A DNA stretch of 64,000 nt from Halapricum salinum (GTDB lineage: Archaea > Halobacteriota > Halobacteria > Halobacteriales > Haloarculaceae). The DNA lies in the NCBI RefSeq assembly GCF_004799665.1, contig NZ_CP031310.1, positions 124,001 through 188,000 of the forward strand, read 5' to 3'. This document shows, piece after piece, positions 1-64,000 of this stretch. The notes under the pieces are model-generated. The model saw only the letters and a list, made by a program, of their open reading frames with translations. It searched no databases and was not told the origin of the DNA. Each line of letters opens with the position of its first letter. Within the stretch, counting starts at the first letter, position 1. Made by a program: the position numbers and the translations under genes.

Positions 1-1083
1 GTCCTCCCGAGACGTCGAGAGGTCGACGTCGAGCGATCCGGACTCGATCTCGTTGGTCCGCTGGCGGAGGCGTGCCAGCGGAACGACCGTCGAGCGGCCG
101 AGGACGAGTCCGACGACACACAGCGAGATCAATGCGGCGAGCACGAGGACGATCACGTTCCGGCCGACCGTCCCGCTGACGGCGTACAGCGTGCCCGTAT
201 CCGCAGTCGAGACCGCGACCCAGTCGGTCCCGTCGATCGCGGCGTAGGTTCGAACTTCGTTCCTTGATTCGACCGTGGCCATTCCATTCCTGGAGATGGC
301 CCGCGAGAAGGCCCGGGCCGAGGAGAGCGTTGCGGCTCGGCTGTCGCCGATCCCGACGACACCCTCCCCCTGCTCGTTGAGGAGATACGTCTGGACGTCG
401 CCGCCGACCGAGCTAGTGCCGGCGTGTTCGCCGAGGCGACTCACGACGACGAGTCGGCGGTCCGAAGAGACGCGACTCACGAACGCGACTGCCGGCTCTC
501 CGTCGACGGTGTAGGAGTGGTCCGAGACTGCCACGCCGTCCGCAGTCGCGAAGTCGGAGCCCATCGGCCCGTCCCACGGCTGGTCGACCTCGGTCAGTGA
601 CTCGCCGGTGTACGACGAGTCCGTACTGGCGAGGACGGTCTCGCTCGCTACGTCGACGTAGTGGAGACTGTGGATCGTCTCCGAACCGTTCGCTCTCGCG
701 CCCTGAAGGTACTCCCCAAGCACGGCGCTGTCACCCCCGTCCGGGAGGCGGACCGTGATCAGTCTGGTCTGTGAGCGCATTCCCTCGACCCACTCGCCGA
801 CCGACTGGGCGCGGAGGTCGGCCGTCGTCTCGAGTTTTGTCGTCGCGTCGTCCTGAATGGTCCCCTGGATCTGGACGTACGTCACCACGCCGATCACGCC
901 GATCAGGACGACGACCAGCGACAGCGCGACCAGGAATTTCAGTGCCAGTCGCTGGCGGACGAATCGCGGAGTCAATCGTTCGTACACCCGGTGGCGGATC
1001 GAGTCGGACGGTTCCCCACCCCCAGCGTTTTGACTCCCCGTGGCGGACGAGCGGCTCGAATCTGTATCACGGCCGGGTGTCAT
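1..1083 (-). CDS. Methyl-accepting-type sensory transducer, N-terminal part (runs off window)
   Basis: The frame opens at ATG 1083 and is still open at base 1, giving 361 residues of a longer protein. A Ser/Gly-rich cytoplasmic leader is followed by a membrane segment at about residues 50-70, an extracellular sensing region of about 235 residues, a second membrane segment at about 309-329 and the start of a HAMP linker (VVPLARLRQRTNEIESG). This two-TM plus HAMP layout is that of haloarchaeal Htr chemotaxis transducers. The extracellular part looks like a Cache/PAS-type ligand domain, but its ligand cannot be read from sequence. A sensor kinase with the same front end is the alternative, because the signalling domain lies outside the window. 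Confidence 0.8.
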   Translation of the reverse strand, partial: MTPGRDTDSSRSSATGSQNAGGGEPSDSIRHRVYERLTPRFVRQRLALKFLVALSLVVVLIGVIGVVTYVQIQGTIQDDATTKLETTADLRAQSVGEWVEGMRSQTRLITVRLPDGGDSAVLGEYLQGARANGSETIHSLHYVDVASETVLASTDSSYTGESLTEVDQPWDGPMGSDFATADGVAVSDHSYTVDGEPAVAFVSRVSSDRRLVVVSRLGEHAGTSSVGGDVQTYLLNEQGEGVVGIGDSRAATLSSARAFSRAISRNGMATVESRNEVRTYAAIDGTDWVAVSTADTGTLYAVSGTVGRNVIVLVLAALISLCVVGLVLGRSTVVPLARLRQRTNEIESGSLDVDLSTSRED

Positions 1084-1222
1084 AGTTTGGCGGGAACGTG
1101 TCGCTCCCGGACCCCTTCGATACGTGCATAGTCGGCCAACATCTCATAAAAGGATTGGGATACGCTCACGTGGGGCAGCGACCTGTCGAAAGGCGTTTTG
1201 GTCGGCGACGGCTATCGCAGCT

Positions 1223-1570
1223 ATGAGCCTCGACGACCTAGACGCCGACGTGACTGGCGTCGCTGGTGACCTGGGCGACAGTCTCGCGGTCGACCTCGAT
1301 CGAGAGACACGGACAGAACTCGCGATGCTGGTCGCCGCGATGGATCCGGACGACCCCGACGAACTGATCCGCCGGGCCGTCCACGCCTTCTTCCAGCAGC
1401 AAGTCGATACTGGGCGGCTGGACTTCCAGCTTCGGGCGGCCTACGACGTGACCTACGACGAGTATCTCTCCGGAATGACCTTCGACGAGATGACCGGCGG
1501 GATGGGGGGACTAGGTGGGGCTGGCGGCGGACCACAGGGTGATCCTGACGACCGTCGTTATCAGTTTTAA
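1223..1570 (+). CDS. Small acidic haloarchaeal protein of unknown function
   Basis: 115 residues. It starts at ATG 1223, which lies about 27 bases after a TATA-like GCGTTTTGG stretch, so the message is probably leaderless. The N-terminal two thirds are acidic and probably helical (ELAMLVAAMDPDDPDELIRR, then a VHAFFQQQVDTG helix). The C-terminus is a Gly/Met-rich tail (GGMGGLGGAGGGPQGDP) that looks disordered. It is divergent from the transducer gene and convergent with the histidine kinase. I do not recognise a family. The helical part could be a small dimerisation or DNA-binding module, but no diagnostic motif is visible. Confidence 0.6.
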   Translation: MSLDDLDADVTGVAGDLGDSLAVDLDRETRTELAMLVAAMDPDDPDELIRRAVHAFFQQQVDTGRLDFQLRAAYDVTYDEYLSGMTFDEMTGGMGGLGGAGGGPQGDPDDRRYQF

Positions 1571-1588
1571 GCCGACGGCCACTCGACC

Positions 1589-3040
1589 CTACGGAGAGAC
1601 GATTTCGACGCCGGTGATCTCGAAGCGAGCACCGCCATCACGACTCTCGGTCACGCTGATGTCCCAACCGTGAGCGAGGGCGACTTCCTTGACGATACTC
1701 AGCCCGAAGCCAGTGCCGTCTTCGGCGGTAGAATACCCGGCGTCGAACACGTCGTCCCGTTCGTCCACGGGGATCCCGGGACCGTCGTCGGAGACGTAAA
1801 AACCGTGGCCACCCCTATCGGAACCGCGAGTGGTCGTCGGCAGCGGTTCGATCAGCCCGACCGTCACAGTTGCGTCCGGGCCCGCATGGTCCGCAGCGTT
1901 CGCCAACAGGTTCTCGAACAACTGCCGGAGCCTGTTCGGATCGGCTTCGATTCGGAACGTCTCGACGGTTTCGACGGCCACAGTCGATCGATCGATGCTT
2001 TCGCTAGCGGCCCGGACGATCTCGTCGACCTCGACCGGCTCGGTCGCTCCGATCCCCAGCCCCTGTTTGGCCAGCGTCAGGACGTTTTCGATCAGTGTCT
2101 CGATCTGCTGGTGGGCCTGGCGTATCCGCTCGAACGCTTCTGGGTCGCCTGTTCGTTCTGCCTCGTCCAGAAGGCCACTGGCGAGCTGCAGCGGCGTTCG
2201 GATGTCGTGAGAGACGACGTGTGCAAACTCCTCGAAGCGCTCTTTCTGCTGTTCGAGTTTTCTCTCTCTCCGCTTCAGATCCGTGATATCGTGCATCGTC
2301 CCCAAGACACGGACGGTGTCCCCGTCTTCGACCTCGGGCTGGCCTCTCGTCCGCACCCAACGCAAATCGTCGTCAGCGGTTCGGAAACGCAGTTCCAGGT
2401 CGTACGATTCGCCGGACTCGATGGCTTGCTGAAAGGCCTCTCTGATGGTCTGTCTATCGTCGGGGTGGTAGTGTTCGATCGATCGTTCAGGCGTCATCAC
2501 TTCGTCCGGGTCGAGGCCGTGGATACGACGGACGCCGTCTGTGATGAATGCTCGATCCGTCTCTACGCCGTACTCCCAGGCACCGATGTCGGCAATCCGT
2601 TGGGCCTTCTCGAAGATATTCGCCCGTTGTTTGTGTCGTTGACTGGCCCGGTGCTCTGAGAGCACCGTCTCGATGCGGGCCGCCAATCGTTCGACGGTCT
2701 CAGGATCGGCACTCCCAGGGCCACTGTCGCCGTCTCCGGTGAAGATTGCGCCACTGGCAACACCCTCGCCAGTATCGACCGTAGAGAGGACGAACGGCAA
2801 GTCTTCGGCCGCTTCCGAGACCGCACTGAGCAACCCCACACCAGTGCGGCCGTCCAACTCGCCCGGCGAGACGAGACAATCGAATGCTTCGTTCGTGAGG
2901 CGGTCGACGCCAGCAGTGACGCTACCTGCAACCTCGACAGTAAAGCGGCTGTCGGCGTCTTCGAGTTCTCGCGCTCTCCGATCCGCAGACTCGTGCCCGT
3001 CGAGATACAGTATGCGAATCGAGTCGCGCTCCCGCTTCAT
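1589..3040 (-). CDS. PAS-domain sensor histidine kinase with degenerate receiver-like N-terminus
   Basis: 483 residues from ATG 3040, preceded by an AGGTGTG ribosome-site-like sequence; an in-frame start ten codons upstream is less likely. Order: receiver-like domain at about residues 5-125 with no convincing phosphoacceptor Asp (CLVSPGELDG where the Asp would sit), a PAS domain at about 140-255 ending in a typical PAC motif (VLGTMHDITDLKRRE), a HisKA helix with the phosphorylated His in FAHVVSHDIRTPLQL (about residue 278), and a HATPase_c domain with N box (NLLANAADHA), G1 (DDGPGIP) and G2 (GTGFGLSIV). No membrane segment is seen, so it is a cytoplasmic sensor. No cognate response regulator is adjacent, which is common in haloarchaea. 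Confidence 0.9.
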   Translation of the reverse strand: MKRERDSIRILYLDGHESADRRARELEDADSRFTVEVAGSVTAGVDRLTNEAFDCLVSPGELDGRTGVGLLSAVSEAAEDLPFVLSTVDTGEGVASGAIFTGDGDSGPGSADPETVERLAARIETVLSEHRASQRHKQRANIFEKAQRIADIGAWEYGVETDRAFITDGVRRIHGLDPDEVMTPERSIEHYHPDDRQTIREAFQQAIESGESYDLELRFRTADDDLRWVRTRGQPEVEDGDTVRVLGTMHDITDLKRRERKLEQQKERFEEFAHVVSHDIRTPLQLASGLLDEAERTGDPEAFERIRQAHQQIETLIENVLTLAKQGLGIGATEPVEVDEIVRAASESIDRSTVAVETVETFRIEADPNRLRQLFENLLANAADHAGPDATVTVGLIEPLPTTTRGSDRGGHGFYVSDDGPGIPVDERDDVFDAGYSTAEDGTGFGLSIVKEVALAHGWDISVTESRDGGARFEITGVEIVSP

Positions 3041-3163
3041 TGACACACCTGAAATAAAAACCCCGATCAAATAACATTCCGCCCCTCGTTATCAAATCTG
3101 TAATCCAGACGACTGGACGTGTCCCGTCCAAACGGCTAAGGCATCGGCGGGAGAGGTCGACAT

Positions 3164-3304
3164 ATGGTGCCTGCATCACGCGAGCAGTTCGACCATCCGG
3201 CCTGGCGAGCGCTCGCGGGTACGATCGTCGGCTACGCCGTCGTCCTCACGATCATCCTGCTCGGGCTGTTCGTCGTCCCGTACCTGTTGTACGGCGCATT
3301 CTGA
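3164..3304 (+). CDS. 46-residue single-pass membrane protein
   Basis: Short ORF from ATG 3164 to TGA 3302-3304. A polar N-terminus with HPAWRAL is followed by one strongly hydrophobic segment (VVLTIILLGLFVVPYLLYG). A TATA-like CGGCTAAGG lies about 27 bases upstream, matching leaderless transcription. Its stop codon directly abuts the stop of the convergent gene on the other strand. Small one-helix proteins of this kind are widespread in haloarchaea and uncharacterised. No function can be assigned. Confidence 0.6.
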   Translation: MVPASREQFDHPAWRALAGTIVGYAVVLTIILLGLFVVPYLLYGAF

Positions 3305-3502
3305 TCAATCGAGCACTTCGCCGATCCGCTGGGGTTCGCCCGAAAGACTCGGGCTCTCCTCGACGATCTTGAGTACTTCGTGATCGGTCACGTCGGGATA
3401 GGGCTTCTCAATTGCGTCTTCGATGAGCGACTTCTCCAGGCGGAACTCGTGACCCTCGTAGATCACGTCCACGCCCTGTTCGTCGAACGAGAGAACCGTC
3501 AT
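3305..3502 (-). CDS. Conserved haloarchaeal small protein (DUF5800-like)
   Basis: 65 acidic residues from ATG 3502, with no membrane segment. The sequence begins MTVLSFDEQGVDVIYEG and contains a TDHEVLKIVEESPSLSGEP stretch. From memory this matches a highly conserved haloarchaeal family labelled DUF5800; I could not verify that label here. Predicted to be a small beta-hairpin plus helix protein. The gene is transcribed away from the bactofilin-like gene at 3637, so the two share a 134-base divergent promoter region. Confidence 0.7.
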   Translation of the reverse strand: MTVLSFDEQGVDVIYEGHEFRLEKSLIEDAIEKPYPDVTDHEVLKIVEESPSLSGEPQRIGEVLD

Positions 3503-3606
3503 ATGCCGACTACTCGGTGTATCCTCAAAACGAACTCGGTCTGGAATGACAGCCCTTCGAAACGCGTCAGACGTACGGCTGACGAGTGGCAGACGCGGGC
3601 TATGGC

Positions 3607-3627
3607 TTTAATACGGTTCACGGAGGT
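3607..3627 (+). promoter_or_regulatory. TATA box and Shine-Dalgarno before the bactofilin-like gene
   Basis: TTTAATAC at 3607-3614 is centred about 27 bases before GTG 3637, the normal spacing for a haloarchaeal leaderless start. A perfect GGAGGT at 3622-3627 also sits 9 bases before the same GTG. Both signals pick GTG 3637 over the in-frame ATG at 3586, which would lie upstream of the promoter. Confidence 0.6.
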
Positions 3628-3636
3628 AACACGAAC

Positions 3637-4731
3637 GTGCTGTTCCGCTCGGACCCGCTGGACGAACTGACAATTCCAGACGGCACGACCGTCGAGGAAC
3701 ACGATCTCGTGACCGACGGGGACGTGCTGGTCGGCGGCCAGTCCACCGTCGAGTTCGGGGTCCGCGGGCGGAACGTGATCGCCGGCGAGCGCGTCCGCTT
3801 CGGCGGCCACATCGAGGCCGAGGGCGACTGCCGGCTGGACATGTGGTGTGACGTCGCCGACAACGTGCTCGTGGGTGAAGACGCCTACCTCGGCGAGCGC
3901 GTCCACGTCGGCGGCCAGTTGAAGGTCGCGGGCGACATCGACATCGGCGACGACGTCGATATCGAGGAAGGGTTCGAGGCAAACGGCTGGATCGTCATTC
4001 GGAATCCGATGCCGACGATCGTCTTCCTGTTCGTCTACCTCGGCCAGCTCCTTCGGATCGGCGAGGAAGAAGCCGCCGAGAACGCCCTCTCGACGTTGCT
4101 CGACGAAGACAGCGAGGACGAGCCTGTCGTCATCCCGCGCGGGGCGACCGTCAGCGACGACGCCTGGCGCGTCTCCACGCCGGCCCGGATGGGCGACGAC
4201 TGCCGAATCCACGGCAACATCCGCGCCGAGGACGTGACCGTCGGCCGCGACAACGTGATCTTCGGCAGTCTCCGGGCAAAGGGCGACATCGTCGTCGGCC
4301 GCGGGAGCGACGTCAAAGGCAATGTCACGACCCGAAACGGCGACGTCGAGATCGGCCCCGGTGTCAAGATCTGGGGCGACGTCCGCGCCGAGAACGTCCG
4401 GCTCCACGAGAACGCGACCGTCGACGGGACGATCCGCGCCAGCGGCGAGATCCAACTCCACACCGACGACGTGCTCGACGACCCCGACGAGGACGCCGAG
4501 GCGATGGCCGAGATGGCCGCCGAGATGGAAGGCGAGAGCGCTGAGAGCGAGGGTTCCGAACACGACGAGGCTGGCGAGGCGAACGAGGACGAGACAACCG
4601 ACACAGAGCCACCCGAGAGCGACGCCGTCGAGAAGGGCGACTCCGAAGAGCCAGACGAGAGCGACGAGCAGAGGGAGCGACCTGTGACGGCCGTCGAAGA
4701 CGACGGCGAGCAGCCCGACCCGGCGTCCTGA
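3637..4731 (+). CDS. Polymer-forming cytoskeletal protein (bactofilin-like, possible halofilin)
   Basis: 364 residues from GTG 3637. Repeated short strands rich in G-D-V-x-V/I turns (residues about 10-120 and 160-275) are typical of the right-handed beta-helix of polymer-forming (bactofilin/CcmA) proteins. The two beta-helix stretches are separated by a hydrophobic segment (PMPTIVFLFVYLGQLLRIG, residues about 124-142) that could anchor to or dip into the membrane. The last 75 residues are a very acidic Glu/Asp/Ser-rich tail, probably disordered. Haloarchaeal bactofilin homologues (halofilins) affect cell-shape transitions in Haloferax; assignment of this protein to HalA or HalB is inference. 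The downstream YchF-type gene is codirectional after a 57-base gap. Confidence 0.8.
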   Translation: MLFRSDPLDELTIPDGTTVEEHDLVTDGDVLVGGQSTVEFGVRGRNVIAGERVRFGGHIEAEGDCRLDMWCDVADNVLVGEDAYLGERVHVGGQLKVAGDIDIGDDVDIEEGFEANGWIVIRNPMPTIVFLFVYLGQLLRIGEEEAAENALSTLLDEDSEDEPVVIPRGATVSDDAWRVSTPARMGDDCRIHGNIRAEDVTVGRDNVIFGSLRAKGDIVVGRGSDVKGNVTTRNGDVEIGPGVKIWGDVRAENVRLHENATVDGTIRASGEIQLHTDDVLDDPDEDAEAMAEMAAEMEGESAESEGSEHDEAGEANEDETTDTEPPESDAVEKGDSEEPDESDEQRERPVTAVEDDGEQPDPAS

Positions 4732-4788
4732 CAGACACCTGAGCGTGTGATCGAAAACGGCTTTGACCCCGATACCGCACAGTGACAC

Positions 4789-5970
4789 ATGCTCTCGATC
4801 GCACTTGCCGGCAAGCCAAACGCCGGTAAGTCCACCTTCTATCAGGCGGCGACGATGGCCGAGGTCGACGTGGGCAACTATCCCTTTACGACGATCGACG
4901 CCAATCGGGGGGTCACGCACGTCCGCACGGAGTGTCCGTGTCTCGACCGCGAGGAACGCTGTGGTGACGAACACTGCCACGACGGGAAACGGTACGTCCC
5001 CGTCGAACTGCTGGACGTCGCCGGACTCGTCCCCGGTGCCCACGAAGGCAAAGGGCTGGGTAATCAGTTTCTGGACGAACTGTCGAACGCCGACGTCGTC
5101 CTGCACGTCGTCGACGCGGCGGGCGCGACCAACGCGGAGGGCGAACCCGTCGAGATCGGCGAGCACGACCCCGTCGATGACCTGGACTTCATCGAGCGGG
5201 AGATGGACCTCTGGCTGGCGAGCATCGTCGAGCGCAACTGGGAGTCTGTCGAACGCGCGTCCCGCTCACCCGATTTCGACCTCGACGAGACGCTCGTCGA
5301 CCTCCTGAGTGGCGTCGGCGCGAGCGAACTCGACGTCTCTCGCGCGCTTCGCGAGATCGACTATCCCGACGATCCGATTCAGTGGACCGACGAGGATCGC
5401 GAGGCGCTGGCGCGGGACATCCGTGAGCGAACCAAACCGATCGTCGTGGTGGCCAACAAGGCCGACATCGCGCCCGAAGAGAACCTCCGGCGGCTTCGCG
5501 AGGCCGCAGACACCGTGATCCCGGCCACCGCCGACGGCGAACTCGCCCTCCGGAAGGCCGCCGAGGCGGGCGTCATCGAGTACGATCCCGGCGACGCGGA
5601 CTTCGAGATCGTCGGCGACCTCAGCGACCAGCAACAACAGGGGTTAGAGAAGATCCGCGACGTGATGGCCGAGTGGGGCGGCACCGGGATCCAGGACGCA
5701 CTCGACTACGCGGTCTACGACCTGCTGGAGCACATCACCGTCTATCCCGTCCAGAACGAGACCCACTGGACCGACGGCCAGGGCAACGTCCTCCCAGACG
5801 CGTTTCTCCTCCCCGAGAGTTCGACGCCGACTGATCTGGCCTACGCCGTCCACTCCGACATCGGCGACGGCTATCTTCACGCCGTCGACGCCCGCAAGGA
5901 GATGCGGATCAGCGACGAGACCGAGTTAGAAGAGGGTGACGTGATCAAGATCGTCTCGACGGCGAACTGA
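4789..5970 (+). CDS. ychF: YchF/Obg-family GTPase (redox-regulated ATPase YchF type) with TGS domain
   Basis: 393 residues. The P-loop is AGKPNAGKST near the N-terminus, G3 is DVAGL with the following HEGKGLGNQFLDEL characteristic of the Obg/YchF class, and the NKxD motif is intact (VVANKADIAPEE). A helical insert sits in the middle and the final 80 residues form a TGS domain (HITVYPVQNETHWTDGQG, then DLAYAVHSDIGDGYLHAVDA). A cluster of four Cys plus His residues (ECPCLDREERCGDEHCHDGK) sits between the switch regions, as in other archaeal members. Proteins of this family bind ribosomes. The intact NKAD means GTP rather than ATP preference is likely despite the usual annotation name. Confidence 0.9.
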   Translation: MLSIALAGKPNAGKSTFYQAATMAEVDVGNYPFTTIDANRGVTHVRTECPCLDREERCGDEHCHDGKRYVPVELLDVAGLVPGAHEGKGLGNQFLDELSNADVVLHVVDAAGATNAEGEPVEIGEHDPVDDLDFIEREMDLWLASIVERNWESVERASRSPDFDLDETLVDLLSGVGASELDVSRALREIDYPDDPIQWTDEDREALARDIRERTKPIVVVANKADIAPEENLRRLREAADTVIPATADGELALRKAAEAGVIEYDPGDADFEIVGDLSDQQQQGLEKIRDVMAEWGGTGIQDALDYAVYDLLEHITVYPVQNETHWTDGQGNVLPDAFLLPESSTPTDLAYAVHSDIGDGYLHAVDARKEMRISDETELEEGDVIKIVSTAN

Positions 5971-6003
5971 GGGCAGAACGCGGTGCGCGCGGGTCACGTA
6001 GGC

Positions 6004-7353
6004 TCACGCGTACGCGTCGAACTCTTTTCCGAAAACGAGGAAGTAGCCCGTCCCGACGAGCCCGACGACGGCGGCGAGCGTGAACGCGGCTTCCGGGCTG
6101 ACGAAGTCCCAGAGATACCCACCGAGGGCCGCACTCGGAATCACGACTGTGTTTCGCAAGAGGTAGTACGTCCCCGTGACGCGGCCGCCGGCGCCCTGTT
6201 CGGCCGGCCCGACGATCAGCGCCTTGTGCGAGGGCAAGCCCGCGAATCGGAGCCCCGAGAACGCGAAGATGACCACCATCGCCCACTGGAGCGGCACGAC
6301 TGACGAGAGTGCGTCCGGGCCAGCGATGAGGACGACAGGGAAGATTCCGTAGACGGCGAACCCGAGCGCGACCACGGGCTTGAGGCCGACGCGCTCGGCG
6401 ATTCGGGCTGCCGGGACCATCGTGAGCAGGGCGACCAGCATCTCGACGCCGAGCAGGTAGCCGAAGAAGGCCGCCGGCGAGAGCGAGACATCGTAGCCGA
6501 AACCGGCGAGTGATCCCGAGGCGTCGAAGCCGACCGCATAGAACTGGGTGACGACCAGGACGAAAAAGACGTAGACCATCCCGTTGGCGAACCGGACCAG
6601 CGTATCGGCGACGAGCAGCGGCCGCAACTCGGTCGGCATCTCCCGGAGGTCACGACGGATCTGGTCGATCCCATCGAAGGAGTCCCCGAACGAATCCTCG
6701 CTGGCGTCGTAGAGGACGTGCTGGACGACCGTTCCGAGCAGCCCCACCGCCAAGCCGACCGCGAGCACATACTGAAAACTCACCGTGAAATCGGAGTGCA
6801 AACCGATGAGGACAGCCGCCAGGACGGGACCGACAAGAAAGGCGATCCGACGGAAGGTCTCGGTACTTGCGAATCCCGAGGCGAGGCGAGACGGATCGGT
6901 GGCCTGTTTGACGACCGCGAACGTCGCGCCGAGGCCGAACGATTTCCACGCCTGGGCGAACACCAACCCGACGAATATCCAGAGCCACGGTTCGACGACG
7001 ACGCCGCCGAGAGTGATCGTGCCGATGTTCGGCGCGACGAGCCAGATCGCGAACCCGAGCGTCGAGACGAGACCGAACACCGTCAGCGCGTATCGCGAGC
7101 CCAGTCGATCCGAGATCGCGCCGCCGGGGTAAGGGTAAAGCGCCGAGATGACGTTCCCGACGGTGCCGAACAGGCCGATCACGAATCCCGACGCCCCGAG
7201 CGCAGTCATGTACTCCGGGAGGTAACGGCCGGTCATCTGGAAGCCAAGACTGAACGCGAACATCGCTAGCGAGAGAACGAGTACGTCCCGTTCGAGCGCG
7301 AAGAACTGCCGAAACTGGTCGCGGACTGTCGGGGACTCGCTATCGGCACCCAT
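6004..7353 (-). CDS. MFS transporter
   Basis: 449 residues from ATG 7353 (MGADSESPTVRDQF), chosen because the upstream extension is Arg-rich and not protein-like. About twelve hydrophobic helices are visible, with a central cytoplasmic loop (residues about 205-230, SEDSFGDSFDGIDQIRRDLR). The loop after TM2 carries a DRLGSRYALT motif, the typical MFS signature between TM2 and TM3. Substrate is unknown: multidrug, sugar or organic-anion export all fit. It is convergent with the YchF gene and divergent from the L7Ae operon, with about 250 bases between. Confidence 0.85.
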   Translation of the reverse strand: MGADSESPTVRDQFRQFFALERDVLVLSLAMFAFSLGFQMTGRYLPEYMTALGASGFVIGLFGTVGNVISALYPYPGGAISDRLGSRYALTVFGLVSTLGFAIWLVAPNIGTITLGGVVVEPWLWIFVGLVFAQAWKSFGLGATFAVVKQATDPSRLASGFASTETFRRIAFLVGPVLAAVLIGLHSDFTVSFQYVLAVGLAVGLLGTVVQHVLYDASEDSFGDSFDGIDQIRRDLREMPTELRPLLVADTLVRFANGMVYVFFVLVVTQFYAVGFDASGSLAGFGYDVSLSPAAFFGYLLGVEMLVALLTMVPAARIAERVGLKPVVALGFAVYGIFPVVLIAGPDALSSVVPLQWAMVVIFAFSGLRFAGLPSHKALIVGPAEQGAGGRVTGTYYLLRNTVVIPSAALGGYLWDFVSPEAAFTLAAVVGLVGTGYFLVFGKEFDAYA

Positions 7354-7445
7354 CGGGCGGGGGTTCGGAGAGACGAGCCAAAGAGGTTGCCGTCTCTCCC
7401 GAACTTCTCGCAGCGTGTCCTCCCCTCTCACACCATAGACGCTTC

Positions 7446-7610
7446 GAAAGCGCTTTTAGGTACGGCAAGTTCAATACAGGATACAGCCTGCGCGGGGTTG
7501 ATGATGCTCCTAGCCTCTAGGATTACAGTGGCGCCGGACTCGGCGTCGCCGGGGACCGGCTCCGAAACGGCGGGGGAGCGCGAGCCCACGTGCAGGAGGA
7601 GACCAATACC
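7446..7610 (+). promoter_or_regulatory. Promoter and long 5' leader of the L7Ae ribosomal operon
   Basis: CGAAAGCGCTTTTAGGTA at about 7445-7462 reads as a BRE plus TATA box, placing the transcription start near 7480 and leaving a leader of about 130 bases. The leader contains TGATGA (7499-7504) and a perfect small hairpin CCTAG-CCT-CTAGG (7509-7521), followed by a GC-rich stem region and a GGAGGA site at 7596-7601 nine bases before ATG 7611. L7Ae is known in other archaea to autoregulate through kink-turns in its own mRNA. I cannot complete a canonical kink-turn here, so that role is only a possibility. Confidence 0.45.
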
Positions 7611-7973
7611 ATGCCAGTATACGTCGATTTCGACGTCCCTGCCGATCTCGAAGACGACGCCCTCGAGGCGCTCGAGGTCGCGCGGGACACAGGATCCGTC
7701 AAGAAAGGTACCAACGAGACGACCAAAGCCGTCGAGCGCGGCTCCGCCCAGCTGATCTTCATCGCCGAGGACGTCCAGCCCGAGGAGATCGTCATGCACC
7801 TCCCCGAGCTGGCCGACGAGAAGGACGTTCCGTTCGTCTTCGTCGCCCAGCAGGACGACCTCGGTGAGGCAGCGGGCCTCGAAGTCGGCAGCGCTGCTGC
7901 CGCCATCGTCGATTCGGGCGACGCCAGCGACGACGTCGAGGACATCGCCGACAAGCTCGAGGAGCTTCGGTGA
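7611..7973 (+). CDS. rpl7ae: 50S ribosomal protein L7Ae
   Basis: 120 residues beginning [15 protein letters not shown], the expected haloarchaeal N-terminus and length. Diagnostic features are the RNA-contacting [18 protein letters not shown] and [19 protein letters not shown]7Ae binds kink-turns in rRNA, box C/D and H/ACA guide RNAs and RNase P RNA. GGAGGA precedes ATG 7611. It is first in an operon with S28e (11-base gap), L24e and Ndk, an order conserved across haloarchaea. Confidence 0.97.
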
Positions 7974-7984
7974 GGTGACCGCTG

Positions 7985-8212
7985 ATGAGTGCTGAGGAAT
8001 CCGAAGACAGCGGATCCACCGCCGCCGAGGTCATCGAGGTCGTCGGCCGGACGGGGATGCACGGCGAGGCCATGCAGGTCAAGTGCCGCATCCGCGAAGG
8101 CGGGAACCAGGGCCGCATCATCACGCGGAACGTCCTGGGCCCGGTCCGGGAAGGTGACGTGCTCCAGCTCCGCGAGACCGCCCGCGAAGCCGACGCAATC
8201 GGAGGCCAGTAA
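7985..8212 (+). CDS. rps28e: 30S ribosomal protein S28e
   Basis: 75 residues. The core matches S28e: [19 protein letters not shown], then [20 protein letters not shown] and the invariant [16 protein letters not shown]. The first 13 residues are an acidic Ser/Glu extension typical of halophiles. It sits between L7Ae and L24e; the L24e start codon follows its stop by a single base, so translation is probably coupled. Confidence 0.97.
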
Positions 8213-8213
8213 G

Positions 8214-8654
8214 ATGCCACAGACACGCGAGTGTGACTACTGCGGAAGCGACATCGAAGCCGGCACGGGCACGATGCTCGTCCGAACCAACGGCTCGACG
8301 ATCCACTACTGCTCGGCCAAGTGCGAGAAGAACGCCGAGCTGGGTCGTGAAGCCCGCGACCTCAACTGGACCGACGCCGGCCGCGAGAGCGACCGCCAGG
8401 AGACGGCCGCCGCCGAGCGCGAGGCCGAAGAAGCAGCCGCCGAAGCGGACGACGAAGAAGCCGAAGACGACTCCGAGGCCGCACCCGATCTCGAAGCTGC
8501 CGAATCCGAGGCTGCGGACGCCGACGACGAGGACGAACCCGTCGACGGCGACACGGAGGCCGACTCCGAGGCTGCCGACGAGGACGCAGCGGACGAGGCC
8601 GAATCCAGCGAGGACGCAGACGAAGACACCGAGGCCGAAGAGGCCGAGGCCTGA
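8214..8654 (+). CDS. rpl24e: 50S ribosomal protein L24e with long acidic tail
   Basis: 146 residues; the conserved L24e part is only the first 60 or so. It has the zinc-binding Cys set at residues 7, 10, 33 and 37 (CDYC and CSAKC) and the typical RTNGSTIHYCSAKC and LGREARDLNWT. The remaining 85 or so residues are almost entirely Glu, Asp, Ala and Ser, probably disordered. Such tails on L24e occur in other haloarchaea but vary in length. The start ATG at 8214 is one base after the S28e stop. Confidence 0.95.
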   Translation: MPQTRECDYCGSDIEAGTGTMLVRTNGSTIHYCSAKCEKNAELGREARDLNWTDAGRESDRQETAAAEREAEEAAAEADDEEAEDDSEAAPDLEAAESEAADADDEDEPVDGDTEADSEAADEDAADEAESSEDADEDTEAEEAEA

Positions 8655-8675
8655 GCGACACCCCTACTTTCATCC

Positions 8676-9149
8676 ATGAGTCACCACGACGAGCGCACGT
8701 TCGTAATGGCGAAACCGGACGCCGTCCAGCGCGGGCTGATCGGCGAAATTATCCAGCGGCTCGAAGAGCGCGGCCTGAAGCTGGTCGGCGCGAAGTTCAT
8801 GCAGATCGACGAGGAACTCGCCCACGAGCACTACGGCGAGCACGAGGGCAAGCCCTTCTTCGAGGGCCTGGTCGAGTTCATCACTTCCGGCCCCGTGATG
8901 GCGATGGTCTGGGAAGGCGCAGACGCCACCCGCCAGGTCCGCCAGATGATGGGCGAGACCGACCCGGCCGACGCCCAGCCCGGCACCATCCGCGGTGACC
9001 TCGGACTGGATCTGGGCCACAACGTGATCCACGGGTCCGACCACGAGGACGAGGGCGCAAACGAGCGCGAGATCGACCTGTTCTTCGACGACGAGGAACT
9101 CGTCGACTACGAGCGCGCCGACGCCGTCTGGGTCTACGAAGACGAATAA
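8676..9149 (+). CDS. ndk: Nucleoside diphosphate kinase
   Basis: 157 residues. It transfers the gamma phosphate from ATP to other NDPs. The catalytic His is H119 in NVIHGSD. Other conserved parts are [17 protein letters not shown], the [11 protein letters not shown] strand and the PGTIRGDLG loop. It is the last gene of the L7Ae-S28e-L24e-Ndk operon. The stop codon at 9147-9149 is followed without a gap by the CCACTTTTTCC that begins repeat element A, so the T run there may also end transcription. Confidence 0.97.
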
Positions 9150-9290
9150 CCACTTTTTCCGCCTCGGGTTTCCTCGCGAGCGCCACGACGCTCGCTGCGG
9201 GAACCCTGCGGCGGAAAAACTTGGGGAAAAAGGCCGGAATCGCCTTATTGGGCGATTCCGGGGAAACGGCGACGGAGTCGCCGTATGCTA
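9150..9290 (+). repeat. Structured intergenic element A, copy 1 (candidate ncRNA)
   Basis: Begins CCACTTTTTCC right after the ndk stop and ends TATGCTA. Helices: P1 TTTTTCCGCC 9154-9163 with GGCGGAAAAA 9210-9219; P2 outer GGGTTTCC 9166-9173 with GGGAACCC 9199-9206; P2 inner GCGAGCG 9176-9182 with CGCTCGC 9189-9195; P3 CCGGAATCGCC 9234-9244 with GGCGATTCCGG 9251-9261; P4 CGGCGAC 9267-9273 with GTCGCCG 9277-9283. Single-stranded parts shared with copies at 42138 and 43289 are TC/TGC inside P2, C-TTGGGGAAAAA after P1, GGAAA between P3 and P4, and TATGCTA at the end. Stem sequences differ between copies but pairing is kept. I do not recognise the family; transcription of the element is not shown. 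Confidence 0.7.
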
Positions 9291-9297
9291 GTGATTC

Positions 9298-9563
9298 GGC
9301 CTGCCCTTCCCCGAGTCGGTTCGGCCGCGGCGATCGCCGCGGCACTCACTCCCGGCCACAGCGGTGCGGTCAGGAAGCCAGCGCGCGGGTTTCATCCCGC
9401 GTGCCGGGGAGGAAAGAGGGATAGTCGCGCGCACTCCGCGCGCGACTACAGAAAGCGCTGGCGTTGCCTCTATACCCCGTCGGCAATCGCCGACGGTGGT
9501 CGTCCGGGCCTGGTGGACATGAAAAGGGCGAGCAGCCGACGCCAGTCGGCTGCGAGGGCTTTC
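9298..9563 (+). repeat. Structured intergenic element B, copy 1 (candidate ncRNA)
   Basis: Fills the gap between element A and the arginase stop. Core motifs shared with the copy at 57265-57594 (minus): GGCCTGCCCTTCCCCG, CACTCACTCCCGGCCAC, GCGGTCAGGAAGC, CCGGGGAGGA, GGCCTGGTGGACATGAA, AAGGGCGA and GAGGGCTTTC. Long-range pairs: GCCCTT 9303-9308 with AAGGGC 9524-9529, and CTTCCCCG with CGGGGAGG. Variable hairpins: a 20-base palindrome at 9324-9343; CGCGGG 9384-9389 with CCCGCG 9396-9401; AGTCGCGCGC 9423-9432 with GCGCGCGACT 9438-9447; CCGTCGGC 9477-9484 with GCCGACGG 9489-9496; GCAGCCGAC 9532-9540 with GTCGGCTGC 9545-9553. No open frame is credible. It resembles neither SRP nor RNase P RNA convincingly. 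Confidence 0.65.
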
Positions 9564-9570
9564 AGGGCTA

Positions 9571-10482
9571 TCAGAGGACGCGCTTGCCGAGCGCGCTCGC
9601 GGCCATCTCGACGGCCAGTTCCGCGGTGCGGTTGTGCTCGTCCAGAATAGGATTGACCTCGACGAGTTCCATGCTGGTCAGCGGGACCTCCGGGGCGGCG
9701 ACCCGTTCCATCGCGGCGTGAGCCTCGCGATAGGAGACGCCGCCGCGGACGGGTGTACCGACGCCGGGGGCCTCGGAGGGATCGAGCCAGTCCAGGTCGA
9801 GACTGACGTGGAGGTGGTCGACGCCGTCGGTCGCGACCGCGATGGCGGATTCGACGACGTCGGTGATCCCGCGGTGGTCGATGTCAGTCATGGTGAACGT
9901 GGTCACGTCGCTGTCGACGATGGCGGGCCGTTCGGTGGGATCGACGTCACGCAGACCGACGAGGACGACGTTCTCTTCGGGGACAGTCGGTGCGGTCGCC
10001 CACTCGCTGGCGGCGAACGGGCCCGTGCCGAGGATCGCGGCCAGTGGCATCCCGTGAACGTTGCCGCTCGGGGAAGTCTCGGGCGTGTTGAAGTCGCCGT
10101 GGGCGTCGAACCAGATCAGCCCCGTCTCGCGGGTTCGAGCGACACCGCCGACGGTCCCGATCGCGATGGAGTGGTCGCCGCCGAGCACCAGCGGGAACGA
10201 TCCCCGTCCCAGAACGTCGCCGACGCGTGTCGCCAGGCGCGTGCAGACGTCGCGTGTCTCCCCGAGGTACTTCGCCCGACCGCCGGCCGGTTCCTCGGCG
10301 TCGGGGTCACGTTCTTCGGGACGGGGGACCCGCAGGTCGCCGCCGTCGACACAGTCGAATCCGAGGCTCTCGAGTTCGTCGGCCAATCCGGCATAGCGGA
10401 TCGCCGAGGGGCCCATGTCGACACCGCGGCGGTCGGCTCCGAGGTCCATCGGCACGCCGAGGACGGTGATCGGTCGGTCCAT
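9571..10482 (-). CDS. rocF: Arginase (ureohydrolase family)
   Basis: 303 residues from ATG 10482. It hydrolyses arginine to ornithine and urea. The binuclear manganese site is complete: GGDHSIA, WFDAHGDFNTPETS with the arginase-type NVHGMPLA, and SLDLDWLDPSEAPG; the C-terminal SMELVEVNPILD supplies the conserved Glu. Length and motifs favour arginase over agmatinase or formiminoglutamase, though haloarchaea have several ureohydrolases and substrate should be treated as likely rather than certain. The gene stands alone between element B and a divergent histidine kinase. Confidence 0.88.
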   Translation of the reverse strand: MDRPITVLGVPMDLGADRRGVDMGPSAIRYAGLADELESLGFDCVDGGDLRVPRPEERDPDAEEPAGGRAKYLGETRDVCTRLATRVGDVLGRGSFPLVLGGDHSIAIGTVGGVARTRETGLIWFDAHGDFNTPETSPSGNVHGMPLAAILGTGPFAASEWATAPTVPEENVVLVGLRDVDPTERPAIVDSDVTTFTMTDIDHRGITDVVESAIAVATDGVDHLHVSLDLDWLDPSEAPGVGTPVRGGVSYREAHAAMERVAAPEVPLTSMELVEVNPILDEHNRTAELAVEMAASALGKRVL

Positions 10483-10581
10483 ATGCGGCGTTGCACGGGT
10501 CGGGATAAATAGGCTGTCACGATCGGCGGTGGTCGAGACGCCAACAGTTAATGGGATCGGCCGTGAGTTGCAACACGATTC

Positions 10582-12159
10582 ATGTCGGGGGGCGACGACC
10601 GAACGCTACTGCTCGTCGCGGACACTGACGAGCGCGCACGTCGACTCGGAACGACGCTCGAAGATGCGCGAACATCATTCACCGTCGAGCGGTATGGAGA
10701 CACCGTCGAAGCCAGCGATCGACTGGCCTGGCCCGACATCGACTGTCTGATCGTCGTACTCGACGGCGACTCCGCGGCGTTCGTCGAGAACGTCCGGGAG
10801 TCCCATCCCGTTCTGCCGATCGTCTACTACGGGTCCGACGAACCAGAGATGAGCGAGAGGTGGACCGCCGTTACGGGATCCGGCACGAAGGATATCGCTG
10901 CGCTGGCCGAGCACGTCGAGGGACGGCTGATCGAACGCGACCGCCGCCGCGACGCTTTCGACTTCGACGAGAGCGATAGCGCGATTCAGTATCCCAACGT
11001 CACCGAACAGCGCCTGGACGATCTCCTCGACGGCAGTGTCGATCGCAACCAACTCCGGGAACTCTACCACAAGAGCCAGTTGTTCGACGAGATTCTCGAC
11101 GCGCTGCCGGCACACCTCTACGTCAAAGACCGCAACGGTCGCCACCGGTACATCAGTACGGCGTACTTCGGCGATGAGATGGACGAATTTCTCGACAAAG
11201 CCGACACGGAGATCGGACTCGTCGCGTCGGATCACGCATGGCGCGCGTTCGAGGAGGACATGTGGGTCATCGACGAGGACGAAGCCATCGTCGACAAAGA
11301 GGAGTACCTGGCACGACTGGACCAGTGGAACCTCACCTCCAAAGTCCCCTGGCACGACGCGGACGGTGACATCGTCGGCTTAATCGGCGTGACCCGGGAC
11401 ATCACCCGCTGGAAACGACGTGAACAGGAACTCCGGCGACAGAACGAACGTCTGGAGGCGTTTTCGGAGTTAGTGAGTCACGACCTCCGCAATCCCCTGC
11501 AGGTCGCTCGATCTGCACTCACGCTCGCCCAGGAAGTCTGTGACTGCGACCATCTCGACCGCGTCGAGAACGCACACGCCCGGATGGACGAGATGATCGA
11601 CGACGTGCTCACGCTCGCAAAATACGGCCAGACGGTCGCCGAAGCCGAGACGGTATCGCTGTCGAAGGTCGTCACCCAGGCCTGGGGGACCGTCGGTGAC
11701 GAGCGGGGAACGCTCGACGTCGACGACGACCTGGGGACGATCACCTGCGATCCAAACCAGCTCCAGCGACTCCTGGAGAACCTCTTTCGAAACGCACTCG
11801 AACACGCGAGCGACGACGGGCCCGTAACGATTCGAGTCGAGCCGATCAGTCGCCCCTGGCCCCAACATCCAGAGGAAGATCCCAGACGTGGCTTCGCAGT
11901 CACGGACGACGGTCCGGGGATCCCGGAGGAAGAACGCGACCGTGTCCTCGACGCGGGATACACGAGAGCTGCAGATGGGACCGGCTTCGGGCTCGCGATC
12001 GTCAACGAGATCGTCGACGCTCACGGCTGGACGCTCGACGTCGGAGAGAGTGCCGACGGTGGCGCTCGCTTCGATATTCTCGACGTGGGCCGGAGTGACG
12101 TCGGCGAGGACGGACAGATCGTTACGGCTGGAGCGATCGATCCGGACGACGTAGATTAG
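10582..12159 (+). CDS. PAS-domain sensor histidine kinase with receiver-like N-terminus
   Basis: 525 residues, cytoplasmic. Order: receiver-like domain (residues about 7-115, candidate acceptor Asp 61 in CLIVVLDGDSA), a linker, a PAS domain at about 165-275 (IGVTRDITRWKRREQELR at its end), HisKA with the phospho-His at residue 300 (FSELVSHDLRNPLQVA), and HATPase_c with N box (NLFRNALEHA), G1 (DDGPGIP) and G2 (GTGFGLAIV). It has the same architecture as the kinase at 1589-3040 and a similar C-terminus (AGY-T-ADGTGFGL), so the two are probably paralogues. It is divergent from the arginase gene. Ligand and partner are unknown. Confidence 0.9.
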   Translation: MSGGDDRTLLLVADTDERARRLGTTLEDARTSFTVERYGDTVEASDRLAWPDIDCLIVVLDGDSAAFVENVRESHPVLPIVYYGSDEPEMSERWTAVTGSGTKDIAALAEHVEGRLIERDRRRDAFDFDESDSAIQYPNVTEQRLDDLLDGSVDRNQLRELYHKSQLFDEILDALPAHLYVKDRNGRHRYISTAYFGDEMDEFLDKADTEIGLVASDHAWRAFEEDMWVIDEDEAIVDKEEYLARLDQWNLTSKVPWHDADGDIVGLIGVTRDITRWKRREQELRRQNERLEAFSELVSHDLRNPLQVARSALTLAQEVCDCDHLDRVENAHARMDEMIDDVLTLAKYGQTVAEAETVSLSKVVTQAWGTVGDERGTLDVDDDLGTITCDPNQLQRLLENLFRNALEHASDDGPVTIRVEPISRPWPQHPEEDPRRGFAVTDDGPGIPEEERDRVLDAGYTRAADGTGFGLAIVNEIVDAHGWTLDVGESADGGARFDILDVGRSDVGEDGQIVTAGAIDPDDVD

Positions 12160-13070
12160 TACTGTGCACAGACGCGTTCGATCCCCGCCTCGAAGTCGAT
12201 CTCGGGTTCCCAGCCGGTCGCCTCGGTGAGCTTCGAGGCGTCGGCACAGGTGTCGTGGACGTACACCGACTCGGGGATGGGGTTCTCGACGTACTCTGGG
12301 GCGACGTCTGTCCCGAGTTCGTCGTTGAGCATCTCGACGACCGTATTGAAGGAGTAGCGCTCGCCAGTACCGACGTTGTAGATACCGTCGAGTTCGTGTT
12401 CGGCCGCCAGGACCGTCCCGCGGACGATGTCGTCGACGTGGGTGAAGTCACGGGTCTGCGCGCCGTCGCCGTACAGTTTCGGCGAGTCGCCGTTGGCGAT
12501 GTCGTCGGCGAACTGCGCGATCACGTTGGCGTAGTTGCCCTTGTGCTCCTCTGCACCGCCGTATCCCTGATAGACCGAGAAGTACCGCAGGCCGGCCACC
12601 GACATGTCGTAGTGGTTCGAGAAGTACTCCGCGTAGCGCTCGCGTGCGAGCTTCGAGGCCTCGTAGCCGGTGTTGACCGCGACGGGCATGTCCTCGGGAG
12701 AGGGTTCGGTCCGGCTGCCGTAGATCGACGAGGTCGTGGCGTAGACGACCGTGTCACAGCCGTCCTCGCGGGCCTGTTCGACGGTGTTGACGAACCCCTC
12801 GACGTTGACCCGTGCGCCCTGCTGGGGGTCGTCCTCGTGCATGGCGTAGGATGAGAGCGCCGCGAGGTGAAAGACGACGTCCACGTCGGTCGGCAGGTCC
12901 GTCCCGACGACCGTCTGTTCTCGAAAGTCGACCTCGTCGACGAGATTCTCGGGCGTGCCGAGATAGCAGTTGTCGACGACGATCACGTCGTTGTCCGCCG
13001 CGAGGTGGTTCGCGAGGTTCGACCCGATGAATCCCGCGCCACCCGTGACGAGTACGCGCTTGCCGTGCAT
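12156..13070 (-). CDS. NAD-dependent epimerase/dehydratase (UDP-sugar 4-epimerase type)
   Basis: 304 residues from ATG 13070 (MHGKRVLVTGGAGFIGS); the 29-codon upstream extension is discarded because the Rossmann fold starts at residue 4. Extended SDR features: TGGAGFIGSNLA for NAD, YATTSSIYG, and the catalytic pair YEASK (Tyr-x3-Lys). A VDDIVRGTVLA segment follows, typical of UDP-glucose 4-epimerase relatives. Probably acts on nucleotide sugars for glycan or S-layer glycosylation; the exact sugar is not determinable. Its stop overlaps the end of the convergent kinase by four bases. Confidence 0.88.
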   Translation of the reverse strand: MHGKRVLVTGGAGFIGSNLANHLAADNDVIVVDNCYLGTPENLVDEVDFREQTVVGTDLPTDVDVVFHLAALSSYAMHEDDPQQGARVNVEGFVNTVEQAREDGCDTVVYATTSSIYGSRTEPSPEDMPVAVNTGYEASKLARERYAEYFSNHYDMSVAGLRYFSVYQGYGGAEEHKGNYANVIAQFADDIANGDSPKLYGDGAQTRDFTHVDDIVRGTVLAAEHELDGIYNVGTGERYSFNTVVEMLNDELGTDVAPEYVENPIPESVYVHDTCADASKLTEATGWEPEIDFEAGIERVCAQY

Positions 13071-13156
13071 ATCAGCACTCCCACGGCCGATCCGGTTAGT
13101 CATTTCGTCTTCGGCCGCCGACTCACATTCCCCACGAAGGAAGGCTCTTCCTGTCA

Positions 13157-13165
13157 ATTTAATAT
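13157..13165 (+). promoter_or_regulatory. TATA box of the winged-helix regulator
   Basis: ATTTAATAT, about 27 bases before a predicted start near 13188. It lies too close to ATG 13184 for that codon to be translated normally, which supports ATG 13211 as the start of the downstream regulator. Confidence 0.55.
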
Positions 13166-13210
13166 CTTGCCACCGGGAGCTTTATGGAACATTATCACGA
13201 AAAACCACTA

Positions 13211-13744
13211 ATGTCATCGATCGAACTGACGCCGAGTCAGCAAAACATCCTGCAGGAATTGGTCAATCTCTACCGCGAGAGCGAGAGTGCAGTCAAAGGC
13301 GAAGATATCGCCGATAAAGTCGACCGCAATCCGGGGACGATTCGCAACCAGATGCAGAGTCTGAAGGCGCTCCAGCTCGTCGAGGGCGTACCGGGACCGA
13401 AAGGTGGGTACAAGCCGACCGCCAACGCCTACGACGCCCTCCAGATCCAGGAGATGGAGCACGCCGCCGAGGTACCACTGTTTCACAACGGCGAGCGCGT
13501 CGAAGAGGCCAACGTCGAGGAGATCGACCTCACGAGCGTCCATCACCCCGAAAACTGCCGTGCGGAGATCAAACTCCAGGGCTCGATCTCGGGATTCAAA
13601 GAGGGCGATACGATCACTGTCGGGCCGACGCCGCTGTCGAAACTCCAGATTGTCGGCACGCTCAGCGGCAAAGACGACACTGCCAACAGCCTCATTCTGA
13701 CCATCGACGACATGGTCGCGCCTGCCGAAGAGCCCGAACACTAG
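13211..13744 (+). CDS. Winged-helix transcriptional regulator (haloarchaeal Rrf2/TrmB-like)
   Basis: 177 residues from ATG 13211 (MSSIELTPSQQNILQELVNL). Residues about 5-75 form a winged helix: ILQELVNLYRESESAVKGED, a recognition helix NPGTIRNQMQSLKAL, and a wing VEGVPGPKGGYKPT. The C-terminal 100 residues contain EEIDLTSVHHPENCRAEI and VGPTPLSKLQIVGTL, probably a small ligand or dimerisation domain. The family is strongly conserved in haloarchaea and often labelled Rrf2; no iron-sulfur cysteine set is present (one Cys only), so it does not work like bacterial IscR. Targets unknown. Confidence 0.78.
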   Translation: MSSIELTPSQQNILQELVNLYRESESAVKGEDIADKVDRNPGTIRNQMQSLKALQLVEGVPGPKGGYKPTANAYDALQIQEMEHAAEVPLFHNGERVEEANVEEIDLTSVHHPENCRAEIKLQGSISGFKEGDTITVGPTPLSKLQIVGTLSGKDDTANSLILTIDDMVAPAEEPEH

Positions 13745-13865
13745 CGGTTCGACTCTTCTTCTCGCCGTCACGCCTGCGCATACAGTCCTCGATTTCGCGA
13801 TCGGTCGGCAGACCTATCAGCAATATTTAGCACTATTTATTATTCAGTACGGCAATTATTCACAC

Positions 13866-14000
13866 ATGTTGGCGACGTACGTCTGGCAGTTCGTTCTCGC
13901 GGTCGCGGCAGTCAGCGCCCTCAGACACGTCGAAAACAGATTCAGCGGTCGCCCCGAGAGCCAGTCACTCCCGGGAGACGGACGCACCGAGTCCGACTAG
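13866..14000 (+). CDS. Possible 44-residue peptide with one hydrophobic helix
   Basis: ATG 13866 to TAG 13998-14000. The N-terminus ([15 protein letters not shown]) is a short membrane-like helix; the rest is polar and probably disordered. An AT-rich promoter-like stretch lies just upstream, with ATTTATTAT at about 13836-13844, the right distance for a leaderless start at this ATG. Its last 36 bases overlap the 3' end of aroA on the opposite strand. No family recognised; it could equally be a chance ORF in a promoter-like intergenic region. Confidence 0.35.
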
Positions 14001-15251
14001 GACGTCGAAGAAATCCGGGAACGAGACGTCGACGTGTTCGATCCCCTCGACGGTAGTCGCTCCCTCGGCGACCAGCCCCGCAACGGATAGTGACATGACG
14101 ATCCGGTGGTCTGCACGGCCATCGACAGTCGCCCCCGAGAGCGTGCTCTCGCCACCGTGAATCGTGAGCGTGTCGTGTTCTTCCTCGACGCTCGCACCCA
14201 TGGCAGTGAGTTCCTCGGCCATCGCGCTGACCCGATCGGTCTCCTTGTAGCGGACGTGTTCGGCGTCGGTGATCGTCGTCGTCCCGTCGGCGACCGCCCC
14301 GAGGACGGTGATCGTCGGCAACAGGTCAGGCGTGTCGGCCACGCTAACCTCGATCCCCGTGAGGCCCGATCTGGAGACGTGAATCTCGCCGGCGTCGCGA
14401 TCCCACGTGAGGTCCGCGCCCATCTCTTGCAGGACGTCGACGATAGCCGAGTCGCCCTGCGCGCTGGGGTACGCGCCCGTGACGGTCAGTCCATCAGGTG
14501 CGGCCAGCGCACCCATCGCCAGCAGGTAGGAGATCGACGAGAAGTCTCCGGGGACGGTGTACTCGCCGCCCTCGGGATCGTAGGACTGGCCGCCCGCGAC
14601 CGAAAAGCCCGACTCCGTCGTGTGGGCGTCGACGCCGAACGCCTCCAGTACCTCGATCGTGATGTCCACATAGGGCGCGGATTTGAGTTCGGTTTCGAGA
14701 TCGATCTCGATCCCGTCGTCGGTGATTGCGCCTGCCATCAGTAGTGCGGTGATGTACTGCGAGGAGACGTCGCCGGGGATCGAGACGCTGCCGCCGTCGA
14801 TTGGGCCACCGACGACCAGCGGGGCCTGGCCGTTGGCGCGGGTGCTCTCGGCACGGCCGTCGAGCTGCGAAAGTGCGTCCAGCAGTGGCCCCTGTGGTCG
14901 GGAGCGAAGGGAGTTGTCGCCAGTGAGAACGGTGAGTCCGTCACCGAGGCCAGCGGTCGCAGTGACGAGTCGCATCGTCGTCCCGCTGTTGGCACAGTCG
15001 ATGACGTCCTCGGGGATGTCGGGTCGTCCGTCGAATCCCTCGACGTCGAGAGAGTCCTCGTGTCGCTCGACCGCGCCGCCGTAGGCCGCGACGGCGCGCA
15101 TCGTCGCTTTCGTGTCGGCGCTCACGAGCGGGTCGGTGACGGTCGCACCGTCCGCGTAGCCGGCGGCGAGGATCGCACGATGCGTGTAGCTCTTCGACGG
15201 CGGAGCCTGGACCGACCCGCCGACCGTCGACTGAGAGACGTCTGCGTCCAT
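13965..15251 (-). CDS. aroA: 3-phosphoshikimate 1-carboxyvinyltransferase (EPSP synthase)
   Basis: 428 residues from ATG 15251 ([20 protein letters not shown]). It joins shikimate-3-phosphate and PEP in aromatic amino acid synthesis. Conserved sites: [48 protein letters not shown], the substrate-binding [24 protein letters not shown], and [15 protein letters not shown]. Length is normal. An 18-codon extension upstream in frame is unlikely to be used. Neighbours are unrelated, so it appears monocistronic. Confidence 0.95.
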
Positions 15252-15339
15252 GTGCGATCCCTCGGGGGCCGGGGTCAAACCACTTGCTACCTCGTCGTTC
15301 GGCATCCAGTTTGAAAATCAGCAGTGCGAAATCGGAGCC

Positions 15340-16482
15340 TTACAGTTCGCCCAGTTTCCGGAGGAGCTGGCCCTGGTACTCCTCGTCGCTCTCGACGCCT
15401 TTCCGTTCGAGGACGTTCCGCTGGAGCTTATCGAGTGCGACGTTGAACGCCGTCTCCGCGCCGTAGCCTTCGCCGGACCCGGCCATCTGGCCCTTGTTGG
15501 TGCGCAGGCGGATCTGACACTGGATCAGGGGCGTCCCGCGAAGCTTCTCTTTGTGCTCGTGGAAGCGGACGTGGGCGTGCTGGACCTGCATCTCACGGTA
15601 CTTGTCGGCGACCTCCTCGATGTCGATCCGGATGTCCTGCCGGGAGATCGTATCCAGCAGGTTGATGTTCGTGATCTGGACGTCCATGTGCTCCTCTTCC
15701 GTGAAGGTAAGCGCACGCAAGACGTCCGTCTTGGTGATGATTCCGGCGACCAGCGAGTCGTCTTCGGAGGGCGTGACGACCAGCCCGGCGTAGTCGTGTT
15801 CGAGCATCGTCCGGACGGCGTCTTCGACGGAGGCCGAGAACGTGGTGGTCTCGACCGGGCTGTTCATGATGTCGTAGATCGGCAGATCGAGGATCCGGTC
15901 GATGTCACCCGCGCGTTCGCCGCGAGTGGACTTGTCCATGTCCCGGACGACCACGTCGACGATGTCGTGACGAGTGACCATCCCCGAGAGATGCCCGTCC
16001 TCGTCGATCACGGGGAGACGGGAGATGCCGTTCTCCCGGAGTTTGTTGATCGCCTGGCCCACCTGGGCATCCTGGGCGATCGAGATGACGTCCTCGGTGT
16101 AGATTTGCTCCACAGTGAGGGCGTCGAGGTTGTCCAGCACTGCTTCGAGGATGTCGTCGTCGGTGATGACACCCCAGAGGTCGCCGGCCTCGAAGACGGG
16201 CGCCACCTTGATTCCACTCTCGACGAGGACGCGGGCGGTCTCACGGACGTCCGCGGTTCGTTCGATCCTGGGCGCGTTCTGAGCCATTCCGCCGACCTTG
16301 GTCTTGTCTTCGACGTGCGACTGTACCAGCTGTTTCTGGGTGACGACCCCAGTGTACTCGCCGTCTTCGGTGACGATGATCCCCTTCGGATTCTCCCGCT
16401 CGAAGATCGATCGAACTTTCCCGAGACGTTCGTCGACGTCGACTTCGACGTACTCGCTGGTAGCAATATCGGCAATATCCAT
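15340..16482 (-). CDS. Four-CBS-domain protein with C-terminal ribosome-hibernation-like (HPF/RaiA) domain
   Basis: 380 residues, soluble. Two CBS pairs fill about residues 1-275: GIIVTEDGEYTGVVTQKQLV, then KVAPVFEAGDLWGVITDDDI, GISRLPVIDEDGHLSGMVTR, and GLVVTPSEDDSLVAGIITK. The last 100 residues are unlike CBS: RIDIEEVADKYREMQVQHA, then LIQCQIRLRTNKGQMAGSG and ETAFNVALDKLQRNVLERK. That pattern (beta strands, a basic strand, then an AL-KL amphipathic helix) resembles the S30EA/HPF fold that docks on idle ribosomes. CBS pairs usually bind adenine nucleotides, so an energy-sensing translation regulator is a reasonable inference. The family is conserved in haloarchaea. Confidence 0.75.
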   Translation of the reverse strand: MDIADIATSEYVEVDVDERLGKVRSIFERENPKGIIVTEDGEYTGVVTQKQLVQSHVEDKTKVGGMAQNAPRIERTADVRETARVLVESGIKVAPVFEAGDLWGVITDDDILEAVLDNLDALTVEQIYTEDVISIAQDAQVGQAINKLRENGISRLPVIDEDGHLSGMVTRHDIVDVVVRDMDKSTRGERAGDIDRILDLPIYDIMNSPVETTTFSASVEDAVRTMLEHDYAGLVVTPSEDDSLVAGIITKTDVLRALTFTEEEHMDVQITNINLLDTISRQDIRIDIEEVADKYREMQVQHAHVRFHEHKEKLRGTPLIQCQIRLRTNKGQMAGSGEGYGAETAFNVALDKLQRNVLERKGVESDEEYQGQLLRKLGEL

Positions 16483-16560
16483 CGTATCACCGAAAGTTCG
16501 TCGCCTGGGATAATCAAACTTCGTCCTATTTCCCGTTCGTTCGTGGGAGAACCCACCACC

Positions 16561-16567
16561 GTTTATT
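16561..16567 (+). promoter_or_regulatory. TATA box of the lycopene-cyclase-domain gene
   Basis: GTTTATT centred 27 bases before GTG 16591. The spacing supports a leaderless message and fixes the GTG as the start, although the frame is open much further upstream on this strand as an antisense shadow of the CBS gene. Confidence 0.5.
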
Positions 16568-16590
16568 GTGCCATCGGCCTAACTGCGGTC

Positions 16591-16899
16591 GTGCTCCCCG
16601 ACATCACCGTCTTCGGCCAGTACACGTACCTCGTCACGGAACTGCTCTGGGGGACGGTCGCGCTCGCGCTGATCGCCTACGCAGGCGTCTACCGCGAGGC
16701 CGCCCGGACGATCCTCGTGCTCTACCCCTTCGCGCTCGTCTGGGACTGGTACACCCTCGAAGTCGGCGTCTTCGAGATTCCTCTCCGAACGGGCGTCGAG
16801 CTGCTCGGGGTTCCGATCGAGGAACACATCTTCATGATCGTCGTCCCCGCGATGGTCGTCGGGACCTACGAAACGCTCGCGATTCTGTTGGACGAGTAA
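16591..16899 (+). CDS. Single-repeat lycopene cyclase domain membrane protein
   Basis: 102 residues from GTG 16591, with three hydrophobic helices (TYLVTELLWGTVALALIAYA, ARTILVLYPFALVWDW, and IFMIVVPAMVVGTYETLAIL). The motif VPIEEHIFMIVVPAMVVG matches the P-x-E-E-x-x-F signature of CrtYcd-type lycopene beta-cyclases. Canonical archaeal CrtY carries two such repeats in about 230 residues; this protein has one and would need to dimerise to make a full site. It may act in carotenoid or bacterioruberin-related metabolism, but single-repeat homologues have no proven activity. Neighbours are not carotenoid genes. Confidence 0.7.
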   Translation: MLPDITVFGQYTYLVTELLWGTVALALIAYAGVYREAARTILVLYPFALVWDWYTLEVGVFEIPLRTGVELLGVPIEEHIFMIVVPAMVVGTYETLAILLDE

Positions 16900-17044
16900 G
16901 TCGACTCAGTTGGAAGAAGTCTCGAGAACTACGTTCCACGGGGGAGACGTCCATCCTATAGAGTCTGACAACTGACCCGAACTTACATGTCACTGGACCG
17001 TGCGCCTTCCGACAAGCTGGCTCTCGGGGCCAGCGGTGAAACTC

Positions 17045-17827
17045 ATGGCAAACCAACCACCGAACCAACCACAAGGATCGTCCCAACAGACACAGGGACA
17101 AGGCCAGCAACAGCCGCCACAGCAACCCCCACAACAACCACCCCAACAGCAACCGCCACAACAGCAGCCACCGCAGGGGCCGCCCGGCGGAGGGCCGAGA
17201 GGTGGACGCCGACCGTCACGCGGTGGCGGGAGCGACGCGTTGGTAAACGCCGGGAAAGTGGCCGTCGCTATCGCGGTCGTCGGCGTCGCGATCGGACTGG
17301 TACCGCTGTTGTTCGGCTTCGTCGGTGACACCCACGCACTCTACGGGAGCGAGGAGGCGATCGACCGGTACGACAATCGATTCGAGGACGTCCCGTCTGA
17401 GCAGCGCGATCAGGCCGAGCAACGAGAGGCTGCACAGCAACAGCAGAGCCTCGTACGGTTCGTCGTAGGAGGGGCGGGCGCCACATTCTCGTCGTCGTAC
17501 TGGCCGGGCTATCTGCAACTACTCGCAATCGTAGTGTCTGGACTCGTGGGCGCTCTCGTCGCCGTCCGCGTCTCCGGTGAGACGAGTGAGGTGCTCCTCA
17601 CAGCTGGCGGCGGTGCCCTGGTCGGTGCGTTCCTGTTCGTCTTCCTGTCGGCGTTCCTGGCGATACAGGGCTGGGAGACCGTCCCGGAAGCAGCCAGGCA
17701 AAGCGAAACGGTGAGCGAGGCGTCGCTACGGTACGGCGCACTCCTGATCAACTCGATCGTGATCGGCGTCCTCGGCGCGGTCGCGAGTGTCGGGAGTGCC
17801 TTCTTCACCCACCAGCTCGGCGAGTAA
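17045..17827 (+). CDS. Four-helix membrane protein with Pro/Gln-rich N-terminus
   Basis: 260 residues from ATG 17045. The first 65 residues are low complexity, with runs of Gln and Pro (about residues 12-50) followed by a Gly/Arg-rich stretch (GGPRGGRRPSRGGG). Four hydrophobic helices follow: VAVAIAVVGVAIGLVPLLFG, LQLLAIVVSGLVGALVAV, ALVGAFLFVFLSAFLAIQG, and LINSIVIGVLGAVASVG. A Gln-rich loop lies between the first two. No catalytic motif. The gene is convergent with the enoyl-CoA hydratase with one base between stops. A scaffold or envelope role is a guess. Confidence 0.7.
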   Translation: MANQPPNQPQGSSQQTQGQGQQQPPQQPPQQPPQQQPPQQQPPQGPPGGGPRGGRRPSRGGGSDALVNAGKVAVAIAVVGVAIGLVPLLFGFVGDTHALYGSEEAIDRYDNRFEDVPSEQRDQAEQREAAQQQQSLVRFVVGGAGATFSSSYWPGYLQLLAIVVSGLVGALVAVRVSGETSEVLLTAGGGALVGAFLFVFLSAFLAIQGWETVPEAARQSETVSEASLRYGALLINSIVIGVLGAVASVGSAFFTHQLGE

Positions 17828-17828
17828 C

Positions 17829-18617
17829 TCACTCGCCCTGGAAATCCGGCTCGCCCTTCTCGAAAAAGGCCGTCACGCCGCGCGTGAAGTCATCGGTCTC
17901 GACCGCGCGGGCCATCGCCTCCTCTTCTGCCGAGAGCTGCTCGGGCAAGCTGTTGTGAAAACTCTGCAGCAACAGTCGTCGCGTGTCGGCGAACGCGGCG
18001 GTTGGCCCCGAAGCGAGTCTGTGAGCCATCTCGTCGAGTCGCGTCTCCAGGTCGTCGGCAGGGACGACCTCACTGGCGAGGCCGAGGTCGACGGCTTCCT
18101 CGGGACCGATCGGCTCGTCGAGCAGGACGATCTCCATTGCCTTCCGGAGGCCGACCAGCCGCGGGAGTATCCACGTGGTCCCGCCGTCGGCCGCGAGACC
18201 GAGTCGTTGATAGGCGAATTCGAGGCGGGCGTCCTCGGAGACGAGGACGATGTCCCCGTGGATCGCGATCCCGAAGCCGGCCCCGGCGGCGACGGCGTTG
18301 ACACCAGTGACGATCGGCACGCCGGCCGCGTGGAGTTCGCGGATCGCCTCGTGGAGAACGCCCGCAACGCGGCGGAGTTGTGTCGGGTCGTCGCCCTGGA
18401 ACGTTCGGACGTCCGCGCCGGCACAGAAGCCGTTCTCCGATCCGGTGAGCGCGATCGCGCGGACGGGCCACTCGTCGTTACAGCGGATCGCCACCTCCAG
18501 TAACTCCTCGACCATCTTCGGCGTGAACGCGTTGAACGGGGCGTCGGTGTCCATCTGGACGTGACAGACCGCGTCCGTAACGGTCACATCGAGTTCCTCG
18601 TACTCGGGTGTCGGCAT
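17829..18617 (-). CDS. Enoyl-CoA hydratase/isomerase family protein
   Basis: 262 residues. Crotonase fold: the oxyanion-hole strands are FCAGADVRTFQGDD and VNAVAAGAGFGIAIHGDIVL, with GLAADGGTTWILPRLVG completing the active site; the Asp in the last motif sits where hydratases often have Glu. It probably acts on acyl-CoA in beta-oxidation or a related path. Exact substrate is not readable. The Rieske-fusion gene lies upstream in the same orientation, 107 bases away, but no functional link is evident. Confidence 0.88.
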   Translation of the reverse strand: MPTPEYEELDVTVTDAVCHVQMDTDAPFNAFTPKMVEELLEVAIRCNDEWPVRAIALTGSENGFCAGADVRTFQGDDPTQLRRVAGVLHEAIRELHAAGVPIVTGVNAVAAGAGFGIAIHGDIVLVSEDARLEFAYQRLGLAADGGTTWILPRLVGLRKAMEIVLLDEPIGPEEAVDLGLASEVVPADDLETRLDEMAHRLASGPTAAFADTRRLLLQSFHNSLPEQLSAEEEAMARAVETDDFTRGVTAFFEKGEPDFQGE

Positions 18618-18724
18618 GGCACAGACATCGACAGGAGCGGTGAAAGACGTTTGGCCTATCGTGACAATTGAAACGATTCCACACCGATCGCGCTGTTGTC
18701 GTGCGATCGTGTGTGCAGTGATTT

Positions 18725-20470
18725 TTAATGGCTACTATCGCCCTCGTGGATCGATTCACCCTCGAACAGTCGGCGGGCGATCGAGAACGTCTGTTCGCGC
18801 TCGCGCCGGGTCGGGAAGTGCGCGGCCATGTAGCGTGCGGTCGCCAGCAACGGGAGTCGCTGTTCTTCCCGTGCGTCGGCCCGCTCGGCGCGCTCGATGG
18901 CGACTTCCAGACTCTGGAGCGTGTGAAAGCCCGCGTCTTCCCGGAGCAGTCCCTCGCCGAGCGTCTGGATCAGCGCGTCGACGTCCCCGCCCGAAGCGAA
19001 GTGGTCGGCGACGAGCGACCCGGCCTCGTTCACGCGACCCTGTTGGTCGAACGTCTCCAGGAGCGCCTCACGGACGGCTTCGGGGTCGCTGTCTGGACCA
19101 CCATCGGGAATCGGTGCGGCTGGCTGGTTCAGGAAACGATCGAGATAGACCGACACCGCGCCGTCGAACGCGGGTCGGTAGGCCTCGACGGCGTCGGTCC
19201 GCAGCGCGAACTTTTGGGCTGCGTTGGCGTACGTGTAGGTGTGGTGGACGGTGTTCCAGTCGCCGAACTCGTTGCTGGTCGCGAACTGTGCGACTCGCCG
19301 GGTCGCGGCGTCGGCAACCGCGTCGGTGAGTTGGGGAGCGGTCGCGCCCGCTTTGATCGCGTCAGTCAACGCGTCGACGATCGCGTGCGGGTCGTCCCCG
19401 AGGAGGACGTCGACAAAGTCGTCCGGCCGCGTCCACTCGGTGCCCTCGCCAGCCGCGACGAGGCCGTCCAGTCGCTCGTGGGCGTCGAAGACCAGCTGAG
19501 CGACGTCGATCGGCTGTCTCCAGGAGGAGGTCTCCTCGGCGCGTGAGCCATCGGTGAGTTGCGGGACGACCGACGCGAGGACGTCGGGCGCTTCCGACCA
19601 GCCGACGTGTTCCAGCGTCTCGAAGGCCTTGTTCCAGAAATCCAGGGTATGGCTCGAATTCATGTAGAGGTGGTCGGTCGCGGCGGCGACGACGATCTCG
19701 GCGACCGCTTCGGGAGGGAGCGTCGCAGCGGCCGTCCGGAGACAGCGCTCGGCACCATCTTCGTCCCGGACCTCGCAGGTCTCGCGGAACCACGACTTGA
19801 GGCGGTCTTTCGAGAGGTCCTGGTTGCCGAGCGCGTACTGATCGAACCGCGGCGGTTCACCGGAACAGTTGTCGGCGACTTCGCCGATTCCGACGTACAT
19901 CGCGCGCTGGCGGTCGACGCGGTCGAGGTGGTCGTAGAGGTTCGCCATCGCGCCCAGCGTCGTGAGCCCGCGGCCCCACCCCGCGTCGCGGTAGGTCGTC
20001 CCGAACGAGACGGCCGTGTCGAGCGGCGTCTGGAATCCCTCACCGAGGTCGTCGAGGTGGATGACAGCCTTGGCGGTCACCAGCGAGAGGTTCTCCTGCA
20101 TGCCGTCGACCAGTCGGTTGCGCCAGTGTGTCTCCGGGGGGACGTCGGGTTCGGGATCGGGGTCGACGTACACCTGGCCGTCCTCGATGGCAGTCGGAAA
20201 GGTCTGGACGTCGTCGGCCCAGATGTCGAAGGTGTCCCCGCAGGCCAGTTCGAACCGCGCGTGGTGCCAGTGACACGTGAGAATGCCGTCTTCGACTGTG
20301 CCCTCCGTGAGTGGAAAGCCCATGTGCGGACAGCGGTTGTCGACGGCGTAGACCTCGTCCCCGTGGTGAAACAGCGCAACGTGGCGATTCTGGGGGCTGG
20401 CGAGCAGTCGGCCCTCCTCGCGGAGGTCGGCCAGATCGGCGACTGGGACGTAGCTATCGTCGACGGACAT
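18725..20470 (-). CDS. Rieske [2Fe-2S] domain fused to a large helical domain of unknown function
   Basis: 581 residues from ATG 20470 (MSVDDSYVPVADLADL). Residues 1-110 are a Rieske ferredoxin-like domain with both cluster motifs, CPHMG and CHWHHARF, 16 residues apart. The remaining 470 residues are mainly helical and His-rich: HLDDLGEGFQTPLDTAVSFG, MYVGIGEVADNCSG, YMNSSHTLDFWNKAFETLEH, and NTVHHTYTYANAAQKFAL. I do not recognise this domain. Conserved-looking His and Asp/Glu residues hint at a second metal site, which would make the protein an oxygenase or oxidase with its own electron carrier, but this is inference. Confidence 0.75.
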   Translation of the reverse strand: MSVDDSYVPVADLADLREEGRLLASPQNRHVALFHHGDEVYAVDNRCPHMGFPLTEGTVEDGILTCHWHHARFELACGDTFDIWADDVQTFPTAIEDGQVYVDPDPEPDVPPETHWRNRLVDGMQENLSLVTAKAVIHLDDLGEGFQTPLDTAVSFGTTYRDAGWGRGLTTLGAMANLYDHLDRVDRQRAMYVGIGEVADNCSGEPPRFDQYALGNQDLSKDRLKSWFRETCEVRDEDGAERCLRTAAATLPPEAVAEIVVAAATDHLYMNSSHTLDFWNKAFETLEHVGWSEAPDVLASVVPQLTDGSRAEETSSWRQPIDVAQLVFDAHERLDGLVAAGEGTEWTRPDDFVDVLLGDDPHAIVDALTDAIKAGATAPQLTDAVADAATRRVAQFATSNEFGDWNTVHHTYTYANAAQKFALRTDAVEAYRPAFDGAVSVYLDRFLNQPAAPIPDGGPDSDPEAVREALLETFDQQGRVNEAGSLVADHFASGGDVDALIQTLGEGLLREDAGFHTLQSLEVAIERAERADAREEQRLPLLATARYMAAHFPTRREREQTFSIARRLFEGESIHEGDSSH

Positions 20471-20597
20471 GTATGTGGAGTGGTGCCACGCCACTAAATG
20501 CGTTCCCTGAAGCGCGTTTTTGTGATTCGACTGACAACCGAAAACAGATGGATTTATCAACCAGCTTCGAAAACGAACGCGACGAGTACGAATGGGA

Positions 20598-21290
20598 ATG
20601 GATCGACGTGACGCGCTCCGCGTCGTGGGTGGAGTATCGATTGCAGGACTGGCCGGGTGTTCGATGCTCGGCGGCGGTTCGGACGACGGGTCCAGTGGTG
20701 GGGCGTTGTTCAGCGAGTCCTTCGAGGCCAACGGGGTGCCCGGGACAATGAACGACGACAGTCAGCAGAACGCGAGCGTCTCGATCACCTCCGACCTCGC
20801 CAGCGACGGTTCGCAGTCGCTCGGGATGGCGTCGACACCTGGAACGAGTACCAGCGCAAAAGTCACGACCACGGAGTCGTTCGCTGGGGCGGGGAAGCAC
20901 GCTGTCGACCTCTACAAGGTCGCCGACGACGTCGACGAGGGCGGCTGTCGACTCCGCCTGCTCGACGCGAACACCGACGCCGAAGTCAGCCTGTTCGACA
21001 TCGACTACTACGGCGGCGTCAGTTTCGAGGAGAAAGACGAGAACGGCGATCGGATCGCTCAGTCGTCGTTCGGCGCTCGACTGTCGAACGAGGAGTGGCA
21101 CGAACTCTCGATCACCGTCAGTGAAGAGGGCCTCACCTTCGCAGTCGACGAGCAGAAAACGAGCTATCAACCGAGCCTGTCGTGGGCCGACCGCGATGTC
21201 GTCGTCCAGCTCAACGCCAACGTCTGGGGTGGCGCGTGGGGGTCGAAACTCGACGTCCGCTTCGACAATCTGCGCATCTCCGACCTGTAG
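20598..21290 (+). CDS. Tat-exported lipoprotein with jelly-roll (LamG-like) domain
   Basis: 230 residues from ATG 20598; an ATG two codons earlier is equally possible. The N-terminus MDRRDALRVVGGVSIAGLAG followed by Cys is a twin-arginine signal with a lipobox, so the mature protein is lipid-anchored outside the cell. The rest is a beta-sandwich: HAVDLYKVADDVDEGG, LSNEEWHELSITVSEEGLTF, and KLDVRFDNLRISDL at the end, the usual closing strand of concanavalin-like/LamG folds. It may bind carbohydrate. TATA-like ATTTATC at about 20552-20558 serves it. DnaJ follows in the same direction after 70 bases. Confidence 0.78.
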   Translation: MDRRDALRVVGGVSIAGLAGCSMLGGGSDDGSSGGALFSESFEANGVPGTMNDDSQQNASVSITSDLASDGSQSLGMASTPGTSTSAKVTTTESFAGAGKHAVDLYKVADDVDEGGCRLRLLDANTDAEVSLFDIDYYGGVSFEEKDENGDRIAQSSFGARLSNEEWHELSITVSEEGLTFAVDEQKTSYQPSLSWADRDVVVQLNANVWGGAWGSKLDVRFDNLRISDL

Positions 21291-21360
21291 TGCCAGCGGC
21301 GCGGTTCGAAGTCGGACCCGGGCTTTTCAAGTGTCTCAATCGAGTACCGCCCAATAACCA

Positions 21361-22521
21361 ATGAGCGAGGACTTCTACGACATTCTGGGGGTCTCCCGTG
21401 ACGCCGACGCCGACGAGATCCAGGAGGCCTACCGGGAGAAGGCCAGAGAGTATCACCCAGACGTCAGTGACGATCCGAACGCCGAGGAGAAATTCAAGAA
21501 AGCAAAGAAGGCAAAGGAGGTCCTGACGGACGAGGAGAAACGCCAGGCCTACGACCAGATGGGGCACGAGCGCTTCGAGCAGGCCGAGAAACACGGCGGC
21601 TTCGACGGCCAGGGCGGCGCTGGCGGTCGCGGCGGTATGGGCGGCGACCCCTTCGGCGGTGGCGGCGGGTTCAACATGCAAGACATCTTCGACCAGTTCT
21701 TCGGCGGGGGCGGCCGCGGCGGCCGCGACGGTAATCGCCCACAACAGGGTCAGGACCTGAAAACCCGTCTGGAGGTCGATCTCGAAGACGCCTACGAGGG
21801 CGTCGAGAAGCAGCTGACCATCAGGCGGCCCGAACGCTGTGGGGACTGCGACGGCAGCGGTCACCCGCCGGGCTCGGACAGCCAGACGTGCCCGGAGTGT
21901 GACGGGCGCGGGCAGGTCACACAGGTCCAGCAAACCCCCATGGGGCGCGTCCAGCAGACGACGACCTGCCGCCGCTGTGGCGGTGAGGGGACCCTCTACG
22001 AGGAGACGTGTTCGACCTGCCGCGGCGAGGGAATCGTCCGTAACGAGGCGACGCTGACCGTGGAAGTACCTGCGGGGATCCGAGACGGACAGACCCTCCG
22101 AATGGACGGCGAGGGCGCGCCTGGTGAGAACGGCGGTCCCAACGGCGACCTGCTGGTGGATATCGCGATCCGCGAGCACGACACCTTCGAGCGCGAGGGC
22201 GACGATCTTCGCCTGCGTGAGGCGGTCTCGTTCCCCCAGGCGGTCTTCGGCGACACGATCGAAGTGGAGACGCTGGACGGCGACGTCGAGTTCGAGGTCC
22301 CGGCCGGAACCCAGAGCGGCGAGACCTTCCGGCTGGAGGGCAAGGGCATGCCCCGACTCCGTCGGCGCGGCCACGGCGACCTCTTCGTGACGGTCCAGAT
22401 CTACACGCCCGATAGCCTCAACAGCGAACAGCGCGAGGCGCTGGAGGCGTTCGCGGAGGCCGGCGGCGAGGAGATCGACGTCGAACAGGGCTTCTTCGAG
22501 AAGCTGAAGAACAGTTTCTGA
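21361..22521 (+). CDS. dnaJ: Chaperone protein DnaJ
   Basis: 386 residues, type I DnaJ. J domain residues 1-70 with HPD (EYHPDVSDDP) that stimulates DnaK; Gly/Phe-rich linker at about 80-125 (GGAGGRGGMGG); zinc domain with four CxxCxGxG-type repeats (CGDCDGSG, CPECDGRG, CRRCGGEG, CSTCRGEG); and a substrate-binding C-terminal region ending EQGFFEKLKNSF. Haloarchaeal dnaJ often lies close to dnaK and grpE; neither is within this window, so it is at least not directly linked here. TATA-like GCTTTTCAAG lies about 35 bases upstream. Confidence 0.97.
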   Translation: MSEDFYDILGVSRDADADEIQEAYREKAREYHPDVSDDPNAEEKFKKAKKAKEVLTDEEKRQAYDQMGHERFEQAEKHGGFDGQGGAGGRGGMGGDPFGGGGGFNMQDIFDQFFGGGGRGGRDGNRPQQGQDLKTRLEVDLEDAYEGVEKQLTIRRPERCGDCDGSGHPPGSDSQTCPECDGRGQVTQVQQTPMGRVQQTTTCRRCGGEGTLYEETCSTCRGEGIVRNEATLTVEVPAGIRDGQTLRMDGEGAPGENGGPNGDLLVDIAIREHDTFEREGDDLRLREAVSFPQAVFGDTIEVETLDGDVEFEVPAGTQSGETFRLEGKGMPRLRRRGHGDLFVTVQIYTPDSLNSEQREALEAFAEAGGEEIDVEQGFFEKLKNSF

Positions 22522-22543
22522 GAGTAATCACTATGAGTTCGGG

Positions 22544-25500
22544 CTAGGTGGCTCGCGCTCTCGCGACGAACTGCCGGGCGACGTTCTGCTGGTCGGCTTC
22601 ATCAGCCCCGACAGTCAGATCCACGGAGACAGTGACCGGCGCGCTGTGGCGCTGGATCGTCACCGAGACGGTGTAGTTGCTGTCGTCGAGAGTGACCGGG
22701 AACGAGCGGTTGTAGTTCCCGTTCGTGACGTTCAGCGTCGTCGCGTTGACGGGACCCGACGTGTTAGTGACCGACACCGCCATCCTGTTGGTCTGGGGGA
22801 GGCTGAAGTTCTCGGCGTCGTTGGTCAGGTTGAGGCGTAACTCGCCTGCCGACTCGTCGTACGTCGGCCCGTAGCTGACGTTCAACGAGACGTTTCGCTT
22901 GACGAACGGCTTCTCCTCCGAGTAGTGCTTGCCGTTGGCCTCGATCGTAACGTTGGCGGTGTAGGTTCCGTTGTCTTCGTCGAAGGCGATCGAGCGGTTG
23001 TAGGCTCCATCGGTGACGTTCACCACCGTGGAGTCACCGGTGGGGAAGTCGTCCTCTAACCACTCGACCACCATCGTCGTCTCCTCGGGGAGGTCGAACC
23101 CGGCGGCTGCGTTCGTCATGTTGAACGCCACTTCACCGCTCGTCGCGTTGTACTCGGGACCCTCGCTGAATTTCAGCGAGACATTTCGATAGACGAACGA
23201 CTGTTCCACCGAATAGCCTTGGCCGTCGCCATCGATCACCACAGACAGGTTATACGTCCCTTTTTCGAGGTCGACCTCGTCGATCGAGGCGGTGTAATTG
23301 CCATCGGTGACCGGGATGTCCTCAGACACTTTCTGACTGTCATCGTCGCTGACTAGGACATTCATCGTCGTCTCCTCGGGGAGATCGAACCCGTCGGCAG
23401 CGTTCGTCATGTTGAACGTCACCTGCTTGGCCGTCGCGTTGTAGTCGGGCCCATCGGCGAACGCCAGGTCGGTCTTCCGGTTGACGAACGAGCCGTTGAC
23501 GGTGTATGTCTGGTCGCCGTGGATGAGCGTTACCATGAGGTCGTAGTGGCCATCGGTGATCTCGGGATCAATCCGTTTCGGGTACTTCCCGTTCGTGACG
23601 TCGGAGGAATCGCGGAACACCTCCACCCCGGATTCGTTCAGGACCGAGACGTTCATCGTGGCTTCTTCAGGTAGCGGCTTCCTGTTGTGCATCTCGTTTG
23701 TCAGACCGAACGTCACCTTGCCGGTCGTCTCGTTGTGCGAAGGTTCGTCGCTAAACCCGAGGTAGACGTCCGAGACGTTGAACGGGACTGTCGTCTCGTT
23801 CTCGGCGTCGAACGTCGGATCTTCGACCAGCACTTCGAGACCGTATTGACCGGCTTCGAGAATACCGGGATCGAGTTGCTGTGATTCACCCTCGATCGCG
23901 CCGAACGAATAGGTCCGGCTAACTCTCACCGAATCTCCCTCCATAACATCCACCGTGACGTTCGCGTCGGCCGGAACCGACCCGCCGATCGACTGGAGAG
24001 TGAAACTGACGTTTCTGGTCGGCGGGTCATACGTCGGTGGCGACGGGGATTCGACCGAGAGCGGTCTGGTAGTCACGGCGAACGTCTCGTTGATCGACTC
24101 TTCTGTCGCAGACGCCAACGTCACGTCGAGCGTGTAGTTCCCCGGATCGAGGCCGTCCCCGATGGTGACGTTCATCGCCGATCCGATACGGCTCGAATCG
24201 TGATTCGTCAGTGGGACGTCAGTGATATTCGACGTCAGCGTCGCGTTCTCTGGGATCGTACTCTCGTTTCCCAGAGTGAACGTCACCTGCCGCGTCGCCG
24301 GGTCGTAGGACGGCGCCTGTCGGAACTGAAGCCCGACCGAGAGGGCCGCTTCGGGGACATTGAAGGACTTGGTTATCGTTCGACTCTCCCCGTCGTGTGT
24401 GAGGGCGACCCGCAGCGTGTGCTCCCCCGCTTCTGAGATCGTGTCGGGGAAGGACTCCGTCACGTTACCCCCGATCGAGACATCTGACCGCACATCTACC
24501 GAACTCCCAGACGGTGTGGTCCGCGTGACGTTCATGCTCGTGTTTCCGGCGAGCGAAGCGTCCACGTTTCGAAGATCGAAGGTGATGTCGTTGTTGTCGG
24601 AGTCGTAGCCAGCGTTTTCGATGGTCACCTGATCGAGCGACGAGGGTGTGGGCGTGGACGTGGACTGGTTTCCGGGAGTCACCGCCGTCTCAGTCGACAG
24701 CGTTCGGTTGTCGTAGGAGACGTTCACGCTGAGTCTGTACGTGGAGTTGGCGTCGAGCGTCGCGTTGTCGAACGTGAGTGTGTAGCTACCGTCTGTGACG
24801 GTCCACTCATTGCTCCAGTGTCTGGTCTGGTTGGAAAGTCTCGCCCCGACGATTGCTCGCTGGGGTAGCGAATCGTTCGCCGAAAGACTGAAGCTGAGTC
24901 GATTGTTCTGATACAACGAATTATCGACCTGAAGCTCGACTTCAGGGGCCGAAGCGTCGTCACCGCCGTCGTCACCACCGCCCATGAGTGGCAACCCATC
25001 GACGATCGGCATCCCGGCCAGCGCAGAGCCGTACAGGGCGAGCACTGTGAGCGCCAGTATGCCGAATACGCCGGCGATACCGTACACCTTCGTTCCGTGT
25101 CGGTCCAGCAACCCGGGATCCGACGCGACTGCCCCCGCGGGCTGGCGACGTTGCCGCCGGCGCTCCCGGAGGTTCTGGACTGCTTGCTCGGTCTCTCCGA
25201 GCAGCGTGACGCCGTTGTACGGCCCCTCCTCGATCACGATGGTGAAGTCCGAGAGCCGCGAACTGTCGGCGTTCTCGGCGATCACGACCGACCCGGCGTC
25301 GGCGGTCACTTCGAGTAACACGCCGAATGCGAGCCGATACGATCCAACGCCGACCTTCAGCGGTTGGGGCGCTTGCACGCCCGTCGTGGTCGCTTCGTCT
25401 TTGATCCCGAGCGTGCTCTCAGATGAGCCCCCAAGGGAACTCGACTGACTGTCCCGGAGGAGAGTCTTCAGGTCGTCGAGGTCGCGGGTGTTCGTCGGCG

Positions 25501-25846
25501 TTCGGCCCTGTTCGTTCTCGACCAGCAACTGAAAGATCGTCGTGTCGTCGGTCGAAGTCACCAGCTCCATCCCGTATTTCCCTTCGACCAGGTCGACCAG
25601 GTCGGCGTGGAACCCGCGTCCGATATCCCGGATCGAGTTCGCCCGGTAGACGGCGTAATACTGTTCCGAGCGGCTGGCTTCCGATTCTCGCGCCCGGAAG
25701 AAGACCGTGGCCTCGACCTCCGTGCCGCGGTCCTGGATCGCCAGTCGGACGCCGTCGAAGAAGAAGTCCTTGATGCGCTGATCGGGCGAGTCCGTCTCGC
25801 TGTCGAGGGGCTGACCCTGGGAGCCGTAGATTCTGATGTCCGACAT
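22544..25846 (-). CDS. Membrane-anchored surface protein with about eight Ig-like repeats (third gene of tubulin-like operon)
   Basis: 1100 residues from ATG 25846, just after the upstream gene's TGA at 25849-25851, with GAGGGTGA before it; GTG 25852 is an alternative. Residues 1-250 are cytoplasmic alpha/beta sequence without recognised motif, ending in a basic RERRRQRRQ stretch. One membrane helix follows at about 254-280 (KVYGIAGVFGILALTVLALY). Then come about eight beta-sandwich repeats of 90-95 residues, each with a P-x-Y-N/D-x-T/A start (GPDYNATAKQVTFNMTN, GPEYNATSGEVAFNMTN) and many N-x-S/T glycosylation sequons. Positive-inside topology puts the repeats outside the cell. The three-gene operon suggests it is the outward-facing partner of the GTPase-like and tubulin-like proteins. 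Function unknown. Confidence 0.8.
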   Translation of the reverse strand: MSDIRIYGSQGQPLDSETDSPDQRIKDFFFDGVRLAIQDRGTEVEATVFFRARESEASRSEQYYAVYRANSIRDIGRGFHADLVDLVEGKYGMELVTSTDDTTIFQLLVENEQGRTPTNTRDLDDLKTLLRDSQSSSLGGSSESTLGIKDEATTTGVQAPQPLKVGVGSYRLAFGVLLEVTADAGSVVIAENADSSRLSDFTIVIEEGPYNGVTLLGETEQAVQNLRERRRQRRQPAGAVASDPGLLDRHGTKVYGIAGVFGILALTVLALYGSALAGMPIVDGLPLMGGGDDGGDDASAPEVELQVDNSLYQNNRLSFSLSANDSLPQRAIVGARLSNQTRHWSNEWTVTDGSYTLTFDNATLDANSTYRLSVNVSYDNRTLSTETAVTPGNQSTSTPTPSSLDQVTIENAGYDSDNNDITFDLRNVDASLAGNTSMNVTRTTPSGSSVDVRSDVSIGGNVTESFPDTISEAGEHTLRVALTHDGESRTITKSFNVPEAALSVGLQFRQAPSYDPATRQVTFTLGNESTIPENATLTSNITDVPLTNHDSSRIGSAMNVTIGDGLDPGNYTLDVTLASATEESINETFAVTTRPLSVESPSPPTYDPPTRNVSFTLQSIGGSVPADANVTVDVMEGDSVRVSRTYSFGAIEGESQQLDPGILEAGQYGLEVLVEDPTFDAENETTVPFNVSDVYLGFSDEPSHNETTGKVTFGLTNEMHNRKPLPEEATMNVSVLNESGVEVFRDSSDVTNGKYPKRIDPEITDGHYDLMVTLIHGDQTYTVNGSFVNRKTDLAFADGPDYNATAKQVTFNMTNAADGFDLPEETTMNVLVSDDDSQKVSEDIPVTDGNYTASIDEVDLEKGTYNLSVVIDGDGQGYSVEQSFVYRNVSLKFSEGPEYNATSGEVAFNMTNAAAGFDLPEETTMVVEWLEDDFPTGDSTVVNVTDGAYNRSIAFDEDNGTYTANVTIEANGKHYSEEKPFVKRNVSLNVSYGPTYDESAGELRLNLTNDAENFSLPQTNRMAVSVTNTSGPVNATTLNVTNGNYNRSFPVTLDDSNYTVSVTIQRHSAPVTVSVDLTVGADEADQQNVARQFVARARAT

Positions 25847-25848
25847 CG

Positions 25849-27291
25849 TCACCCTCTCCCGAACTTGTTGAGGAGTTCGGTGAACCCGACTGTCGTGACC
25901 GAACCCGTCTCGTCGCGCATCGGGACCCGGTTCCCGTTCTCGTCGATCGTCGTCTGATAGTAGACCGGATGGACCTCTGCGCCGGCCGTCTCGGTGATGA
26001 GACTGTTGACGTTCTCGCTCTCTCTGAGTCTGTTGTTGACGTACTGCTTGAAGTCCTCGAAGTATCGGTGGGGTTCGAGGCCGCGCTCGGTCCGGAAGTC
26101 CTCGGCGAGGTAGTCCGCCTTCGTCGCGACGATCATGACGTCCTTGTTCTTGGCCGACTGGAGGATCGAGAAGTACGACGAGATCTCCATCTGCTCGTTG
26201 TTGACGAACCGTTCGATGTCGATCACCAGCAGGAGCGTGTCGGCCCCGCGGACGCCCTCGGCGAGTCGTCGAAGGGTCATGTCCATGTCCTCCTCGGCGA
26301 TCATCCCCGTGAGCGCGTCCGGGAGTCGCTGGAGGTACTCACCGGCGTAGTCGATCCCGGACAGTTTGACGTTCTTGGGGAAGACCGAGCCGTGGACGTA
26401 CTGGAAGCGCAGGTCCTTGACCTCGCCGCGACCGGTCGCTTCGACGATCCACTTCGTCTCCTGTCTGTCCAGCGCCTCGACCATCGACATCAGATCCTGA
26501 CTCGGGTTCAGCGGCGTGTTACTCTTGACCGAATCGGTCCGGTCGAGCGCTTCGAGGTACGCGCCGATCAGGAAGAGACTCTTGCCCGAGGCACGCGGCC
26601 CGAGGATGAAAAAGTCCGTCTCGGCGTCGTACTTGACGAACTGTTTCATGGTCACGACGAACAGCACCGTCGCGGCCGCGTGCAGCTCGATGTTCGAGGC
26701 GTTGATCTCGGTCGCCGAGAGACTGACCGACTGCATCGCGACCGAGTTGTCGGCAACGTCGATGAGAGCCGGATAGTTGATGTGCAGTTCCAGAAAGCCG
26801 ACCACACAGAACGAGGCAACCATGTAGAAGATGAGCTTCGAGGCCCGCCTGAACTCCAGTGCCTGGGCGGTCTGCATCCGGAACAGTTTGCGTCCGCCAC
26901 CGACGACCACGCCGGAGACGAGACCGAAGAGTAACCAGCCGGCACTGCCGACCAGGTCGACGTTCGGCAGGAACAGGTCCATCGTCTGGAGGCCGACGAG
27001 CCCCAGCAGGAGGCCGAACCAGAGGAGAAACGCTTGCCATCGTTTCTTCGGGTCGATCGTCATCAACGCCAACAACCCGAGGAAGAACCCGAAGATCGTG
27101 ACGCTACTGGCCTCCAGTGAGACGCCGTACATGATCAACACGTCGAAGAGCGATCGAACGATGTTCGACGCCTCCCACGCCGAACCGAGCATCTGTGCGA
27201 TCGGCCACGCCAGCGCCAGGATGACGGCGAAGTAGCCGATCAGCTTGAGCTTCTCCAGATTTTCCTGGAGATACGTGATCACGTTCGACAT
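25849..27291 (-). CDS. Polytopic membrane protein with P-loop GTPase-like domain (second gene of tubulin-like operon)
   Basis: 480 residues. The N-terminal 215 residues hold five or six hydrophobic helices (for example GYFAVILALAWPIAQMLGSA and WLLFGLVSGVVVGGG). The C-terminal half is a cytoplasmic nucleotide-binding domain: Walker A GPRASGKS at residues 231-238, a DxxG-type switch (SGIDYAGEYL, about 311-320), a hydrophobic Walker B-like strand TLLLVIDIERF, and TKAD (residues 390-393) in the position of the GTPase NKxD motif. This order fits a divergent small-GTPase fold. It starts three bases after the tubulin-like stop and overlaps the regulatory start of the Ig-repeat gene, so the three proteins are probably made together. 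It could be the switch that connects cytoplasmic polymer to surface protein. Confidence 0.82.
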   Translation of the reverse strand: MSNVITYLQENLEKLKLIGYFAVILALAWPIAQMLGSAWEASNIVRSLFDVLIMYGVSLEASSVTIFGFFLGLLALMTIDPKKRWQAFLLWFGLLLGLVGLQTMDLFLPNVDLVGSAGWLLFGLVSGVVVGGGRKLFRMQTAQALEFRRASKLIFYMVASFCVVGFLELHINYPALIDVADNSVAMQSVSLSATEINASNIELHAAATVLFVVTMKQFVKYDAETDFFILGPRASGKSLFLIGAYLEALDRTDSVKSNTPLNPSQDLMSMVEALDRQETKWIVEATGRGEVKDLRFQYVHGSVFPKNVKLSGIDYAGEYLQRLPDALTGMIAEEDMDMTLRRLAEGVRGADTLLLVIDIERFVNNEQMEISSYFSILQSAKNKDVMIVATKADYLAEDFRTERGLEPHRYFEDFKQYVNNRLRESENVNSLITETAGAEVHPVYYQTTIDENGNRVPMRDETGSVTTVGFTELLNKFGRG

Positions 27292-27294
27292 TGG

Positions 27295-30200
27295 TCAGTC
27301 GTCGTCTGCCGCTGCGGTCTGTTTGTGCTCAACGCGTTCGTAGTAGCCCGAGAGGAGGTCGTCGACGATCTCGTCCTCGTCTCGGAGATAGAACTCGACG
27401 TCGTCGTCGTACTCCATGTTGAGGTGGCCGGTCCGGCGCACGTAGTAGCCGTCTTCGAGACCGTAGCTGTGATGGACGAGGATGTCGTCGCCGAGCTCCG
27501 AGAGTCGGTTCTCGTACCCGTTGTGGTAGCCGTCGGCCTGGACGAACTTCCGGAGGTTGTCGAGGAACACCCCGTTGATGAAGACGCCGAGCCCGATGTC
27601 CCACGGCCCCCCGACCTCGGAGGCCCAGCTCGTGTAGGGATTTTTCGACCGTTTCCCGCTGCCACCGAGATCGAACGCGCCGTTGAACATGTTCTCGAAG
27701 TCGATCGACTCCGAATCCATCTGTGAGATTGCCGGACTCATCACCGACAGCCGGATGCGGAGGTTGTCGTAGCGTTTGCGGTCTTTCGAGAGTTGCCTGC
27801 GTCGCAAGCCCGTGTACTCCTGATTGCGAGCGTTTCGCGACAGTTCTTCGAGGTTCTCCCGGACGCGCTGGTGCTCTTCGCGGCTGCTGAAGAAGTCACT
27901 CTGTGCGATGTTGTCGTTGCCGGTCGCTCTGAACACGTCGTCCGGCCGGATGTTCTTGATGTAGACGTAGTCCTCTTCTTCGGTCGCGACCCGCTGTCGG
28001 GAGTCGTCGTCGTACTCGCTCCAGTTCGTACGGAACGACGAACTGTGCTCGGACCAGCTGTCACGGCGGTTGTTCAGATCTTCGAACAGTTCGATGGTCG
28101 GCTGATAGAGGTCGAGCTGCTCCTGGACGTCGTCCAGTTCGCTCTCGATCTCGCGAACGCGTTCCTCGACGTCTCCCATCTCGACGACGTCGTCTTCGAT
28201 CGCTTTCTTCGCGATGCGCTCGACTTCGTCGACGTCGACCGGATCGGCACTGAGCGCCGATTCCAGCGACCGGACGCGTTCGCCGTCCAGTCCGTCGAGC
28301 TGGTCCCGCAGGCTGTCGATCATCTGCTGGACCAGTTGCTGTCGGTTCTGGTGAGCCGTCTCGATGATCGTCTGGGGGTCGAACTGGACCGACGCGCTGA
28401 ACTGCCCGCCGGGCGGCCCGATCGCGAAGATGCCGTTGTCGCTCAGCTTGTTCTTTTGCATCTGGTAGTCCTTGTTGGCCTCCTGGCGATCCTGCTCGGT
28501 CGAACTCTCCCACGGCGTGAGCTTTTCGAGCGTCCCCTCCGGTTGCATCAAATTCATGAACGCGATCCGGGCGTTCTTGAGCTGGGTGAGCGACGCCTCG
28601 ATGGCTTGCCTGTCGCGCTGGAAGTTGTAGTTCGTCCCCTCGAAAGCGCTCTGGACACGATCGAGCGACTGCGTGACCCCTGCCCGGTTGACCTGTTCGA
28701 CCTCCCCGGGCGATGCCGCGTTCGTGACGGCGTTGAGAAAGCGGTTGAGCTGACCGGACAGTTCCGAGAGTGCGTCCTCGATCGCGCTCTCGTCGTGTTG
28801 CTGGAGCGCCTGGAGGTCGTCGTTGGTCGCGCGCTGCCACTCCGTCAGCCGTTGCTGGACTTCCTCGGATTGCTCGTCCCGGAGTGCTTCCAGTTCGGCG
28901 TTGGCGTCCTCGAGGTCGGACTGGAGGCGACTCCGTTTTTCGTCTTTGTCCTCGACTTCTGCTTCGAGTCGCTGCAGTTTGACGCCCGGCGCTGAGTTGG
29001 TGTTCCCCGACCGGATCAGGTACTCGATGGCGTTTCGAATCCGGCTGTCGTCGATTATCTTTCGCCGTTCGAGGATCTCTTTTCGCTGGCCGAGAGCCCG
29101 CAGATCCTGTTCGAGAATCTCCGCGAGGTGCTCGTCGATGTTGTCGACGAAGCTGCCCGCGTCCTGATTGGTCGCGTCGACAGCGCGCAGCGACGCCGCG
29201 ATGTACTCGATCTGTTCGACGACGTCGTCACTTTCGGCCTTGGCGTCCTCGATGATCCCTCTGAAGATCGACAGCGATTGGTAATCCAATTCGTTGAAGA
29301 GATCGAATTCGAGCAGCGACTCGACGTTCTCCAGTCGCTCGGAGAGGTCGGCGACGTCGAGGTCACGAAGGCCGGATTCGACGTTCTGATCGTCGTAGTG
29401 TCTCGCGAGGAATCTGTCGATCTGAGCGTAGATCTCCTCTTCCAGTCGGAGCGCCTGCTCCTTGTCGTCGAGAATCTCGCGAATCGCTTCCCTCGCGTCG
29501 TTGATAGCCTCGACGTTGTACCGTAGTACCTGTGGAATCCCGATAGTGAACGGCGCGTAACTCGGTGTGTCGGCGAACGGGTCTTCGAGACCTTCGGTGT
29601 TGTAGTAGGCAGCGAGCAGGTAGATCGCCGCCTCGTCGAACTCGTTGAGGTACTTGTCCGTCTGGATGCGGTTGCCGGTCTTCCCGTCGAAGTCAGTCGG
29701 ATCGATGGGCAGCAGGACCACGTCCTTGAAGATCTCCTCGCGCTGGAGGTGGAGATACTCCAGTTCGGTCAGCGCGGCGAAGGCGTTGGCGTTCTCCTTG
29801 GGGCCTTCCGTGTGGTTCGGAAGGACGCCGAACAGCGTGATCTCGGCGGTACGGTGTTGCTGCTGGAGGTGCCTGGCCAGATCGACGAGGATGCCCGATC
29901 CGGTCCCACCACCGAGTCCACAGAGCACCGCGACCTTCCCCTTGGTCGGGAGATCGATGTACGTCGAGATGCTGTCGTCCTCGGCGTAGGCCTTGTAGTA
30001 GATCGCCTTCCCGAGCCCGCGCTTGCGGACGACGCCCTTGGCGAAATCCAGGTTCTCGTTGATGTGGGGCTCTTCGATCCACCACTTGTCCTCGTCCATA
30101 CCGTTGCCCGCAGCGATACGGGGTACGGCGTCGTCCCCCAGTAGGTCGATTGTCCCGCTCAGCTGGATGCTCTCGGTGATCAGCTTGTACTCGAGTTCCA

Positions 30201-30453
30201 GATTCCCCGTCCGTCCCTGATCCGGATCTCTGAGTTCGTTCTCTAGTTCGGTCACCCGTTCACGGATATCCCTGATTCGCTGTCGATCCGTGTTCTGCTC
30301 TCCTTCCGCCGTGTCGATGATGGTCACGCTCACCGACTGTGGACTCGGCCGTGGCTCCAGAATATCCCGCAACACCCAATCCGACTCCAGCAGCGTGAAC
30401 GCGAGCTCTTTTCCTGCGCCGCCGATCGAAAAGATCTGTGAGGGGAAGTTCAT
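27295..30453 (-). CDS. Giant tubulin/FtsZ-superfamily protein with coiled coils (first gene of operon)
   Basis: 1052 residues, no membrane segment. The first 400 resemble a tubulin-like GTPase: FSIGGAGKELA (nucleotide loop T1, residues 8-18), a strand ending IIDTAE, and the superfamily signature GLGGGTGSGILVDLARHL at residues 179-196, followed by TLFGVLPNHTEGPKENANAF. Residues about 490-550 and 765-800 are coiled coils rich in Glu/Arg/Gln. The last 250 residues are alpha/beta and acidic. Haloarchaeal FtsZ1, FtsZ2 and CetZ are near 400 residues, so this is a different class, comparable to the Pfam Tubulin_2 group. GTP binding is likely. Polymerisation is inference, and I could not place a clear T7 catalytic loop. 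Confidence 0.82.
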   Translation of the reverse strand: MNFPSQIFSIGGAGKELAFTLLESDWVLRDILEPRPSPQSVSVTIIDTAEGEQNTDRQRIRDIRERVTELENELRDPDQGRTGNLELEYKLITESIQLSGTIDLLGDDAVPRIAAGNGMDEDKWWIEEPHINENLDFAKGVVRKRGLGKAIYYKAYAEDDSISTYIDLPTKGKVAVLCGLGGGTGSGILVDLARHLQQQHRTAEITLFGVLPNHTEGPKENANAFAALTELEYLHLQREEIFKDVVLLPIDPTDFDGKTGNRIQTDKYLNEFDEAAIYLLAAYYNTEGLEDPFADTPSYAPFTIGIPQVLRYNVEAINDAREAIREILDDKEQALRLEEEIYAQIDRFLARHYDDQNVESGLRDLDVADLSERLENVESLLEFDLFNELDYQSLSIFRGIIEDAKAESDDVVEQIEYIAASLRAVDATNQDAGSFVDNIDEHLAEILEQDLRALGQRKEILERRKIIDDSRIRNAIEYLIRSGNTNSAPGVKLQRLEAEVEDKDEKRSRLQSDLEDANAELEALRDEQSEEVQQRLTEWQRATNDDLQALQQHDESAIEDALSELSGQLNRFLNAVTNAASPGEVEQVNRAGVTQSLDRVQSAFEGTNYNFQRDRQAIEASLTQLKNARIAFMNLMQPEGTLEKLTPWESSTEQDRQEANKDYQMQKNKLSDNGIFAIGPPGGQFSASVQFDPQTIIETAHQNRQQLVQQMIDSLRDQLDGLDGERVRSLESALSADPVDVDEVERIAKKAIEDDVVEMGDVEERVREIESELDDVQEQLDLYQPTIELFEDLNNRRDSWSEHSSSFRTNWSEYDDDSRQRVATEEEDYVYIKNIRPDDVFRATGNDNIAQSDFFSSREEHQRVRENLEELSRNARNQEYTGLRRRQLSKDRKRYDNLRIRLSVMSPAISQMDSESIDFENMFNGAFDLGGSGKRSKNPYTSWASEVGGPWDIGLGVFINGVFLDNLRKFVQADGYHNGYENRLSELGDDILVHHSYGLEDGYYVRRTGHLNMEYDDDVEFYLRDEDEIVDDLLSGYYERVEHKQTAAADDD

Positions 30454-30748
30454 TTATTGACAGTCGGACTGACTGACCGGCCATACTTATTAATTTTGTA
30501 TAGTTTTCACATCTGATATTCACACTCGTTTTTATATGACGGTTAATATTTTGTGCCCCTTAGGCAATTCATGATCTCAGATGAACGTAAAATGAGAATA
30601 CTATATCGACCTGAAAATTTCGGTATAGGGCGTGCGGTGGGTAGCTGTCGCAGATCGTGCAGGATAAGTCCGTTTCACTGTGTGGGCCTGCAGAATCGGA
30701 ATCCGAGTAGACACCTTTTAAGGGGACCGCAAGCGTCGAGACGACGTG
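30454..30748 (-). promoter_or_regulatory. AT-rich divergent promoter region of the tubulin-like operon
   Basis: Bases 30470-30620 are far more AT-rich than the rest of the window. On the minus strand AATTAATAAG (30487-30496) is a strong TATA box whose expected start is near 30464, leaving a leader of about ten bases before ATG 30453. Further AT-rich words (ATTTTTATATGAC, GGTTAATATTTTG, AATACTATATCG) extend to 30610 and could hold regulator sites. On the plus strand CTTTTAAG at 30715-30722 is the TATA box of the lipoprotein gene at 30749. No gene is seen in this 295-base stretch. Confidence 0.6.
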
Positions 30749-31168
30749 ATGGAACGTCGCACGGTGCTCCGGTCGGCTGGGGTGGCGGCCTGTCTGGTCG
30801 CCGGATGTGCTGGGTCGCCAGCGACCCGGCTAGCACACCACGTGAGCGTCCGAAACTGGACAGAGTCGAGTCGGGCGCTCGGGGTCATCGTCGAGGGCGA
30901 GTCGGAGACACTGTTCAATCACCGGTACGACCTCGAATCCGGGACCCACAGGGGCGGCTACGGGTTCTACGGCGAAGCGAACACGATCGCGGTGATCGTC
31001 GACGGATATGCCGTCCAGGAGTTCGAGTTCGACGACGCCAGTTGTACCGGGCGGGACCTCGTCGGCCTGGTCTTGACGCTCACCGAGTCCGGCACGGTCG
31101 ACCTCGCGTACGAATGTGCAATCGCGGAAGATCCGACACCGACAAACGGCAACGCATCGCGACCGTGA
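30749..31168 (+). CDS. Small secreted lipoprotein of unknown function
   Basis: 139 residues from ATG 30749; GTG one codon earlier is possible. The N-terminus MERRTVLRSAGVAACLVAGC is a Tat-type signal ending in a lipobox Cys. The mature part is a small beta-rich domain (SVRNWTESSRALGVIVEGES, then GRDLVGLVLTLTESG) with two further Cys that may form a disulfide. Leaderless start: the TATA box CTTTTAAG is centred about 28 bases upstream. It is divergent from the tubulin-like operon; whether the two are linked is unknown. Confidence 0.65.
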   Translation: MERRTVLRSAGVAACLVAGCAGSPATRLAHHVSVRNWTESSRALGVIVEGESETLFNHRYDLESGTHRGGYGFYGEANTIAVIVDGYAVQEFEFDDASCTGRDLVGLVLTLTESGTVDLAYECAIAEDPTPTNGNASRP

Positions 31169-31260
31169 GGAGCAAGGCCACAGCGCGCGGTCGGTGATCG
31201 TCACGCGCCGCGCGTCCACCAGACCGTCACGTCCTTTGGCTGTGGCCACCGAGCAGGCGT

Positions 31261-33516
31261 ATGGACCACGCGGCCGCACTTCGCGCCGAGGCCCAGCTGT
31301 GCGACGAGCGCCGTGTCCTCGTCCTCTCCGGCGAACCTGCGGCGACCCGTGAGCGAGTCGGTGACGCCCTCCACGCGACCTCGATCTCCGGGGAATCGAC
31401 CACGCTGATCGGTCCCGAGCCGATTCTCGACTGTGAGCGTCTCGATCCGGCCCACGCGAGCGACCTCCTCGGACAGACGCGCGAAGCGGTCGTCTACGAC
31501 GCCCACGAGTCACTCCGCCCGAACGCACTGGGACAGGTCGTCGGTGCGGTCGACGGCGGCGGGCTGTTCGTGCTTCTCGCGCCACCGCTGAATCGCTGGC
31601 CGGACCGACGCGACGCGTTCGACGAGACGCTCGCGGTCCCACCGTTCACTCGCGAGGACGTGACCGGCCACTTTCGAACGCGGCTAGTCGAGACGCTGCG
31701 CGCCCATCGAGGCGTTTCGATCGTCGACGCCGAGACGGGGGCAGTCGAGTCCTCGGGACTGACCGACCCGCCGCCGCGTCGCCCCAGACCCGAGCCGACG
31801 GCGCCAGACGATCACGTCTTCCCAGCCGCCGCATACGCGGCCTGTCTGACCCAGAACCAGGTCGATACCCTCCACGCGCTCGAAGCGCTCGCCGACCCCG
31901 GCGGGAGGGTCGTCGTCGAGGCCGACCGGGGTCGGGGGAAGTCCAGTGCCGCCGGGCTGGCCGCGGGGAGTCTCGCTGCGGCCGGGGCGGACGTCCTCGT
32001 GACCGCGCCGCAGTACCGACGAGCCAGCGAAGTGTTCGCTCGTGGGCGCGAACTTCTCGCAGAACTCGACGCGCTCGCTGGCGACGACACGGACCGCGGC
32101 ACGCTCGCCGACGATCCGGACGCGTCCCGGCCGATCGAATCTGACGAGGGACGCGTCAGATTCGCACCGCCAGCCGAAGCCGCGGCGTTGCCGGACGATC
32201 CGGACGTCGTACTCGTCGACGAGGCGGCGGCACTCCCGGTCAGACTGCTCGAGCGCTTTCTGGACGCACCGAGCGTCGCGTTCACGACGACCATCCACGG
32301 CTACGAGGGCGCAGGGCGGGGCTTTTCGGTTCGCTTCCGGGACCGACTCGCCGACGCCGAGCGCGAGATTCGGGAGGTGACGATGACCGAGCCGATCCGC
32401 TACGCGGCCGGCGATCCCGTCGAGGTGTGGGCGACGCGAGCGCTGTTGCTCGACGCGCGGCCGCCCGTCGACCCGCTCGTCGCAGACGCCCGGCCCGGGA
32501 GTAGCTCGTATGAGCGTCTCGGGGCCGACCGGCTGCTGACAGACGAACAGCTGCTCAGAGAGGCGTTCGGCCTGCTGGTACTGGCACACTACCGGACCGA
32601 GCCGGACGATCTGGCGCGCCTGCTGGACGCACCGAACGTCTCTGTTCACGCACTGCTGGCAGACGGACACGTCGTGTCGGTCGCGTTGCTGGCACGCGAG
32701 GGCGGGCTGTCAGCCGAGCGCCGAGCGGAGATGTACGCGGGGTGTCGGATCCGGGGGAACATGCTTCCGGACGTTCTCACCACGCAGCTTCGCGACGAGG
32801 ACGCAGCGATCCCGGTCGGCTGGCGAGTCATGCGGATCGCGACCCACCACGCCGCCCGCGGACGGGGACTGGGCTCACACCTGCTCGATCGGATCGCCGC
32901 CGACGCCGAGGACGAGTACGACTACCTGGGTGTCGGCTACGGCGCGACCCCCGAATTGCTCGATTTCTGGGCTTCGAACGGCTTTTCGACCGTGCACCTG
33001 TCGACGACGCGCAACGAGCGCAGCGGCGAACACTCGGCAATCATGCTGCGGCCCCTCTCCGGTCTCGGGGAATCGCTTCAGGAGCGACACACCGACTGGT
33101 TCCTCGGCCGGGTTTCGGGAATGCTCTCGGACTCGCTCGCGAACCTCGATCCCGACGTGGTGCGCGCGGCGCTGGCGTCGGTCGAGGGGACGCCCGGGCT
33201 GGACCTGTCGGCATGGGAGTGGCGGCTGCTCGCAGGATCGCCGTTCGGGGCCGGGATGTTCGACACCGCGCCCGACCCCTTCCGAGCGCTCGCACTGGCG
33301 GCACTGACTGATCCCGAGGGTCCCGACCTGGACGACCGTGAGGCCCGATTGCTCGTTCGGAAGGTGTTCCAGACCCACGCCTGGGAGCGAGTCACCGACG
33401 ACCTCGACTTCGTCTCACGTCGAGAGTGTATGCGTACGCTCGGGACCGTGACCGAGCGGCTGGTCGAGGCGTATGGAACCGAAAACGCTCACGCGGAACT
33501 GGAGCGATTCCGATGA
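31261..33516 (+). CDS. tmcA: tRNA(Met) cytidine acetyltransferase TmcA
   Basis: 751 residues. It makes N4-acetylcytidine in RNA using acetyl-CoA and ATP. Order: N-terminal DUF1726-like region, RNA-helicase-like ATPase with Walker A VVVEADRGRGKSSAAG and Walker B VVLVDEAAALPVRLLE, then a GNAT acetyltransferase domain with the acetyl-CoA loop HAARGRGLGSHLLDRIA and ELLDFWASNGFSTVHLSTT, then a tRNA-binding C-terminus. In archaea the TmcA/Nat10 family modifies many RNAs. The downstream membrane-protein gene overlaps its stop (ATGA at 33513-33516), so the two are cotranscribed. Confidence 0.93.
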   Translation: MDHAAALRAEAQLCDERRVLVLSGEPAATRERVGDALHATSISGESTTLIGPEPILDCERLDPAHASDLLGQTREAVVYDAHESLRPNALGQVVGAVDGGGLFVLLAPPLNRWPDRRDAFDETLAVPPFTREDVTGHFRTRLVETLRAHRGVSIVDAETGAVESSGLTDPPPRRPRPEPTAPDDHVFPAAAYAACLTQNQVDTLHALEALADPGGRVVVEADRGRGKSSAAGLAAGSLAAAGADVLVTAPQYRRASEVFARGRELLAELDALAGDDTDRGTLADDPDASRPIESDEGRVRFAPPAEAAALPDDPDVVLVDEAAALPVRLLERFLDAPSVAFTTTIHGYEGAGRGFSVRFRDRLADAEREIREVTMTEPIRYAAGDPVEVWATRALLLDARPPVDPLVADARPGSSSYERLGADRLLTDEQLLREAFGLLVLAHYRTEPDDLARLLDAPNVSVHALLADGHVVSVALLAREGGLSAERRAEMYAGCRIRGNMLPDVLTTQLRDEDAAIPVGWRVMRIATHHAARGRGLGSHLLDRIAADAEDEYDYLGVGYGATPELLDFWASNGFSTVHLSTTRNERSGEHSAIMLRPLSGLGESLQERHTDWFLGRVSGMLSDSLANLDPDVVRAALASVEGTPGLDLSAWEWRLLAGSPFGAGMFDTAPDPFRALALAALTDPEGPDLDDREARLLVRKVFQTHAWERVTDDLDFVSRRECMRTLGTVTERLVEAYGTENAHAELERFR

Positions 33517-34079
33517 GCGTGCGCGCGACGGTTCCGACTGTCGTCGACCCGCCGTCAGTCCTGACGATCGTTCACCCGCTGTCAGTCCTCGATTCAGTGC
33601 TGGCCGAGCCGCTCGTGCTGGTAGCGTTCGCGTTGCTGGCGCTGGGCGTCGTCTTCAGTGTCGTCCCAGTGCTTCCCGGACCCCCGTTGTCGGTCGTGGG
33701 CTCCCTCACCTACTGGTGGGCCACTGGCGAGCCGGGGTTGTTCGTGCTCGTGGCGCTGCTGACGGTTGGGGTGGTCGCCGTCCTCGTGGACTGGCTCGGC
33801 GGGGCCGTCGCCGCCAGGGCCAGCGGCGTTTCGACGGGTGTGAGCCTGCTCGCAGCACTGGTCGGACTCGCTGGCACGGTCGTTCTGGGCCCGGTCGGCC
33901 TGCTCGCCGGGGTCGCGGGAACGGTGTTTCTCGCGAGGTATCGGACCGAACGGGATGCGAGCGCGAGTCTGCGGGCGGCAGCCTACGCGACGGTCGGTGT
34001 CCTCGCTTCGGCCGTCGTCCAGACCCTGTTGACGGCGTCGATGCTACTCGTCGTGGTTCTGACGCACTTCTGGTGGTGA
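33513..34079 (+). CDS. DUF456-like small membrane protein
   Basis: 188 residues from ATG 33513, which overlaps the TmcA stop by four bases. Five or six hydrophobic helices; after the first lies VLPGPPLSVVGSLTYWWATG, the P-G-P motif that marks DUF456 proteins. A Gly/Ala-rich pair of helices (LVGLAGTVVLGPVGLLAGV) forms the glycine-zipper centre. The DUF456 family has no settled function. Translational coupling to TmcA looks accidental in biological terms. A T-run terminator follows at 34112. Confidence 0.8.
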   Translation: MSVRATVPTVVDPPSVLTIVHPLSVLDSVLAEPLVLVAFALLALGVVFSVVPVLPGPPLSVVGSLTYWWATGEPGLFVLVALLTVGVVAVLVDWLGGAVAARASGVSTGVSLLAALVGLAGTVVLGPVGLLAGVAGTVFLARYRTERDASASLRAAAYATVGVLASAVVQTLLTASMLLVVVLTHFWW

Positions 34080-34111
34080 GCGACGCTCACGCCTTCCGAA
34101 CCCTGACAAAA

Positions 34112-34118
34112 TTTTTTT
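34112..34118 (+). terminator. T-run terminator after tmcA operon
   Basis: Seven consecutive T in CAAAATTTTTTTGC, 33 bases after the stop of the DUF456-like gene. Archaeal intrinsic termination needs only such T-rich stretches on the coding strand. It lies before the convergent E1-alpha gene. Confidence 0.6.
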
Positions 34119-34237
34119 GCTGGTATCGGGTCGTTCTTGGTCTATGTTCGTTCGACTATCGCCAGTCCGCCCTCGCGCCGGGATCCAGCATCGCGCTGAC
34201 TGGGCCAGGCAGGCGGGAGGAGACCGACCGTGAGTGA

Positions 34238-35281
34238 CTACGTGCTGTCGCCCTCTTCTCGACGCCGTACCTGTTCGAGAACGTGCACTCGCTGATCGCT
34301 CAACCCGGGCGGCAGTTCGGCGTGGACGTGTTCGAACAGCGTCTCGGGATCGGGGTCCGGCGTCGACTCGGCAGTCTCGACCGCGTCAGCGAGTTCGTCT
34401 TCGACCTCGGCTGCGATGGTCGCTGCGAGCGCGTCGTCCAGCACTCCCTGCTCGCGAAGGTAGTCCTCGTAGCGTTCGATCGGATCGGCCGTGCGCCACT
34501 CGGGAAACTCGGCCTCGCTGTCTCGATATCGCGAAGGGTCGTCGCTCGTCGTGTGAGCGCCCTGGCGATAGGTGAGACTCTCGACCAGCACGGGGTCGCC
34601 GTCGCGGGCGCCTGAGAGGGCGTCGGTCATCGTCTCGGCGACGGCCAGTGGGTCGTTGCCGTCGACCCGGACACCGTCGAAGCCGTAGGCGTCGGCTTTC
34701 GCCGCGATGGTCTCGCTCGCGGTCTGGCGTTCTCGGGGCATCGAGATGGCCCAGCCGTTGTTCTCACAGAAGAAGACGACCGGCGCGTCGGAGACGCCGG
34801 CGAAGTTCAGCCCCTCGTGGAAGTCGCCCTCCGACGTTGCGCCGTCGCCGAAGTAGCAGACGACGGCGTGGTCCGCTCCACGATAATCGGCGGCCATGCC
34901 GATCCCGGCGGCGTGGGGAATCTGGGAAGCGATCGAGATGGCCTGTGGGAAGACCGGTCTGTCGTGCCCAGAGTGGTACTCGCCCATCCCGCGGCGAAAG
35001 AGCAGGATGTCGCTGGCTGGCACACCCAGCGTCAGTTGCATGGCGTTTGAGCGGTAGGTCGGGACCAGCCAGTCGTCCTCGGCCATGGCGTGGGCCGCCC
35101 CGACCTGAGAGGCTTCCTGGCCTTTGAACGGCGGATAACTGCTCATCCAGCCGCGGCGCTGGAGCGCAAGCGCGCGCTCGTCGAACCGCCGCGCCCGGAC
35201 CATCCCGCGGTAGATCTCGATGGCTTCCTCGACTGTGAGTTCCGTCTCCGCGAGGTCGCGCTCGCCGATCACCCGGTGCAT
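34238..35281 (-). CDS. Thiamine-diphosphate-dependent dehydrogenase E1 component, alpha subunit
   Basis: 347 residues from ATG 35281 (MHRVIGERDLAETELTVEEA). The ThDP motif is intact: YFGDGATSEGDFHEGLNFA with the closing ENNGWAIS. The substrate-channel region has RGMGEYHSGHDRP, and the phosphorylation-loop equivalent is YRQGAHTTSDDPSRYRD. It matches the E1-alpha of pyruvate or branched-chain 2-oxoacid dehydrogenase complexes. No E1-beta, E2 or E3 gene is adjacent, which is unusual because haloarchaeal sets are normally clustered. Its beta partner must be encoded elsewhere, or it is an extra paralogue. Confidence 0.9.
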   Translation of the reverse strand: MHRVIGERDLAETELTVEEAIEIYRGMVRARRFDERALALQRRGWMSSYPPFKGQEASQVGAAHAMAEDDWLVPTYRSNAMQLTLGVPASDILLFRRGMGEYHSGHDRPVFPQAISIASQIPHAAGIGMAADYRGADHAVVCYFGDGATSEGDFHEGLNFAGVSDAPVVFFCENNGWAISMPRERQTASETIAAKADAYGFDGVRVDGNDPLAVAETMTDALSGARDGDPVLVESLTYRQGAHTTSDDPSRYRDSEAEFPEWRTADPIERYEDYLREQGVLDDALAATIAAEVEDELADAVETAESTPDPDPETLFEHVHAELPPGLSDQRVHVLEQVRRREEGDST

Positions 35282-35360
35282 AGTCGTGTCTCGGCCGCGA
35301 GCATGAAAAACGTCACCGGCACTGTCGGTCGCGAGCGGCACAGCCCGCTCGGCAGGCGTC

Positions 35361-35501
35361 TCACTCGAATTGGAGATGATCTTCGTAGCACGCCCGACAG
35401 ACGTAGTGGTCGATCACGCCCGCGTCGCTTTTGGTGTGAACGAGGACGTGGACCGTGTTCGCGAACGGGACCTGCTCCTCACAGATTCCGCACGTCTCCA
35501 T
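35361..35501 (-). CDS. 46-residue zinc-finger-like protein
   Basis: ATG 35501 to stop at 35361. Two CxxC pairs (CGIC near residue 4 and CRAC near residue 37) separated by about 30 residues would bind one zinc ion in a treble-clef or zinc-ribbon fold; HVLVHTKSDAG forms the strands between. Small proteins of this kind are frequent in haloarchaea and a few have been shown to influence biofilm or swarming behaviour. No target is evident. It lies between the E1-alpha gene (same strand) and menA (divergent). Confidence 0.7.
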   Translation of the reverse strand: METCGICEEQVPFANTVHVLVHTKSDAGVIDHYVCRACYEDHLQFE

Positions 35502-35604
35502 ACGTGATAGTTCGACAACCAGTGACAAAGTAGTTCGCGTCAGTCGGCGGCCGACCCCGAGTCGATCACAGCGGCTTTGGGCGGCCCACCCCAAATCGAA
35601 TACA

Positions 35605-36540
35605 ATGAGTACCGAGGTCACCCGACGGAAAGCCTGGCTGATGGCCGCGCGGCCACAGACGCTGCCGGCGGGCGCGTCGCCGGTCATCGTGGGCGTCGGA
35701 CTGGCCGTCCACGCCGGCGTCGCCGCACCGCTCCCGGCGCTCGCGGCACTGATCGGCGCGCTGTTGCTCCAGGTCGGGACCAACTTCGCCAACGACTACT
35801 ACGACGCCGTCAAGGGCGCTGACACCGACGAACGCGAGGGATTTACCCGTGTCACGGCTGGCGGGCTGATCGAACCCGCGCGAGTCAAGCGAGCGATGCT
35901 CGTCACCTACGGCCTCGCGGTCGTCGTCGGACTCTACCTCGTCGCGATCGGCGGCCTACCGATCCTCGTGGTCGGGCTCTCTTCGATCGTCGCCGGGATC
36001 CTCTACACGGGCGGGCCATACCCCTACGGCTATCGCGGGCTTGGCGATCTGTTCGTGTTCGTCTACTTCGGTGTCGTCGCCGTGACAGGGACCTACTACG
36101 TGCAGGCGGTCGCGACGATGGACGTCGGGCTCTTGCCGGTCGGGATTCCAGCGGGCAGCGTCCCGGTCGACGCTGTCGTGGCGAGTCTGCCCGCGGCCGG
36201 ACTCTCGACGTGCATCCTCGTCGTGAACAACATCCGGGACATCGAAACCGACCGGACCGCCGGCAAGCGGACGCTCGCGGTGGTGCTGGGGTACACTGGC
36301 GCGCGGATCGAGTTCCTCCTGCTGGCGGGCATGGCCTACGTCGTGCCCGTCGCATTCGCGCTCGACCCCGACTACGGGCTGGCCGCACTGGCCCCGCTGC
36401 TGACGCTCCCGCTGGCCGCGATGGTCGCGAAGACGGTGCTCACGGAGCGTGATGGCGAGGCGCTCAATCCCGCCCTCGAACGCACCGGACAGACGATGTT
36501 CACGCACGCGCTGCTGTTCGCAGCGGGGCTGACACTATGA
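35605..36540 (+). CDS. menA: 1,4-dihydroxy-2-naphthoate polyprenyltransferase
   Basis: 311 residues from ATG 35605, UbiA family membrane prenyltransferase. The first Asp-rich motif is NFANDYYDAVKGADTDEREG and the second is NNIRDIETDRTAGKRTLAVV, both characteristic of MenA. About eight or nine hydrophobic helices, including GLSSIVAGILYTGGPYPYGY. It attaches the polyprenyl tail to DHNA in menaquinone synthesis. The end overlaps the start of menC by four bases (ATGA at 36537-36540), so menA-menC-menE is a translationally coupled operon. Confidence 0.93.
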   Translation: MSTEVTRRKAWLMAARPQTLPAGASPVIVGVGLAVHAGVAAPLPALAALIGALLLQVGTNFANDYYDAVKGADTDEREGFTRVTAGGLIEPARVKRAMLVTYGLAVVVGLYLVAIGGLPILVVGLSSIVAGILYTGGPYPYGYRGLGDLFVFVYFGVVAVTGTYYVQAVATMDVGLLPVGIPAGSVPVDAVVASLPAAGLSTCILVVNNIRDIETDRTAGKRTLAVVLGYTGARIEFLLLAGMAYVVPVAFALDPDYGLAALAPLLTLPLAAMVAKTVLTERDGEALNPALERTGQTMFTHALLFAAGLTL

Positions 36541-37595
36541 GGATCGACTCCTTCTCGCTGCGGCTGTCCGACCCGCTCGCGACGTCTGCGGGGACGATCG
36601 AGGCCCGTGACGGATTCACCGTCAGCTATCGCCACCGCGGCCACTCGGGCGTCGGCGAAGCGACGCCGCTGGCCGGCTGGACGGAGTCGCTGGAGGAGTG
36701 TCGCGGGGCACTCGACCGCGCGGCCGCGGCGGCCGACGAAGACGCCAGCGCAGAATCCGGGACCGGCCACGGCGCGGCACTGCTGGAACTCGACGCCGCC
36801 GAGACGCCCGCGGCCCGTCACGGCTTCGCGAGCGCGCTTCTCGACGCCGACGCTCGGGCAGACGGGGTCCCCCTCTACGAGTGGTTCGCGCCCGACGCCG
36901 ACACCGTGCGGTCTGTGCCGGTCAACGCGACACTCGGGGACGCGCCCGTCGACGAGACGGTCGCAGCCGCCGAGGACGCCGTCGAATCTGGCTTCGGCTG
37001 TCTGAAGATCAAGGTCGGGGCGCGCCCGGTCGAAGAGGATATCGAGCGGGTCCGGGGGGTCCGGGAGTCGGTCGGTGAGGGCGTCGAGCTCAGGGTCGAC
37101 GCCAACGCCGCCTACGATCGGGAGACGGCCCGCGCGGCCATCGACGGCTTCGCGAACGCGGCCGTCGCATACGTCGAACAGCCACTTCCGGCCGAGGACC
37201 TCGAGGGGCACCGCGACCTCCGGGGGAACGGAGTCGGGATTGCGCTCGACGAGAGTCTCACTGACTGCATCGCCCAGGAGATCATCGACGCCGACGCGGC
37301 GGACGTGCTCGTGCTCAAGCCGATGGTCGTCGGCGGCCCGGGCAACGCCCACACCCTCGCGATGCGAGCGCGGGATCACGGAATCGAACCAGTCGTCTCG
37401 ACGACCATCGACGGCGTCCTCGCCCGGACTACTGCGGTCCACGTCGCAGCCGCGATCGACGACATTCGGCCCTGCGGGCTGGCGACCGCCGACCGACTGG
37501 CCGAGGACCTCGGCCCCGACCCGTGCGCTGTCGAGGATGGCCGAATCGCCGTCCCACAGGAACCCGGCCTCGGGGCGGAGGTGGCCGATGTCTGA
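36537..37595 (+). CDS. menC: o-Succinylbenzoate synthase
   Basis: 352 residues, enolase superfamily (muconate-lactonising subgroup). Active-site residues are present: the KxK acid/base pair in CLKIKVGARP, the metal ligands VDANAAYDRETA, EQPLPAED and LDESL, and the second Lys in LKPMVVGG. It dehydrates SHCHC to o-succinylbenzoate in menaquinone synthesis. Start ATG 36537 overlaps the menA stop. MenE follows 12 bases later with a GGAGGGAG site between. The operon context favours MenC over an amino-acid racemase role. Confidence 0.9.
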   Translation: MRIDSFSLRLSDPLATSAGTIEARDGFTVSYRHRGHSGVGEATPLAGWTESLEECRGALDRAAAAADEDASAESGTGHGAALLELDAAETPAARHGFASALLDADARADGVPLYEWFAPDADTVRSVPVNATLGDAPVDETVAAAEDAVESGFGCLKIKVGARPVEEDIERVRGVRESVGEGVELRVDANAAYDRETARAAIDGFANAAVAYVEQPLPAEDLEGHRDLRGNGVGIALDESLTDCIAQEIIDADAADVLVLKPMVVGGPGNAHTLAMRARDHGIEPVVSTTIDGVLARTTAVHVAAAIDDIRPCGLATADRLAEDLGPDPCAVEDGRIAVPQEPGLGAEVADV

Positions 37596-37607
37596 GGGAG
37601 GGAGCCG

Positions 37608-39104
37608 ATGACCGACCGCTGGCCACGCTACGACGTGCTCACCCACCGTGCGCGAACCACCCCCGAGCGCACCGCGCTGATCGACGCCGACTCGGGCGAG
37701 CGCTGGCGCTATCGTGCCCTCGACGGCGCCGTGGATTCGCTCGCGGCGAGTCTGGACGACCTCGGCGTCTCGTTGGGCACGCGAGTCGGCATCCTGCTCT
37801 CGACCGGGCCGACGTACGTCCGGTTGCTGCACGCGATCTGGCGACTCGGTGGGGTGGCCGTCCCGCTGAACGTCCAGAAAACCGACGCGCAACTGGCCGC
37901 ACAGGCCCAGCGCGCAGCTGTGGACCTGCTGGTCTGTAGCGGTGAGACGGCGGCAAGCGCGACCGAACTCGGCGTCGATCCGGCCGTCTCGATCGACGAC
38001 GCTGCCGATGTCGAAACCGCGACCGGCGTCGCCCCGCTCCCGGACGCCGCTGCCGAAACCCTCGTCCCGATCGCTCGTGATGTCGATAGTCTCGCACTGC
38101 TCCTGTTCACTTCGGGGACGACCGGCCAGCCAAAGGGTGTGCGACTGACCCGTGAGAACCTGCTCGCGAGCGCCGAGGCGTCGGCCTACAGACTGGGCGT
38201 CAAGCCGGGCGATCGCTGGCTGTGCTGTCTCCCGATGTATCACATGGGCGGGCTGGCTCCGGCCGTCCGCACGGCGCTCTACGGCACGACGCTGGTCGTC
38301 CAGCGAGAGTTCGACGCCAGCGAGACGGCTGCCGTGATCGACGAATACGAGATCTCGGGCGTCTCCCTCGTCCCGACGATGGTGAAACGAATGCTCGATG
38401 CTGGCTGGACGCCCCCGAAGAATCTCGACACGGTGCTGCTCGGTGGCGCGCCGGCCAGCGAGTCGCTGCTCGAACGCGCGCTCGACCGCGAGGTTCCCGT
38501 CTATGCGACCTACGGCACGACCGAGACGGCCTCTCAGATCGCGACCGCGAGCCCGCAGCAGACCGCCGACTGTCCCGGCACGGTCGGCCAGCCACTCGTC
38601 ACCACCACGATCAGAATTCTCGACGGCGACGAGCCGGCCGACGTGGGTGAGACGGGTGAGATTGTCGTCTCCGGACCGACGGTGACGCCGGGCTACCTCG
38701 ACGAGGATCGGACGACCGAGGCGGTCGACGACTACGGATTCCACACCGGCGACGTGGGCTATCGCGACGCGGACGGCCGGCTGTGGATCGTCGGCCGACT
38801 CGACGACCGGATCGTCTCCGGTGGCGAGAACGTCGATCCCGAAGTGGTCGCCGGGGCGATCCGCGAGCACCCAGCAGTCGACGAGGTCGCCGTCGTCGGC
38901 CTCCCGGACGAGGAGTGGGGCGAGCGCGTCGCGGCGCTGGTCGTCGGCGCAGTGGATACGGACGAAATCCGCGAGCACTGCCGCGAGCGACTGGCGGAGT
39001 TCGAGGTTCCCAAGACGGTAGTCGTCACCGACCGGATTCCGAGAACACCCTCGGGGACGGTCGACCGCGAGGCCGTCCGGGAGCGACTTCGCGGTGCGGA
39101 CTGA
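37608..39104 (+). CDS. menE: o-Succinylbenzoate-CoA ligase
   Basis: 498 residues, ANL superfamily. The AMP-binding P-loop is LLFTSGTTGQPKGVRLT; later motifs are VYATYGTTETAS, the hinge and ribose-binding YGFHTGDVGYRDADGRLWI, GRLDDRIVSGGENVDP, and the catalytic Lys region RIPRTPSGTVDREAV (here Ser-Gly-Thr replaces the usual SGK, so the A10 Lys is not obvious). It activates o-succinylbenzoate with CoA. The context with menA and menC supports the assignment. The ATG is preceded by GGGAGGGAG. Confidence 0.9.
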   Translation: MTDRWPRYDVLTHRARTTPERTALIDADSGERWRYRALDGAVDSLAASLDDLGVSLGTRVGILLSTGPTYVRLLHAIWRLGGVAVPLNVQKTDAQLAAQAQRAAVDLLVCSGETAASATELGVDPAVSIDDAADVETATGVAPLPDAAAETLVPIARDVDSLALLLFTSGTTGQPKGVRLTRENLLASAEASAYRLGVKPGDRWLCCLPMYHMGGLAPAVRTALYGTTLVVQREFDASETAAVIDEYEISGVSLVPTMVKRMLDAGWTPPKNLDTVLLGGAPASESLLERALDREVPVYATYGTTETASQIATASPQQTADCPGTVGQPLVTTTIRILDGDEPADVGETGEIVVSGPTVTPGYLDEDRTTEAVDDYGFHTGDVGYRDADGRLWIVGRLDDRIVSGGENVDPEVVAGAIREHPAVDEVAVVGLPDEEWGERVAALVVGAVDTDEIREHCRERLAEFEVPKTVVVTDRIPRTPSGTVDREAVRERLRGAD

Positions 39105-39152
39105 CGGAGGGAAGCGGCCAACACATAAGGCCCGTCTCTCCCACTCTCGGGC

Positions 39153-40451
39153 ATGGACTGGATCTCCGAAACCTTCAGGAGTGACGTGGGCTGGTCACAC
39201 CTCGAATCGCTGGTCGACGTCGGCAGCCGAATGGCCGGCAGCGACGGCGAGCGGCGTGGCCTCGAACTGACACGTGACGCGCTCGAGTCGGCGGGCGCTC
39301 GCGAGGCTCGAATCGAAGAGTTCGACATCCAGGGGTGGGCGCGCGGGACGAGCCAGATCGTCGCCGGCGACACGATCCGGGACTGTATCGCGCTCCCGCG
39401 GAGCCCCAGTGGGACTGCCCGAGGCCGATTCGTCGATGTCGGCCACGGACTCCCCGAGGATTTCGAGGACGCCGATCTGGAGGGATCGGTCGTCATGGCC
39501 GACAGCACCGTCCCAGGATGGTACGACCGCTCTCTCCACCGCCGGGAGAAGTACTACCACGCCGTCGAGCGCGGAGCGGCGGCGTTCGTCTTCCGCAATC
39601 ACGTCGAGGGGTGTCTCCCACCGACGGGCAGCGTCGGCCGCGACGACGCACCGATCGGCGAGATTCCTGCCGTCGGCGTCAGCAAGGAAGTGGGGAGTCG
39701 ACTCGCCCGGCGGTTCGACGGCGAGGAGGTCACCGTCGAAGTCGAGGCCGACGTCCACGACGCGACCAGCGGAATCGTCCGGGCCAGCGTCGGTCCGGAG
39801 ACCGACGAGCGCTTGCTGCTGACGAGTCACGTCGACGCCCACGACATCAGCGAGGGCGCGATGGACAACGGGGCCGGCACCGCGACAGTCGTCGAGATCG
39901 TGAACGCGCTCACCGCCCGCGAGGCCGAGCTCGACACGCGGGTCGCGATCGCCTGTTTCGGCGCCGAAGAGGTCGGCCTGAAAGGCTCCGAACACCTCGC
40001 GGAGACGACCGACCGGGAGTCGATCCGCGCGGTCGTCAACCTCGATGGAGTCTGTCGCTCCCGAACGCTGTCGGTGACGACTCACCACGTCGACGCGCTC
40101 GCGGCGGCGACCAGGCGGGTGCGCGACCGGTTCGACCATCCGATATCCATCGATCCGACGATGGTCCCCCACAGCGACCACTGGCCGTTCGTCGCCCGCG
40201 GCGTGCCGGGGCTGATGGTCGCCAGCGAGAGCGGTGCCGACCGCGGGTGGGGCCACACCGCCGCGGACACGCTGGAGAAACTCGAAAAGCGTGACCTCCG
40301 CGAGAGCGCCATCCTCCTGACCGAACTCGTCGTCGAACTCGCCGATTCTGACGAGTCGATCCCGCATATCGATGGTGAGGACGTCGCGGAGTATCTTCGT
40401 GCGGAGGGTTACGCCGAGGGGATGCGCCGGACCGGCGACTGGCCGTTCTAG
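39153..40451 (+). CDS. M28-family zinc aminopeptidase with PA-type insert
   Basis: 432 residues, no signal peptide. Residues about 85-195 form a protease-associated-like insert (VVMADSTVPGWYDRS and AAAFVFRNH). The catalytic zinc site is complete for M28: TSHVDAHDISEGAMDNGAGT (His and bridging Asp), FGAEEVGLKGSEHL (Glu pair), VNLDGVC and a late His in MVPHSDHWPF. It probably trims peptides in the cytoplasm. ATG 39153 is preceded by a TATA-like ACATAAGG. No partner gene is evident. Confidence 0.88.
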   Translation: MDWISETFRSDVGWSHLESLVDVGSRMAGSDGERRGLELTRDALESAGAREARIEEFDIQGWARGTSQIVAGDTIRDCIALPRSPSGTARGRFVDVGHGLPEDFEDADLEGSVVMADSTVPGWYDRSLHRREKYYHAVERGAAAFVFRNHVEGCLPPTGSVGRDDAPIGEIPAVGVSKEVGSRLARRFDGEEVTVEVEADVHDATSGIVRASVGPETDERLLLTSHVDAHDISEGAMDNGAGTATVVEIVNALTAREAELDTRVAIACFGAEEVGLKGSEHLAETTDRESIRAVVNLDGVCRSRTLSVTTHHVDALAAATRRVRDRFDHPISIDPTMVPHSDHWPFVARGVPGLMVASESGADRGWGHTAADTLEKLEKRDLRESAILLTELVVELADSDESIPHIDGEDVAEYLRAEGYAEGMRRTGDWPF

Positions 40452-40504
40452 GTCGACGGCGTCGGTGCGGAGGGTTTTTGCCTGCCCTCACCGACCCCCG
40501 AAGT

Positions 40505-41272
40505 ATGAGTAACGGGCGGACGGACGGCCGGAAGATCTGGGTCGTCGGCGACGACGCACTCACACTGCCGTCCGGCGTCGAGCGCGCCGCCGGGATCGAC
40601 GAGGCCGACGTCGCTGTCGCCGTCGGTGAGTCGGCACTCCTGAATCTCGCCCGTGAAGGGTGTTCGACACCGATCTTGCCCGTCGATGCAGGTGCTGGTG
40701 TTCGCGCAATCGACGCTGCCGCCGTCGGGTCGGCTCTCGACAGCGTCCGCGCAGGAGAGGCAACCCAGACCGATATTCCGATCCTCGCGGTCGACGTCGA
40801 TGGCGAGCGCCGCGGCAGAGCGCTCATGGACGTGATGCTCGTCACGACCGAGGCCGCCCACATCTCGGAATTCGCGGTCGAGACACCCAGAGAAGAGGTG
40901 GCCGAGTTCCGCGCCGACGGCGTCGTCGTCGCGACCGCAGCGGGGACGAGCGGCTACGCCAGTCGCCTCGGTGCGCCGGTGTTCGCACCGGAGGTCGAGG
41001 CCGCCGCAGTCGTCCCAGTGGCCGCGTTCGCGACGTCACTGGACCACTGGGCCGTCCCGTTGTACGATGGCGATTCACTGGCCCGGATACAGGTGACCCG
41101 GGAAGAAGCAGGCGTCTCGCTGCTACTGGACGACCAGATCGATGGGACCATCCCGCCGTTCACGGACGTGACGGTCACCGTCGACGGGTCGCTATCGATT
41201 CTCGGCGTCCCGGAGAGTCCGTCCTGTTTCCAGTGCGAGGATCGACCGCCGCGCGGCGACGACGAGGCGTGA
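40505..41272 (+). CDS. NAD kinase-like protein with degenerate nucleotide motif
   Basis: 255 residues from ATG 40505. The second half matches the NAD/diacylglycerol-kinase fold: FRADGVVVATAAGTSGYASR corresponds to the conserved DG-x-x-x-(S/A)T-x-x-GS-(T/S)-(A/G)-Y strand, followed by VVPVAAFATSLDHW and DGTIPPFTDVTVTVDGS. In true NAD kinases the N-terminal half carries a GGDGT loop; here the equivalent VAVAVGESALLNLAREG has lost it. It may therefore be a regulatory or altered-function paralogue, not a working NAD kinase. The C-terminus has two Cys (CFQC). A leaderless start is plausible. Confidence 0.6.
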   Translation: MSNGRTDGRKIWVVGDDALTLPSGVERAAGIDEADVAVAVGESALLNLAREGCSTPILPVDAGAGVRAIDAAAVGSALDSVRAGEATQTDIPILAVDVDGERRGRALMDVMLVTTEAAHISEFAVETPREEVAEFRADGVVVATAAGTSGYASRLGAPVFAPEVEAAAVVPVAAFATSLDHWAVPLYDGDSLARIQVTREEAGVSLLLDDQIDGTIPPFTDVTVTVDGSLSILGVPESPSCFQCEDRPPRGDDEA

Positions 41273-41679
41273 GGACGGTAGCTAATTTGGAGAAAACTAC
41301 CACAGGCACGCACCCGGCGCGCCCTTGTGCGCGCCGGGACGGGCGAGAGACGAGCGCTCGAACGAAGTGAGAGCGTGAGTCGGTTGGAGAGCGAGCGGCG
41401 CGAGGGAACGAAGCGCCGCTGTTCGGACGAGCGGGGAGGTACGACCCGCGAGGAGGGTGTGGCGCTGTGCTACGGTGCGGTCCTGCTGCGCTGATCCGCC
41501 TAGCGCGAGCAGTGCAAGTCGTTCGCACCATCCCACTCGTGCTTTTTCGGCCCCTTCCCAACCATCCCACTCGTGCTTCTCCTGGTCTTTCCTGACCACC
41601 CAACACTCACACCCACCTCTCGAAAGCACGGAAACCGGAAGTGGAAACATCTTAATGGACCTGGCTCACAGATAGCGAT
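41273..41679. other. Hairpin-rich intergenic region without genes
   Basis: No credible frame in either direction over 407 bases. It contains a GC hairpin at about 41308-41338 (CCGGCGCGC with GCGCGCCGG), the GAACGAAGTGAGAGCG word common in haloarchaeal intergenic repeats, a second hairpin (AGCGGCGC with GCGCCGCT) near 41398-41423, and a short tandem repeat at 41527-41595. CATCTTAATGG at about 41648-41658 is the TATA box of the following gene. It looks like accumulated repeat-derived DNA of the same general kind as elements A and B but does not share their conserved cores. Confidence 0.5.
41527..41595. repeat. Short tandem repeat, 34-base period
   Basis: ACCATCCCACTCGTGCTT occurs at 41527-41544 and 41561-41578, with a degenerate third unit starting ACCACCCAACACTC at 41595. 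The two 16-base spacers (TTTCGGCCCCTTCCCA and CTCCTGGTCTTTCCTG) differ. Only two good units exist, so this is not a CRISPR array. Translation of the minus strand gives a repeated KHEWDG-type peptide, but no gene-like frame surrounds it. Confidence 0.55.
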
Positions 41680-42135
41680 ATGGCAGGTCCAGCGTACCAA
41701 CTCCCCGGGCCACTCGGGATCCTCGACTCGGTCATCGGCGCGACAGCGGTGATCGAGTACATCCTGCTCGGGTTGTTGCTCCTGAACATCGTCACGCGGA
41801 TCGTCGCACACCGCCGCCACCTCGCGGAAGCCGACGAGGGCGTCGAATCGCTGTCGAGACACCCACTGCACGTCGCCTCGAACGTTCTGCTGTTGCTGGC
41901 GTCGTTCTACTACACGACGCTGCACCAGCACGCCGGCATCGTCGCGACCTCGCTCGTCGTCGGGATCTTCATCACCGACTTCTTCGAGTTCGAAGCTCGC
42001 AACGTCGAACTCCGTCGTGAGGTCCCACTCGACCGCCCCAAAGGCGCGATCGCCGCCTCGCTACTGGCGTTCCTCTACATCGGCTATCTCAGCGCTTTCC
42101 AGTACGTCGCCCCGATCTGGAACGCGGTCGTATAG
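41680..42135 (+). CDS. Four-helix membrane protein, conserved in haloarchaea
   Basis: 151 residues. ATG 41680 lies 27 bases after the centre of a TATA-like CATCTTAATGG, giving a leaderless message. Hydrophobic helices: VIEYILLGLLLLNIVTRIV, ASNVLLLLASFYYTTLHQ, GIVATSLVVGIFITDFFEF and AIAASLLAFLYIGYLSAFQ. The loop RHLAEADEGVESLSRHPLH has several His and acidic residues. No known function. Element A copy 2 begins three bases after its stop. Confidence 0.72.
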   Translation: MAGPAYQLPGPLGILDSVIGATAVIEYILLGLLLLNIVTRIVAHRRHLAEADEGVESLSRHPLHVASNVLLLLASFYYTTLHQHAGIVATSLVVGIFITDFFEFEARNVELRREVPLDRPKGAIAASLLAFLYIGYLSAFQYVAPIWNAVV

Positions 42136-42137
42136 CA

Positions 42138-42338
42138 CCACTTTTTCCTGCACGGGGTTTCCTCGGTCGCCTCCGGCGACCTGCGGGAACAGCGTGGCGG
42201 CTTCGCCGCCACGTCATACGGTTGCGGGCCGCTGGCCCGCAACCCGCGCAAAAACGTGGGGAAAAACACGCTTCACGCTCGACGCTCCGCGTCTCGCGTG
42301 AAGTGAAACGGCGCTCGCTTCACTCGCGCCGTATGCTA
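42138..42338 (+). repeat. Structured intergenic element A, copy 2, with extra hairpin domain (candidate ncRNA)
   Basis: Begins CCACTTTTTCC and ends TATGCTA like copy 1. P1: TGCACGGG 42149-42156 with CCCGCGCA 42243-42250 (one mismatch), extended by TTTTT with AAAA. P2: GTTTCC 42157-42162 with GGGAAC 42185-42190, then TC/TGC, then GGTCGCC 42165-42171 with GGCGACC 42175-42181; the inner stem differs from the other copies but still pairs. P3: CTTCACGC 42271-42278 with GCGTGAAG 42296-42303. P4: CGGCGC 42309-42314 with GCGCCG 42326-42331. Between P2 and the 3' strand of P1 are two additional hairpins, GTGGCGGC with GCCGCCAC and GGTTGCGGGCC with GGCCCGCAACC, absent from the other copies. Confidence 0.7.
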
Positions 42339-42364
42339 CACTGGCCCGCAACGAGAGAGACAAA

Positions 42365-42997
42365 CTACGGTACACCCTGGGTTCCAAAGGTGAGATAGGT
42401 GATCCACCCAGCCAGGAGCGCAATGAAGGTCACGAACACACCAAACAACAAAGGAATATATCTGAGACCGGCGAGTGGACCGCCGCCCGCGTCGGCCGTG
42501 AGTTTGTACCACGCCGAGTCGTAGCGAACGAACGCGTAGCCCGGCCCGCCAACGTCAGTGGGACTCTCGTCCTGAAACTCGGCGGGACTGGTTCGGGTCG
42601 TATATGCCCCGGCGCTCTCCAACGTCGAGAGAAACACCCTCTGTGCGTCGGGAGACAACTCGTCGAACTCGTAAGGACCACCCATCTCTGTTCCGGGGAT
42701 CGACGTCGTCAGTCGCTCGGGTGTGTCAGGCGGCGTTTCCTGATCGGCAGACGACCGCTCCGACGGCGGTTGTTCGGCCTGAGCGGTGTATTCGACTCCG
42801 TTGAGCTCACGGTCAGCCAGTTCGTACCCGACAACGGTCCCGAATCCTGCGGTCAGCCCGAGGCCCAACAGGATGATGGCGGGGACATGAGATGTAGTCA
42901 ATTCCTGCTCTCGGAATCGCCGGATGATAAACACGGCCAGCCCACCGAGCCAGATCAGCCCGACGATCGTGATGAGAGACAAACCAAAGAGGATCAT
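42365..42997 (-). CDS. Membrane protein of unknown function
   Basis: 210 residues from ATG 42997. Two N-terminal helices (ILFGLSLITIVGLIWLGGLA and IILLGLGLTAGFGTVVGYEL), a soluble extracellular-type region of about 100 residues, and a C-terminal helix (LLFGVFVTFIALLAGWITYL). The soluble part contains FDELSPDAQRVFLSTLESAG and GGPGYAFVRYDSAWYKLTA, a pattern I have seen in uncharacterised haloarchaeal envelope proteins. No enzymatic motif. Element A copy 2 lies beyond its 3' end, between it and the convergent gene. Confidence 0.65.
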   Translation of the reverse strand: MILFGLSLITIVGLIWLGGLAVFIIRRFREQELTTSHVPAIILLGLGLTAGFGTVVGYELADRELNGVEYTAQAEQPPSERSSADQETPPDTPERLTTSIPGTEMGGPYEFDELSPDAQRVFLSTLESAGAYTTRTSPAEFQDESPTDVGGPGYAFVRYDSAWYKLTADAGGGPLAGLRYIPLLFGVFVTFIALLAGWITYLTFGTQGVP

Positions 42998-43000
42998 CAA

Positions 43001-43156
43001 TTCGTACCAGCAACACCTACTCCTGTAGAAAAATATTTTGTGGAGATATCGCCTGCACTGAAAGCGCTTGACATCCGAGTGTAGAAGAGGATTCCTCCGC
43101 GGGTCGCATCCGTTCCCCGCTCCGGTACGAGGTTCTTCGCTTCGCTCAGAACCTCG
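43001..43156. other. Intergenic stretch with hairpin abutting the hmgB fragment
   Basis: AT-rich at the start (GAAAAATATTTTGTGG, probably promoter of the membrane-protein gene on the minus strand). At 43128-43136 CGAGGTTCT pairs with AGAACCTCG at 43148-43156, a perfect nine-base stem whose last base directly precedes the duplicated hmgB end. The loop reads TCGCTTCGCTC. No gene. Confidence 0.5.
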
Positions 43157-43282
43157 CTACTCCACGTAGGTGTACTTCCGCTCGCCCATCCGCCCCCAGC
43201 CGTCGAAGACGAACTCGCCTTCCGGCGTCGTGCAGGCGTCGATATCTGTGGATTCGTCGTGGTTGTGCACGTCGTGGATCTG
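43157..43282 (-). pseudogene. Duplicated 3' end of hmgB (126 bases)
   Basis: Copies hmgB bases 43432-43557 with only four mismatches in 126, in the same orientation. It encodes the last 41 residues of HMG-CoA synthase (IHDVHNHDESTDIDACTTPE, ending in GERKYTYVE and a stop) with one substitution Tyr to Cys. It has no start of its own; on the 5' side the frame runs into element A. Similarity stops sharply at 43282, six bases before the element, and at 43156. It is either left over from a tandem gene duplication that was then mostly deleted, or a by-product of insertion of the element. Confidence 0.85.
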
Positions 43283-43288
43283 CTGCGA

Positions 43289-43430
43289 CCACTTTTTCCT
43301 TCGTCGGGTTTCCTCGCGAGCCTTCGGCTCGCTGCGGGAACCTCTCCTCGGAAAAACATGGGGAAAAACGACCTGCTGGCTCCCGATAGTCGCCAGCAGT
43401 GAAACGCCTCGCAACGCTCGGCGTACGCCA
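43289..43430 (+). repeat. Structured intergenic element A, copy 3 (candidate ncRNA)
   Basis: Lies between the duplicated hmgB end and hmgB itself, on the opposite strand to hmgB. P1: TTTTTCC 43293-43299 with GGAAAAA. P2: GGGTTTCC 43306-43313 with GGGAACC 43336-43342, then TC/TGC, then GCGAGCC 43316-43322 with GGCTCGC 43326-43332. The conserved AAAAACATGGGGAAAAA follows. P3: CTGCTGGC 43373-43380 with GCCAGCAG 43392-43399, then TGAAA, then P4 CGCC 43405-43408 with GGCG 43420-43423, and TACGCCA in the place of TATGCTA. P3 and the P2 apex differ from the other two copies yet still pair. Confidence 0.7.
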
Positions 43431-43431
43431 G

Positions 43432-44766
43432 CTACTCCACGTACGTGTACTTCCGCTCGCCCATTCGGCCCCAGCCGTCGAAGACGAACTCGCCTTCCGG
43501 CGTCGTGTAGGCGTCGATATCTGTGGATTCGTCGTGGTTGTGCACGTCGTGGATCTGTTCGTACTGCTCCCAGGAGATGTCGTAGCGCTCGACCAGCTGG
43601 TCGTCGATGTTCAGCGCCGCGATCTCATCTTCCCAGCCGGGCTGGACGGTCTCGGCGTGGATCTCCGCCTGAGCACCCGACCCGTACGAACACACGAGGA
43701 GCTGCTCGTTATCGAGGTCGATCCCGTTCTCCCGAGCGTGTTTCAGCCCGCCGATCCGGGCGACGTGGACCGAGCCGGTGTACCAGTTGCCCACCTGCGC
43801 GGAGACCTCGAGAGTCGGCTCGATCGTCCGCGAGTACCACTCACTGTAAAGGTCGGTTTCGGTCAGCTTGTCCGTGTACTCCTTCAGGGCGTCACGATAC
43901 GCCTCCTCGTCGTCGAACGCCTCGGGGCGGGGCTGGCGGCCGATCTCCTCGGCCAGTTCCTCCTCGACGTCGGTGTCGCGAGCGACGTGGCGATACCCCA
44001 GGGCGGCGGCCTTCCGAACCATCCCCGGGAACGGCGTGTGGAACGGGACGAGTGCGAAGTCGTCCGGGTGGGTCGGCGTCTGCATCTCGAAGTCCTCCAA
44101 CGCTTCGCGCATCCGCATGAGATAGACCTGCATCGAGCGCTTGCCGTCGACGCTCGGGAACTGCTGATTGGGTTTGAGGAAATCCGTCTCGTCGGCGCTG
44201 CCGAAGCCCTGCTCCGGCTCGATCACGGTCAGGTCGGGATCTTCGTCGATGAGCATGGCGACTGCACCCGCGCCCTGCGTGGCCTCGCCGGGGTCGCCAC
44301 GCTCGTAGAGTGCGGTGTCGGTCGCGATCACCAGCGCCGCGCGGCCGCGATTCTTGCCCGCGGCGATCCAGTTGACGGCGTCGTCGATGCTCTGGGTGCC
44401 CGCGATACAGGCGAACTTCCGCTCGCCCTTGTTCGCGTGGTGGAAGTCGCCGTCGTAGACCTGCTCCAGACAGCCGGCGACGTACGTCGAGACCGGCTTG
44501 GAGTGGTCGAACGCGCTCTCGGTGGCCACGTCGATCCGGCCGATGTCCTCCGGCGCGAGGCCCTTGCGGTCCATCAGGCGCTTGGCCGCGTTGGCGGCCA
44601 TCGTCACGATGTCCTCGTAGGCGTCCGGGAACGAGGAAGCGTGCAGTCCGAGCCCCTTCGTGTACTTGGCGGGGTCGTCGTCTTTCTCGTCGGCGAACGT
44701 CTCCGCGAGATCGAGCTTGAGTTTGCCGCTCCGGAACTCGGCTGCGTCGATGCCTACGTCTGTCAT
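43432..44766 (-). CDS. hmgB: Hydroxymethylglutaryl-CoA synthase
   Basis: 444 residues from ATG 44766, preceded by GAGGTGAAC. It condenses acetoacetyl-CoA with acetyl-CoA for the mevalonate route to archaeal lipids. Thiolase fold with catalytic Cys in KFACIAGTQSIDDAVNW, Glu in VATESAFDHSKP and His in LVPFHTPFPGMVRKAA. NWYTGSVHVARIGGL and SYGSGAQAEI are further family motifs. It is of normal length and intact. Its last 126 bases are duplicated just downstream, beyond element A copy 3. Confidence 0.95.
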   Translation of the reverse strand: MTDVGIDAAEFRSGKLKLDLAETFADEKDDDPAKYTKGLGLHASSFPDAYEDIVTMAANAAKRLMDRKGLAPEDIGRIDVATESAFDHSKPVSTYVAGCLEQVYDGDFHHANKGERKFACIAGTQSIDDAVNWIAAGKNRGRAALVIATDTALYERGDPGEATQGAGAVAMLIDEDPDLTVIEPEQGFGSADETDFLKPNQQFPSVDGKRSMQVYLMRMREALEDFEMQTPTHPDDFALVPFHTPFPGMVRKAAALGYRHVARDTDVEEELAEEIGRQPRPEAFDDEEAYRDALKEYTDKLTETDLYSEWYSRTIEPTLEVSAQVGNWYTGSVHVARIGGLKHARENGIDLDNEQLLVCSYGSGAQAEIHAETVQPGWEDEIAALNIDDQLVERYDISWEQYEQIHDVHNHDESTDIDAYTTPEGEFVFDGWGRMGERKYTYVE

Positions 44767-44871
44767 GTTCACCTCATTCTCCGCGGAACTGGGTTAAGTG
44801 TTTGTCGACTACTGTTACGACGATCGTCGAAATTCAGTGGGGTTTTTGTCCGACGGGCGTCCCACACCAGT

Positions 44872-45951
44872 ATGGCACAGCGAGTGATTCACGTCGGCTG
44901 CGGCGGCTGGGGCGCGATGTGGGTCGGTGAGTTCCTCCCGGCGAACGTCGAAGACGACACGATCGAGGTCGTCGCGGCCGTCGATCAGGACCCCGAGGCG
45001 CTCGAAAACGCGAACCGCGATCTCGATCTTCCCGACGAGCGCTGTTACACCGACGCCGAGACAGCCTTCGAGAGCCACGACGCCGAGTTCGCGACGCTCG
45101 TCGTCCCGCCTGAGGTGCGCAAACCGCTGGTCGAGGCCGCGCTGGCGCACGATCTCGATCTCCTGACGGAGAAACCGATCGCGCCGACGCTCGCCGAGGC
45201 TGTCGAGATTGCGGACATTGTCGAGCAAGCGGGTGCGAGGATGGCGGTCACGATGAGCCACCGCTTCGACCGGGACAAGACGACGCTGCGGCGACGCATC
45301 CAGCGTGGTGAGTACGGCCCGCTGGACTACCTCGTCTTCCGGTTCACCCAGCGCTATCGCCAGCGCGACGAGTGGGTCGCGGGCCGACCGTACGAGATGG
45401 ACCACCCACTCCTGGTCGAGGGCGGCGTCCACCATCTCGATCTGCTGGCATCGCTGGCGGGCGCGAAGTGCGAACGCCTCTACGCGCGCACCTGGAATCC
45501 CGAATGGAGTGACTTTTCGGGCGATTCCCAGGCGCTCGTGACGATGGAGTTCGAAAACGGCGTTCACGCGACCTACGAAGGCGCGACGACGAACGCCGTC
45601 TCGATGAACGGCTGGAACAACGAGTACGTCCGCGCGGAGTGCCGTGACGCCACGTTGGAACTCGACGCCCGGGAGTTGACGGCCTATCCCTACGATCCCG
45701 ACGCCGAACCACGGCATACCGCCTCCGGGCCGCCCGAGGGCGAGACGATTCCACTGGACGACCGCGAGAAGTGGATGAATTCGTGGTTGATCGAGCAATT
45801 TTGCCAGTGGCGAGCGGGTGGCGAACCGATGCCGACGCGGGTCTCGGAGAACCTGCAATCCGTCGCGTTGATCGAGGCCGCGATGCGCTCGAGCGAGCGC
45901 GACGAACCCGTGGCGGTTCAGGAGTTACTCGAACACGTCCGGCGGGAGTGA
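44872..45951 (+). CDS. Gfo/Idh/MocA-family oxidoreductase
   Basis: 359 residues from ATG 44872; a TATA-like GGGGTTTTTG is centred 27 bases upstream. Rossmann motif at the N-terminus (VIHVGCGGWGAMWVGEFL), the EKP motif in DLLTEKPIAPTLAEA, and the catalytic-type His in MDHPLLVEGGVHHLDLLASL. Such enzymes oxidise or isomerise sugars and inositols with NAD(P). The following GH97 gene starts 40 bases downstream with its own promoter, so the two probably serve a common sugar pathway, although the substrate is unknown. Confidence 0.88.
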   Translation: MAQRVIHVGCGGWGAMWVGEFLPANVEDDTIEVVAAVDQDPEALENANRDLDLPDERCYTDAETAFESHDAEFATLVVPPEVRKPLVEAALAHDLDLLTEKPIAPTLAEAVEIADIVEQAGARMAVTMSHRFDRDKTTLRRRIQRGEYGPLDYLVFRFTQRYRQRDEWVAGRPYEMDHPLLVEGGVHHLDLLASLAGAKCERLYARTWNPEWSDFSGDSQALVTMEFENGVHATYEGATTNAVSMNGWNNEYVRAECRDATLELDARELTAYPYDPDAEPRHTASGPPEGETIPLDDREKWMNSWLIEQFCQWRAGGEPMPTRVSENLQSVALIEAAMRSSERDEPVAVQELLEHVRRE

Positions 45952-45960
45952 GGACAGTAG

Positions 45961-45967
45961 ATTTATC
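45961..45967 (+). promoter_or_regulatory. TATA box of the GH97 gene
   Basis: ATTTATC, centred 28 bases before GTG 45992. It selects GTG as the leaderless start; no ATG lies nearby in frame. Confidence 0.55.
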
Positions 45968-45991
45968 GGGACGTGTCCAATTGGGTTTCGT

Positions 45992-48900
45992 GTGCCTTCC
46001 GAACACCCCCCACATATCGACCGCCGCGACTTTCTCGGCGGGCTGTCGCTGACGGCAGCAGCCGCGTTCTCGCTGACTGTTCCGGCCCAGGTCGCAGCGC
46101 GCGTGACCGACGGCCAGGACGACCCCGTCCAGACTATCTCCTCACCGGACGGATCGATCGAGGTCACGGTCGACGTCGGCGACGGTTCGCTCACCTACAG
46201 CGTCACCCACGACGGGACGACCGTCGTCGGCGACTCGGCGCTCGGGTTCGCGTTCCAGAACCAGCCGGCGTTCGGCGACGGCCTGGCCGTCACCGGGAGC
46301 GAACGCGCGACGACTGACCAGACCTGGACGCCGGTCTGGGACCAGTACGACGAGATTCGAAATCACCACGAGGAACTGCGGATCGGTCTCGAAGAGTCGA
46401 GCGATCCGGGTCGGTCGCTGACCCTCGCGGTCAGGGCCTTCGACGACGGCGCCGCCTTCCGGTACGTCTTCCCCGAAGACAGTGGGTTCGGCGACTTCGT
46501 CATCACGGGCGAACGGACGCAGTTCGCCTTCGAGGGCGACCACACGAGCTGGTGGATCCAGAACGACTACAACAGCTACGAGTACTCCTATCGAGAGACG
46601 CCGCTGAGCGAACTCGGCTCGGGAACGTCCTACGAGGGCGCGCACACGCCGCTGACGATGCGGACCGAAAACGACCGCTACGTCAGCGTCCACGAGGCCG
46701 ACCTGCTGGACTACGCGGCGATGGGACTCGAACCGACCGAGACGGCGACCACTCTTGAGTCGGATCTCGCGCCGCTGCCCGACGGGACGAAAGTGACCGC
46801 CAGCGCCCCCCACCGCACGCCCTGGCGGACGATTCAGATCGCCGACCGACCGGGCGCGCTGATCGAGTCGAATCTGATCGTCAACTGTAACGAGCCGCTC
46901 GATCCCGAGCACTTCCCGCAGGGGACCGACTGGATCGAACCGGCGAAGTTCATCGGTATCTGGTGGCTGATGATCACCGGGCGCGCGAGCTGGCAGTACC
47001 GGGGGCCGACCCAGGGCAACCACGCCGCCCAGACCGAACGGATGAAACAGTACATGGACTTCGCCAGCGAGCACGGGATCCGATCGGTGCTGGTCGAGGG
47101 CTGGAACCAGGGGTGGGACTCCTACCCCGGCAGCGGCGACACGATGGACTTCGACCAGTCCTACGAGGACTTCGACCTGGAGGGAGTCACGGACTACGGT
47201 CAGTCGCTGGATCCGCCGGTCGAGATGACCGCCCACAACGAGACGTCGGGCAACATCTCGCGATACGAGTCGCAACTGGCCGAAGACCCCAACCACTTCG
47301 CCGACTACGACGACCTGGGAATCCACTCGATCAAGACCGGCTACGTCGCCGACAACGGGGTCCGAATCGACGGCGAGATTCACAGCCACCACTGCCAGCC
47401 CCTGGTCAACCACCACCACCTCGTCTACCGCGAGGCCGCGAAAAACCGACAGATGCTCGAAGTTCACGAGCCGGTCAAGCCGACTGGCGAGCGCCGGCGC
47501 TTCCCGAACGTCATGACCAAAGAGGGCGTTCTCGGCCAGGAGTACGACTCCTTCGGGACGAACAGCCCGAGCCACCACGTGACCTTCCCGTTTACCCGGA
47601 TGCTCGCCGGACCCGTCGAGTACACGCCCGGCATATTCGACATGGACTCGGGCTCGGGCGGCATCGAGACGACGCGAGCCAAACAGCTCGCGATGTACCC
47701 GACGTACCTCAGCGGCCTGCACATGGTCGCGGACCTCCCGAGTTCGTACCTCGCCGACCAGCCCGCGACGCTGTCGGTCGGCGGCGTCAGCCAGGCCGAG
47801 TTCGCTGAACTCGGTCCCTTCAGTGCCGAGGCCGCCTGGGGTCACGCACAGGGCGAACGCTACGTCCCCGTCGATCGCTCTAGCGGCTCGACCGGCTCGC
47901 GACTCACCTGGACGGTCGAGGACGTGCCCGAAGCCGGCGAGTACGACGTTCACGTCCGGTACGCCAACGGGACCGGCAGCGAGGGGACGCTCTCGGTCGT
48001 CGCGGGCGACAGCGAGACCCAGGTGACGTTCCCCAAGACCGACCACTGGGACGTCTGGAACAGCGTCTCGACGACGATGGCGCTCGATGCGGGAGACAAC
48101 ACCGTCGGGCTGAAACTCGCTGCCGGCGATTCGGGACGGATCAACGTCGACGCGATCGCAATCAGTCAGCCGGGCGAGTCGATGCCCGAACCGGAGACGG
48201 CCCCGATACGGGGCCCGACCGTCGAGGAGTTCCAGTTCGTCGAAGACGTACCGGCGGCGGGCTGGGACGACACACGCGTCCTCGATTCGGTAATCGGGGA
48301 GTACACCGTCACTGCCCGCCGGAAGGACGAGGAGTGGTTCGTCGGCGTCATGACCGGCGACGACGCCCGCGTGCTCGACGTCCCCCTGGAGTTCCTCGAC
48401 GACGCCCAGTACGTCGCTGAACTCTACGGCGACGGCCCCGACGCGGCCTTCGACACGAACCTCGACGACGTCAGCGTCGAGGCGGCCCTCGTCGACAGGC
48501 AAACGACGCTGCTGGCCTCGCTGGTCGGCAGCGGTGGCATGGCCGTCAGACTCCGGCCGGCAGACGCGGACGACCAGGAGACGCTGTCGAGTTACGAGCG
48601 ACCGACCCAGAACGTGAGCGCGTCGATCGACAGCGAGACGCTCACTAGCCAGCCGTTCGCGACGGTGACCGTCGCAAACGAGGGGACACACGTCGGCGGA
48701 ACGGAGATCGAACTCCTCGTCGATGGGGAGGTCGTCGAAGCGCTGAACGCACGGGCTGGGCCCGACGAGTCCCGGACGATCTCGCTCGGCCATCGATTCA
48801 CCGAAGGCGGAACCTACGAGGTCGAGATTCGGACGGGAGAGACGACGATCGCCACCGAGTCCGTGACCGCGATCCGACCCCAGTCGGTCGCCGCGTTCCT

Positions 48901-49711
48901 CGACGGCTTCGGCGACGACGGCGGCCCCGGCGAGTTCACCTATCCCAGCGGGTCGGCCTACAGGAGCGGAGCGTTCGACCTGCAGTCGTTCGTCGTCACG
49001 TCCACGCCCGACCGGGCACGGTTCGCATTCGAGGTCGCGACCCTCTACGACGCCCGCGAGGCATCTCGTGGCTTCTCGCCACACATGTTCGTGCTGTGGG
49101 TCCACGACCCGAGTGCCGACGGCGGGCGGACCAGCGCTCGCGACGACCTCGGCGCGAACGTCGACTTCCAGCGGTCGTGGCACTACCGGGTCGCCGTCAG
49201 CGGCTCGACGGCGAGCGTGATCCGGGCGGACGGTTCGACGCTCGTCGAAACTGCCGAGATCGATACGCTCGTCGATATAGAGGGGAACACGGTGACCGTC
49301 GCTGTCCCGCGATCGGCCTTCGATGGCGAGGTGTCGACGTTCTCGGTCGCAGCGGGCGTCCACGCTGGGGCCGACGGCACGCTCATGGCGGTCGCCGCCG
49401 AGGCCAGCGAGTCGGCGTTCGGCGGGGCCGACCCGGTGGAGAACGCACCTCGTCTCAGCGACATCGTCACTCCCTCCGATGTCGAGCAATCCGAGGCACT
49501 GAGTTACGGTTCCGACGACCGCGCGTCGCTGCCGTTCGTCCCGCTCGGCGAGGGGGCCGACGACGGCGGTGAGACGACACCGTCCGGGTCGGGCGACGGG
49601 CCCGGATTCGGCGTCGTCTCGGGCGCGCTCGGGACGGCCGGCGGACTCGCCTACGGGATCCGGTCGCTGACGAACCAGGATGGCGGACCCGAGGACAGGT
49701 CAGACCACTAG
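45992..49711 (+). CDS. Secreted GH97 glycosidase with inserted CBM35-like domain and PGF-type anchor
   Basis: 1239 residues from GTG 45992. Tat signal with DRRDFLGGLSL at about residues 9-19. GH97 N-terminal beta-sandwich at about 45-300 and catalytic barrel at about 310-610, with diagnostic GYVADNGVRIDGE, EVHEPVKPTGERRRFPN and MTKEGVLGQEY. A CBM35-like domain (about 625-735: GSRLTWTVEDVPEAGEYDVH, RINVDAIAIS) interrupts the enzyme before FVEDVPAAGWDDTRVLD resumes its C-terminal part. Then a CARDB-like domain, a glucodextranase-C-like domain (GEFTYPSGSAYRSGAFDLQ) and a PGFG tail with a hydrophobic helix and polar end, fitting archaeosortase processing. Likely an alpha-glucosidase or alpha-galactosidase acting at the surface. 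Confidence 0.88.
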   Translation: MPSEHPPHIDRRDFLGGLSLTAAAAFSLTVPAQVAARVTDGQDDPVQTISSPDGSIEVTVDVGDGSLTYSVTHDGTTVVGDSALGFAFQNQPAFGDGLAVTGSERATTDQTWTPVWDQYDEIRNHHEELRIGLEESSDPGRSLTLAVRAFDDGAAFRYVFPEDSGFGDFVITGERTQFAFEGDHTSWWIQNDYNSYEYSYRETPLSELGSGTSYEGAHTPLTMRTENDRYVSVHEADLLDYAAMGLEPTETATTLESDLAPLPDGTKVTASAPHRTPWRTIQIADRPGALIESNLIVNCNEPLDPEHFPQGTDWIEPAKFIGIWWLMITGRASWQYRGPTQGNHAAQTERMKQYMDFASEHGIRSVLVEGWNQGWDSYPGSGDTMDFDQSYEDFDLEGVTDYGQSLDPPVEMTAHNETSGNISRYESQLAEDPNHFADYDDLGIHSIKTGYVADNGVRIDGEIHSHHCQPLVNHHHLVYREAAKNRQMLEVHEPVKPTGERRRFPNVMTKEGVLGQEYDSFGTNSPSHHVTFPFTRMLAGPVEYTPGIFDMDSGSGGIETTRAKQLAMYPTYLSGLHMVADLPSSYLADQPATLSVGGVSQAEFAELGPFSAEAAWGHAQGERYVPVDRSSGSTGSRLTWTVEDVPEAGEYDVHVRYANGTGSEGTLSVVAGDSETQVTFPKTDHWDVWNSVSTTMALDAGDNTVGLKLAAGDSGRINVDAIAISQPGESMPEPETAPIRGPTVEEFQFVEDVPAAGWDDTRVLDSVIGEYTVTARRKDEEWFVGVMTGDDARVLDVPLEFLDDAQYVAELYGDGPDAAFDTNLDDVSVEAALVDRQTTLLASLVGSGGMAVRLRPADADDQETLSSYERPTQNVSASIDSETLTSQPFATVTVANEGTHVGGTEIELLVDGEVVEALNARAGPDESRTISLGHRFTEGGTYEVEIRTGETTIATESVTAIRPQSVAAFLDGFGDDGGPGEFTYPSGSAYRSGAFDLQSFVVTSTPDRARFAFEVATLYDAREASRGFSPHMFVLWVHDPSADGGRTSARDDLGANVDFQRSWHYRVAVSGSTASVIRADGSTLVETAEIDTLVDIEGNTVTVAVPRSAFDGEVSTFSVAAGVHAGADGTLMAVAAEASESAFGGADPVENAPRLSDIVTPSDVEQSEALSYGSDDRASLPFVPLGEGADDGGETTPSGSGDGPGFGVVSGALGTAGGLAYGIRSLTNQDGGPEDRSDH

Positions 49712-49804
49712 GCCCCGGGAAGATCTGACTGTCGCACATCGCGAATCGGGATCGAATTTTGATTCACGGCTTTTGCTGTCGAATCTGTCGGGAAAACCGT
49801 GACC

Positions 49805-49814
49805 TTTTTAAAAT
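49805..49814 (+). promoter_or_regulatory. TATA box of the surface-protein gene
   Basis: TTTTTAAAAT is centred 27 bases before ATG 49836 and fixes that start as leaderless; the in-frame GTG at 49821 is rejected. Confidence 0.6.
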
Positions 49815-49835
49815 CCAACTGTGTGGGCTGTAACC

Positions 49836-52103
49836 ATGAAACGGCGACAGTACCTTGGTAGTATGGCTGGACTCAGTGCGGCTTCGGCACTCGGAATCCA
49901 GTCAGTGACGGCAGATTCGTCCTCGACAACGGCCAATCACGTCGGGACGATCCACGACGCGACAGGCGACGACGTCGGTCCGGGTACGTACACCTATCCG
50001 AACAACCTCTCGAAGGGTCAGCTCGACGTCGAGCAACTCGACATCGAGGACACCGAAGACAGCTGGGAGTTCACGGCTCACATGGGTCTGGTGAACAACC
50101 AGTTCGACAACGAGGCTGGATTCAGCACCCAGGTCATCCAGCTGTACTTCCAGGATCCGAACGCGCCCGAGGACGCCCCCTCCTCGTCGACACCGCGGCC
50201 GGGCGTCGTCTCGTCGTTCCAGGAAGGCTATCACTACCGCGCACACATCATGTCCGGCGGCTCGGTTCTGGAGACCCCCAACCAGGACCCGACCGCCGAG
50301 GAATACTCGCCGCTTGCGGAGCTGTCGGCGTCGGGAAGCGCCGAGAACGACACGATCAGCTTCTCCATTCCCAAAGAGCACTTCGACTCGGACCTGCGCG
50401 AGATGAAGGGCGCGATCATGACGTTCAGCCAGGACGGCTTCGGGACAGCCGGCATCCGTCAGGGATTCGCCCAGGAAGCGGCTGACTGGAGCTTCGGTGG
50501 TGCGAAGGCCGACTCGACGGATACCGCCCCCCGAATCCTCGATCTGGTCGGTCCGGACACGGTCGTCAACCAGTCGGGCGCGCTGGAGTACAGCGCCGAC
50601 GAGGCGGCGAGCATCCCGTTGTACGAGTACGACGATCTGATCGACGGTGGGACGATCGCCGACCCCGAGGGTGACGACACTGGCCCCGGAACGTACACCT
50701 ACCCGAACAACCTCTCGAAGGGGCAACTCGACGTCACCGGCGTCGACATCAACACGACGGCCGACGCCTGGGAGTTCACGGCTCACATGGGCCTAGTGAA
50801 CAACCAGTTCGACAACGAGGCTGGATTCAGCGCCCAGGTCATCCAGCTCTACCTGCAGGATCCGAACGCGCCTGACGACGCGCCGACCTCGGCGACGCCG
50901 CGGCCGGGCGTGGTCTCGACGCTGCAGGAAGGCTATCACTACCGCGTGCACATCATGGCCGGCGGCTCCGTCCTGGAAACCCCCGATCAGGACCCGACCG
51001 CCGACGAGTACTCGCCCGTTGCGGAACTGTCGGCGTCCGGCGATACCGAGAACGACACGATCAGCTTCACGCTGCCAAAAGAACACATCGCGTCGGACTC
51101 GCTCAGCGAGCTGAAAGGCGTCATGATGACGTTCAGCCAGGACGGCTTCGGGACAGCCGGCATTCGCCAGGGCTTCGCCCAGGAAGCGGCCGACTGGAGC
51201 TTCGGCGGAGCAAAGGCCGACTCCACCGAGACCGCACCGCGGATCCTCGACCTCGTCGGTCCCGAGGACATCGTCGCACAGTCCGAGTCGCTGTCCTACA
51301 GCGCCGACGAGCCAGCGAGCATCCCGCTGTTCCCGATCACGTCGCTCGTGACCGGCGAGCAGTCGGTCTCGCTGACGGCGCTCGCGCCCCCGGCCGGTGA
51401 AGTGTGGGCCGGCCTGGAAGGTCAACTCGACGCGTCGAACTCCTCAGACCCGGACGGACAGACGTTGAGTTTCAGCTGGACACAGACCGGTGGTCCGGAC
51501 GCGCCACTCTCGGATGCTGACACGGCCCAGCCGACGTTCACCGCACCGGAAGTCGACGAGCGGACGACGCTCACCTTCGAGGTCACAGTCACAGATCCGG
51601 ACGGCAACAGCGCGACGGCGACGACGACGGCGACGGCCGTCCCCCAGTCCGAAAACGACGCGCCGGTCGCCGAAGTGGTGAACGGCAATCGCACAGTCTC
51701 ACCCGGCGACATCGTCCTGCTGGACGGCACGCCGTCGAGCGACCCCAACGGCGGCACGCTGACGTTCCAGTGGGAACAGACCGGTGGCAGCCCGTCGGTC
51801 GAACTCTCCAACGCTGAGACGTCCGGTGCAGGGTTCACTGCGCCCGACGTCGACAGCGAAACGGAGCTGACGTTCACGCTCACCGTCAGCGACGGCCAGG
51901 GCAAGAGCGCCTCCACCGAGGTCACGATTACGGTCAGTGGCAGCGGCGGTGGCACGACCGATAGCGGCGACGGCGACGGCGACGGCGACACCGGTTCCGG
52001 GTTCGGCCCCGGCTTCGGTGCCATCGGGAGCCTCGTCGGCATCGCAGGCGGTGCGGCCTACGCCGGCAAGCGCCGACTGACCGGCGAGAGCGACGACGAG
52101 TAA
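49836..52103 (+). CDS. Surface protein with two glucodextranase-C-like domains, two PKD-like domains and PGF-type anchor
   Basis: 755 residues from ATG 49836. Tat signal (MKRRQYLGSMAGLSAASALG). Two near-identical domains of about 235 residues follow, both starting GPGTYTYPNNLSKGQLDV and ending TAPRILDLVGP; they resemble the C-terminal domain of the preceding GH97 protein and of glucodextranases. Two PKD/Ig-like domains carry SSDPDGQTLSFSWTQTGG and SSDPNGGTLTFQWEQTGG. An Asp/Gly/Ser linker leads to GSGFGPGFGAIGSLVGIAGG and a KRR-containing C-terminus, an archaeosortase-type signal. No catalytic motif, so it probably binds polysaccharide at the cell surface, working with the GH97 enzyme. Confidence 0.82.
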   Translation: MKRRQYLGSMAGLSAASALGIQSVTADSSSTTANHVGTIHDATGDDVGPGTYTYPNNLSKGQLDVEQLDIEDTEDSWEFTAHMGLVNNQFDNEAGFSTQVIQLYFQDPNAPEDAPSSSTPRPGVVSSFQEGYHYRAHIMSGGSVLETPNQDPTAEEYSPLAELSASGSAENDTISFSIPKEHFDSDLREMKGAIMTFSQDGFGTAGIRQGFAQEAADWSFGGAKADSTDTAPRILDLVGPDTVVNQSGALEYSADEAASIPLYEYDDLIDGGTIADPEGDDTGPGTYTYPNNLSKGQLDVTGVDINTTADAWEFTAHMGLVNNQFDNEAGFSAQVIQLYLQDPNAPDDAPTSATPRPGVVSTLQEGYHYRVHIMAGGSVLETPDQDPTADEYSPVAELSASGDTENDTISFTLPKEHIASDSLSELKGVMMTFSQDGFGTAGIRQGFAQEAADWSFGGAKADSTETAPRILDLVGPEDIVAQSESLSYSADEPASIPLFPITSLVTGEQSVSLTALAPPAGEVWAGLEGQLDASNSSDPDGQTLSFSWTQTGGPDAPLSDADTAQPTFTAPEVDERTTLTFEVTVTDPDGNSATATTTATAVPQSENDAPVAEVVNGNRTVSPGDIVLLDGTPSSDPNGGTLTFQWEQTGGSPSVELSNAETSGAGFTAPDVDSETELTFTLTVSDGQGKSASTEVTITVSGSGGGTTDSGDGDGDGDTGSGFGPGFGAIGSLVGIAGGAAYAGKRRLTGESDDE

Positions 52104-52135
52104 CGCACTCCGACCCCGTCCGACTTCGACGACGA

Positions 52136-52141
52136 TTTTTT
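52136..52141 (+). terminator. T-run terminator after the surface-protein gene
   Basis: TTTTTT in GACGATTTTTTGTGG, 33 bases after the stop. Typical archaeal intrinsic terminator. Confidence 0.5.
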
Positions 52142-52453
52142 GTGGCGACTCGATAGCGAGCCCCAGCCGTGTGTACCGTCGCCCAGTGTCAACCCGCACC
52201 GTTTTTAACGGCTGGCGTGTAAGTGGTTCATAACCGAGCAGACGGCCGCCCGGCGTTCGGCGGCCGAGGGATGCGTCGACTTCGACGGTACGCGACGATC
52301 CGGTTCGACGGCGACGGCCGCGGTGGCCCGCCTATCCGAACCACGCCGGTCACCAGCGCCCGCGAACATCCGGAAGTCCGGACTGTTGGCGTCGCTGGAA
52401 CCGGCACAGTCCCCCGGTCGCCGAGCCGCGTCGGCTGTTCTCGGAGGTAAACT
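52142..52453 (+). promoter_or_regulatory. Promoter and long GC-rich leader of rnj
   Basis: CGTTTTTAACGG at about 52199-52210 is the likely TATA box, which would start transcription near 52232 and leave a leader of about 220 bases. The leader is GC-rich and able to fold (for example GGCCGCCCGGCG with CGCCGGGC-like partners and CGGAAGTCCG), and ends in GGAGGT (52444-52449) before ATG 52454. A 75-codon frame across it is Arg-rich and not protein-like. In many haloarchaea the mevalonate and isopentenyl phosphate kinase genes lie here; they are absent. Confidence 0.4.
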
Positions 52454-53794
52454 ATGGAAATCGAAATCGCTACGATCGGCGGCTACGAGGAAGTCGGCCG
52501 CCAGATGACCGCAGTTCGCGCCGGTGACGACGTCGTCGTCTTCGACATGGGGCTGAACCTCTCGAAGGTTCTCATCCACGACAACGTCGAGACCGAGCGC
52601 ATGCACAGCCTCGACCTGATCGACATGGGCGCTATCCCGGACGACCGCGTGATGAGCGACCTCGAAGGTGACGTGAAGGCCATCGTGCCGACCCACGGCC
52701 ACCTCGACCACATCGGTGCCATCTCGAAACTGGCCCACCGCTACGACGCGCCGGTCGTCGGCACACCATTCACGATCGAGCTGGTCAAACAGCAGATCAA
52801 GGGCGAGGAGAAGTTCGGCGTCCAGAACGACCTCGTGAAGATGAGCGCGGGCGAGACGATGGCCATCGGCGACGAGAACGAACTCGAGTTCGTCAACGTC
52901 ACCCACTCCATCATCGACGCGATCAACCCGGTCTTGCACACGCCCGAAGGCGCGATCGTCTACGGCCTGGACAAGCGCATGGACCACACGCCCGTCCTTG
53001 GCGACCCGATCGACATGGACCGCTTCCGCGAGATCGGTCGCGAGGGCGTGCTGTGTTACATCGAGGACTGTACCAACGCCGGCAAGAAGGGCCGCACGCC
53101 CTCCGAGTCGGTCGCGCGACGCCACCTCAAGGACGTCATGTACAGTCTGGAGGACTACGACGGCGGTATCGTCGCCACGACCTTCTCCAGCCACATTGCC
53201 CGCGTGAAATCGCTGGTCGAGTTCGCCGACGACATCGGCCGCCAGCCCGTGCTGCTGGGCCGCTCGATGGAGAAGTATTCGGGCACCGCAGAGCGCCTGG
53301 ACTTCGTGGACTTCCCGGACGACCTGGGGATGTACGGCCACCGCAAGTCCGTCGACCGCACGTTCAAGCGGATCATGAACGAGGGCAAGGAGAACTTCCT
53401 GCCGATCGTCACGGGCCACCAGGGCGAGCCGCGCGCGATGCTCACCAGGATGGGGCGCGGCGAGACGCCCTACGAGCTAGACGACGGCGACAAGGTCATC
53501 TTCTCGGCACGGGTCATCCCGGAGCCGACCAACGAGGGTCAGCGCTACCAGAGCGAGAAGCTGCTGGGCATGCAGGGTGCTCGTATTTACGACGACATCC
53601 ACGTCTCGGGCCACCTCAACCGCGAGGGCCACTACGAGATGCTCGACGCCCTCCAGCCGGAGAACGTCATCCCGGCCCACCAGGATATGAAAGGCTTCGC
53701 CCCGTACGTCGACCTGGCCGAGAGCATGGGGTACTCGATGGGTGACGATCTGCACGTCACTCGCAACGGCAACCTGATTCAGCTGGTCGAGTGA
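52454..53794 (+). CDS. rnj: Ribonuclease J
   Basis: 446 residues. Metallo-beta-lactamase/beta-CASP nuclease, a 5'-3' exonuclease in archaeal mRNA turnover. Zinc-binding HxHxDH is intact at residues 81-86 ([12 protein letters not shown]), followed by [20 protein letters not shown], the beta-CASP motifs [11 protein letters not shown] and [13 protein letters not shown], and the C-terminal [15 protein letters not shown] with [14 protein letters not shown]. Start ATG 52454 has GGAGGT four bases before. It is followed by idsA after four bases, a haloarchaeal linkage. Confidence 0.95.
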
Positions 53795-53798
53795 GACC

Positions 53799-54839
53799 AT
53801 GACCGAAGGTGCCGACGTCGACGCCGTGACGCGCGCGATCGCCGAGCGCCGTCAGCTCGTCAACGAAGCGATTCCCCAGCAGTTACCGATCAAACGGCCC
53901 GAGCGTCTCTACGAGGCCTCGCGATACCTGCTGGACGCTGGCGGGAAGCGACTGCGCCCGACGGTGTTGCTGTTGACTTCGGAAGCGCTGATGGACGTGC
54001 CGCCGCTGGAGGAGGACTACCGCGAATTCCCCGCCCCCAACGGGACGATCGACATGATGGTCGCCGCCGTCAGCGTCGAGATCATCCAGTCGTTCACGTT
54101 GATCCACGACGACATCATGGACGACGATGACATGCGTCGCGGCGTCCCGGCCGTCCACAACGAGTTCGATCTCTCGACGGCGATTCTCGCGGGCGACACC
54201 CTCTACGCGAAGGCCTTCGAGAACATGCTCGAAACGGGCGCGACCGCCGAGCGCTCCGTTCGGGCGCTCTCGGAACTGTCGACCACCTGTACGAAGATCT
54301 GTGAGGGCCAGAGTTTCGACATCGACTTCGAGACGCGCGAGGAGGTCACGACCGACGAGTATCTGGAGATGGTCGAACTCAAGACCGCAGTCCTGTACGC
54401 GGCAGCGGCCTCAATTCCAGCGATCTTGCTGGGGAAAGACGACGCGGTCGACGCGCTCTATCAGTACGGCCTGAACGTCGGCCGAGCCTTCCAGATCCAG
54501 GACGACCTGCTCGATCTGACGACGCCCTCGGAGAAACTGGGCAAGCAGCGCGGGTCGGATCTGGTCGAGAACAAGCAGACGATCATCACACTCCACGCGC
54601 GCCAGCAGGGCGTCGACGTCGACAGTCTCGTCCCCGAAGACGACGTCGAGGCCGTCGAGGAGGAGACGATCGAGCAGGCAGTCGCGACCCTCGAAGAAGC
54701 CGGGAGCATCGACTTCGCTCGCGACCTCGCCCACGACCTGATCGAAGAGGGCAAAGAGCACCTCCAGGTCCTCCCGGACAACGGGGCTCGTGATCGACTG
54801 GCCGACATCGCGGACTTCCTGGTCGAACGCGAGTACTGA
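53799..54839 (+). CDS. idsA: Geranylgeranyl/farnesyl diphosphate synthase
   Basis: 346 residues. Trans-prenyltransferase with first Asp-rich motif in LIHDDIMDDDDMRRG, GGKRLRPTVLLL near the N-terminus, and second Asp-rich motif in FQIQDDLLDLTTPSEKLGK. It makes the C15/C20 prenyl diphosphates for archaeal ether lipids, carotenoids and menaquinone tails, and so links functionally to hmgB and menA in this window. ATG 53799 follows the rnj stop by four bases, so the genes are coupled. Confidence 0.95.
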   Translation: MTEGADVDAVTRAIAERRQLVNEAIPQQLPIKRPERLYEASRYLLDAGGKRLRPTVLLLTSEALMDVPPLEEDYREFPAPNGTIDMMVAAVSVEIIQSFTLIHDDIMDDDDMRRGVPAVHNEFDLSTAILAGDTLYAKAFENMLETGATAERSVRALSELSTTCTKICEGQSFDIDFETREEVTTDEYLEMVELKTAVLYAAAASIPAILLGKDDAVDALYQYGLNVGRAFQIQDDLLDLTTPSEKLGKQRGSDLVENKQTIITLHARQQGVDVDSLVPEDDVEAVEEETIEQAVATLEEAGSIDFARDLAHDLIEEGKEHLQVLPDNGARDRLADIADFLVEREY

Positions 54840-54890
54840 GCTGCCGGCCGAAAGCGCCTCTAGCGGGTTTCTCGGAGGGTGGTGGGTTTC

Positions 54891-56225
54891 TCACTCCCTC
54901 GATACGACCCGAAGGTCTAGTCCGCCGGCCGGCCGGAGCGTGATCGCTGGGGAGAGATCGAGCGCCGTCTCCGGGACTGTCTCGAAGCGGGCCGACTGGA
55001 GCAAGCGAGCGAGGACGAGTCGTGCTTCGAGCAGGGCAAACCGATCGCCGACACAGCGACGCGGGCCGCCACCGAACGGGAAATACGCGAAGGGGCGACG
55101 GTCGTCCCGGCCGGTGCGCGCCCAGCGTTCAGGATCGAACGCCAGCGGATTGTCGTAGAACCTGGGATCGCGGTGGATCACCCACTGTGACATCGTGACC
55201 GTCGTACCCTCGGGAACGCGATAGCCACCGATCTCGTCGTCTGTGGTCGGCTCTCTGACGATTCCGGGGACCGGCGGGTACAGCCGCATGCTCTCGCGGA
55301 CGACCCGCTCCAGATACGGCAGGTCGGCGAGATCTGTGACCGTAGGGGGCTGGCCCGCGAGGACGTCTTCGAGTTCGGCCTGGACGCGTCGCTCGACCTC
55401 GGGGTGGGTGGCGAGCAGGTAGCTCGTGAACGTCAGCGACTGGGCGGTGGTCTCGTGGCCGGCCAGCAGTAGTGTCAGGACCTGGTCGCGGATCGTCTCG
55501 GCGTCCATCTCGGTCCTGAGAAGCATCGAGACGACGTCGCCGGCGTCCTCACCGTCCCGGCGTTCGGCGATGATATCCGCGACGACCCGATCGAGGGTCT
55601 CGCGGGCGCTGCGGTACTGTCTGTTGTCGCTGATGGGAAGCCACTCGGGGATGTCGACGGGGCGGCCGGTCTGCCGACGGAAGTGCTCCATGACGGTTCC
55701 GAGCGCGTCACCGACGTCGGTTTCGGCGTCGCGGATGTCGACCCCGAACAGCGCGTCGGCGACGATCTCCAGGGTGAGCGCCATCATGTCTTCGTGGACG
55801 TTCCGTACTTCGGGGGTGTCCCAGCGGTCGAGCAGGCGGTCGCTGAAATCGACCATCGTCTCGCCGTAACCGGCGATCCGATCGGGGTGGAAGGCTGGCT
55901 CGATCTGGTGGCGCTGCTCGCGCCAGGTCTCGCCCTCGGCTTTCAGGAGTCCCGTCCCGAGCAGCTCCAGTCGATTCTGGAAGAACTCGCCTTTGACGTA
56001 CTGTTCGTTGTTTTCGACGAGGACGTGCCGCACGTGATCCGGATGGAAGAGCGCGTAGAAGTCCTGGCCGCGTGCGAAATCGATCTTCACGACGTCGCCG
56101 TACTCCCTCGCGGACTCGGTCATGAACGAGAGTCGGTTGCTCGCGAGTTGGCGGGTGTTGCCGATCAACGGGAGACCCGACGGCCCCGGGGGGACCTGCT
56201 CGGACACTGGAGGGTCGTCGTTCAT
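54891..56225 (-). CDS. Cytochrome P450
   Basis: 444 residues from ATG 56225 (MNDDPPVSEQVPPGPSG), no membrane anchor. Landmarks: Pro-rich entry PPGPSGLPLIGN, I-helix oxygen motif AGHETTAQSL, ExxR in VVRESMRLYPPVPG, and the haem loop FPFGGGPRRCVGDRFALLEA with the axial Cys. Similar to haloarchaeal and bacterial class I P450s that need ferredoxin partners. Substrate unknown; a lipid, carotenoid or terpene is possible given nearby idsA, but they are convergent and not an operon. Confidence 0.92.
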   Translation of the reverse strand: MNDDPPVSEQVPPGPSGLPLIGNTRQLASNRLSFMTESAREYGDVVKIDFARGQDFYALFHPDHVRHVLVENNEQYVKGEFFQNRLELLGTGLLKAEGETWREQRHQIEPAFHPDRIAGYGETMVDFSDRLLDRWDTPEVRNVHEDMMALTLEIVADALFGVDIRDAETDVGDALGTVMEHFRRQTGRPVDIPEWLPISDNRQYRSARETLDRVVADIIAERRDGEDAGDVVSMLLRTEMDAETIRDQVLTLLLAGHETTAQSLTFTSYLLATHPEVERRVQAELEDVLAGQPPTVTDLADLPYLERVVRESMRLYPPVPGIVREPTTDDEIGGYRVPEGTTVTMSQWVIHRDPRFYDNPLAFDPERWARTGRDDRRPFAYFPFGGGPRRCVGDRFALLEARLVLARLLQSARFETVPETALDLSPAITLRPAGGLDLRVVSRE

Positions 56226-56227
56226 AG

Positions 56228-56527
56228 TGCTGGATCGATGGCTCACTCCTTGAACGTTGGCCCCCCGATTGGAGGGCGCTGCTCGATCACTACTTCACCC
56301 GGCAGGGGTCGTTCGAACGGGGAGCGTCTGCTCTCGAAGCGCCGCGTTTCTCGACGGCGAGACTCCCGTCGAGCGTGGTGGGATCGACGCCGGTGTCCAG
56401 GTCGATCTCGCCGCTGGTCGCCAAGCTGGCTGGAGCGCACGAGGTCCGTCTTCGCGCTCTTCCGGGACGGTGGCCCGCAGTGGCCGTCAGCTACAACACG
56501 TTCGCGACCGTCCTCGGAGCACGATGA
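56228..56527 (+). other. Open frame without ATG, coupled to the next gene; possible remnant
   Basis: From a stop at 56225-56227 to TGA 56525-56527 one plus-strand frame stays open and has GC-rich third positions. The peptide looks protein-like (SLLERWPPDWRALLDHYFTR, later SPLVAKLAGAHEVRLRALPG). The only starts are GTG 56375, 56378 and 56393. Its TGA overlaps the ATG of the next gene (ATGA at 56524-56527), the usual sign of a coupled pair. It could be a short gene starting at a GTG, or the end of a gene that lost its start. Otherwise this 298-base gap holds only the two promoters. Confidence 0.25.
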
Positions 56528-57141
56528 CTGTCCGTAGGGTCGCCCGCGTCCGAGCGGCCCTGAGCGACTGGCTCCCGACCAGGCGGAGCGACTGGCGACT
56601 CATGGGCCGGACGATCCGGCTCGTGCTCTCGCGTGTGAGTTATGCGCTCTTCGCAGTCGTGGCCGCTACAGTCGCGCTGATGGTGTTCTCGCTCACGCAG
56701 AATTTCTGGTTTCTCGTGGACGTGCTGGGATTCGAGTTTCTCTCTCTGGAAGACAAGCTCTACATCGTCCTCGATCAGTACCCGCTCGTGGGGACGCAGT
56801 TCGATCTGTTCCAGAGTCTCCTGTTGTACACCGTAGCGATCCTGACGGGCGCGAACCTGACGCTGGCGGTGTATCACGTCCGCGAGCACGGCCTGAATCT
56901 GAAGACTGGCGGCGCGGGGACGCTCGGAACGATCTTCGCGATTCTCGGGGTCGGGTGTGCGGCCTGTGGCTCGGCGGTGCTCGTCGGCCTGCTGTCGCTC
57001 TTTGGAGCCTCCTCGACGCTGTTGTTGTTGCCCATGGAGGGCCTGGAGTTGCTGGTGGTCGCGCTGGTGTTGCTCGTGCTCTCGATCTACTGGCTCGCCG
57101 AGGGGATGCGCGGCGACCAGATTCACGGCTGCCCCGTCTAG
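56524..57141 (+). CDS. Four- to five-helix membrane protein with intramembrane CxxC
   Basis: 205 residues from ATG 56524. A basic N-terminus (MTVRRVARVRAALSDWLPTR) is followed by helices RVSYALFAVVAATVALMVFS, LFQSLLLYTVAILTGANLTL, LGTIFAILGVGCAACGSAVL and LELLVVALVLLVLSIYWLAE. The CAAC sits within a membrane helix, suggesting a redox or metal-handling role as in small thiol-transport proteins; this is inference. The C-terminus contains HGC. Conserved-looking, family not recognised. Confidence 0.7.
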   Translation: MTVRRVARVRAALSDWLPTRRSDWRLMGRTIRLVLSRVSYALFAVVAATVALMVFSLTQNFWFLVDVLGFEFLSLEDKLYIVLDQYPLVGTQFDLFQSLLLYTVAILTGANLTLAVYHVREHGLNLKTGGAGTLGTIFAILGVGCAACGSAVLVGLLSLFGASSTLLLLPMEGLELLVVALVLLVLSIYWLAEGMRGDQIHGCPV

Positions 57142-57264
57142 CAATTCGTGGGTGTGTTGTCGCTCTTTGCTCGGCAGAACTCACTGCCACAGGATTCGAC
57201 GACCCAAGAACGCTCGCATCACGCTCGCTAGGAAACGACAGAACCGCTGTGGTCAACAACTCAG
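57142..57264. other. Intergenic stretch before element B copy 2
   Basis: No gene. It contains GCTCGCATCACGCTCGC and GAAACGACAGAACC, repeat-like words of the sort found around the structured elements, and may include a further degenerate element end. No promoter is obvious. Confidence 0.35.
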
Positions 57265-57594
57265 GAAAGCCCTCACCACGTCTTCGCGCGGCCGGCGGCC
57301 GCGCGAATGGTCCGAGAGAGCTTCCTCTCTCGCTACTCGCGGTCGCTGAGCAAGATATCTTCGCTCACTTCGTTCGCTCAGATAGAGCTTGCTCAGGCGA
57401 CTCACTTTCAGCGCGACCGCGGGTTCGCCCTTTCAGTCCTCCAGGGCCGCGACCGCAACCGCAGTATCGTAGCCCCACTCCTCCCCGGCCGCGCGCAGTC
57501 CTGCGCGCGGCACGCTTCCTGACCGCTCCGCGGTGGCCGGGAGCGAGTGCCACGACAATAGTCGTGGTCGAAGCGACCCGGGGAAGGGCAGGCC
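57265..57594 (-). repeat. Structured intergenic element B, copy 2 (candidate ncRNA)
   Basis: Read on the minus strand it starts GGCCTGCCCTTCCCCGGG at 57594 and ends GAGGGCTTTC at 57265. Shared with copy 1: GTCG-TTCG, CACTC-CTCCCGGCCAC, GCGGTCAGGAAGC, CCGGGGAGGA, CC-TGG-GGAC-TGAAAGGGCGA. The apical stems differ but pair: CCACGAC with GTCGTGG replaces the copy 1 palindrome, and CCGCGCGCA with TGCGCGCGG replaces CGCGGG/CCCGCG. The last domain is expanded to about 150 bases by further hairpins (GCGGTCGC with GCGACCGC enclosing CTGAGCAAG with CTTGCTCAG, GAGAGAG with CTCTCTC, CGCGCGG with CCGCGCG). No credible reading frame. Confidence 0.65.
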
Positions 57595-57606
57595 TGCTGT
57601 GCGGTA

Positions 57607-57640
57607 CCTGGTGGATCGAAAGGGCGAGTCGAGGGCGTTC
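57607..57640 (+). repeat. Element B fragment, 3' core only, inverted against copy 2
   Basis: CCTGGTGGATCGAAAGGGCG followed by AGTCGAGGGCGTTC matches the 3' core of element B (copy 1 at 9509-9563) on the plus strand, but the terminal hairpin is reduced to three bases and the 5' half is missing. It begins 13 bases beyond the 5' end of copy 2, head to head with it. The following 57641-57779 holds no gene I can support; the start of the thioesterase gene is at its end. Confidence 0.45.
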
Positions 57641-57779
57641 CCTGCCTGTTGTTTGCGGTGCAGCCACTATTTCCTGGCCAGCGAGTCGATGGCAGTCCTG
57701 CGTCGAGCGCAGCACCAATATCAGAATCACAATCGCCTAGCCCCCAGAGCCAAGAGCGTCCCGCCAGAAGTCACGAGTA

Positions 57780-58217
57780 ATGCCAACGCCGTCAGACACG
57801 TTCATCGAGAACAGAGACCGCATTCAGCCCAACCAGACCAACAACTACGACACGGCTCACGGGGGGATCGTGATGAAGTTCATGGACGAGGTCGGCGCGA
57901 TGTCGGCGATGCGCTTCTCGGGCGAGCAGTGCGTCACCGCGGCCGTCGACGCGCTGGATTTCAAGCGGCCGATCCCCCGCGGTGACATCGCAGTCGTCAC
58001 AGCCTGGGTGTTCGACGAGGGCGAGACGAGCGTCAAAGTGCGGCTGACGGCCGAACGCGAGAACCCACTGACCGGCGAGTGCGAGCGCACCAGCGAGTCG
58101 GTGTTCACTTTCGTCGCGATCGACGAGGACGGCCGCCCGGTCACGGTTCCCGATCTCGAAATCGAGAGCGAGCGAGACGAACAACTCCGCGACCGCGGAC
58201 TGGACGCTCAGAACTAA
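57780..58217 (+). CDS. Acyl-CoA thioesterase (hotdog fold)
   Basis: 145 residues from ATG 57780. Hotdog fold of the acyl-CoA hydrolase (BACH/YciA) type: NNYDTAHGGIVMKFMDEVGA contains the catalytic-type Asn/Asp and the HGG turn, followed by VTAAVDALDFKRPIPRGDIA and the strand VVTAWVFDEGETSVKVRLTA. It hydrolyses acyl-CoA to free acid and CoA. Usually hexameric in this family. Chain-length preference unknown. It stands alone beside element B. Confidence 0.9.
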   Translation: MPTPSDTFIENRDRIQPNQTNNYDTAHGGIVMKFMDEVGAMSAMRFSGEQCVTAAVDALDFKRPIPRGDIAVVTAWVFDEGETSVKVRLTAERENPLTGECERTSESVFTFVAIDEDGRPVTVPDLEIESERDEQLRDRGLDAQN

Positions 58218-58218
58218 T

Positions 58219-59106
58219 TCAGCCGCCAGGACATGTCACGCCGGGGGCGTCGTAGGTCGTCTCGGTGGCCGTGCTGGTGTCTTCGATCACGACGGTATCG
58301 CCGAGGAGGACACTGTTGTCGTAGGACGCTTGCACGTCGACGAGTTTGAGCGTGCTCTGGTCACAGCCCGGTGAGAACACGAGATAGATGTCGTTGGTCG
58401 GCTCGCTCCCGCCGGCGGTGGGGACGACCTGATCCCCCTGGATCTCGTAGGCATCCGCGCCAGCGTCCGGCGGGGCCTCGGCGTCGTAGTCGGCGTTGTC
58501 CGCGAGGACGATCACCCACGTCGGGCCATCGAGCCCTTCCAGCGAGCGGTCGTAGCGCTGGACGTAGTGCCAGCCGTTCGTCACCGAGATCGGGCCCTCG
58601 CCGTCGGCCGTGCCCTCGCCCTGCGGGTCGATGTACAGCGAGAACTCGTAGCTCGGGTCGAACAGCGACACTTCGCGGTCTTCGACGATCACCGAGGCGA
58701 ACGGGACGCTCGCCCCCGGCAGCGAGCAGGCCGTGGCCGTCTCGACCTCGTGGCTGGCGATCAGATACGACCGGCCGCTCTGCTCACGCGAGCGGATCGT
58801 GAGTTCGTTGCCGGGGAACAGACATCGGAGCCGGCGCTGTTCGGACAGTCCATCGCCGCGCCAGGAGTAGACGCGCTGGCCATCGACCAGCAGATCGAAT
58901 CGGGTGTCGTCTTCCATGTACGTCGGTGTCACCGCGAGCACACCGCTGGCGCTCCGGTCGAACTGGAACGATGCCTCCGGACGCGGTGTCGGCTCCTCGT
59001 CGGGGAGGAAGGTCAACGCGCCGACAGTGAGAACCGTCGCGATCACGACGACCACGGCCACCATGAGGATCGTTCCGATGACTGGCGTCGCTGCGTTGTC
59101 GTCCAT
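58219..59106 (-). CDS. Type IV pilin-like protein with haloarchaeal N-terminal domain
   Basis: 295 residues from ATG 59106. The N-terminus [20 protein letters not shown] is the classic haloarchaeal pilin signal: short acidic leader, cleavage by prepilin peptidase before the hydrophobic stretch, and a hydrophobic assembly helix. The extracellular part is beta-rich with four Cys that may pair ([44 protein letters not shown]). Longer than most pilins (120-200 residues). It may form or decorate an adhesion pilus. No pilus assembly genes are adjacent. Confidence 0.85.
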
Positions 59107-59288
59107 CCCGTCGAGGGGACCAACCCACATACAGCCGGATGTTAGGGGTACGACAGTATATAGCCCCGGAAGCGGTTTCAGCGTCAGAACGAACCGCTCG
59201 CTGTCCGCCGCGGCCTCACGCGAGCGCCGTGAGTCGTGATACCGTGATCCTCAGATCACTTATCCGTCTTCGACTCTTCCATAGCTGC

Positions 59289-59573
59289 ATGAGCAACGAT
59301 TCACAGCGGAAGAATCTTCGGATGCCGTCGAGTGACGAAGTGTTTGCAGTCGTGACACAACACAACGGCGGCAACCACGTGCGACTCCAGTGCCAGGACG
59401 GGGAGACCCGGATGGGCCGGATCCCGGGCCGGATGAAGTACCGCACCTGGATCAACGAGGGCGACGTCGTGCTCGCCGAACCGTGGGACTGGCAGGACGA
59501 GAAGGCCAACGTCGAGTGGCGCTACTCCGAGCAGGACGCCGAGCAGCTCCGCCGCGAAGGCCACATCGAATAA
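59289..59573 (+). CDS. eif1a: Translation initiation factor aIF1A
   Basis: 94 residues from ATG 59289. OB-fold factor: [40 protein letters not shown], and [20 protein letters not shown] are strongly conserved. It stimulates assembly of the 30S initiation complex. TATA-like CACTTATCC lies about 30 bases upstream. A T-rich terminator follows the stop. Length is typical. Confidence 0.96.
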
Positions 59574-59583
59574 TCGACCCCTC

Positions 59584-59588
59584 TTTTT
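59584..59588 (+). terminator. T-run terminator after aIF1A
   Basis: CCCTCTTTTTGG eleven bases after the stop codon; short T run of the archaeal terminator kind, also serving as boundary with the convergent aldo/keto reductase. Confidence 0.45.
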
Positions 59589-59618
59589 GGCGAGCAGTCT
59601 TTTGCTGCCCACCCCTGA

Positions 59619-60590
59619 TCAGTCGTGGCCGAAGACCGCGACCGGCTGGTAGGGGGCTTCGAGGTACTCGACGTCCGAGGACGAGAGGTCGACCTCCAGG
59701 GCCTCGACGGCCGCTTCGAGGTGTTCGATACTGGAGGTGCCCACGATCGGCGCGTCGACGTTGTCGTTCTGGAAGTGCCAGGCCAGCGCGATCTGGGCCA
59801 TCGTCACACCCTTCTCGTCGGCGAGTTCCCCGACGCGGGTGTTGATCTCCTCGCTGGCAGGTCCCTCGTGATAGGGCGTCCCGAGATCGGTCTCGTGCTC
59901 GCCGCGGGCCGTCTCGGTGAACTGCTCGTGGGGCCGCGTGAGATAGCCGGCTCCCAGCGGCGACCACGGCAGCACGCCGATGTCTTCCCGGTTGCAGATC
60001 GGGTACATCTCCCGTTCCTCTTCGCGGTAGGCCAGGTGATAGAGGTTCTGCATCGTCTCGAAGCGCGCCATCCCGGGACGCTCGCCGAGATGGAGTGCGC
60101 GCTGGAACTGGTGGGCCCACATCGAGGAGGCCCCGACGTGGCGAACCTTGCCACGGCGGACCACGTCGTCGAGCGCCCGCAGCGTCGTCTCGATGGGCGT
60201 GTCGTCGTCCCAGCGGTGGATCTGGTAGAGGTCGACGGTGTCCATCCCCAGCCGGTCCAGGGAGTTATCCAGCTCCTGTTCGATCGTCTTCCGGGAGAGG
60301 CCGGTAGCGTTGGGATGGTCGCTCGCAGCCTCGAACCGGACCTTGGTCGCGACCACCTGTTCGTCCCGGTCGTAGTCGGCGAGGACGTCACCGAGGATCG
60401 CCTCGCTCTCGCCGGCCGAATAGGCGTTTGCGGTGTCGAAGAAGTTGATCCCGAGGTCGATCGCGCGCTCGACGAGTTCGCGACCCTCATCGGCGTCGAG
60501 CATCCAGTCGTCCTGGCTGCCGAAGCTCATACAGCCCAGGCAGATTTTCGAGACCTTCATCCCGGTCGAACCGAGTGTCGTGTACTCCAT
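59619..60590 (-). CDS. Aldo/keto reductase
   Basis: 323 residues. The catalytic tetrad is visible: Asp in NFFDTANAYSAGESEAIL with Tyr in the same stretch, Lys in VVATKVRF, and His in LYQIHRWDDDTP. NADPH-binding segment near the C-terminus (VGTSSIEHLEAAVEALEVDL). Like the YajO/Tas group that reduces aldehydes and keto sugars. Substrate unknown. The start MEYTTLGSTGMKVSKICLG is typical for the family. Confidence 0.92.
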   Translation of the reverse strand: MEYTTLGSTGMKVSKICLGCMSFGSQDDWMLDADEGRELVERAIDLGINFFDTANAYSAGESEAILGDVLADYDRDEQVVATKVRFEAASDHPNATGLSRKTIEQELDNSLDRLGMDTVDLYQIHRWDDDTPIETTLRALDDVVRRGKVRHVGASSMWAHQFQRALHLGERPGMARFETMQNLYHLAYREEEREMYPICNREDIGVLPWSPLGAGYLTRPHEQFTETARGEHETDLGTPYHEGPASEEINTRVGELADEKGVTMAQIALAWHFQNDNVDAPIVGTSSIEHLEAAVEALEVDLSSSDVEYLEAPYQPVAVFGHD

Positions 60591-60649
60591 GATGGTCTCT
60601 CACTCTCACGGCTCGGGGATACGTCTGGCGGCTGCCCCGCCCACGACAC

Positions 60650-61690
60650 TCACAGGCGATACGCCAGCTTCTCTCCGGTTTCCAGCCCGTTTCGTAGCGC
60701 CGCGTGAACCCGGCCTTCGCCGGGGATCCAGTCGCCCACACAGTACAGACCGAACTCCTCGGCGGCCGACTCGACCGGCCCCTTCTGCACAGCACCGTCA
60801 GGGATGGCGTAGCGCCAGCCCTGGTGGTCGGTCCAGTCGGGCTCTCGCAGCCGGTCGTCGTCCAGCAACTCGGCCGTCAGATCGATCAGTTCCGCGACGT
60901 TGTCCTCGGCGTCGCGTTCGTAGTACTCCTCGGACCAGTCCTGGCCGGCCTGCACTATCAGGAGAGACTCGCCGTCGGGGACGTGGCCGGGCTTGCACTC
61001 CTCGCGAGAGAGCCAGCCGATCTCGTGGTCCTTGTCGGTGTTTATGACTGCGTAGTAGGGCCGATCCAGTTCGAACGGATAGTGCAGAACGGCGGTCCAG
61101 ACACTCCGGTAGGGGACCGCGTCGACGGCCGCCACCAGATCCTCCCGCAGGTCGGCGTCCCACTCGGCGTCCCGGAGCAACTGTGCGGTCTGCGGTGCCG
61201 GCGGATTCAACAGGAGCACGTCGAAGGGACCCCAGGTCTCGCCGTCGGTGTCTGTCAGTCGCCACTGCTCGCCCTCCCGGTGGACCGTCTCGACGCGCGT
61301 CCGCCGGTGGACGGTCGCGTCGGTCTCGCCCAGCAGCCGTTTGGCTATTTGCGTGAGGCCCGCCTCGTAACTCCACTTGTGGTCGTCACTGTCTCGGCCC
61401 TCGTGGATCTCGCCGTCGGCCTCGTAGGCGTAGATCGGTCCCGCAGTGTCGACGAGTCCGTCGCTATCGAGGGTTTCGGTCAGCAACTCGGTGACTCGTG
61501 GATCGTCGTCCTTGACGTAGTTCGCGCCGTAGTCGTAGGTCACGGGCCCGCGTCGGCGCGTGGCCGCGCGGCCGCACAGCCCGCCCGACTTCTCGAGCAC
61601 CGTCACCTCGGCGTCACCGACTGTCTGCTCGATCACGAACGTCGCGGCCGCCGCGGCCGCACCCGCACCGACGACTCCGATCGATGGCAT
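60650..61690 (-). CDS. FAD-dependent oxidoreductase (renalase/amine oxidase-like)
   Basis: 346 residues from ATG 61690 (MPSIGVVGAGAAAAAATFVI), which begins with the dinucleotide-binding motif; upstream codons are discarded. FAD-binding features: VTVLEKSGGLCGRAATRRRG, ANYVKDDDPRV, and the C-terminal GLYCVGDWIPGEGRVHAALR that contacts flavin. Similar to small NAD(P)/FAD oxidoreductases of the renalase type widespread in haloarchaea. Substrate unknown. It is divergent from the GT4 gene. Confidence 0.88.
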   Translation of the reverse strand: MPSIGVVGAGAAAAAATFVIEQTVGDAEVTVLEKSGGLCGRAATRRRGPVTYDYGANYVKDDDPRVTELLTETLDSDGLVDTAGPIYAYEADGEIHEGRDSDDHKWSYEAGLTQIAKRLLGETDATVHRRTRVETVHREGEQWRLTDTDGETWGPFDVLLLNPPAPQTAQLLRDAEWDADLREDLVAAVDAVPYRSVWTAVLHYPFELDRPYYAVINTDKDHEIGWLSREECKPGHVPDGESLLIVQAGQDWSEEYYERDAEDNVAELIDLTAELLDDDRLREPDWTDHQGWRYAIPDGAVQKGPVESAAEEFGLYCVGDWIPGEGRVHAALRNGLETGEKLAYRL

Positions 61691-61835
61691 ACTCGACTTT
61701 CGACCTTCGCCTACAAAATCGCCCGCTTTCGTCACCCCCGTAGTCGCCCACCTCGAGACCGCCGGTAGGGTTATCGGGACCGGAGCCATCAGTATCAGAT
61801 ATGCACGCTAGCAATTCACAATCCAGGAGGGGACG

Positions 61836-62885
61836 ATGCCACCGACAGTCCTGATGCTCGGCTGGGGCTACCCACCGAACGTGACCGGCGGGCTCGACAC
61901 GGCTATCTACGAATTGATCGAGGCGTTCAAACTGCGAGACGACTTCGAGATCGAACTCGTCCTGCCCGCGGAGTTCGCCCCCGAGGACGAGCCGAACATC
62001 TACGGCGTCGAGACCGACGACGGTGACTTCATCACGCGGGTCAACGCGATGGTCGACACCTTCCGCGAGCGCGCTGGCGACGCCGACATCGTCCACACGA
62101 ACGACTGGTTCGGGTACAAACCCGGCTCGGAAGCCAAAGAGGCCCACGACGTCCCGTGGGTGACGTGTTTCCACTCGCTGTCCGCCGAGCGCAACCGCGA
62201 CCCGCCACCGGTCGAACTCGAAGCCGAGCGCAACATCGTCGAGGAGGCCGACCACCTGCTGACGGTCAGCGAGATTACGCGCGATCGAATCCGCGAGCAG
62301 TTCGGCGGCGACCCCCAGGTCATCTACAACGGCTTCCCGACGCTGGAGCCGACCGGGCGCGACCTGAAGGTCGAACTCGGGATCGACGACACCATGGTGT
62401 TGTTCGTCGGCCGCCACACCCACCAGAAGGGGATCGACCACTTGCTCGCGGCCATCGAGCGGCTGAGCCGGGAGGACCTGACGCTCGTCGTCGGTGGCTC
62501 GGGCCATCTCACCGATCAGCTCGAACGCTTCGCCGAGTTACTCGATATCGAGGAACAGGTCCGATTCGTCGGCTACGTCCCCGAGGAGGAACTGGCCGAC
62601 TACTACGCCAGCGCCGATCTGTTCGTCTCGCCCGCGGTCGCCGAACCGTTCGGGCTGGCCGTCGTCGAAGCACTCTCAGTCGATACGCGGGTCGTCACGA
62701 CCGAGTGCGGTGCCGCCGAGATCCTGCCCGACAACTGCCTGGTAGCGGTCGACCCCGCGTCGCGATCTATCGCCCGTGGAATCAACCGGGCGCTGGCGAT
62801 GGACGACCCCATTGAGTACGAGATGCGCGGCTGGGATCAGGTCGCTGCCGAACACGCCGCCTTCTACAGCGAGATCCTCGACTAG
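61836..62885 (+). CDS. Family 4 glycosyltransferase
   Basis: 349 residues from ATG 61836, with GGAGG at 61826-61830 five bases before it. GT-B fold: N-terminal GWGYPPNVTGGLDTAIYEL, middle DIVHTNDWFGYKPG and a UDP-binding C-terminal half with FVGRHTHQKGIDHLLAAI, VGGSGHLTDQLERFA and the E-x7-E motif in SPAVAEPFGLAVVEALSVDT. Resembles glycogen synthase and mannosyltransferase relatives in haloarchaea. Probably builds a glycan or storage polymer. Its stop overlaps the end of the convergent small gene. Confidence 0.9.
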   Translation: MPPTVLMLGWGYPPNVTGGLDTAIYELIEAFKLRDDFEIELVLPAEFAPEDEPNIYGVETDDGDFITRVNAMVDTFRERAGDADIVHTNDWFGYKPGSEAKEAHDVPWVTCFHSLSAERNRDPPPVELEAERNIVEEADHLLTVSEITRDRIREQFGGDPQVIYNGFPTLEPTGRDLKVELGIDDTMVLFVGRHTHQKGIDHLLAAIERLSREDLTLVVGGSGHLTDQLERFAELLDIEEQVRFVGYVPEEELADYYASADLFVSPAVAEPFGLAVVEALSVDTRVVTTECGAAEILPDNCLVAVDPASRSIARGINRALAMDDPIEYEMRGWDQVAAEHAAFYSEILD

Positions 62886-63235
62886 CGAAGCAGGCGGACG
62901 TCGGTCGCTGGCTCGTGGTGGACGATCCGGCTGCCCGACAGCCGACCCGACCGCCCCATCCCGAGACCGCCCGAGCGATCGTACGGCGTCTCTGTCCGCC
63001 CGGACGTACTGTCGACTTCCTCGTCGTCGCTGTCCTGACCCGACAGCCCTGGTTGGTACGGACCGTTGGAGAGGTCGCTTTTGTCCTGACCGACGACGTC
63101 CTCCGGAGGGAGATAGATCCGCTCGCCACTCCGTGACTGGACGATTACCGCGACGTTGCGCTCGCCGGTGATCGTCAGGATCGTCCGGCCGTTCCTGATC
63201 CGTGCCTCGAATCCGGCCTCGGTTTCGGTCGACAT
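62882..63235 (-). CDS. Small haloarchaeal protein with disordered C-terminus
   Basis: 117 residues from ATG 63235. The first 55 residues are beta-rich (FEARIRNGRTILTITGERNV, VIVQSRSGERIYLPPED); the rest is Ser/Asp/Gly/Arg-rich and probably disordered (GLSGQDSDDEEVDSTSGRTE). Family not recognised. The stop at 62882-62884 overlaps the stop of the convergent glycosyltransferase. It may be an accessory to glycan synthesis, but there is no direct evidence. Confidence 0.55.
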   Translation of the reverse strand: MSTETEAGFEARIRNGRTILTITGERNVAVIVQSRSGERIYLPPEDVVGQDKSDLSNGPYQPGLSGQDSDDEEVDSTSGRTETPYDRSGGLGMGRSGRLSGSRIVHHEPATDVRLLR

Positions 63236-63312
63236 ACCACACACTGGGGCGAGCAGCCTCTTAACGGTACGTGCGAAAAATCGGATGCAGTTGGGATACC
63301 GCGTCGCCGGTG

Positions 63313-64000
63313 TTACAGCGCGTCGACGACGTTCAGGTAGCCACTCCCGTAGTAGGCCTTCTCGTAGCCTGACGGGACGTCGGCGGCCCGTTTCAGCGCC
63401 GACTCGACCTGGTTGGCGTTGTATCTCGGGTTTGCGCTCTTGACGAGTGCGGCCGCGCCGGCGACGTTGGGCGCTGCCATCGAAGTCCCGGCCTTCCAGC
63501 CGTAGCCGGGGACCTGCGTGTCCGGTTCGCCGTCGCCGTCGGTATCGACGTAGTCGAAGACGGCGTTGAACACGAGGTCGTTGAACCACGGGACGCCCGT
63601 TCCGATCGCGTCGGTATCGGCGTCACCACCGGGCGCACCCAGCGTGATCGCGTTGGTTCCGTAGTTGGTGTAGAACGCTGGACTCTCCGGTGGCGCTGCC
63701 AGATCGGAGAGTTCGCCGTCACCGTCCGCGTCCCAGCCGTAGCCGATCGGACCGGTGGCCGCGACCGACAGCGCCTGTGCGCCCTCGTTCGGGAGGCTGA
63801 TTACGTTGCCGTCGTGCTGGAGGTCGGCGCTATCGTTTCCGGCCGCGATGACCAGCAACGTCCCCTCCTTGTTCGCGTAGGTCATCGTGCTGTTGAGCAC
63901 CTTGCCGTAGAACTGCCCGAACTGGCCGTCGTTTCTGGGCACCGGATAGGCGCCCAGCGAGAGGTTGGCCACGTCGGCCCCGACGTTCGCGCTGTAGACG
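63313..64000 (-). CDS. S8 family subtilisin-like serine protease, C-terminal part (runs off window)
   Basis: The frame is open from base 64000 to the stop at 63313, giving about 229 residues. The catalytic Ser is in KAGTSMAAPNVAGAAALVKS and the oxyanion Asn in LLVIAAGNDSADL. An acidic Ca-binding-like DADGDGELSD and DTDGDGEPDTQ are present. The C-terminus (GYEKAYYGSGYLNVVDAL) ends just after the subtilase core, so no C-terminal extension exists. The Asp and His of the triad lie upstream. Probably a Tat-exported halolysin-like protease. Confidence 0.9.
   Translation of the reverse strand, partial: VYSANVGADVANLSLGAYPVPRNDGQFGQFYGKVLNSTMTYANKEGTLLVIAAGNDSADLQHDGNVISLPNEGAQALSVAATGPIGYGWDADGDGELSDLAAPPESPAFYTNYGTNAITLGAPGGDADTDAIGTGVPWFNDLVFNAVFDYVDTDGDGEPDTQVPGYGWKAGTSMAAPNVAGAAALVKSANPRYNANQVESALKRAADVPSGYEKAYYGSGYLNVVDAL

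Follow-up and report, generated by a model that had tools for sequence, protein, structure and literature searches.

The stretch of DNA analysed here, called the window throughout, comprises 64,000 nucleotides of the Halapricum salinum genome (contig NZ_CP031310.1, positions 124,001 to 188,000) and contains three copies of a structured DNA repeat of 140-210 bases, which we term element A. Copy 1 (9150-9290, + strand) is of type 1, scores 124 bits against our covariance model and lies in sense orientation directly 3' of the stop codon of a nucleoside diphosphate kinase-like gene (8676-9149, +; the name was read from the sequence). Copy 2 (42138-42341, +), also of type 1, follows a gene at 41680-42135 (+) that ends 2 nt before it, and carries two extra hairpin modules at approximately 42190-42250. 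Copy 3 (43289-43433, +) is of type 2 and is antisense to a gene for HMG-CoA synthase (43432-44772, - strand), its right end adjoining the stop codon of that gene. A first-pass annotation of the window had identified these three copies, and all are present where it placed them, copy 2 extending to 42341 and copy 3 to 43433; the terminal TATGCTA that it took to be shared by all is missing from copy 3, which ends GTACGCC instead. The window contains exactly three occurrences of CCACTTTTTCC, against 0.30 matches expected when up to one mismatch is allowed.

The left part of element A consists of about four variable bases followed by CCA-C-TTTTT-C, which forms the 5' strand of helix P1, and then of helix P2 (GGTTTCC.TCG...TGC.GGGAACC), which has a variable apex and is followed in some copies by one or two extra hairpins; in copy 2 there are two, preceding the second strand of P1. 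The 3' strand of P1 (GAAAAAC-N-TGG) is joined by the linker GG-AAAAA to the right part, which comprises hairpin P3, the sequence GAAAC, hairpin P4 and the end GTATGCT. Other complementary triplets also occur in place of the CCA/TGG end of P1. Judged by the repeats that flank some copies, element A begins approximately 4 nt upstream of CCAC and ends just past GTATGCT. In copy 1, the forward T5 tract (T5C) within the 5' strand of P1 lies at 9154-9158 (+), two reverse-strand T5C tracts occupy 9215-9231 (-; 5' ends at 9219 and 9231), P3 spans 9234-9261 and is followed on the - strand by CCTTTTTCCC in a terminator-like arrangement, and P4 with the right end GTATGCT spans 9267-9289 (+). The predicted fold has an energy of -83 kcal/mol in copy 1 (z -8.5) and -55 kcal/mol in copy 3 (z -2.9).

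From the three window copies it had been proposed that four helices differ in sequence while retaining their pairing, and this is borne out on a larger scale. A strict pattern applied to the whole H. salinum genome (G000) recovered 10 copies, on which we built the covariance model used for family searches. Among these, 94% of cells pair, compared with 39-52% when partners are slid; both partners are changed in 30 cells, compared with 8.9 after shuffling, and all five covariation measures exceed the shuffles. Across 114 distinct copies, in an alignment that had been fitted to the structure, 94.8% of cells pair (74% in shuffles) and double changes affect 612 cells (170 in shuffles) and 33 of 35 pairs. 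Because of that fitting, we also ran an in-house test resembling R-scape, a G-test with APC in which substitutions were replaced on a FastTree tree. Against this tree-based null, 14 of 10,296 column pairs were significant at E <=0.05, 12 of them annotated pairs and two inside P4, and each helix contains at least one significant pair. By this in-house test, of the kind that the first-pass annotation had proposed, the covariation goes beyond phylogeny, and both the shuffle comparison and the tree-based null support its view that selection or replication acts through the structure.

A genome of these salt-loving archaea may hold as many as about 50 copies of element A. The covariance model finds approximately 50 in H. 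salinum itself and matches in 31 of 39 relatives; a class-wide scan, in which scoring was confined to the best candidates of each genome so that copy numbers are lower bounds, identified it in 101 of 145 Halobacteria genomes and 43 of 58 genera. An exact pattern matched at 27 places, every one in Halobacteria, in genera that include Haloarcula, Halomicroarcula, Halorientalis, Salinibaculum, Halonotius, Halohasta, Halococcus, Haloplanus and Halovenus. Some genomes of two families (f4 and f7) lack the element. The initial impression that it matches no known RNA family agrees with Rfam release 15, in which no family matched above the gathering threshold and the best matches at a permissive threshold fell far below it, and we found no description of it in the literature searched, coverage of which was partial.

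The position of element A relative to genes, which were called with a simple composition script and named from the sequence, is precise. A sense stop codon lies within 60 nt to the left of 57 of 130 distinct copies, and in 47 of the 57 the distance from stop codon to CCAC is 0-4 nt, where uniform placement in the gap would give 6.3 such cases. The 3' ends of tRNA genes are used as well, CCAC lying 1-2 nt downstream in five of six cases called by ARAGORN. In antisense copies it is the opposite end of the element that adjoins, or lies near, a stop codon. The flanks of the first 90 or so copies are convergent genes in 36 cases and divergent genes in four. It had been said that all copies stand directly after the 3' end of a gene; this is true of copies 1 and 2, which are in sense orientation and begin 0-2 nt past the stop codon, and not of copy 3, which is antisense to its gene and adjoins the HMG-CoA synthase stop codon with its other end.

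Several of these positions are shared between genomes. Within Halapricum, common positions include L074 (four genomes), L073 (three), L022 (four, with tandem arrays of element A and fragment) and L036 (two); MenB has element A in four Halapricum genomes, G003 retaining a decayed remnant there; EF-2 has it in two genomes. Of 30 thermosome genes inspected, identified by search with PF00118, 12 have element A 1-3 nt past the stop codon, and these come from 10 of 24 genomes of the family. The thermosome copies of G000, G002 and G018 are mutual best matches across genera and form an orthologous set, and those of G019, G040, G009 and G039 are likewise each other's best matches; the second thermosome copy of G000, by comparison, and its EF-2 copy resemble one another. 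Best matches across genera, combined with resemblance within a genome, indicate that copies are inherited and also that they spread, or exchange sequence, within a genome. Identical copies in G017 were considered as a case of recent transposition and rejected: element A there is carried within a MITE-like repeat (ends GTTCAGTA/TACTGAAC), and it is this carrier that gives the near-identical copies at L090, L091, L094-L096 and L099.

A further structural feature is the duplication of gene ends. Copy 3, the plainest case within the window, sits between two 97% identical copies of the last 126 bp or so of HMG-CoA synthase: a duplicated 3'-end fragment on its left (43157-43282, -; 124 bp aligned, four differences) and the matching 126 bp at the real 3' end of the gene on its right (43432-43557, -). 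Direct repeats of this kind, in which the last 20-127 bp of the gene are copied on the far side of element A with an inner edge about 4 nt before CCAC at most loci, were found at 21 of 130 distinct copies overall, and flank 11 of 23 antisense-only copies, whereas the 49 sense-only copies have none (Fisher P 4e-7). The HMG-CoA synthase gene of G001 has its own element A and an identical repeat of about 45 bp, while the site in the sister genome G002 is empty (L108 versus L109); we claim no gain here, because deletion between identical repeats leaves the same empty site. Where fragment and gene differ, 35 of 38 differences fall at third codon positions (L022, L027, L074, L088 and others), a pattern resembling synonymous change that a dead fragment decaying neutrally would not produce. 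We consequently reject simple target-site duplication followed by decay as a sufficient explanation; the bias requires that one copy was replaced by a homologous allele, or that there was exchange or conversion between the copies. At the HisH locus (L141 versus L142), a scar consisting of the P4 hairpin lies directly 3' of the stop codon, element A having apparently been lost through recombination between the repeats.

Our essential contention, to which we give a probability of a little under 60%, is that element A is a haloarchaeal element of gene ends, structured and bidirectional, which terminates transcription or signals the 3' end and has come to occupy many genes by spreading. Among the roles first suggested for it (small RNA, 3'-end processing or termination element, or hairpin-type non-autonomous mobile element), the second fits best, given T5 on both strands, placement at gene ends and depletion between divergent genes; we infer that it terminates transcription and has been retained for that reason. 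In P1, invariance reaches 97-100% for the inner four T's and A's and falls to 75% at the outer T and 88% at the outer A, although adjacent pairs vary freely; conservation of the second, unpaired A run is mostly 94-98%. Base pairing by itself would not call for A-T pairs, and T tracts needed on both DNA strands would. In a Haloferax volcanii reporter, T5C terminated transcription with 95% efficiency and a hairpin with 59% (PMC7237163). We favour a two-way terminator on account of the T5 conservation on both strands, these reporter data and the combination of P3 with a T tract. The equal counts of G.T and A.C mispairs given below and the retention at thermosome and MenB genes also fit this reading. 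Seen from one side, the stop codon of a gene gives way within a few bases to CCAC-TTTTT; seen from the other, hairpins P4 and P3 come first after the stop codon, with two T5 tracts beyond them. The runs of T5 and A5 would themselves pair as P1, and P2-P4 would be kept palindromic, such that transcripts from either strand could fold. A coding-strand T5 (T5C) tract is found just 3' of the gene, and three of the seven TTTTTC sites on the + strand of the window, and five of the 13 on the - strand, are inside the three copies.

Several observations fit this less comfortably. The P3 hairpin and following tract on the - strand of copy 1 are the sole terminator-like match in a 2.1 kb region, a number no higher than the 1.0 expected by chance. 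Known archaeal terminators, moreover, do not have their T5 tied up in a helix, as the forward T5 is here in P1. The absence of the element from some genomes of families f4 and f7 also weighs against the reading. Finally, selection for termination alone explains neither the distance of 0-4 nt from stop codons nor the restriction of gene-end duplication to antisense copies. The T-tract (T5C) and hairpin terminators of Haloferax volcanii (PMC7237163) resemble element A in the T5C tract, the hairpins and the position at gene ends, but they differ from what is here a dispersed family with a conserved architecture, T tracts on both strands and a paired T5/A5, for which termination is presumed.

More tentatively, and with the odds somewhat against us, we suggest that element A is a transposase-free family that inserts at gene ends, with precision at stop codons and tRNA ends and no sequence target, and that duplicates 3' ends in antisense copies only. 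In doing so it would provide haloarchaea with two-way terminators that can be carried from gene to gene, and it would evolve through copies exchanging sequence with one another. Neither its precision at stop codons nor the antisense-only duplication matches any mobile-element type that we tested, and both would point to an undescribed process. Bacterial REP/BIME elements share with element A the form of a hairpin repeat and a location at 3' ends and between genes that converge. They differ in that the sequence of element A is unrelated, it has a four-helix architecture and it lies 4 nt or less from stop codons; no RAYT-like partner was found for it.

It is also possible, though we think it unlikely, that element A is mainly a selfish, non-autonomous mobile repeat, its hairpins serving single-stranded DNA transposition, which is tolerated only at gene ends and resembles a terminator secondarily. 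There are some 50 dispersed copies with precise ends, direct repeats of 24-127 bp and tandem arrays of element and fragment; related subtypes stand at different genes within one genome; and the locus filled in G001 is empty in G002, at least one such counterpart thus being available. The original suggestion of mobility is upheld to this extent, but no transposase belonging to it came to light, and a large number of copies are old, staying at orthologous gene ends. There are no inverted termini, and the repeats vary between 20 and 127 bp, where MITEs would have short repeats of constant length. Reverse transcriptase (RVT_1), sought as the mark of a retroelement, is present in none of 39 genomes. 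The Y1 transposase of IS200-type elements was not found in the copy-rich genomes G000, G007, G009, G018 and G026, and is present in some genomes without element A. Viral contigs, plasmids and phages, each searched with one exact pattern or one blastn query, gave no match at that sensitivity.

Among haloarchaeal elements, the PATEs and IS200/IS605-type elements of Haloquadratum (PMC3119063) are similarly short, with palindromes near their ends, no inverted termini and no transposase gene. Unlike PATEs, which do not duplicate their target, antisense copies of element A have repeats of 24-127 bp, and there is no link to a Y1 transposase. SMR-A and SMR-B, also of Haloquadratum, are about 110 bp long, transposase-free and mobilised by unexplained means (PMC3119063), but they are bounded by inverted terminal repeats and go into other mobile elements, where element A has no such termini and targets gene ends.

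We consider it improbable that element A acts in cis as an mRNA 3' structure (a stabiliser or processing signal) or is a small RNA, functioning as + strand RNA only. The stable covarying fold and the location right 3' of stop codons would suit such a role, as would a conserved U.G pair in P2, seen in 62 of 98 copies. Outside this pair, however, G.T occurs 27 times and A.C 53 times, the latter mostly at one edge pair of P1, and when the two P1 edge pairs are also omitted both are equally rare at 23. An RNA made from one strand should prefer G.U, and an element with both strands folding should not; no preference for G.U on the transcribed strand was seen, and the near-absence of G.T, with A.C equally rare, is as expected if both strands need the fold. 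Element A is moreover used in both orientations and no promoter evidence was found, and the suggestion of a small RNA drew no positive evidence, the G.U pattern arguing against a classical RNA from one strand.

A last reading, which seems to us very improbable, takes element A as the mark of attachment sites for integrative elements or for cassettes resembling those of integrons, the gene's 3' end being restored and a fragment left behind. In keeping with it are the targeting of gene and tRNA ends, the repeated gene ends beside the element, the tandem arrays, the scars left where deletion has joined two repeats and the excess of third-position differences. Against it, the repeat is a different one at each locus, so that element A carries no fixed attP; no repeat accompanies the sense copies at protein genes; the unit measures just 150 bp or so; and no recombinase was noticed beside it.

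The formation of 3' ends in archaea is poorly understood, and the literature searched holds no dispersed terminator family for haloarchaea; element A provides a covariance model and hundreds of positions. If the bidirectional terminator reading is true, it would also provide compact two-way terminators for haloarchaeal genetics.

Other repeats lie close to element A in the window. A separate family, B/C (GGCCTGCCCTTCCCCG ... AAAGGGCGA/GAGGGCTTTC), adjoins the region of copy 1 at 9298-9590 (+); it combines GGCCTGCCCTTCCCCG with a symmetric pair, TCGCCCTTTCAATCC.CCAGG and CCTGG.GGATTGAAAGGGCGA, has about 32 copies in the genome and is also found around window position 57579 (G000:C1:181579-181594, minus strand). 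Element A is sometimes inserted at the edge of B/C, with a repeat of 20-25 bp. A third structured repeat (CGAG-hairpin-CTCG-AACCGGAGCGGGGAACGG...) lies at approximately 43085-43160, and at L107, L110, L111, L278 and L270; it too begins directly 3' of stop codons, and in related genomes it is found in tandem at the end of HMG-CoA synthase.

Follow-up and report, generated by a model that had tools for sequence, protein, structure and literature searches.

The window, that is, the whole 64-kb stretch of DNA analysed here (positions 124001–188000 of the 3.45-Mb contig NZ_CP031310.1 of Halapricum salinum), carries three adjacent genes that form a real unit, kept together across genomes far beyond chance. 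They encode a large tubulin-like protein (F1), a polytopic membrane GTPase (F3) and a single-pass surface protein (F2), in which a conserved cytoplasmic head is joined to an outer part that is replaced, or changes very fast, between copies. Judged by its profile matches, F1 is not new and is a member of the published FtsZ-like 1 / Tubulin_2 family. What this analysis adds is the steady third partner with its conserved head and replaced outer part, together with the quantified linkage, a subtype pairing an intact with a dead GTPase, and Hsp70, GrpE and vWA neighbours in archaea. The locus is tentatively read as the haloarchaeal form of an FtsZ-like 1 / DO-GTPase type system, working as an outside-in switch with an output in biological conflict or envelope threat; this reading is quite possible, no more firmly held than that.

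All three genes are co-directional on the minus strand in the open reading frame list of the window. F1 (27295–30453) and F3 (25849–27291) are separated by 3 bp (27292–27294), and F3 and F2 (22544–25852) overlap by 4 bp (25849–25852), in keeping with the tight packing reported in a preliminary description of this DNA. The AT-rich stretch which that description placed above the unit was also recovered: the 157 bp upstream of F1 rank first in AT content among 3192 sliding stretches of the window, and may be regarded as the presumed promoter of the three-gene unit. tRNA genes were sought in the 64-kb window and none was found. The features are as follows.

30454..30610, minus strand: AT-rich region upstream of F1, 157 bp, AT 65% against 35% for the window
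27295..30453, minus strand: F1, FtsZ-like 1 / Tubulin_2 protein, 1052 aa (Pfam PF13809, E=1.4e-10; fold matches)
29404..30453, minus strand: F1 residues 1–350, predicted tubulin/FtsZ-type nucleotide-binding part, boundary approximate (alternating strands and helices in the model)
29893..29919, minus strand: F1 residues 179–187, GLGGGTGSG nucleotide-binding (T4) loop (G179–G183, G185 and G187 invariant in both F1 alignments)
28798..28989, minus strand: F1 residues 489–552, long helix, probable coiled coil (model secondary structure)
27982..28176, minus strand: F1 residues 760–824, long helix, probable coiled coil (model secondary structure)
27331..27636, minus strand: F1 residues 940–1041, conserved C-terminal block (invariant residues in both F1 alignments)
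25849..27291, minus strand: F3, polytopic membrane GTPase, 480 aa, remote DO-GTPase2 relative (motifs; DO-GTPase2 E=0.03)
26632..27243, minus strand: F3 residues 17–220, five to six membrane helices (hydropathy, kept in orthologs)
26578..26601, minus strand: F3 residues 231–238, Walker A / G1, GPRASGKS (intact in 67/80 family members)
26338..26352, minus strand: F3 residues 314–318, G3, DYAGE (D and G in 67/67, E in 59/67 intact members)
26113..26127, minus strand: F3 residues 389–393, G4, ATKAD (T/S-K-x-D in most intact members, D in 67/67)
22544..25852, minus strand: F2, single-pass surface protein, 1102 aa from a GTG start (1100 aa from an in-frame ATG two codons later)
25103..25852, minus strand: F2 residues 1–250, conserved cytoplasmic head, predicted alpha/beta fold (head family in 48/394 genomes; model)
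25031..25087, minus strand: F2 residues 256–274, transmembrane helix, N-in C-out (hydropathy 2.13, basic stretch before, sequons only after)
22613..24949, minus strand: F2 residues 302–1080, extracellular part with some eight repeats of about 97 aa each, probable Ig-like beta-sandwiches (repeat alignment)

The tubulin relationship of F1 is supported at several levels. Its match to Tubulin_2 passes the cut-off of that Pfam model and its match to the Tubulin model falls slightly under the corresponding one, while all 11 members of the first F1 alignment match both. An AlphaFold2 model built from 11 sequences (mean pLDDT 76, pTM 0.59) was compared with the PDB, and every one of the 50 listed matches was an FtsZ or a tubulin, the best with E=3.5e-4 and probability 1.0, over about 320–360 aligned columns at 10–17% identity. 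Structure prediction of the N-terminal part had been set beforehand as a test of the tubulin assignment, and on this model F1 is taken to have the tubulin fold. The nucleotide-binding signature noticed earlier lies at residues 179–187, and the two coiled coils proposed with it coincide with the long helices predicted at residues 489–552 and 760–824. Near the C terminus, W951, D965, G975, Y980, H995, G1002 and R1007 are invariant in both alignments. Across residues 245–330, the stretch where the T7 loop is expected, no invariant acidic residue was seen in two alignments, the alignment being uncertain there, and ordinary GTP-driven filament turnover is therefore doubtful. F1 may nevertheless polymerise, as discussed below.

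F3 agrees with the earlier picture of a 480-residue protein with five or six helices, Walker A, DxxG and TKAD, as judged by hydropathy and motifs. Five hydrophobic segments are clear in the window copy and a sixth is clear in orthologs, and the P-loop is intact in 67 of 80 distinct family members. The window copy matches DO-GTPase2 (PF19993) at E=0.03, with 14.4 bits against a curated cut-off of 27, and related copies reach E=3.1e-5 to 3e-4, at best 23.9–24.2 bits. Since all of these stay below the curated cut-off, F3 is considered a remote relative of DO-GTPase2 by profile comparison and not a formal member. The glutamate of DxxGE, present in 59 of 67 intact members, is a candidate counterpart of the DO-GTPase2 Walker B glutamate.

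F2 was foreseen as a 1100-residue protein with a cytoplasmic head, one helix, about eight outward repeats and many glycosylation sequons, and this architecture was confirmed. The head of about 250 residues is followed by a strongly basic stretch, one hydrophobic helix and then the repeats; 44 N-glycosylation sequons occur after the helix, compared with 13.4 ± 3.2 in shuffled sequence, and the head has none. Because sequons stand only on the outer side, F2 is oriented N-in, C-out, and its surface part is probably glycosylated. Profile matches of the repeats are weak (best E=0.012) and fall on PKD and further Ig-like domains; the repeats are likely beta-sandwiches. A Pfam match of these repeats to WxLIP_HBD (E=5e-9) was rejected as a family assignment; it sums weak repeat matches, and no single stretch passes.

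The model of the F2 head (mean pLDDT 83.5) gave non-significant matches in the PDB, the best at E=0.04, with several longin and PAS proteins among them. In its succession of strands and helices the head is similar to longin or PAS folds, and with fold matches at that level a longin fold is a lead only. A relation to roadblock/LC7 was rejected, the hhalign probability being 0.1% in profile comparison, and matches of the head profile to Max bHLH fall on the basic stretch and were taken as chance. At E<=0.1 the searches detected no GAP1 domain in F2 or in proteins related to it, a remote relation being possible. The three proteins likewise showed neither GAP1 nor any known effector domain, and the searches run on F2 relatives recovered none either.

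A survey of the genes elsewhere had been set as a further test, and it was carried out on 394 Halobacteria genomes with completeness of 90% or more. F1 was present in 48 genomes, F3 in 56 and the F2 head in 48, counts for which the best few candidates per genome were scored, so that absences are less certain than presences. F1 and F3 occur together in all 48 F1 genomes, against 6.8 expected under an expectation that ignores genome kinship; F3 and F2 share 47 genomes, and all three genes are found in 44. They are also neighbours: F3 lies within 500 bp of F1 at 46 of 58 F1 places (same strand in 45 of the 46), and F2 within 3 kb of F3 at 50 of 51 F2 places, with the strand shared in every case. 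Three genomes have F3 and F2 but no detectable F1, indicating that F1 may not be the sole output. Beyond this survey, a pattern search of a genome collection (at least ten loci) named homologous loci in Halobacteria and methanogens. The order F1–F3–F2 recurs in methanogens, most F1–F3 loci there being followed by a protein with head, helix and short tail, and the methanogen and haloarchaeal F2 heads are related in profile comparison (E=2.3e-6 over 185 columns). For instance, the Methanohalobium plasmid pMETEV01 carries F1, F3 and F2. A Tubulin_2 match also occurs in Methanosarcina acetivorans. Kinship was ignored in the expected count, yet the order recurs outside the class, and together with the co-occurrence this indicates that the genes belong together, as had been anticipated.

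Within the unit, the parts do not diverge alike. Among 31 single-GTPase modules, whose pairs come from related genomes and are non-independent, similarity of F1 is nearly proportional to that of F3 (r=0.99) and follows that of the head (r=0.91). In 274 pairs of intermediate F1 similarity the head was recognisable in 271 and the outer part in none, which means that the outer part, as far as sequence comparison can tell, is replaced or changing very fast. A sensor whose target changes would be expected to diverge in this way. The outer part measures 7–828 residues after the helix, placed by hydropathy alone, and the window copy is the longest. Other copies bear CARDB, carboxypeptidase-regulatory, propeller-type or similar beta-sandwich domains.

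The window module contains a single F3, whereas a sister subtype contains two: the P-loop is intact in one and ruined in the other, and this dead copy often comes directly after F1. Some loci of this subtype lie near Hsp70, GrpE or vWA genes; they include plasmid loci in Halorubrum sp. BOL3-1 and Haloplanus rubicundus, as well as loci with Hsp70 nearby in two other genomes of the subtype. Kinase-like genes flank many single-GTPase modules, and most of them lack the usual HRD aspartate.

FtsZ-like 1 (FtsZl1) was described from a founding member of 1051 aa in Halorhabdus utahensis, with an N-terminal FtsZ-like domain, an extended coiled coil and a C-terminal domain, according to the main text of that paper (Makarova and Koonin, 2010; PMC2875224). 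The same text lists predicted GTPases, kinases and vWA proteins as neighbours, the archaeal GTPases being membrane-associated. F1 resembles this family in its tubulin-fold N terminus with GGGTG(S/T)G, coiled coil, C-terminal block and length of about 1050 aa, and in the GTPase encoded alongside. It differs in setting, as no kinase-like or vWA gene in the 64-kb window matched the profiles used; since such a gene is frequent but not obligatory, its absence is no bar to membership. A protein with an F2-type conserved head and replaced outer part does not appear in the main text of the 2010 paper, and F2 may correspond to A1 or A2, associated families left unnamed there. No experimental study of FtsZ-like 1 was found in the literature searched. 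F1 shares with FtsZ, CetZ and eukaryotic tubulin the nucleotide-binding fold and the GGGTGSG loop, and it is set apart from them by its low identity of 10–17%, its 1052 aa, its coiled-coil extension and the T7 acid not found. The preliminary description set it apart from FtsZ1, FtsZ2 and CetZ, which have about 400 residues and other contexts, and overlooked that a family with GTPases had already been published.

Tubulin and double-GTPase neighbourhoods have also been proposed as conflict systems (Kaur et al., 2020; PMC7159879). In these bacterial DO-GTPase systems Hsp70, GrpE and vWA are named as components, and two paralogous GTPases occur in 38% of the DO-GTPase/GAP1 systems (PMC7159879). 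The modules studied here are similar to DO-GTPase/GAP1-N2 systems in combining a tubulin with one TRAFAC-type GTPase or a pair of them, in some cases bearing membrane helices at the N terminus, and in their fast-evolving beta-sandwich repeats; the sister subtype also has Hsp70, GrpE and vWA alongside. Unlike DO-GTPase/GAP1 systems, they have an F3 under the DO-GTPase2 cut-off, no detected GAP1 and no known effector domain, and F2 occupies the place where GAP1 would stand. A possible analogy is offered by MglA-MglB and longin/roadblock regulators, in which a small alpha/beta domain acts on a GTPase; the F2 head is unlike these regulators in its weak fold match (E=0.04) and negligible roadblock profile probability (0.1%).

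In the outside-in switch that we tentatively favour, glycosylated F2 would use its fast-changing outer part to sense or grip something at the cell surface, and its cytoplasmic head would pass this state to the adjacently encoded F3, probably as a regulator of F3. F3-GTP would then recruit, or permit the assembly of, coiled-coil F1 under the membrane, and as output the cell would probably answer envelope threat or biological conflict, for example by local membrane remodelling or growth arrest. The support comes from topology, gene order and co-variation, and the retention of GTPase motifs in F3, the tubulin fold in F1 and the patchy presence (48/394) point in the same direction, as do the plasmid-borne relatives, the Hsp70, GrpE and vWA genes beside the sister subtype and the kinase-like neighbours mostly lacking the HRD aspartate. 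Against it stand the undetected GAP1 or effector, the position of F3 below the DO-GTPase2 cut-off and the result of PADLOC, which gave no meaningful match for the three genes and eight neighbours, so that a known defence system was rejected. The three genomes with F3 and F2 but no detected F1, and the T7 stretch lacking an invariant acid, also count against it. The interactions in this model are all inferred, as are polymerisation of F1, the signalling direction and the output. The earlier suggestion that a GTP-dependent polymer talks through a membrane GTPase to the surface is accordingly supported in its anatomy and, by structure prediction and co-occurrence, in the joint working of the three; polymerisation, and a role in adhesion, mating or defence, would be further steps. 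A wider generalisation, namely a receptor class leading from an exchangeable outer domain through a longin-like regulator and a membrane GTPase to a tubulin polymer, some members having an active and a dead GTPase, is distinctly unlikely on present grounds.

Membrane remodelling or vesicle formation was proposed for FtsZ-like 1 from gene context, as stated in the main text (PMC2875224), and as a housekeeping function it would make F1 a membrane-bound filament, F3 its anchor and timer, and F2 a tie to the S-layer. The tubulin fold and the membrane GTPase confirmed here agree with that proposal, but the patchy distribution (48/394, and none in five same-genus genomes), the plasmid-borne copies and the exchangeable outer part fit an accessory role better; for this reason an output in conflict or envelope threat is preferred, and the housekeeping reading appears rather unlikely. 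Adhesion, cell contact or mating, in which F2 as an adhesin would bind other cells while F1 and F3 organise it beneath the membrane, accords with the long glycosylated repeat region of the window copy, the longest with 828 aa following the helix, and with the CARDB, carboxypeptidase-regulatory and similar beta-sandwich domains of other copies. Several copies, however, have just 7–60 residues after the helix, as placed by hydropathy, and methanogen tails are short, which is too little for an adhesin, making adhesion improbable as the shared function.

A different question concerns the F1 step alone and overlaps the other readings, namely whether F1 has lost filament turnover and serves as a GTP-binding scaffold, its coiled coils holding a fixed oligomer and F3 being the only working GTPase. 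The expected T7 stretch without an invariant acid argues for this, and according to the main text of the 2010 paper its authors likewise could not identify T6–T7 in FtsZ-like 1 (PMC2875224). About the whole FtsZ length is recovered, however (about 320 columns), and the GTP loop is invariant, so that polymerisation by an altered mechanism is possible; a pure scaffold seems somewhat unlikely.

Within the tubulin superfamily FtsZ-like 1 ranks with the most diverged branches, and its compact three-gene version, with a clear outside-to-inside geometry, provides a minimal set of parts for reconstitution. Should the switch model be true, archaea would have a receptor–GTPase–tubulin pathway, and a single system would allow membrane remodelling and conflict, both already proposed in print, to be compared.

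The simplest reading of its distribution is that the unit is accessory and laterally moved. Full-length F1 was not found in five genomes searched in the same genus, where flanking gene order is not conserved, and F1 relatives occur on four plasmid records, one of them broken (L181). A neat recent insertion was rejected: the unit is absent from the same-genus genomes, but there the DnaJ side does not stand beside TmcA, and no empty site is seen. F1 relatives gave no match in viral contigs or phage records at the sensitivity used, and a virus or phage origin was likewise discarded. The neighbouring DnaJ (21361–22521) was rejected as part of the module and treated as a neighbour; it does not lie beside the module in the relatives read and, since it scores highest among the seven J-domain matches of this genome, is probably the ordinary DnaJ. 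Elsewhere, the neighbours of one F1 (L040) are instead a MoxR ATPase and a vWA protein.

Being paired without a detectable FtsZ-like/Tubulin_2 gene (F1) at three loci (L112, L113 and L114, in G311, G373 and G168, respectively), where F3 adjoins F2, the membrane GTPase F3 and the surface protein F2 are suggested to form the minimal pair of the module. F1 has also been found in another setting. At L040:9074-16463, from which both F3 and F2 are absent, the genes after an F1 relative encode a MoxR-type AAA ATPase and then a membrane protein of the vWA type, and this arrangement is a different archaeal subtype. Broken or shortened copies of F1 occur as well, on a Natrialbaceae plasmid, where the gene is split across several frames (L181:7917-11442), and in G077:C31, where it is shortened to 560 aa.

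Two F3 paralogs were present in the modules of L039, L041, L048, L180, L184, L186, L187 and L190. The GTPase motifs are usually intact in one paralog and the P-loop is ruined in the other, a putative pair of active and dead GTPases. In methanogens (L163-L171, L176 and L177), the gene directly preceding F1 at most loci codes for a secreted protein of small size that has a signal at its N-terminus and a helix at its C-terminus, and this protein is likely a fourth component in methanogens.

Kinase-like genes adjoin the module at L031, L034, L035, L119 and L196-L201, some of them encoding membrane helices and outer beta-sandwich repeats. The usual HRD motif is replaced in most of them (e.g., HYYLSPE and HLRIGPE), and they are possibly pseudokinases. 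In the window itself, two further genes are of note:

21361-22521, convergent with F2: DnaJ, full-length gene
18725-20731: 668-aa ORF in which, as read by eye, a Rieske-type iron-sulfur segment precedes a long additional region

This DnaJ gene is probably an unrelated neighbour of the module; the main DnaK gene lies far away, at about 3.3 Mb of the contig.
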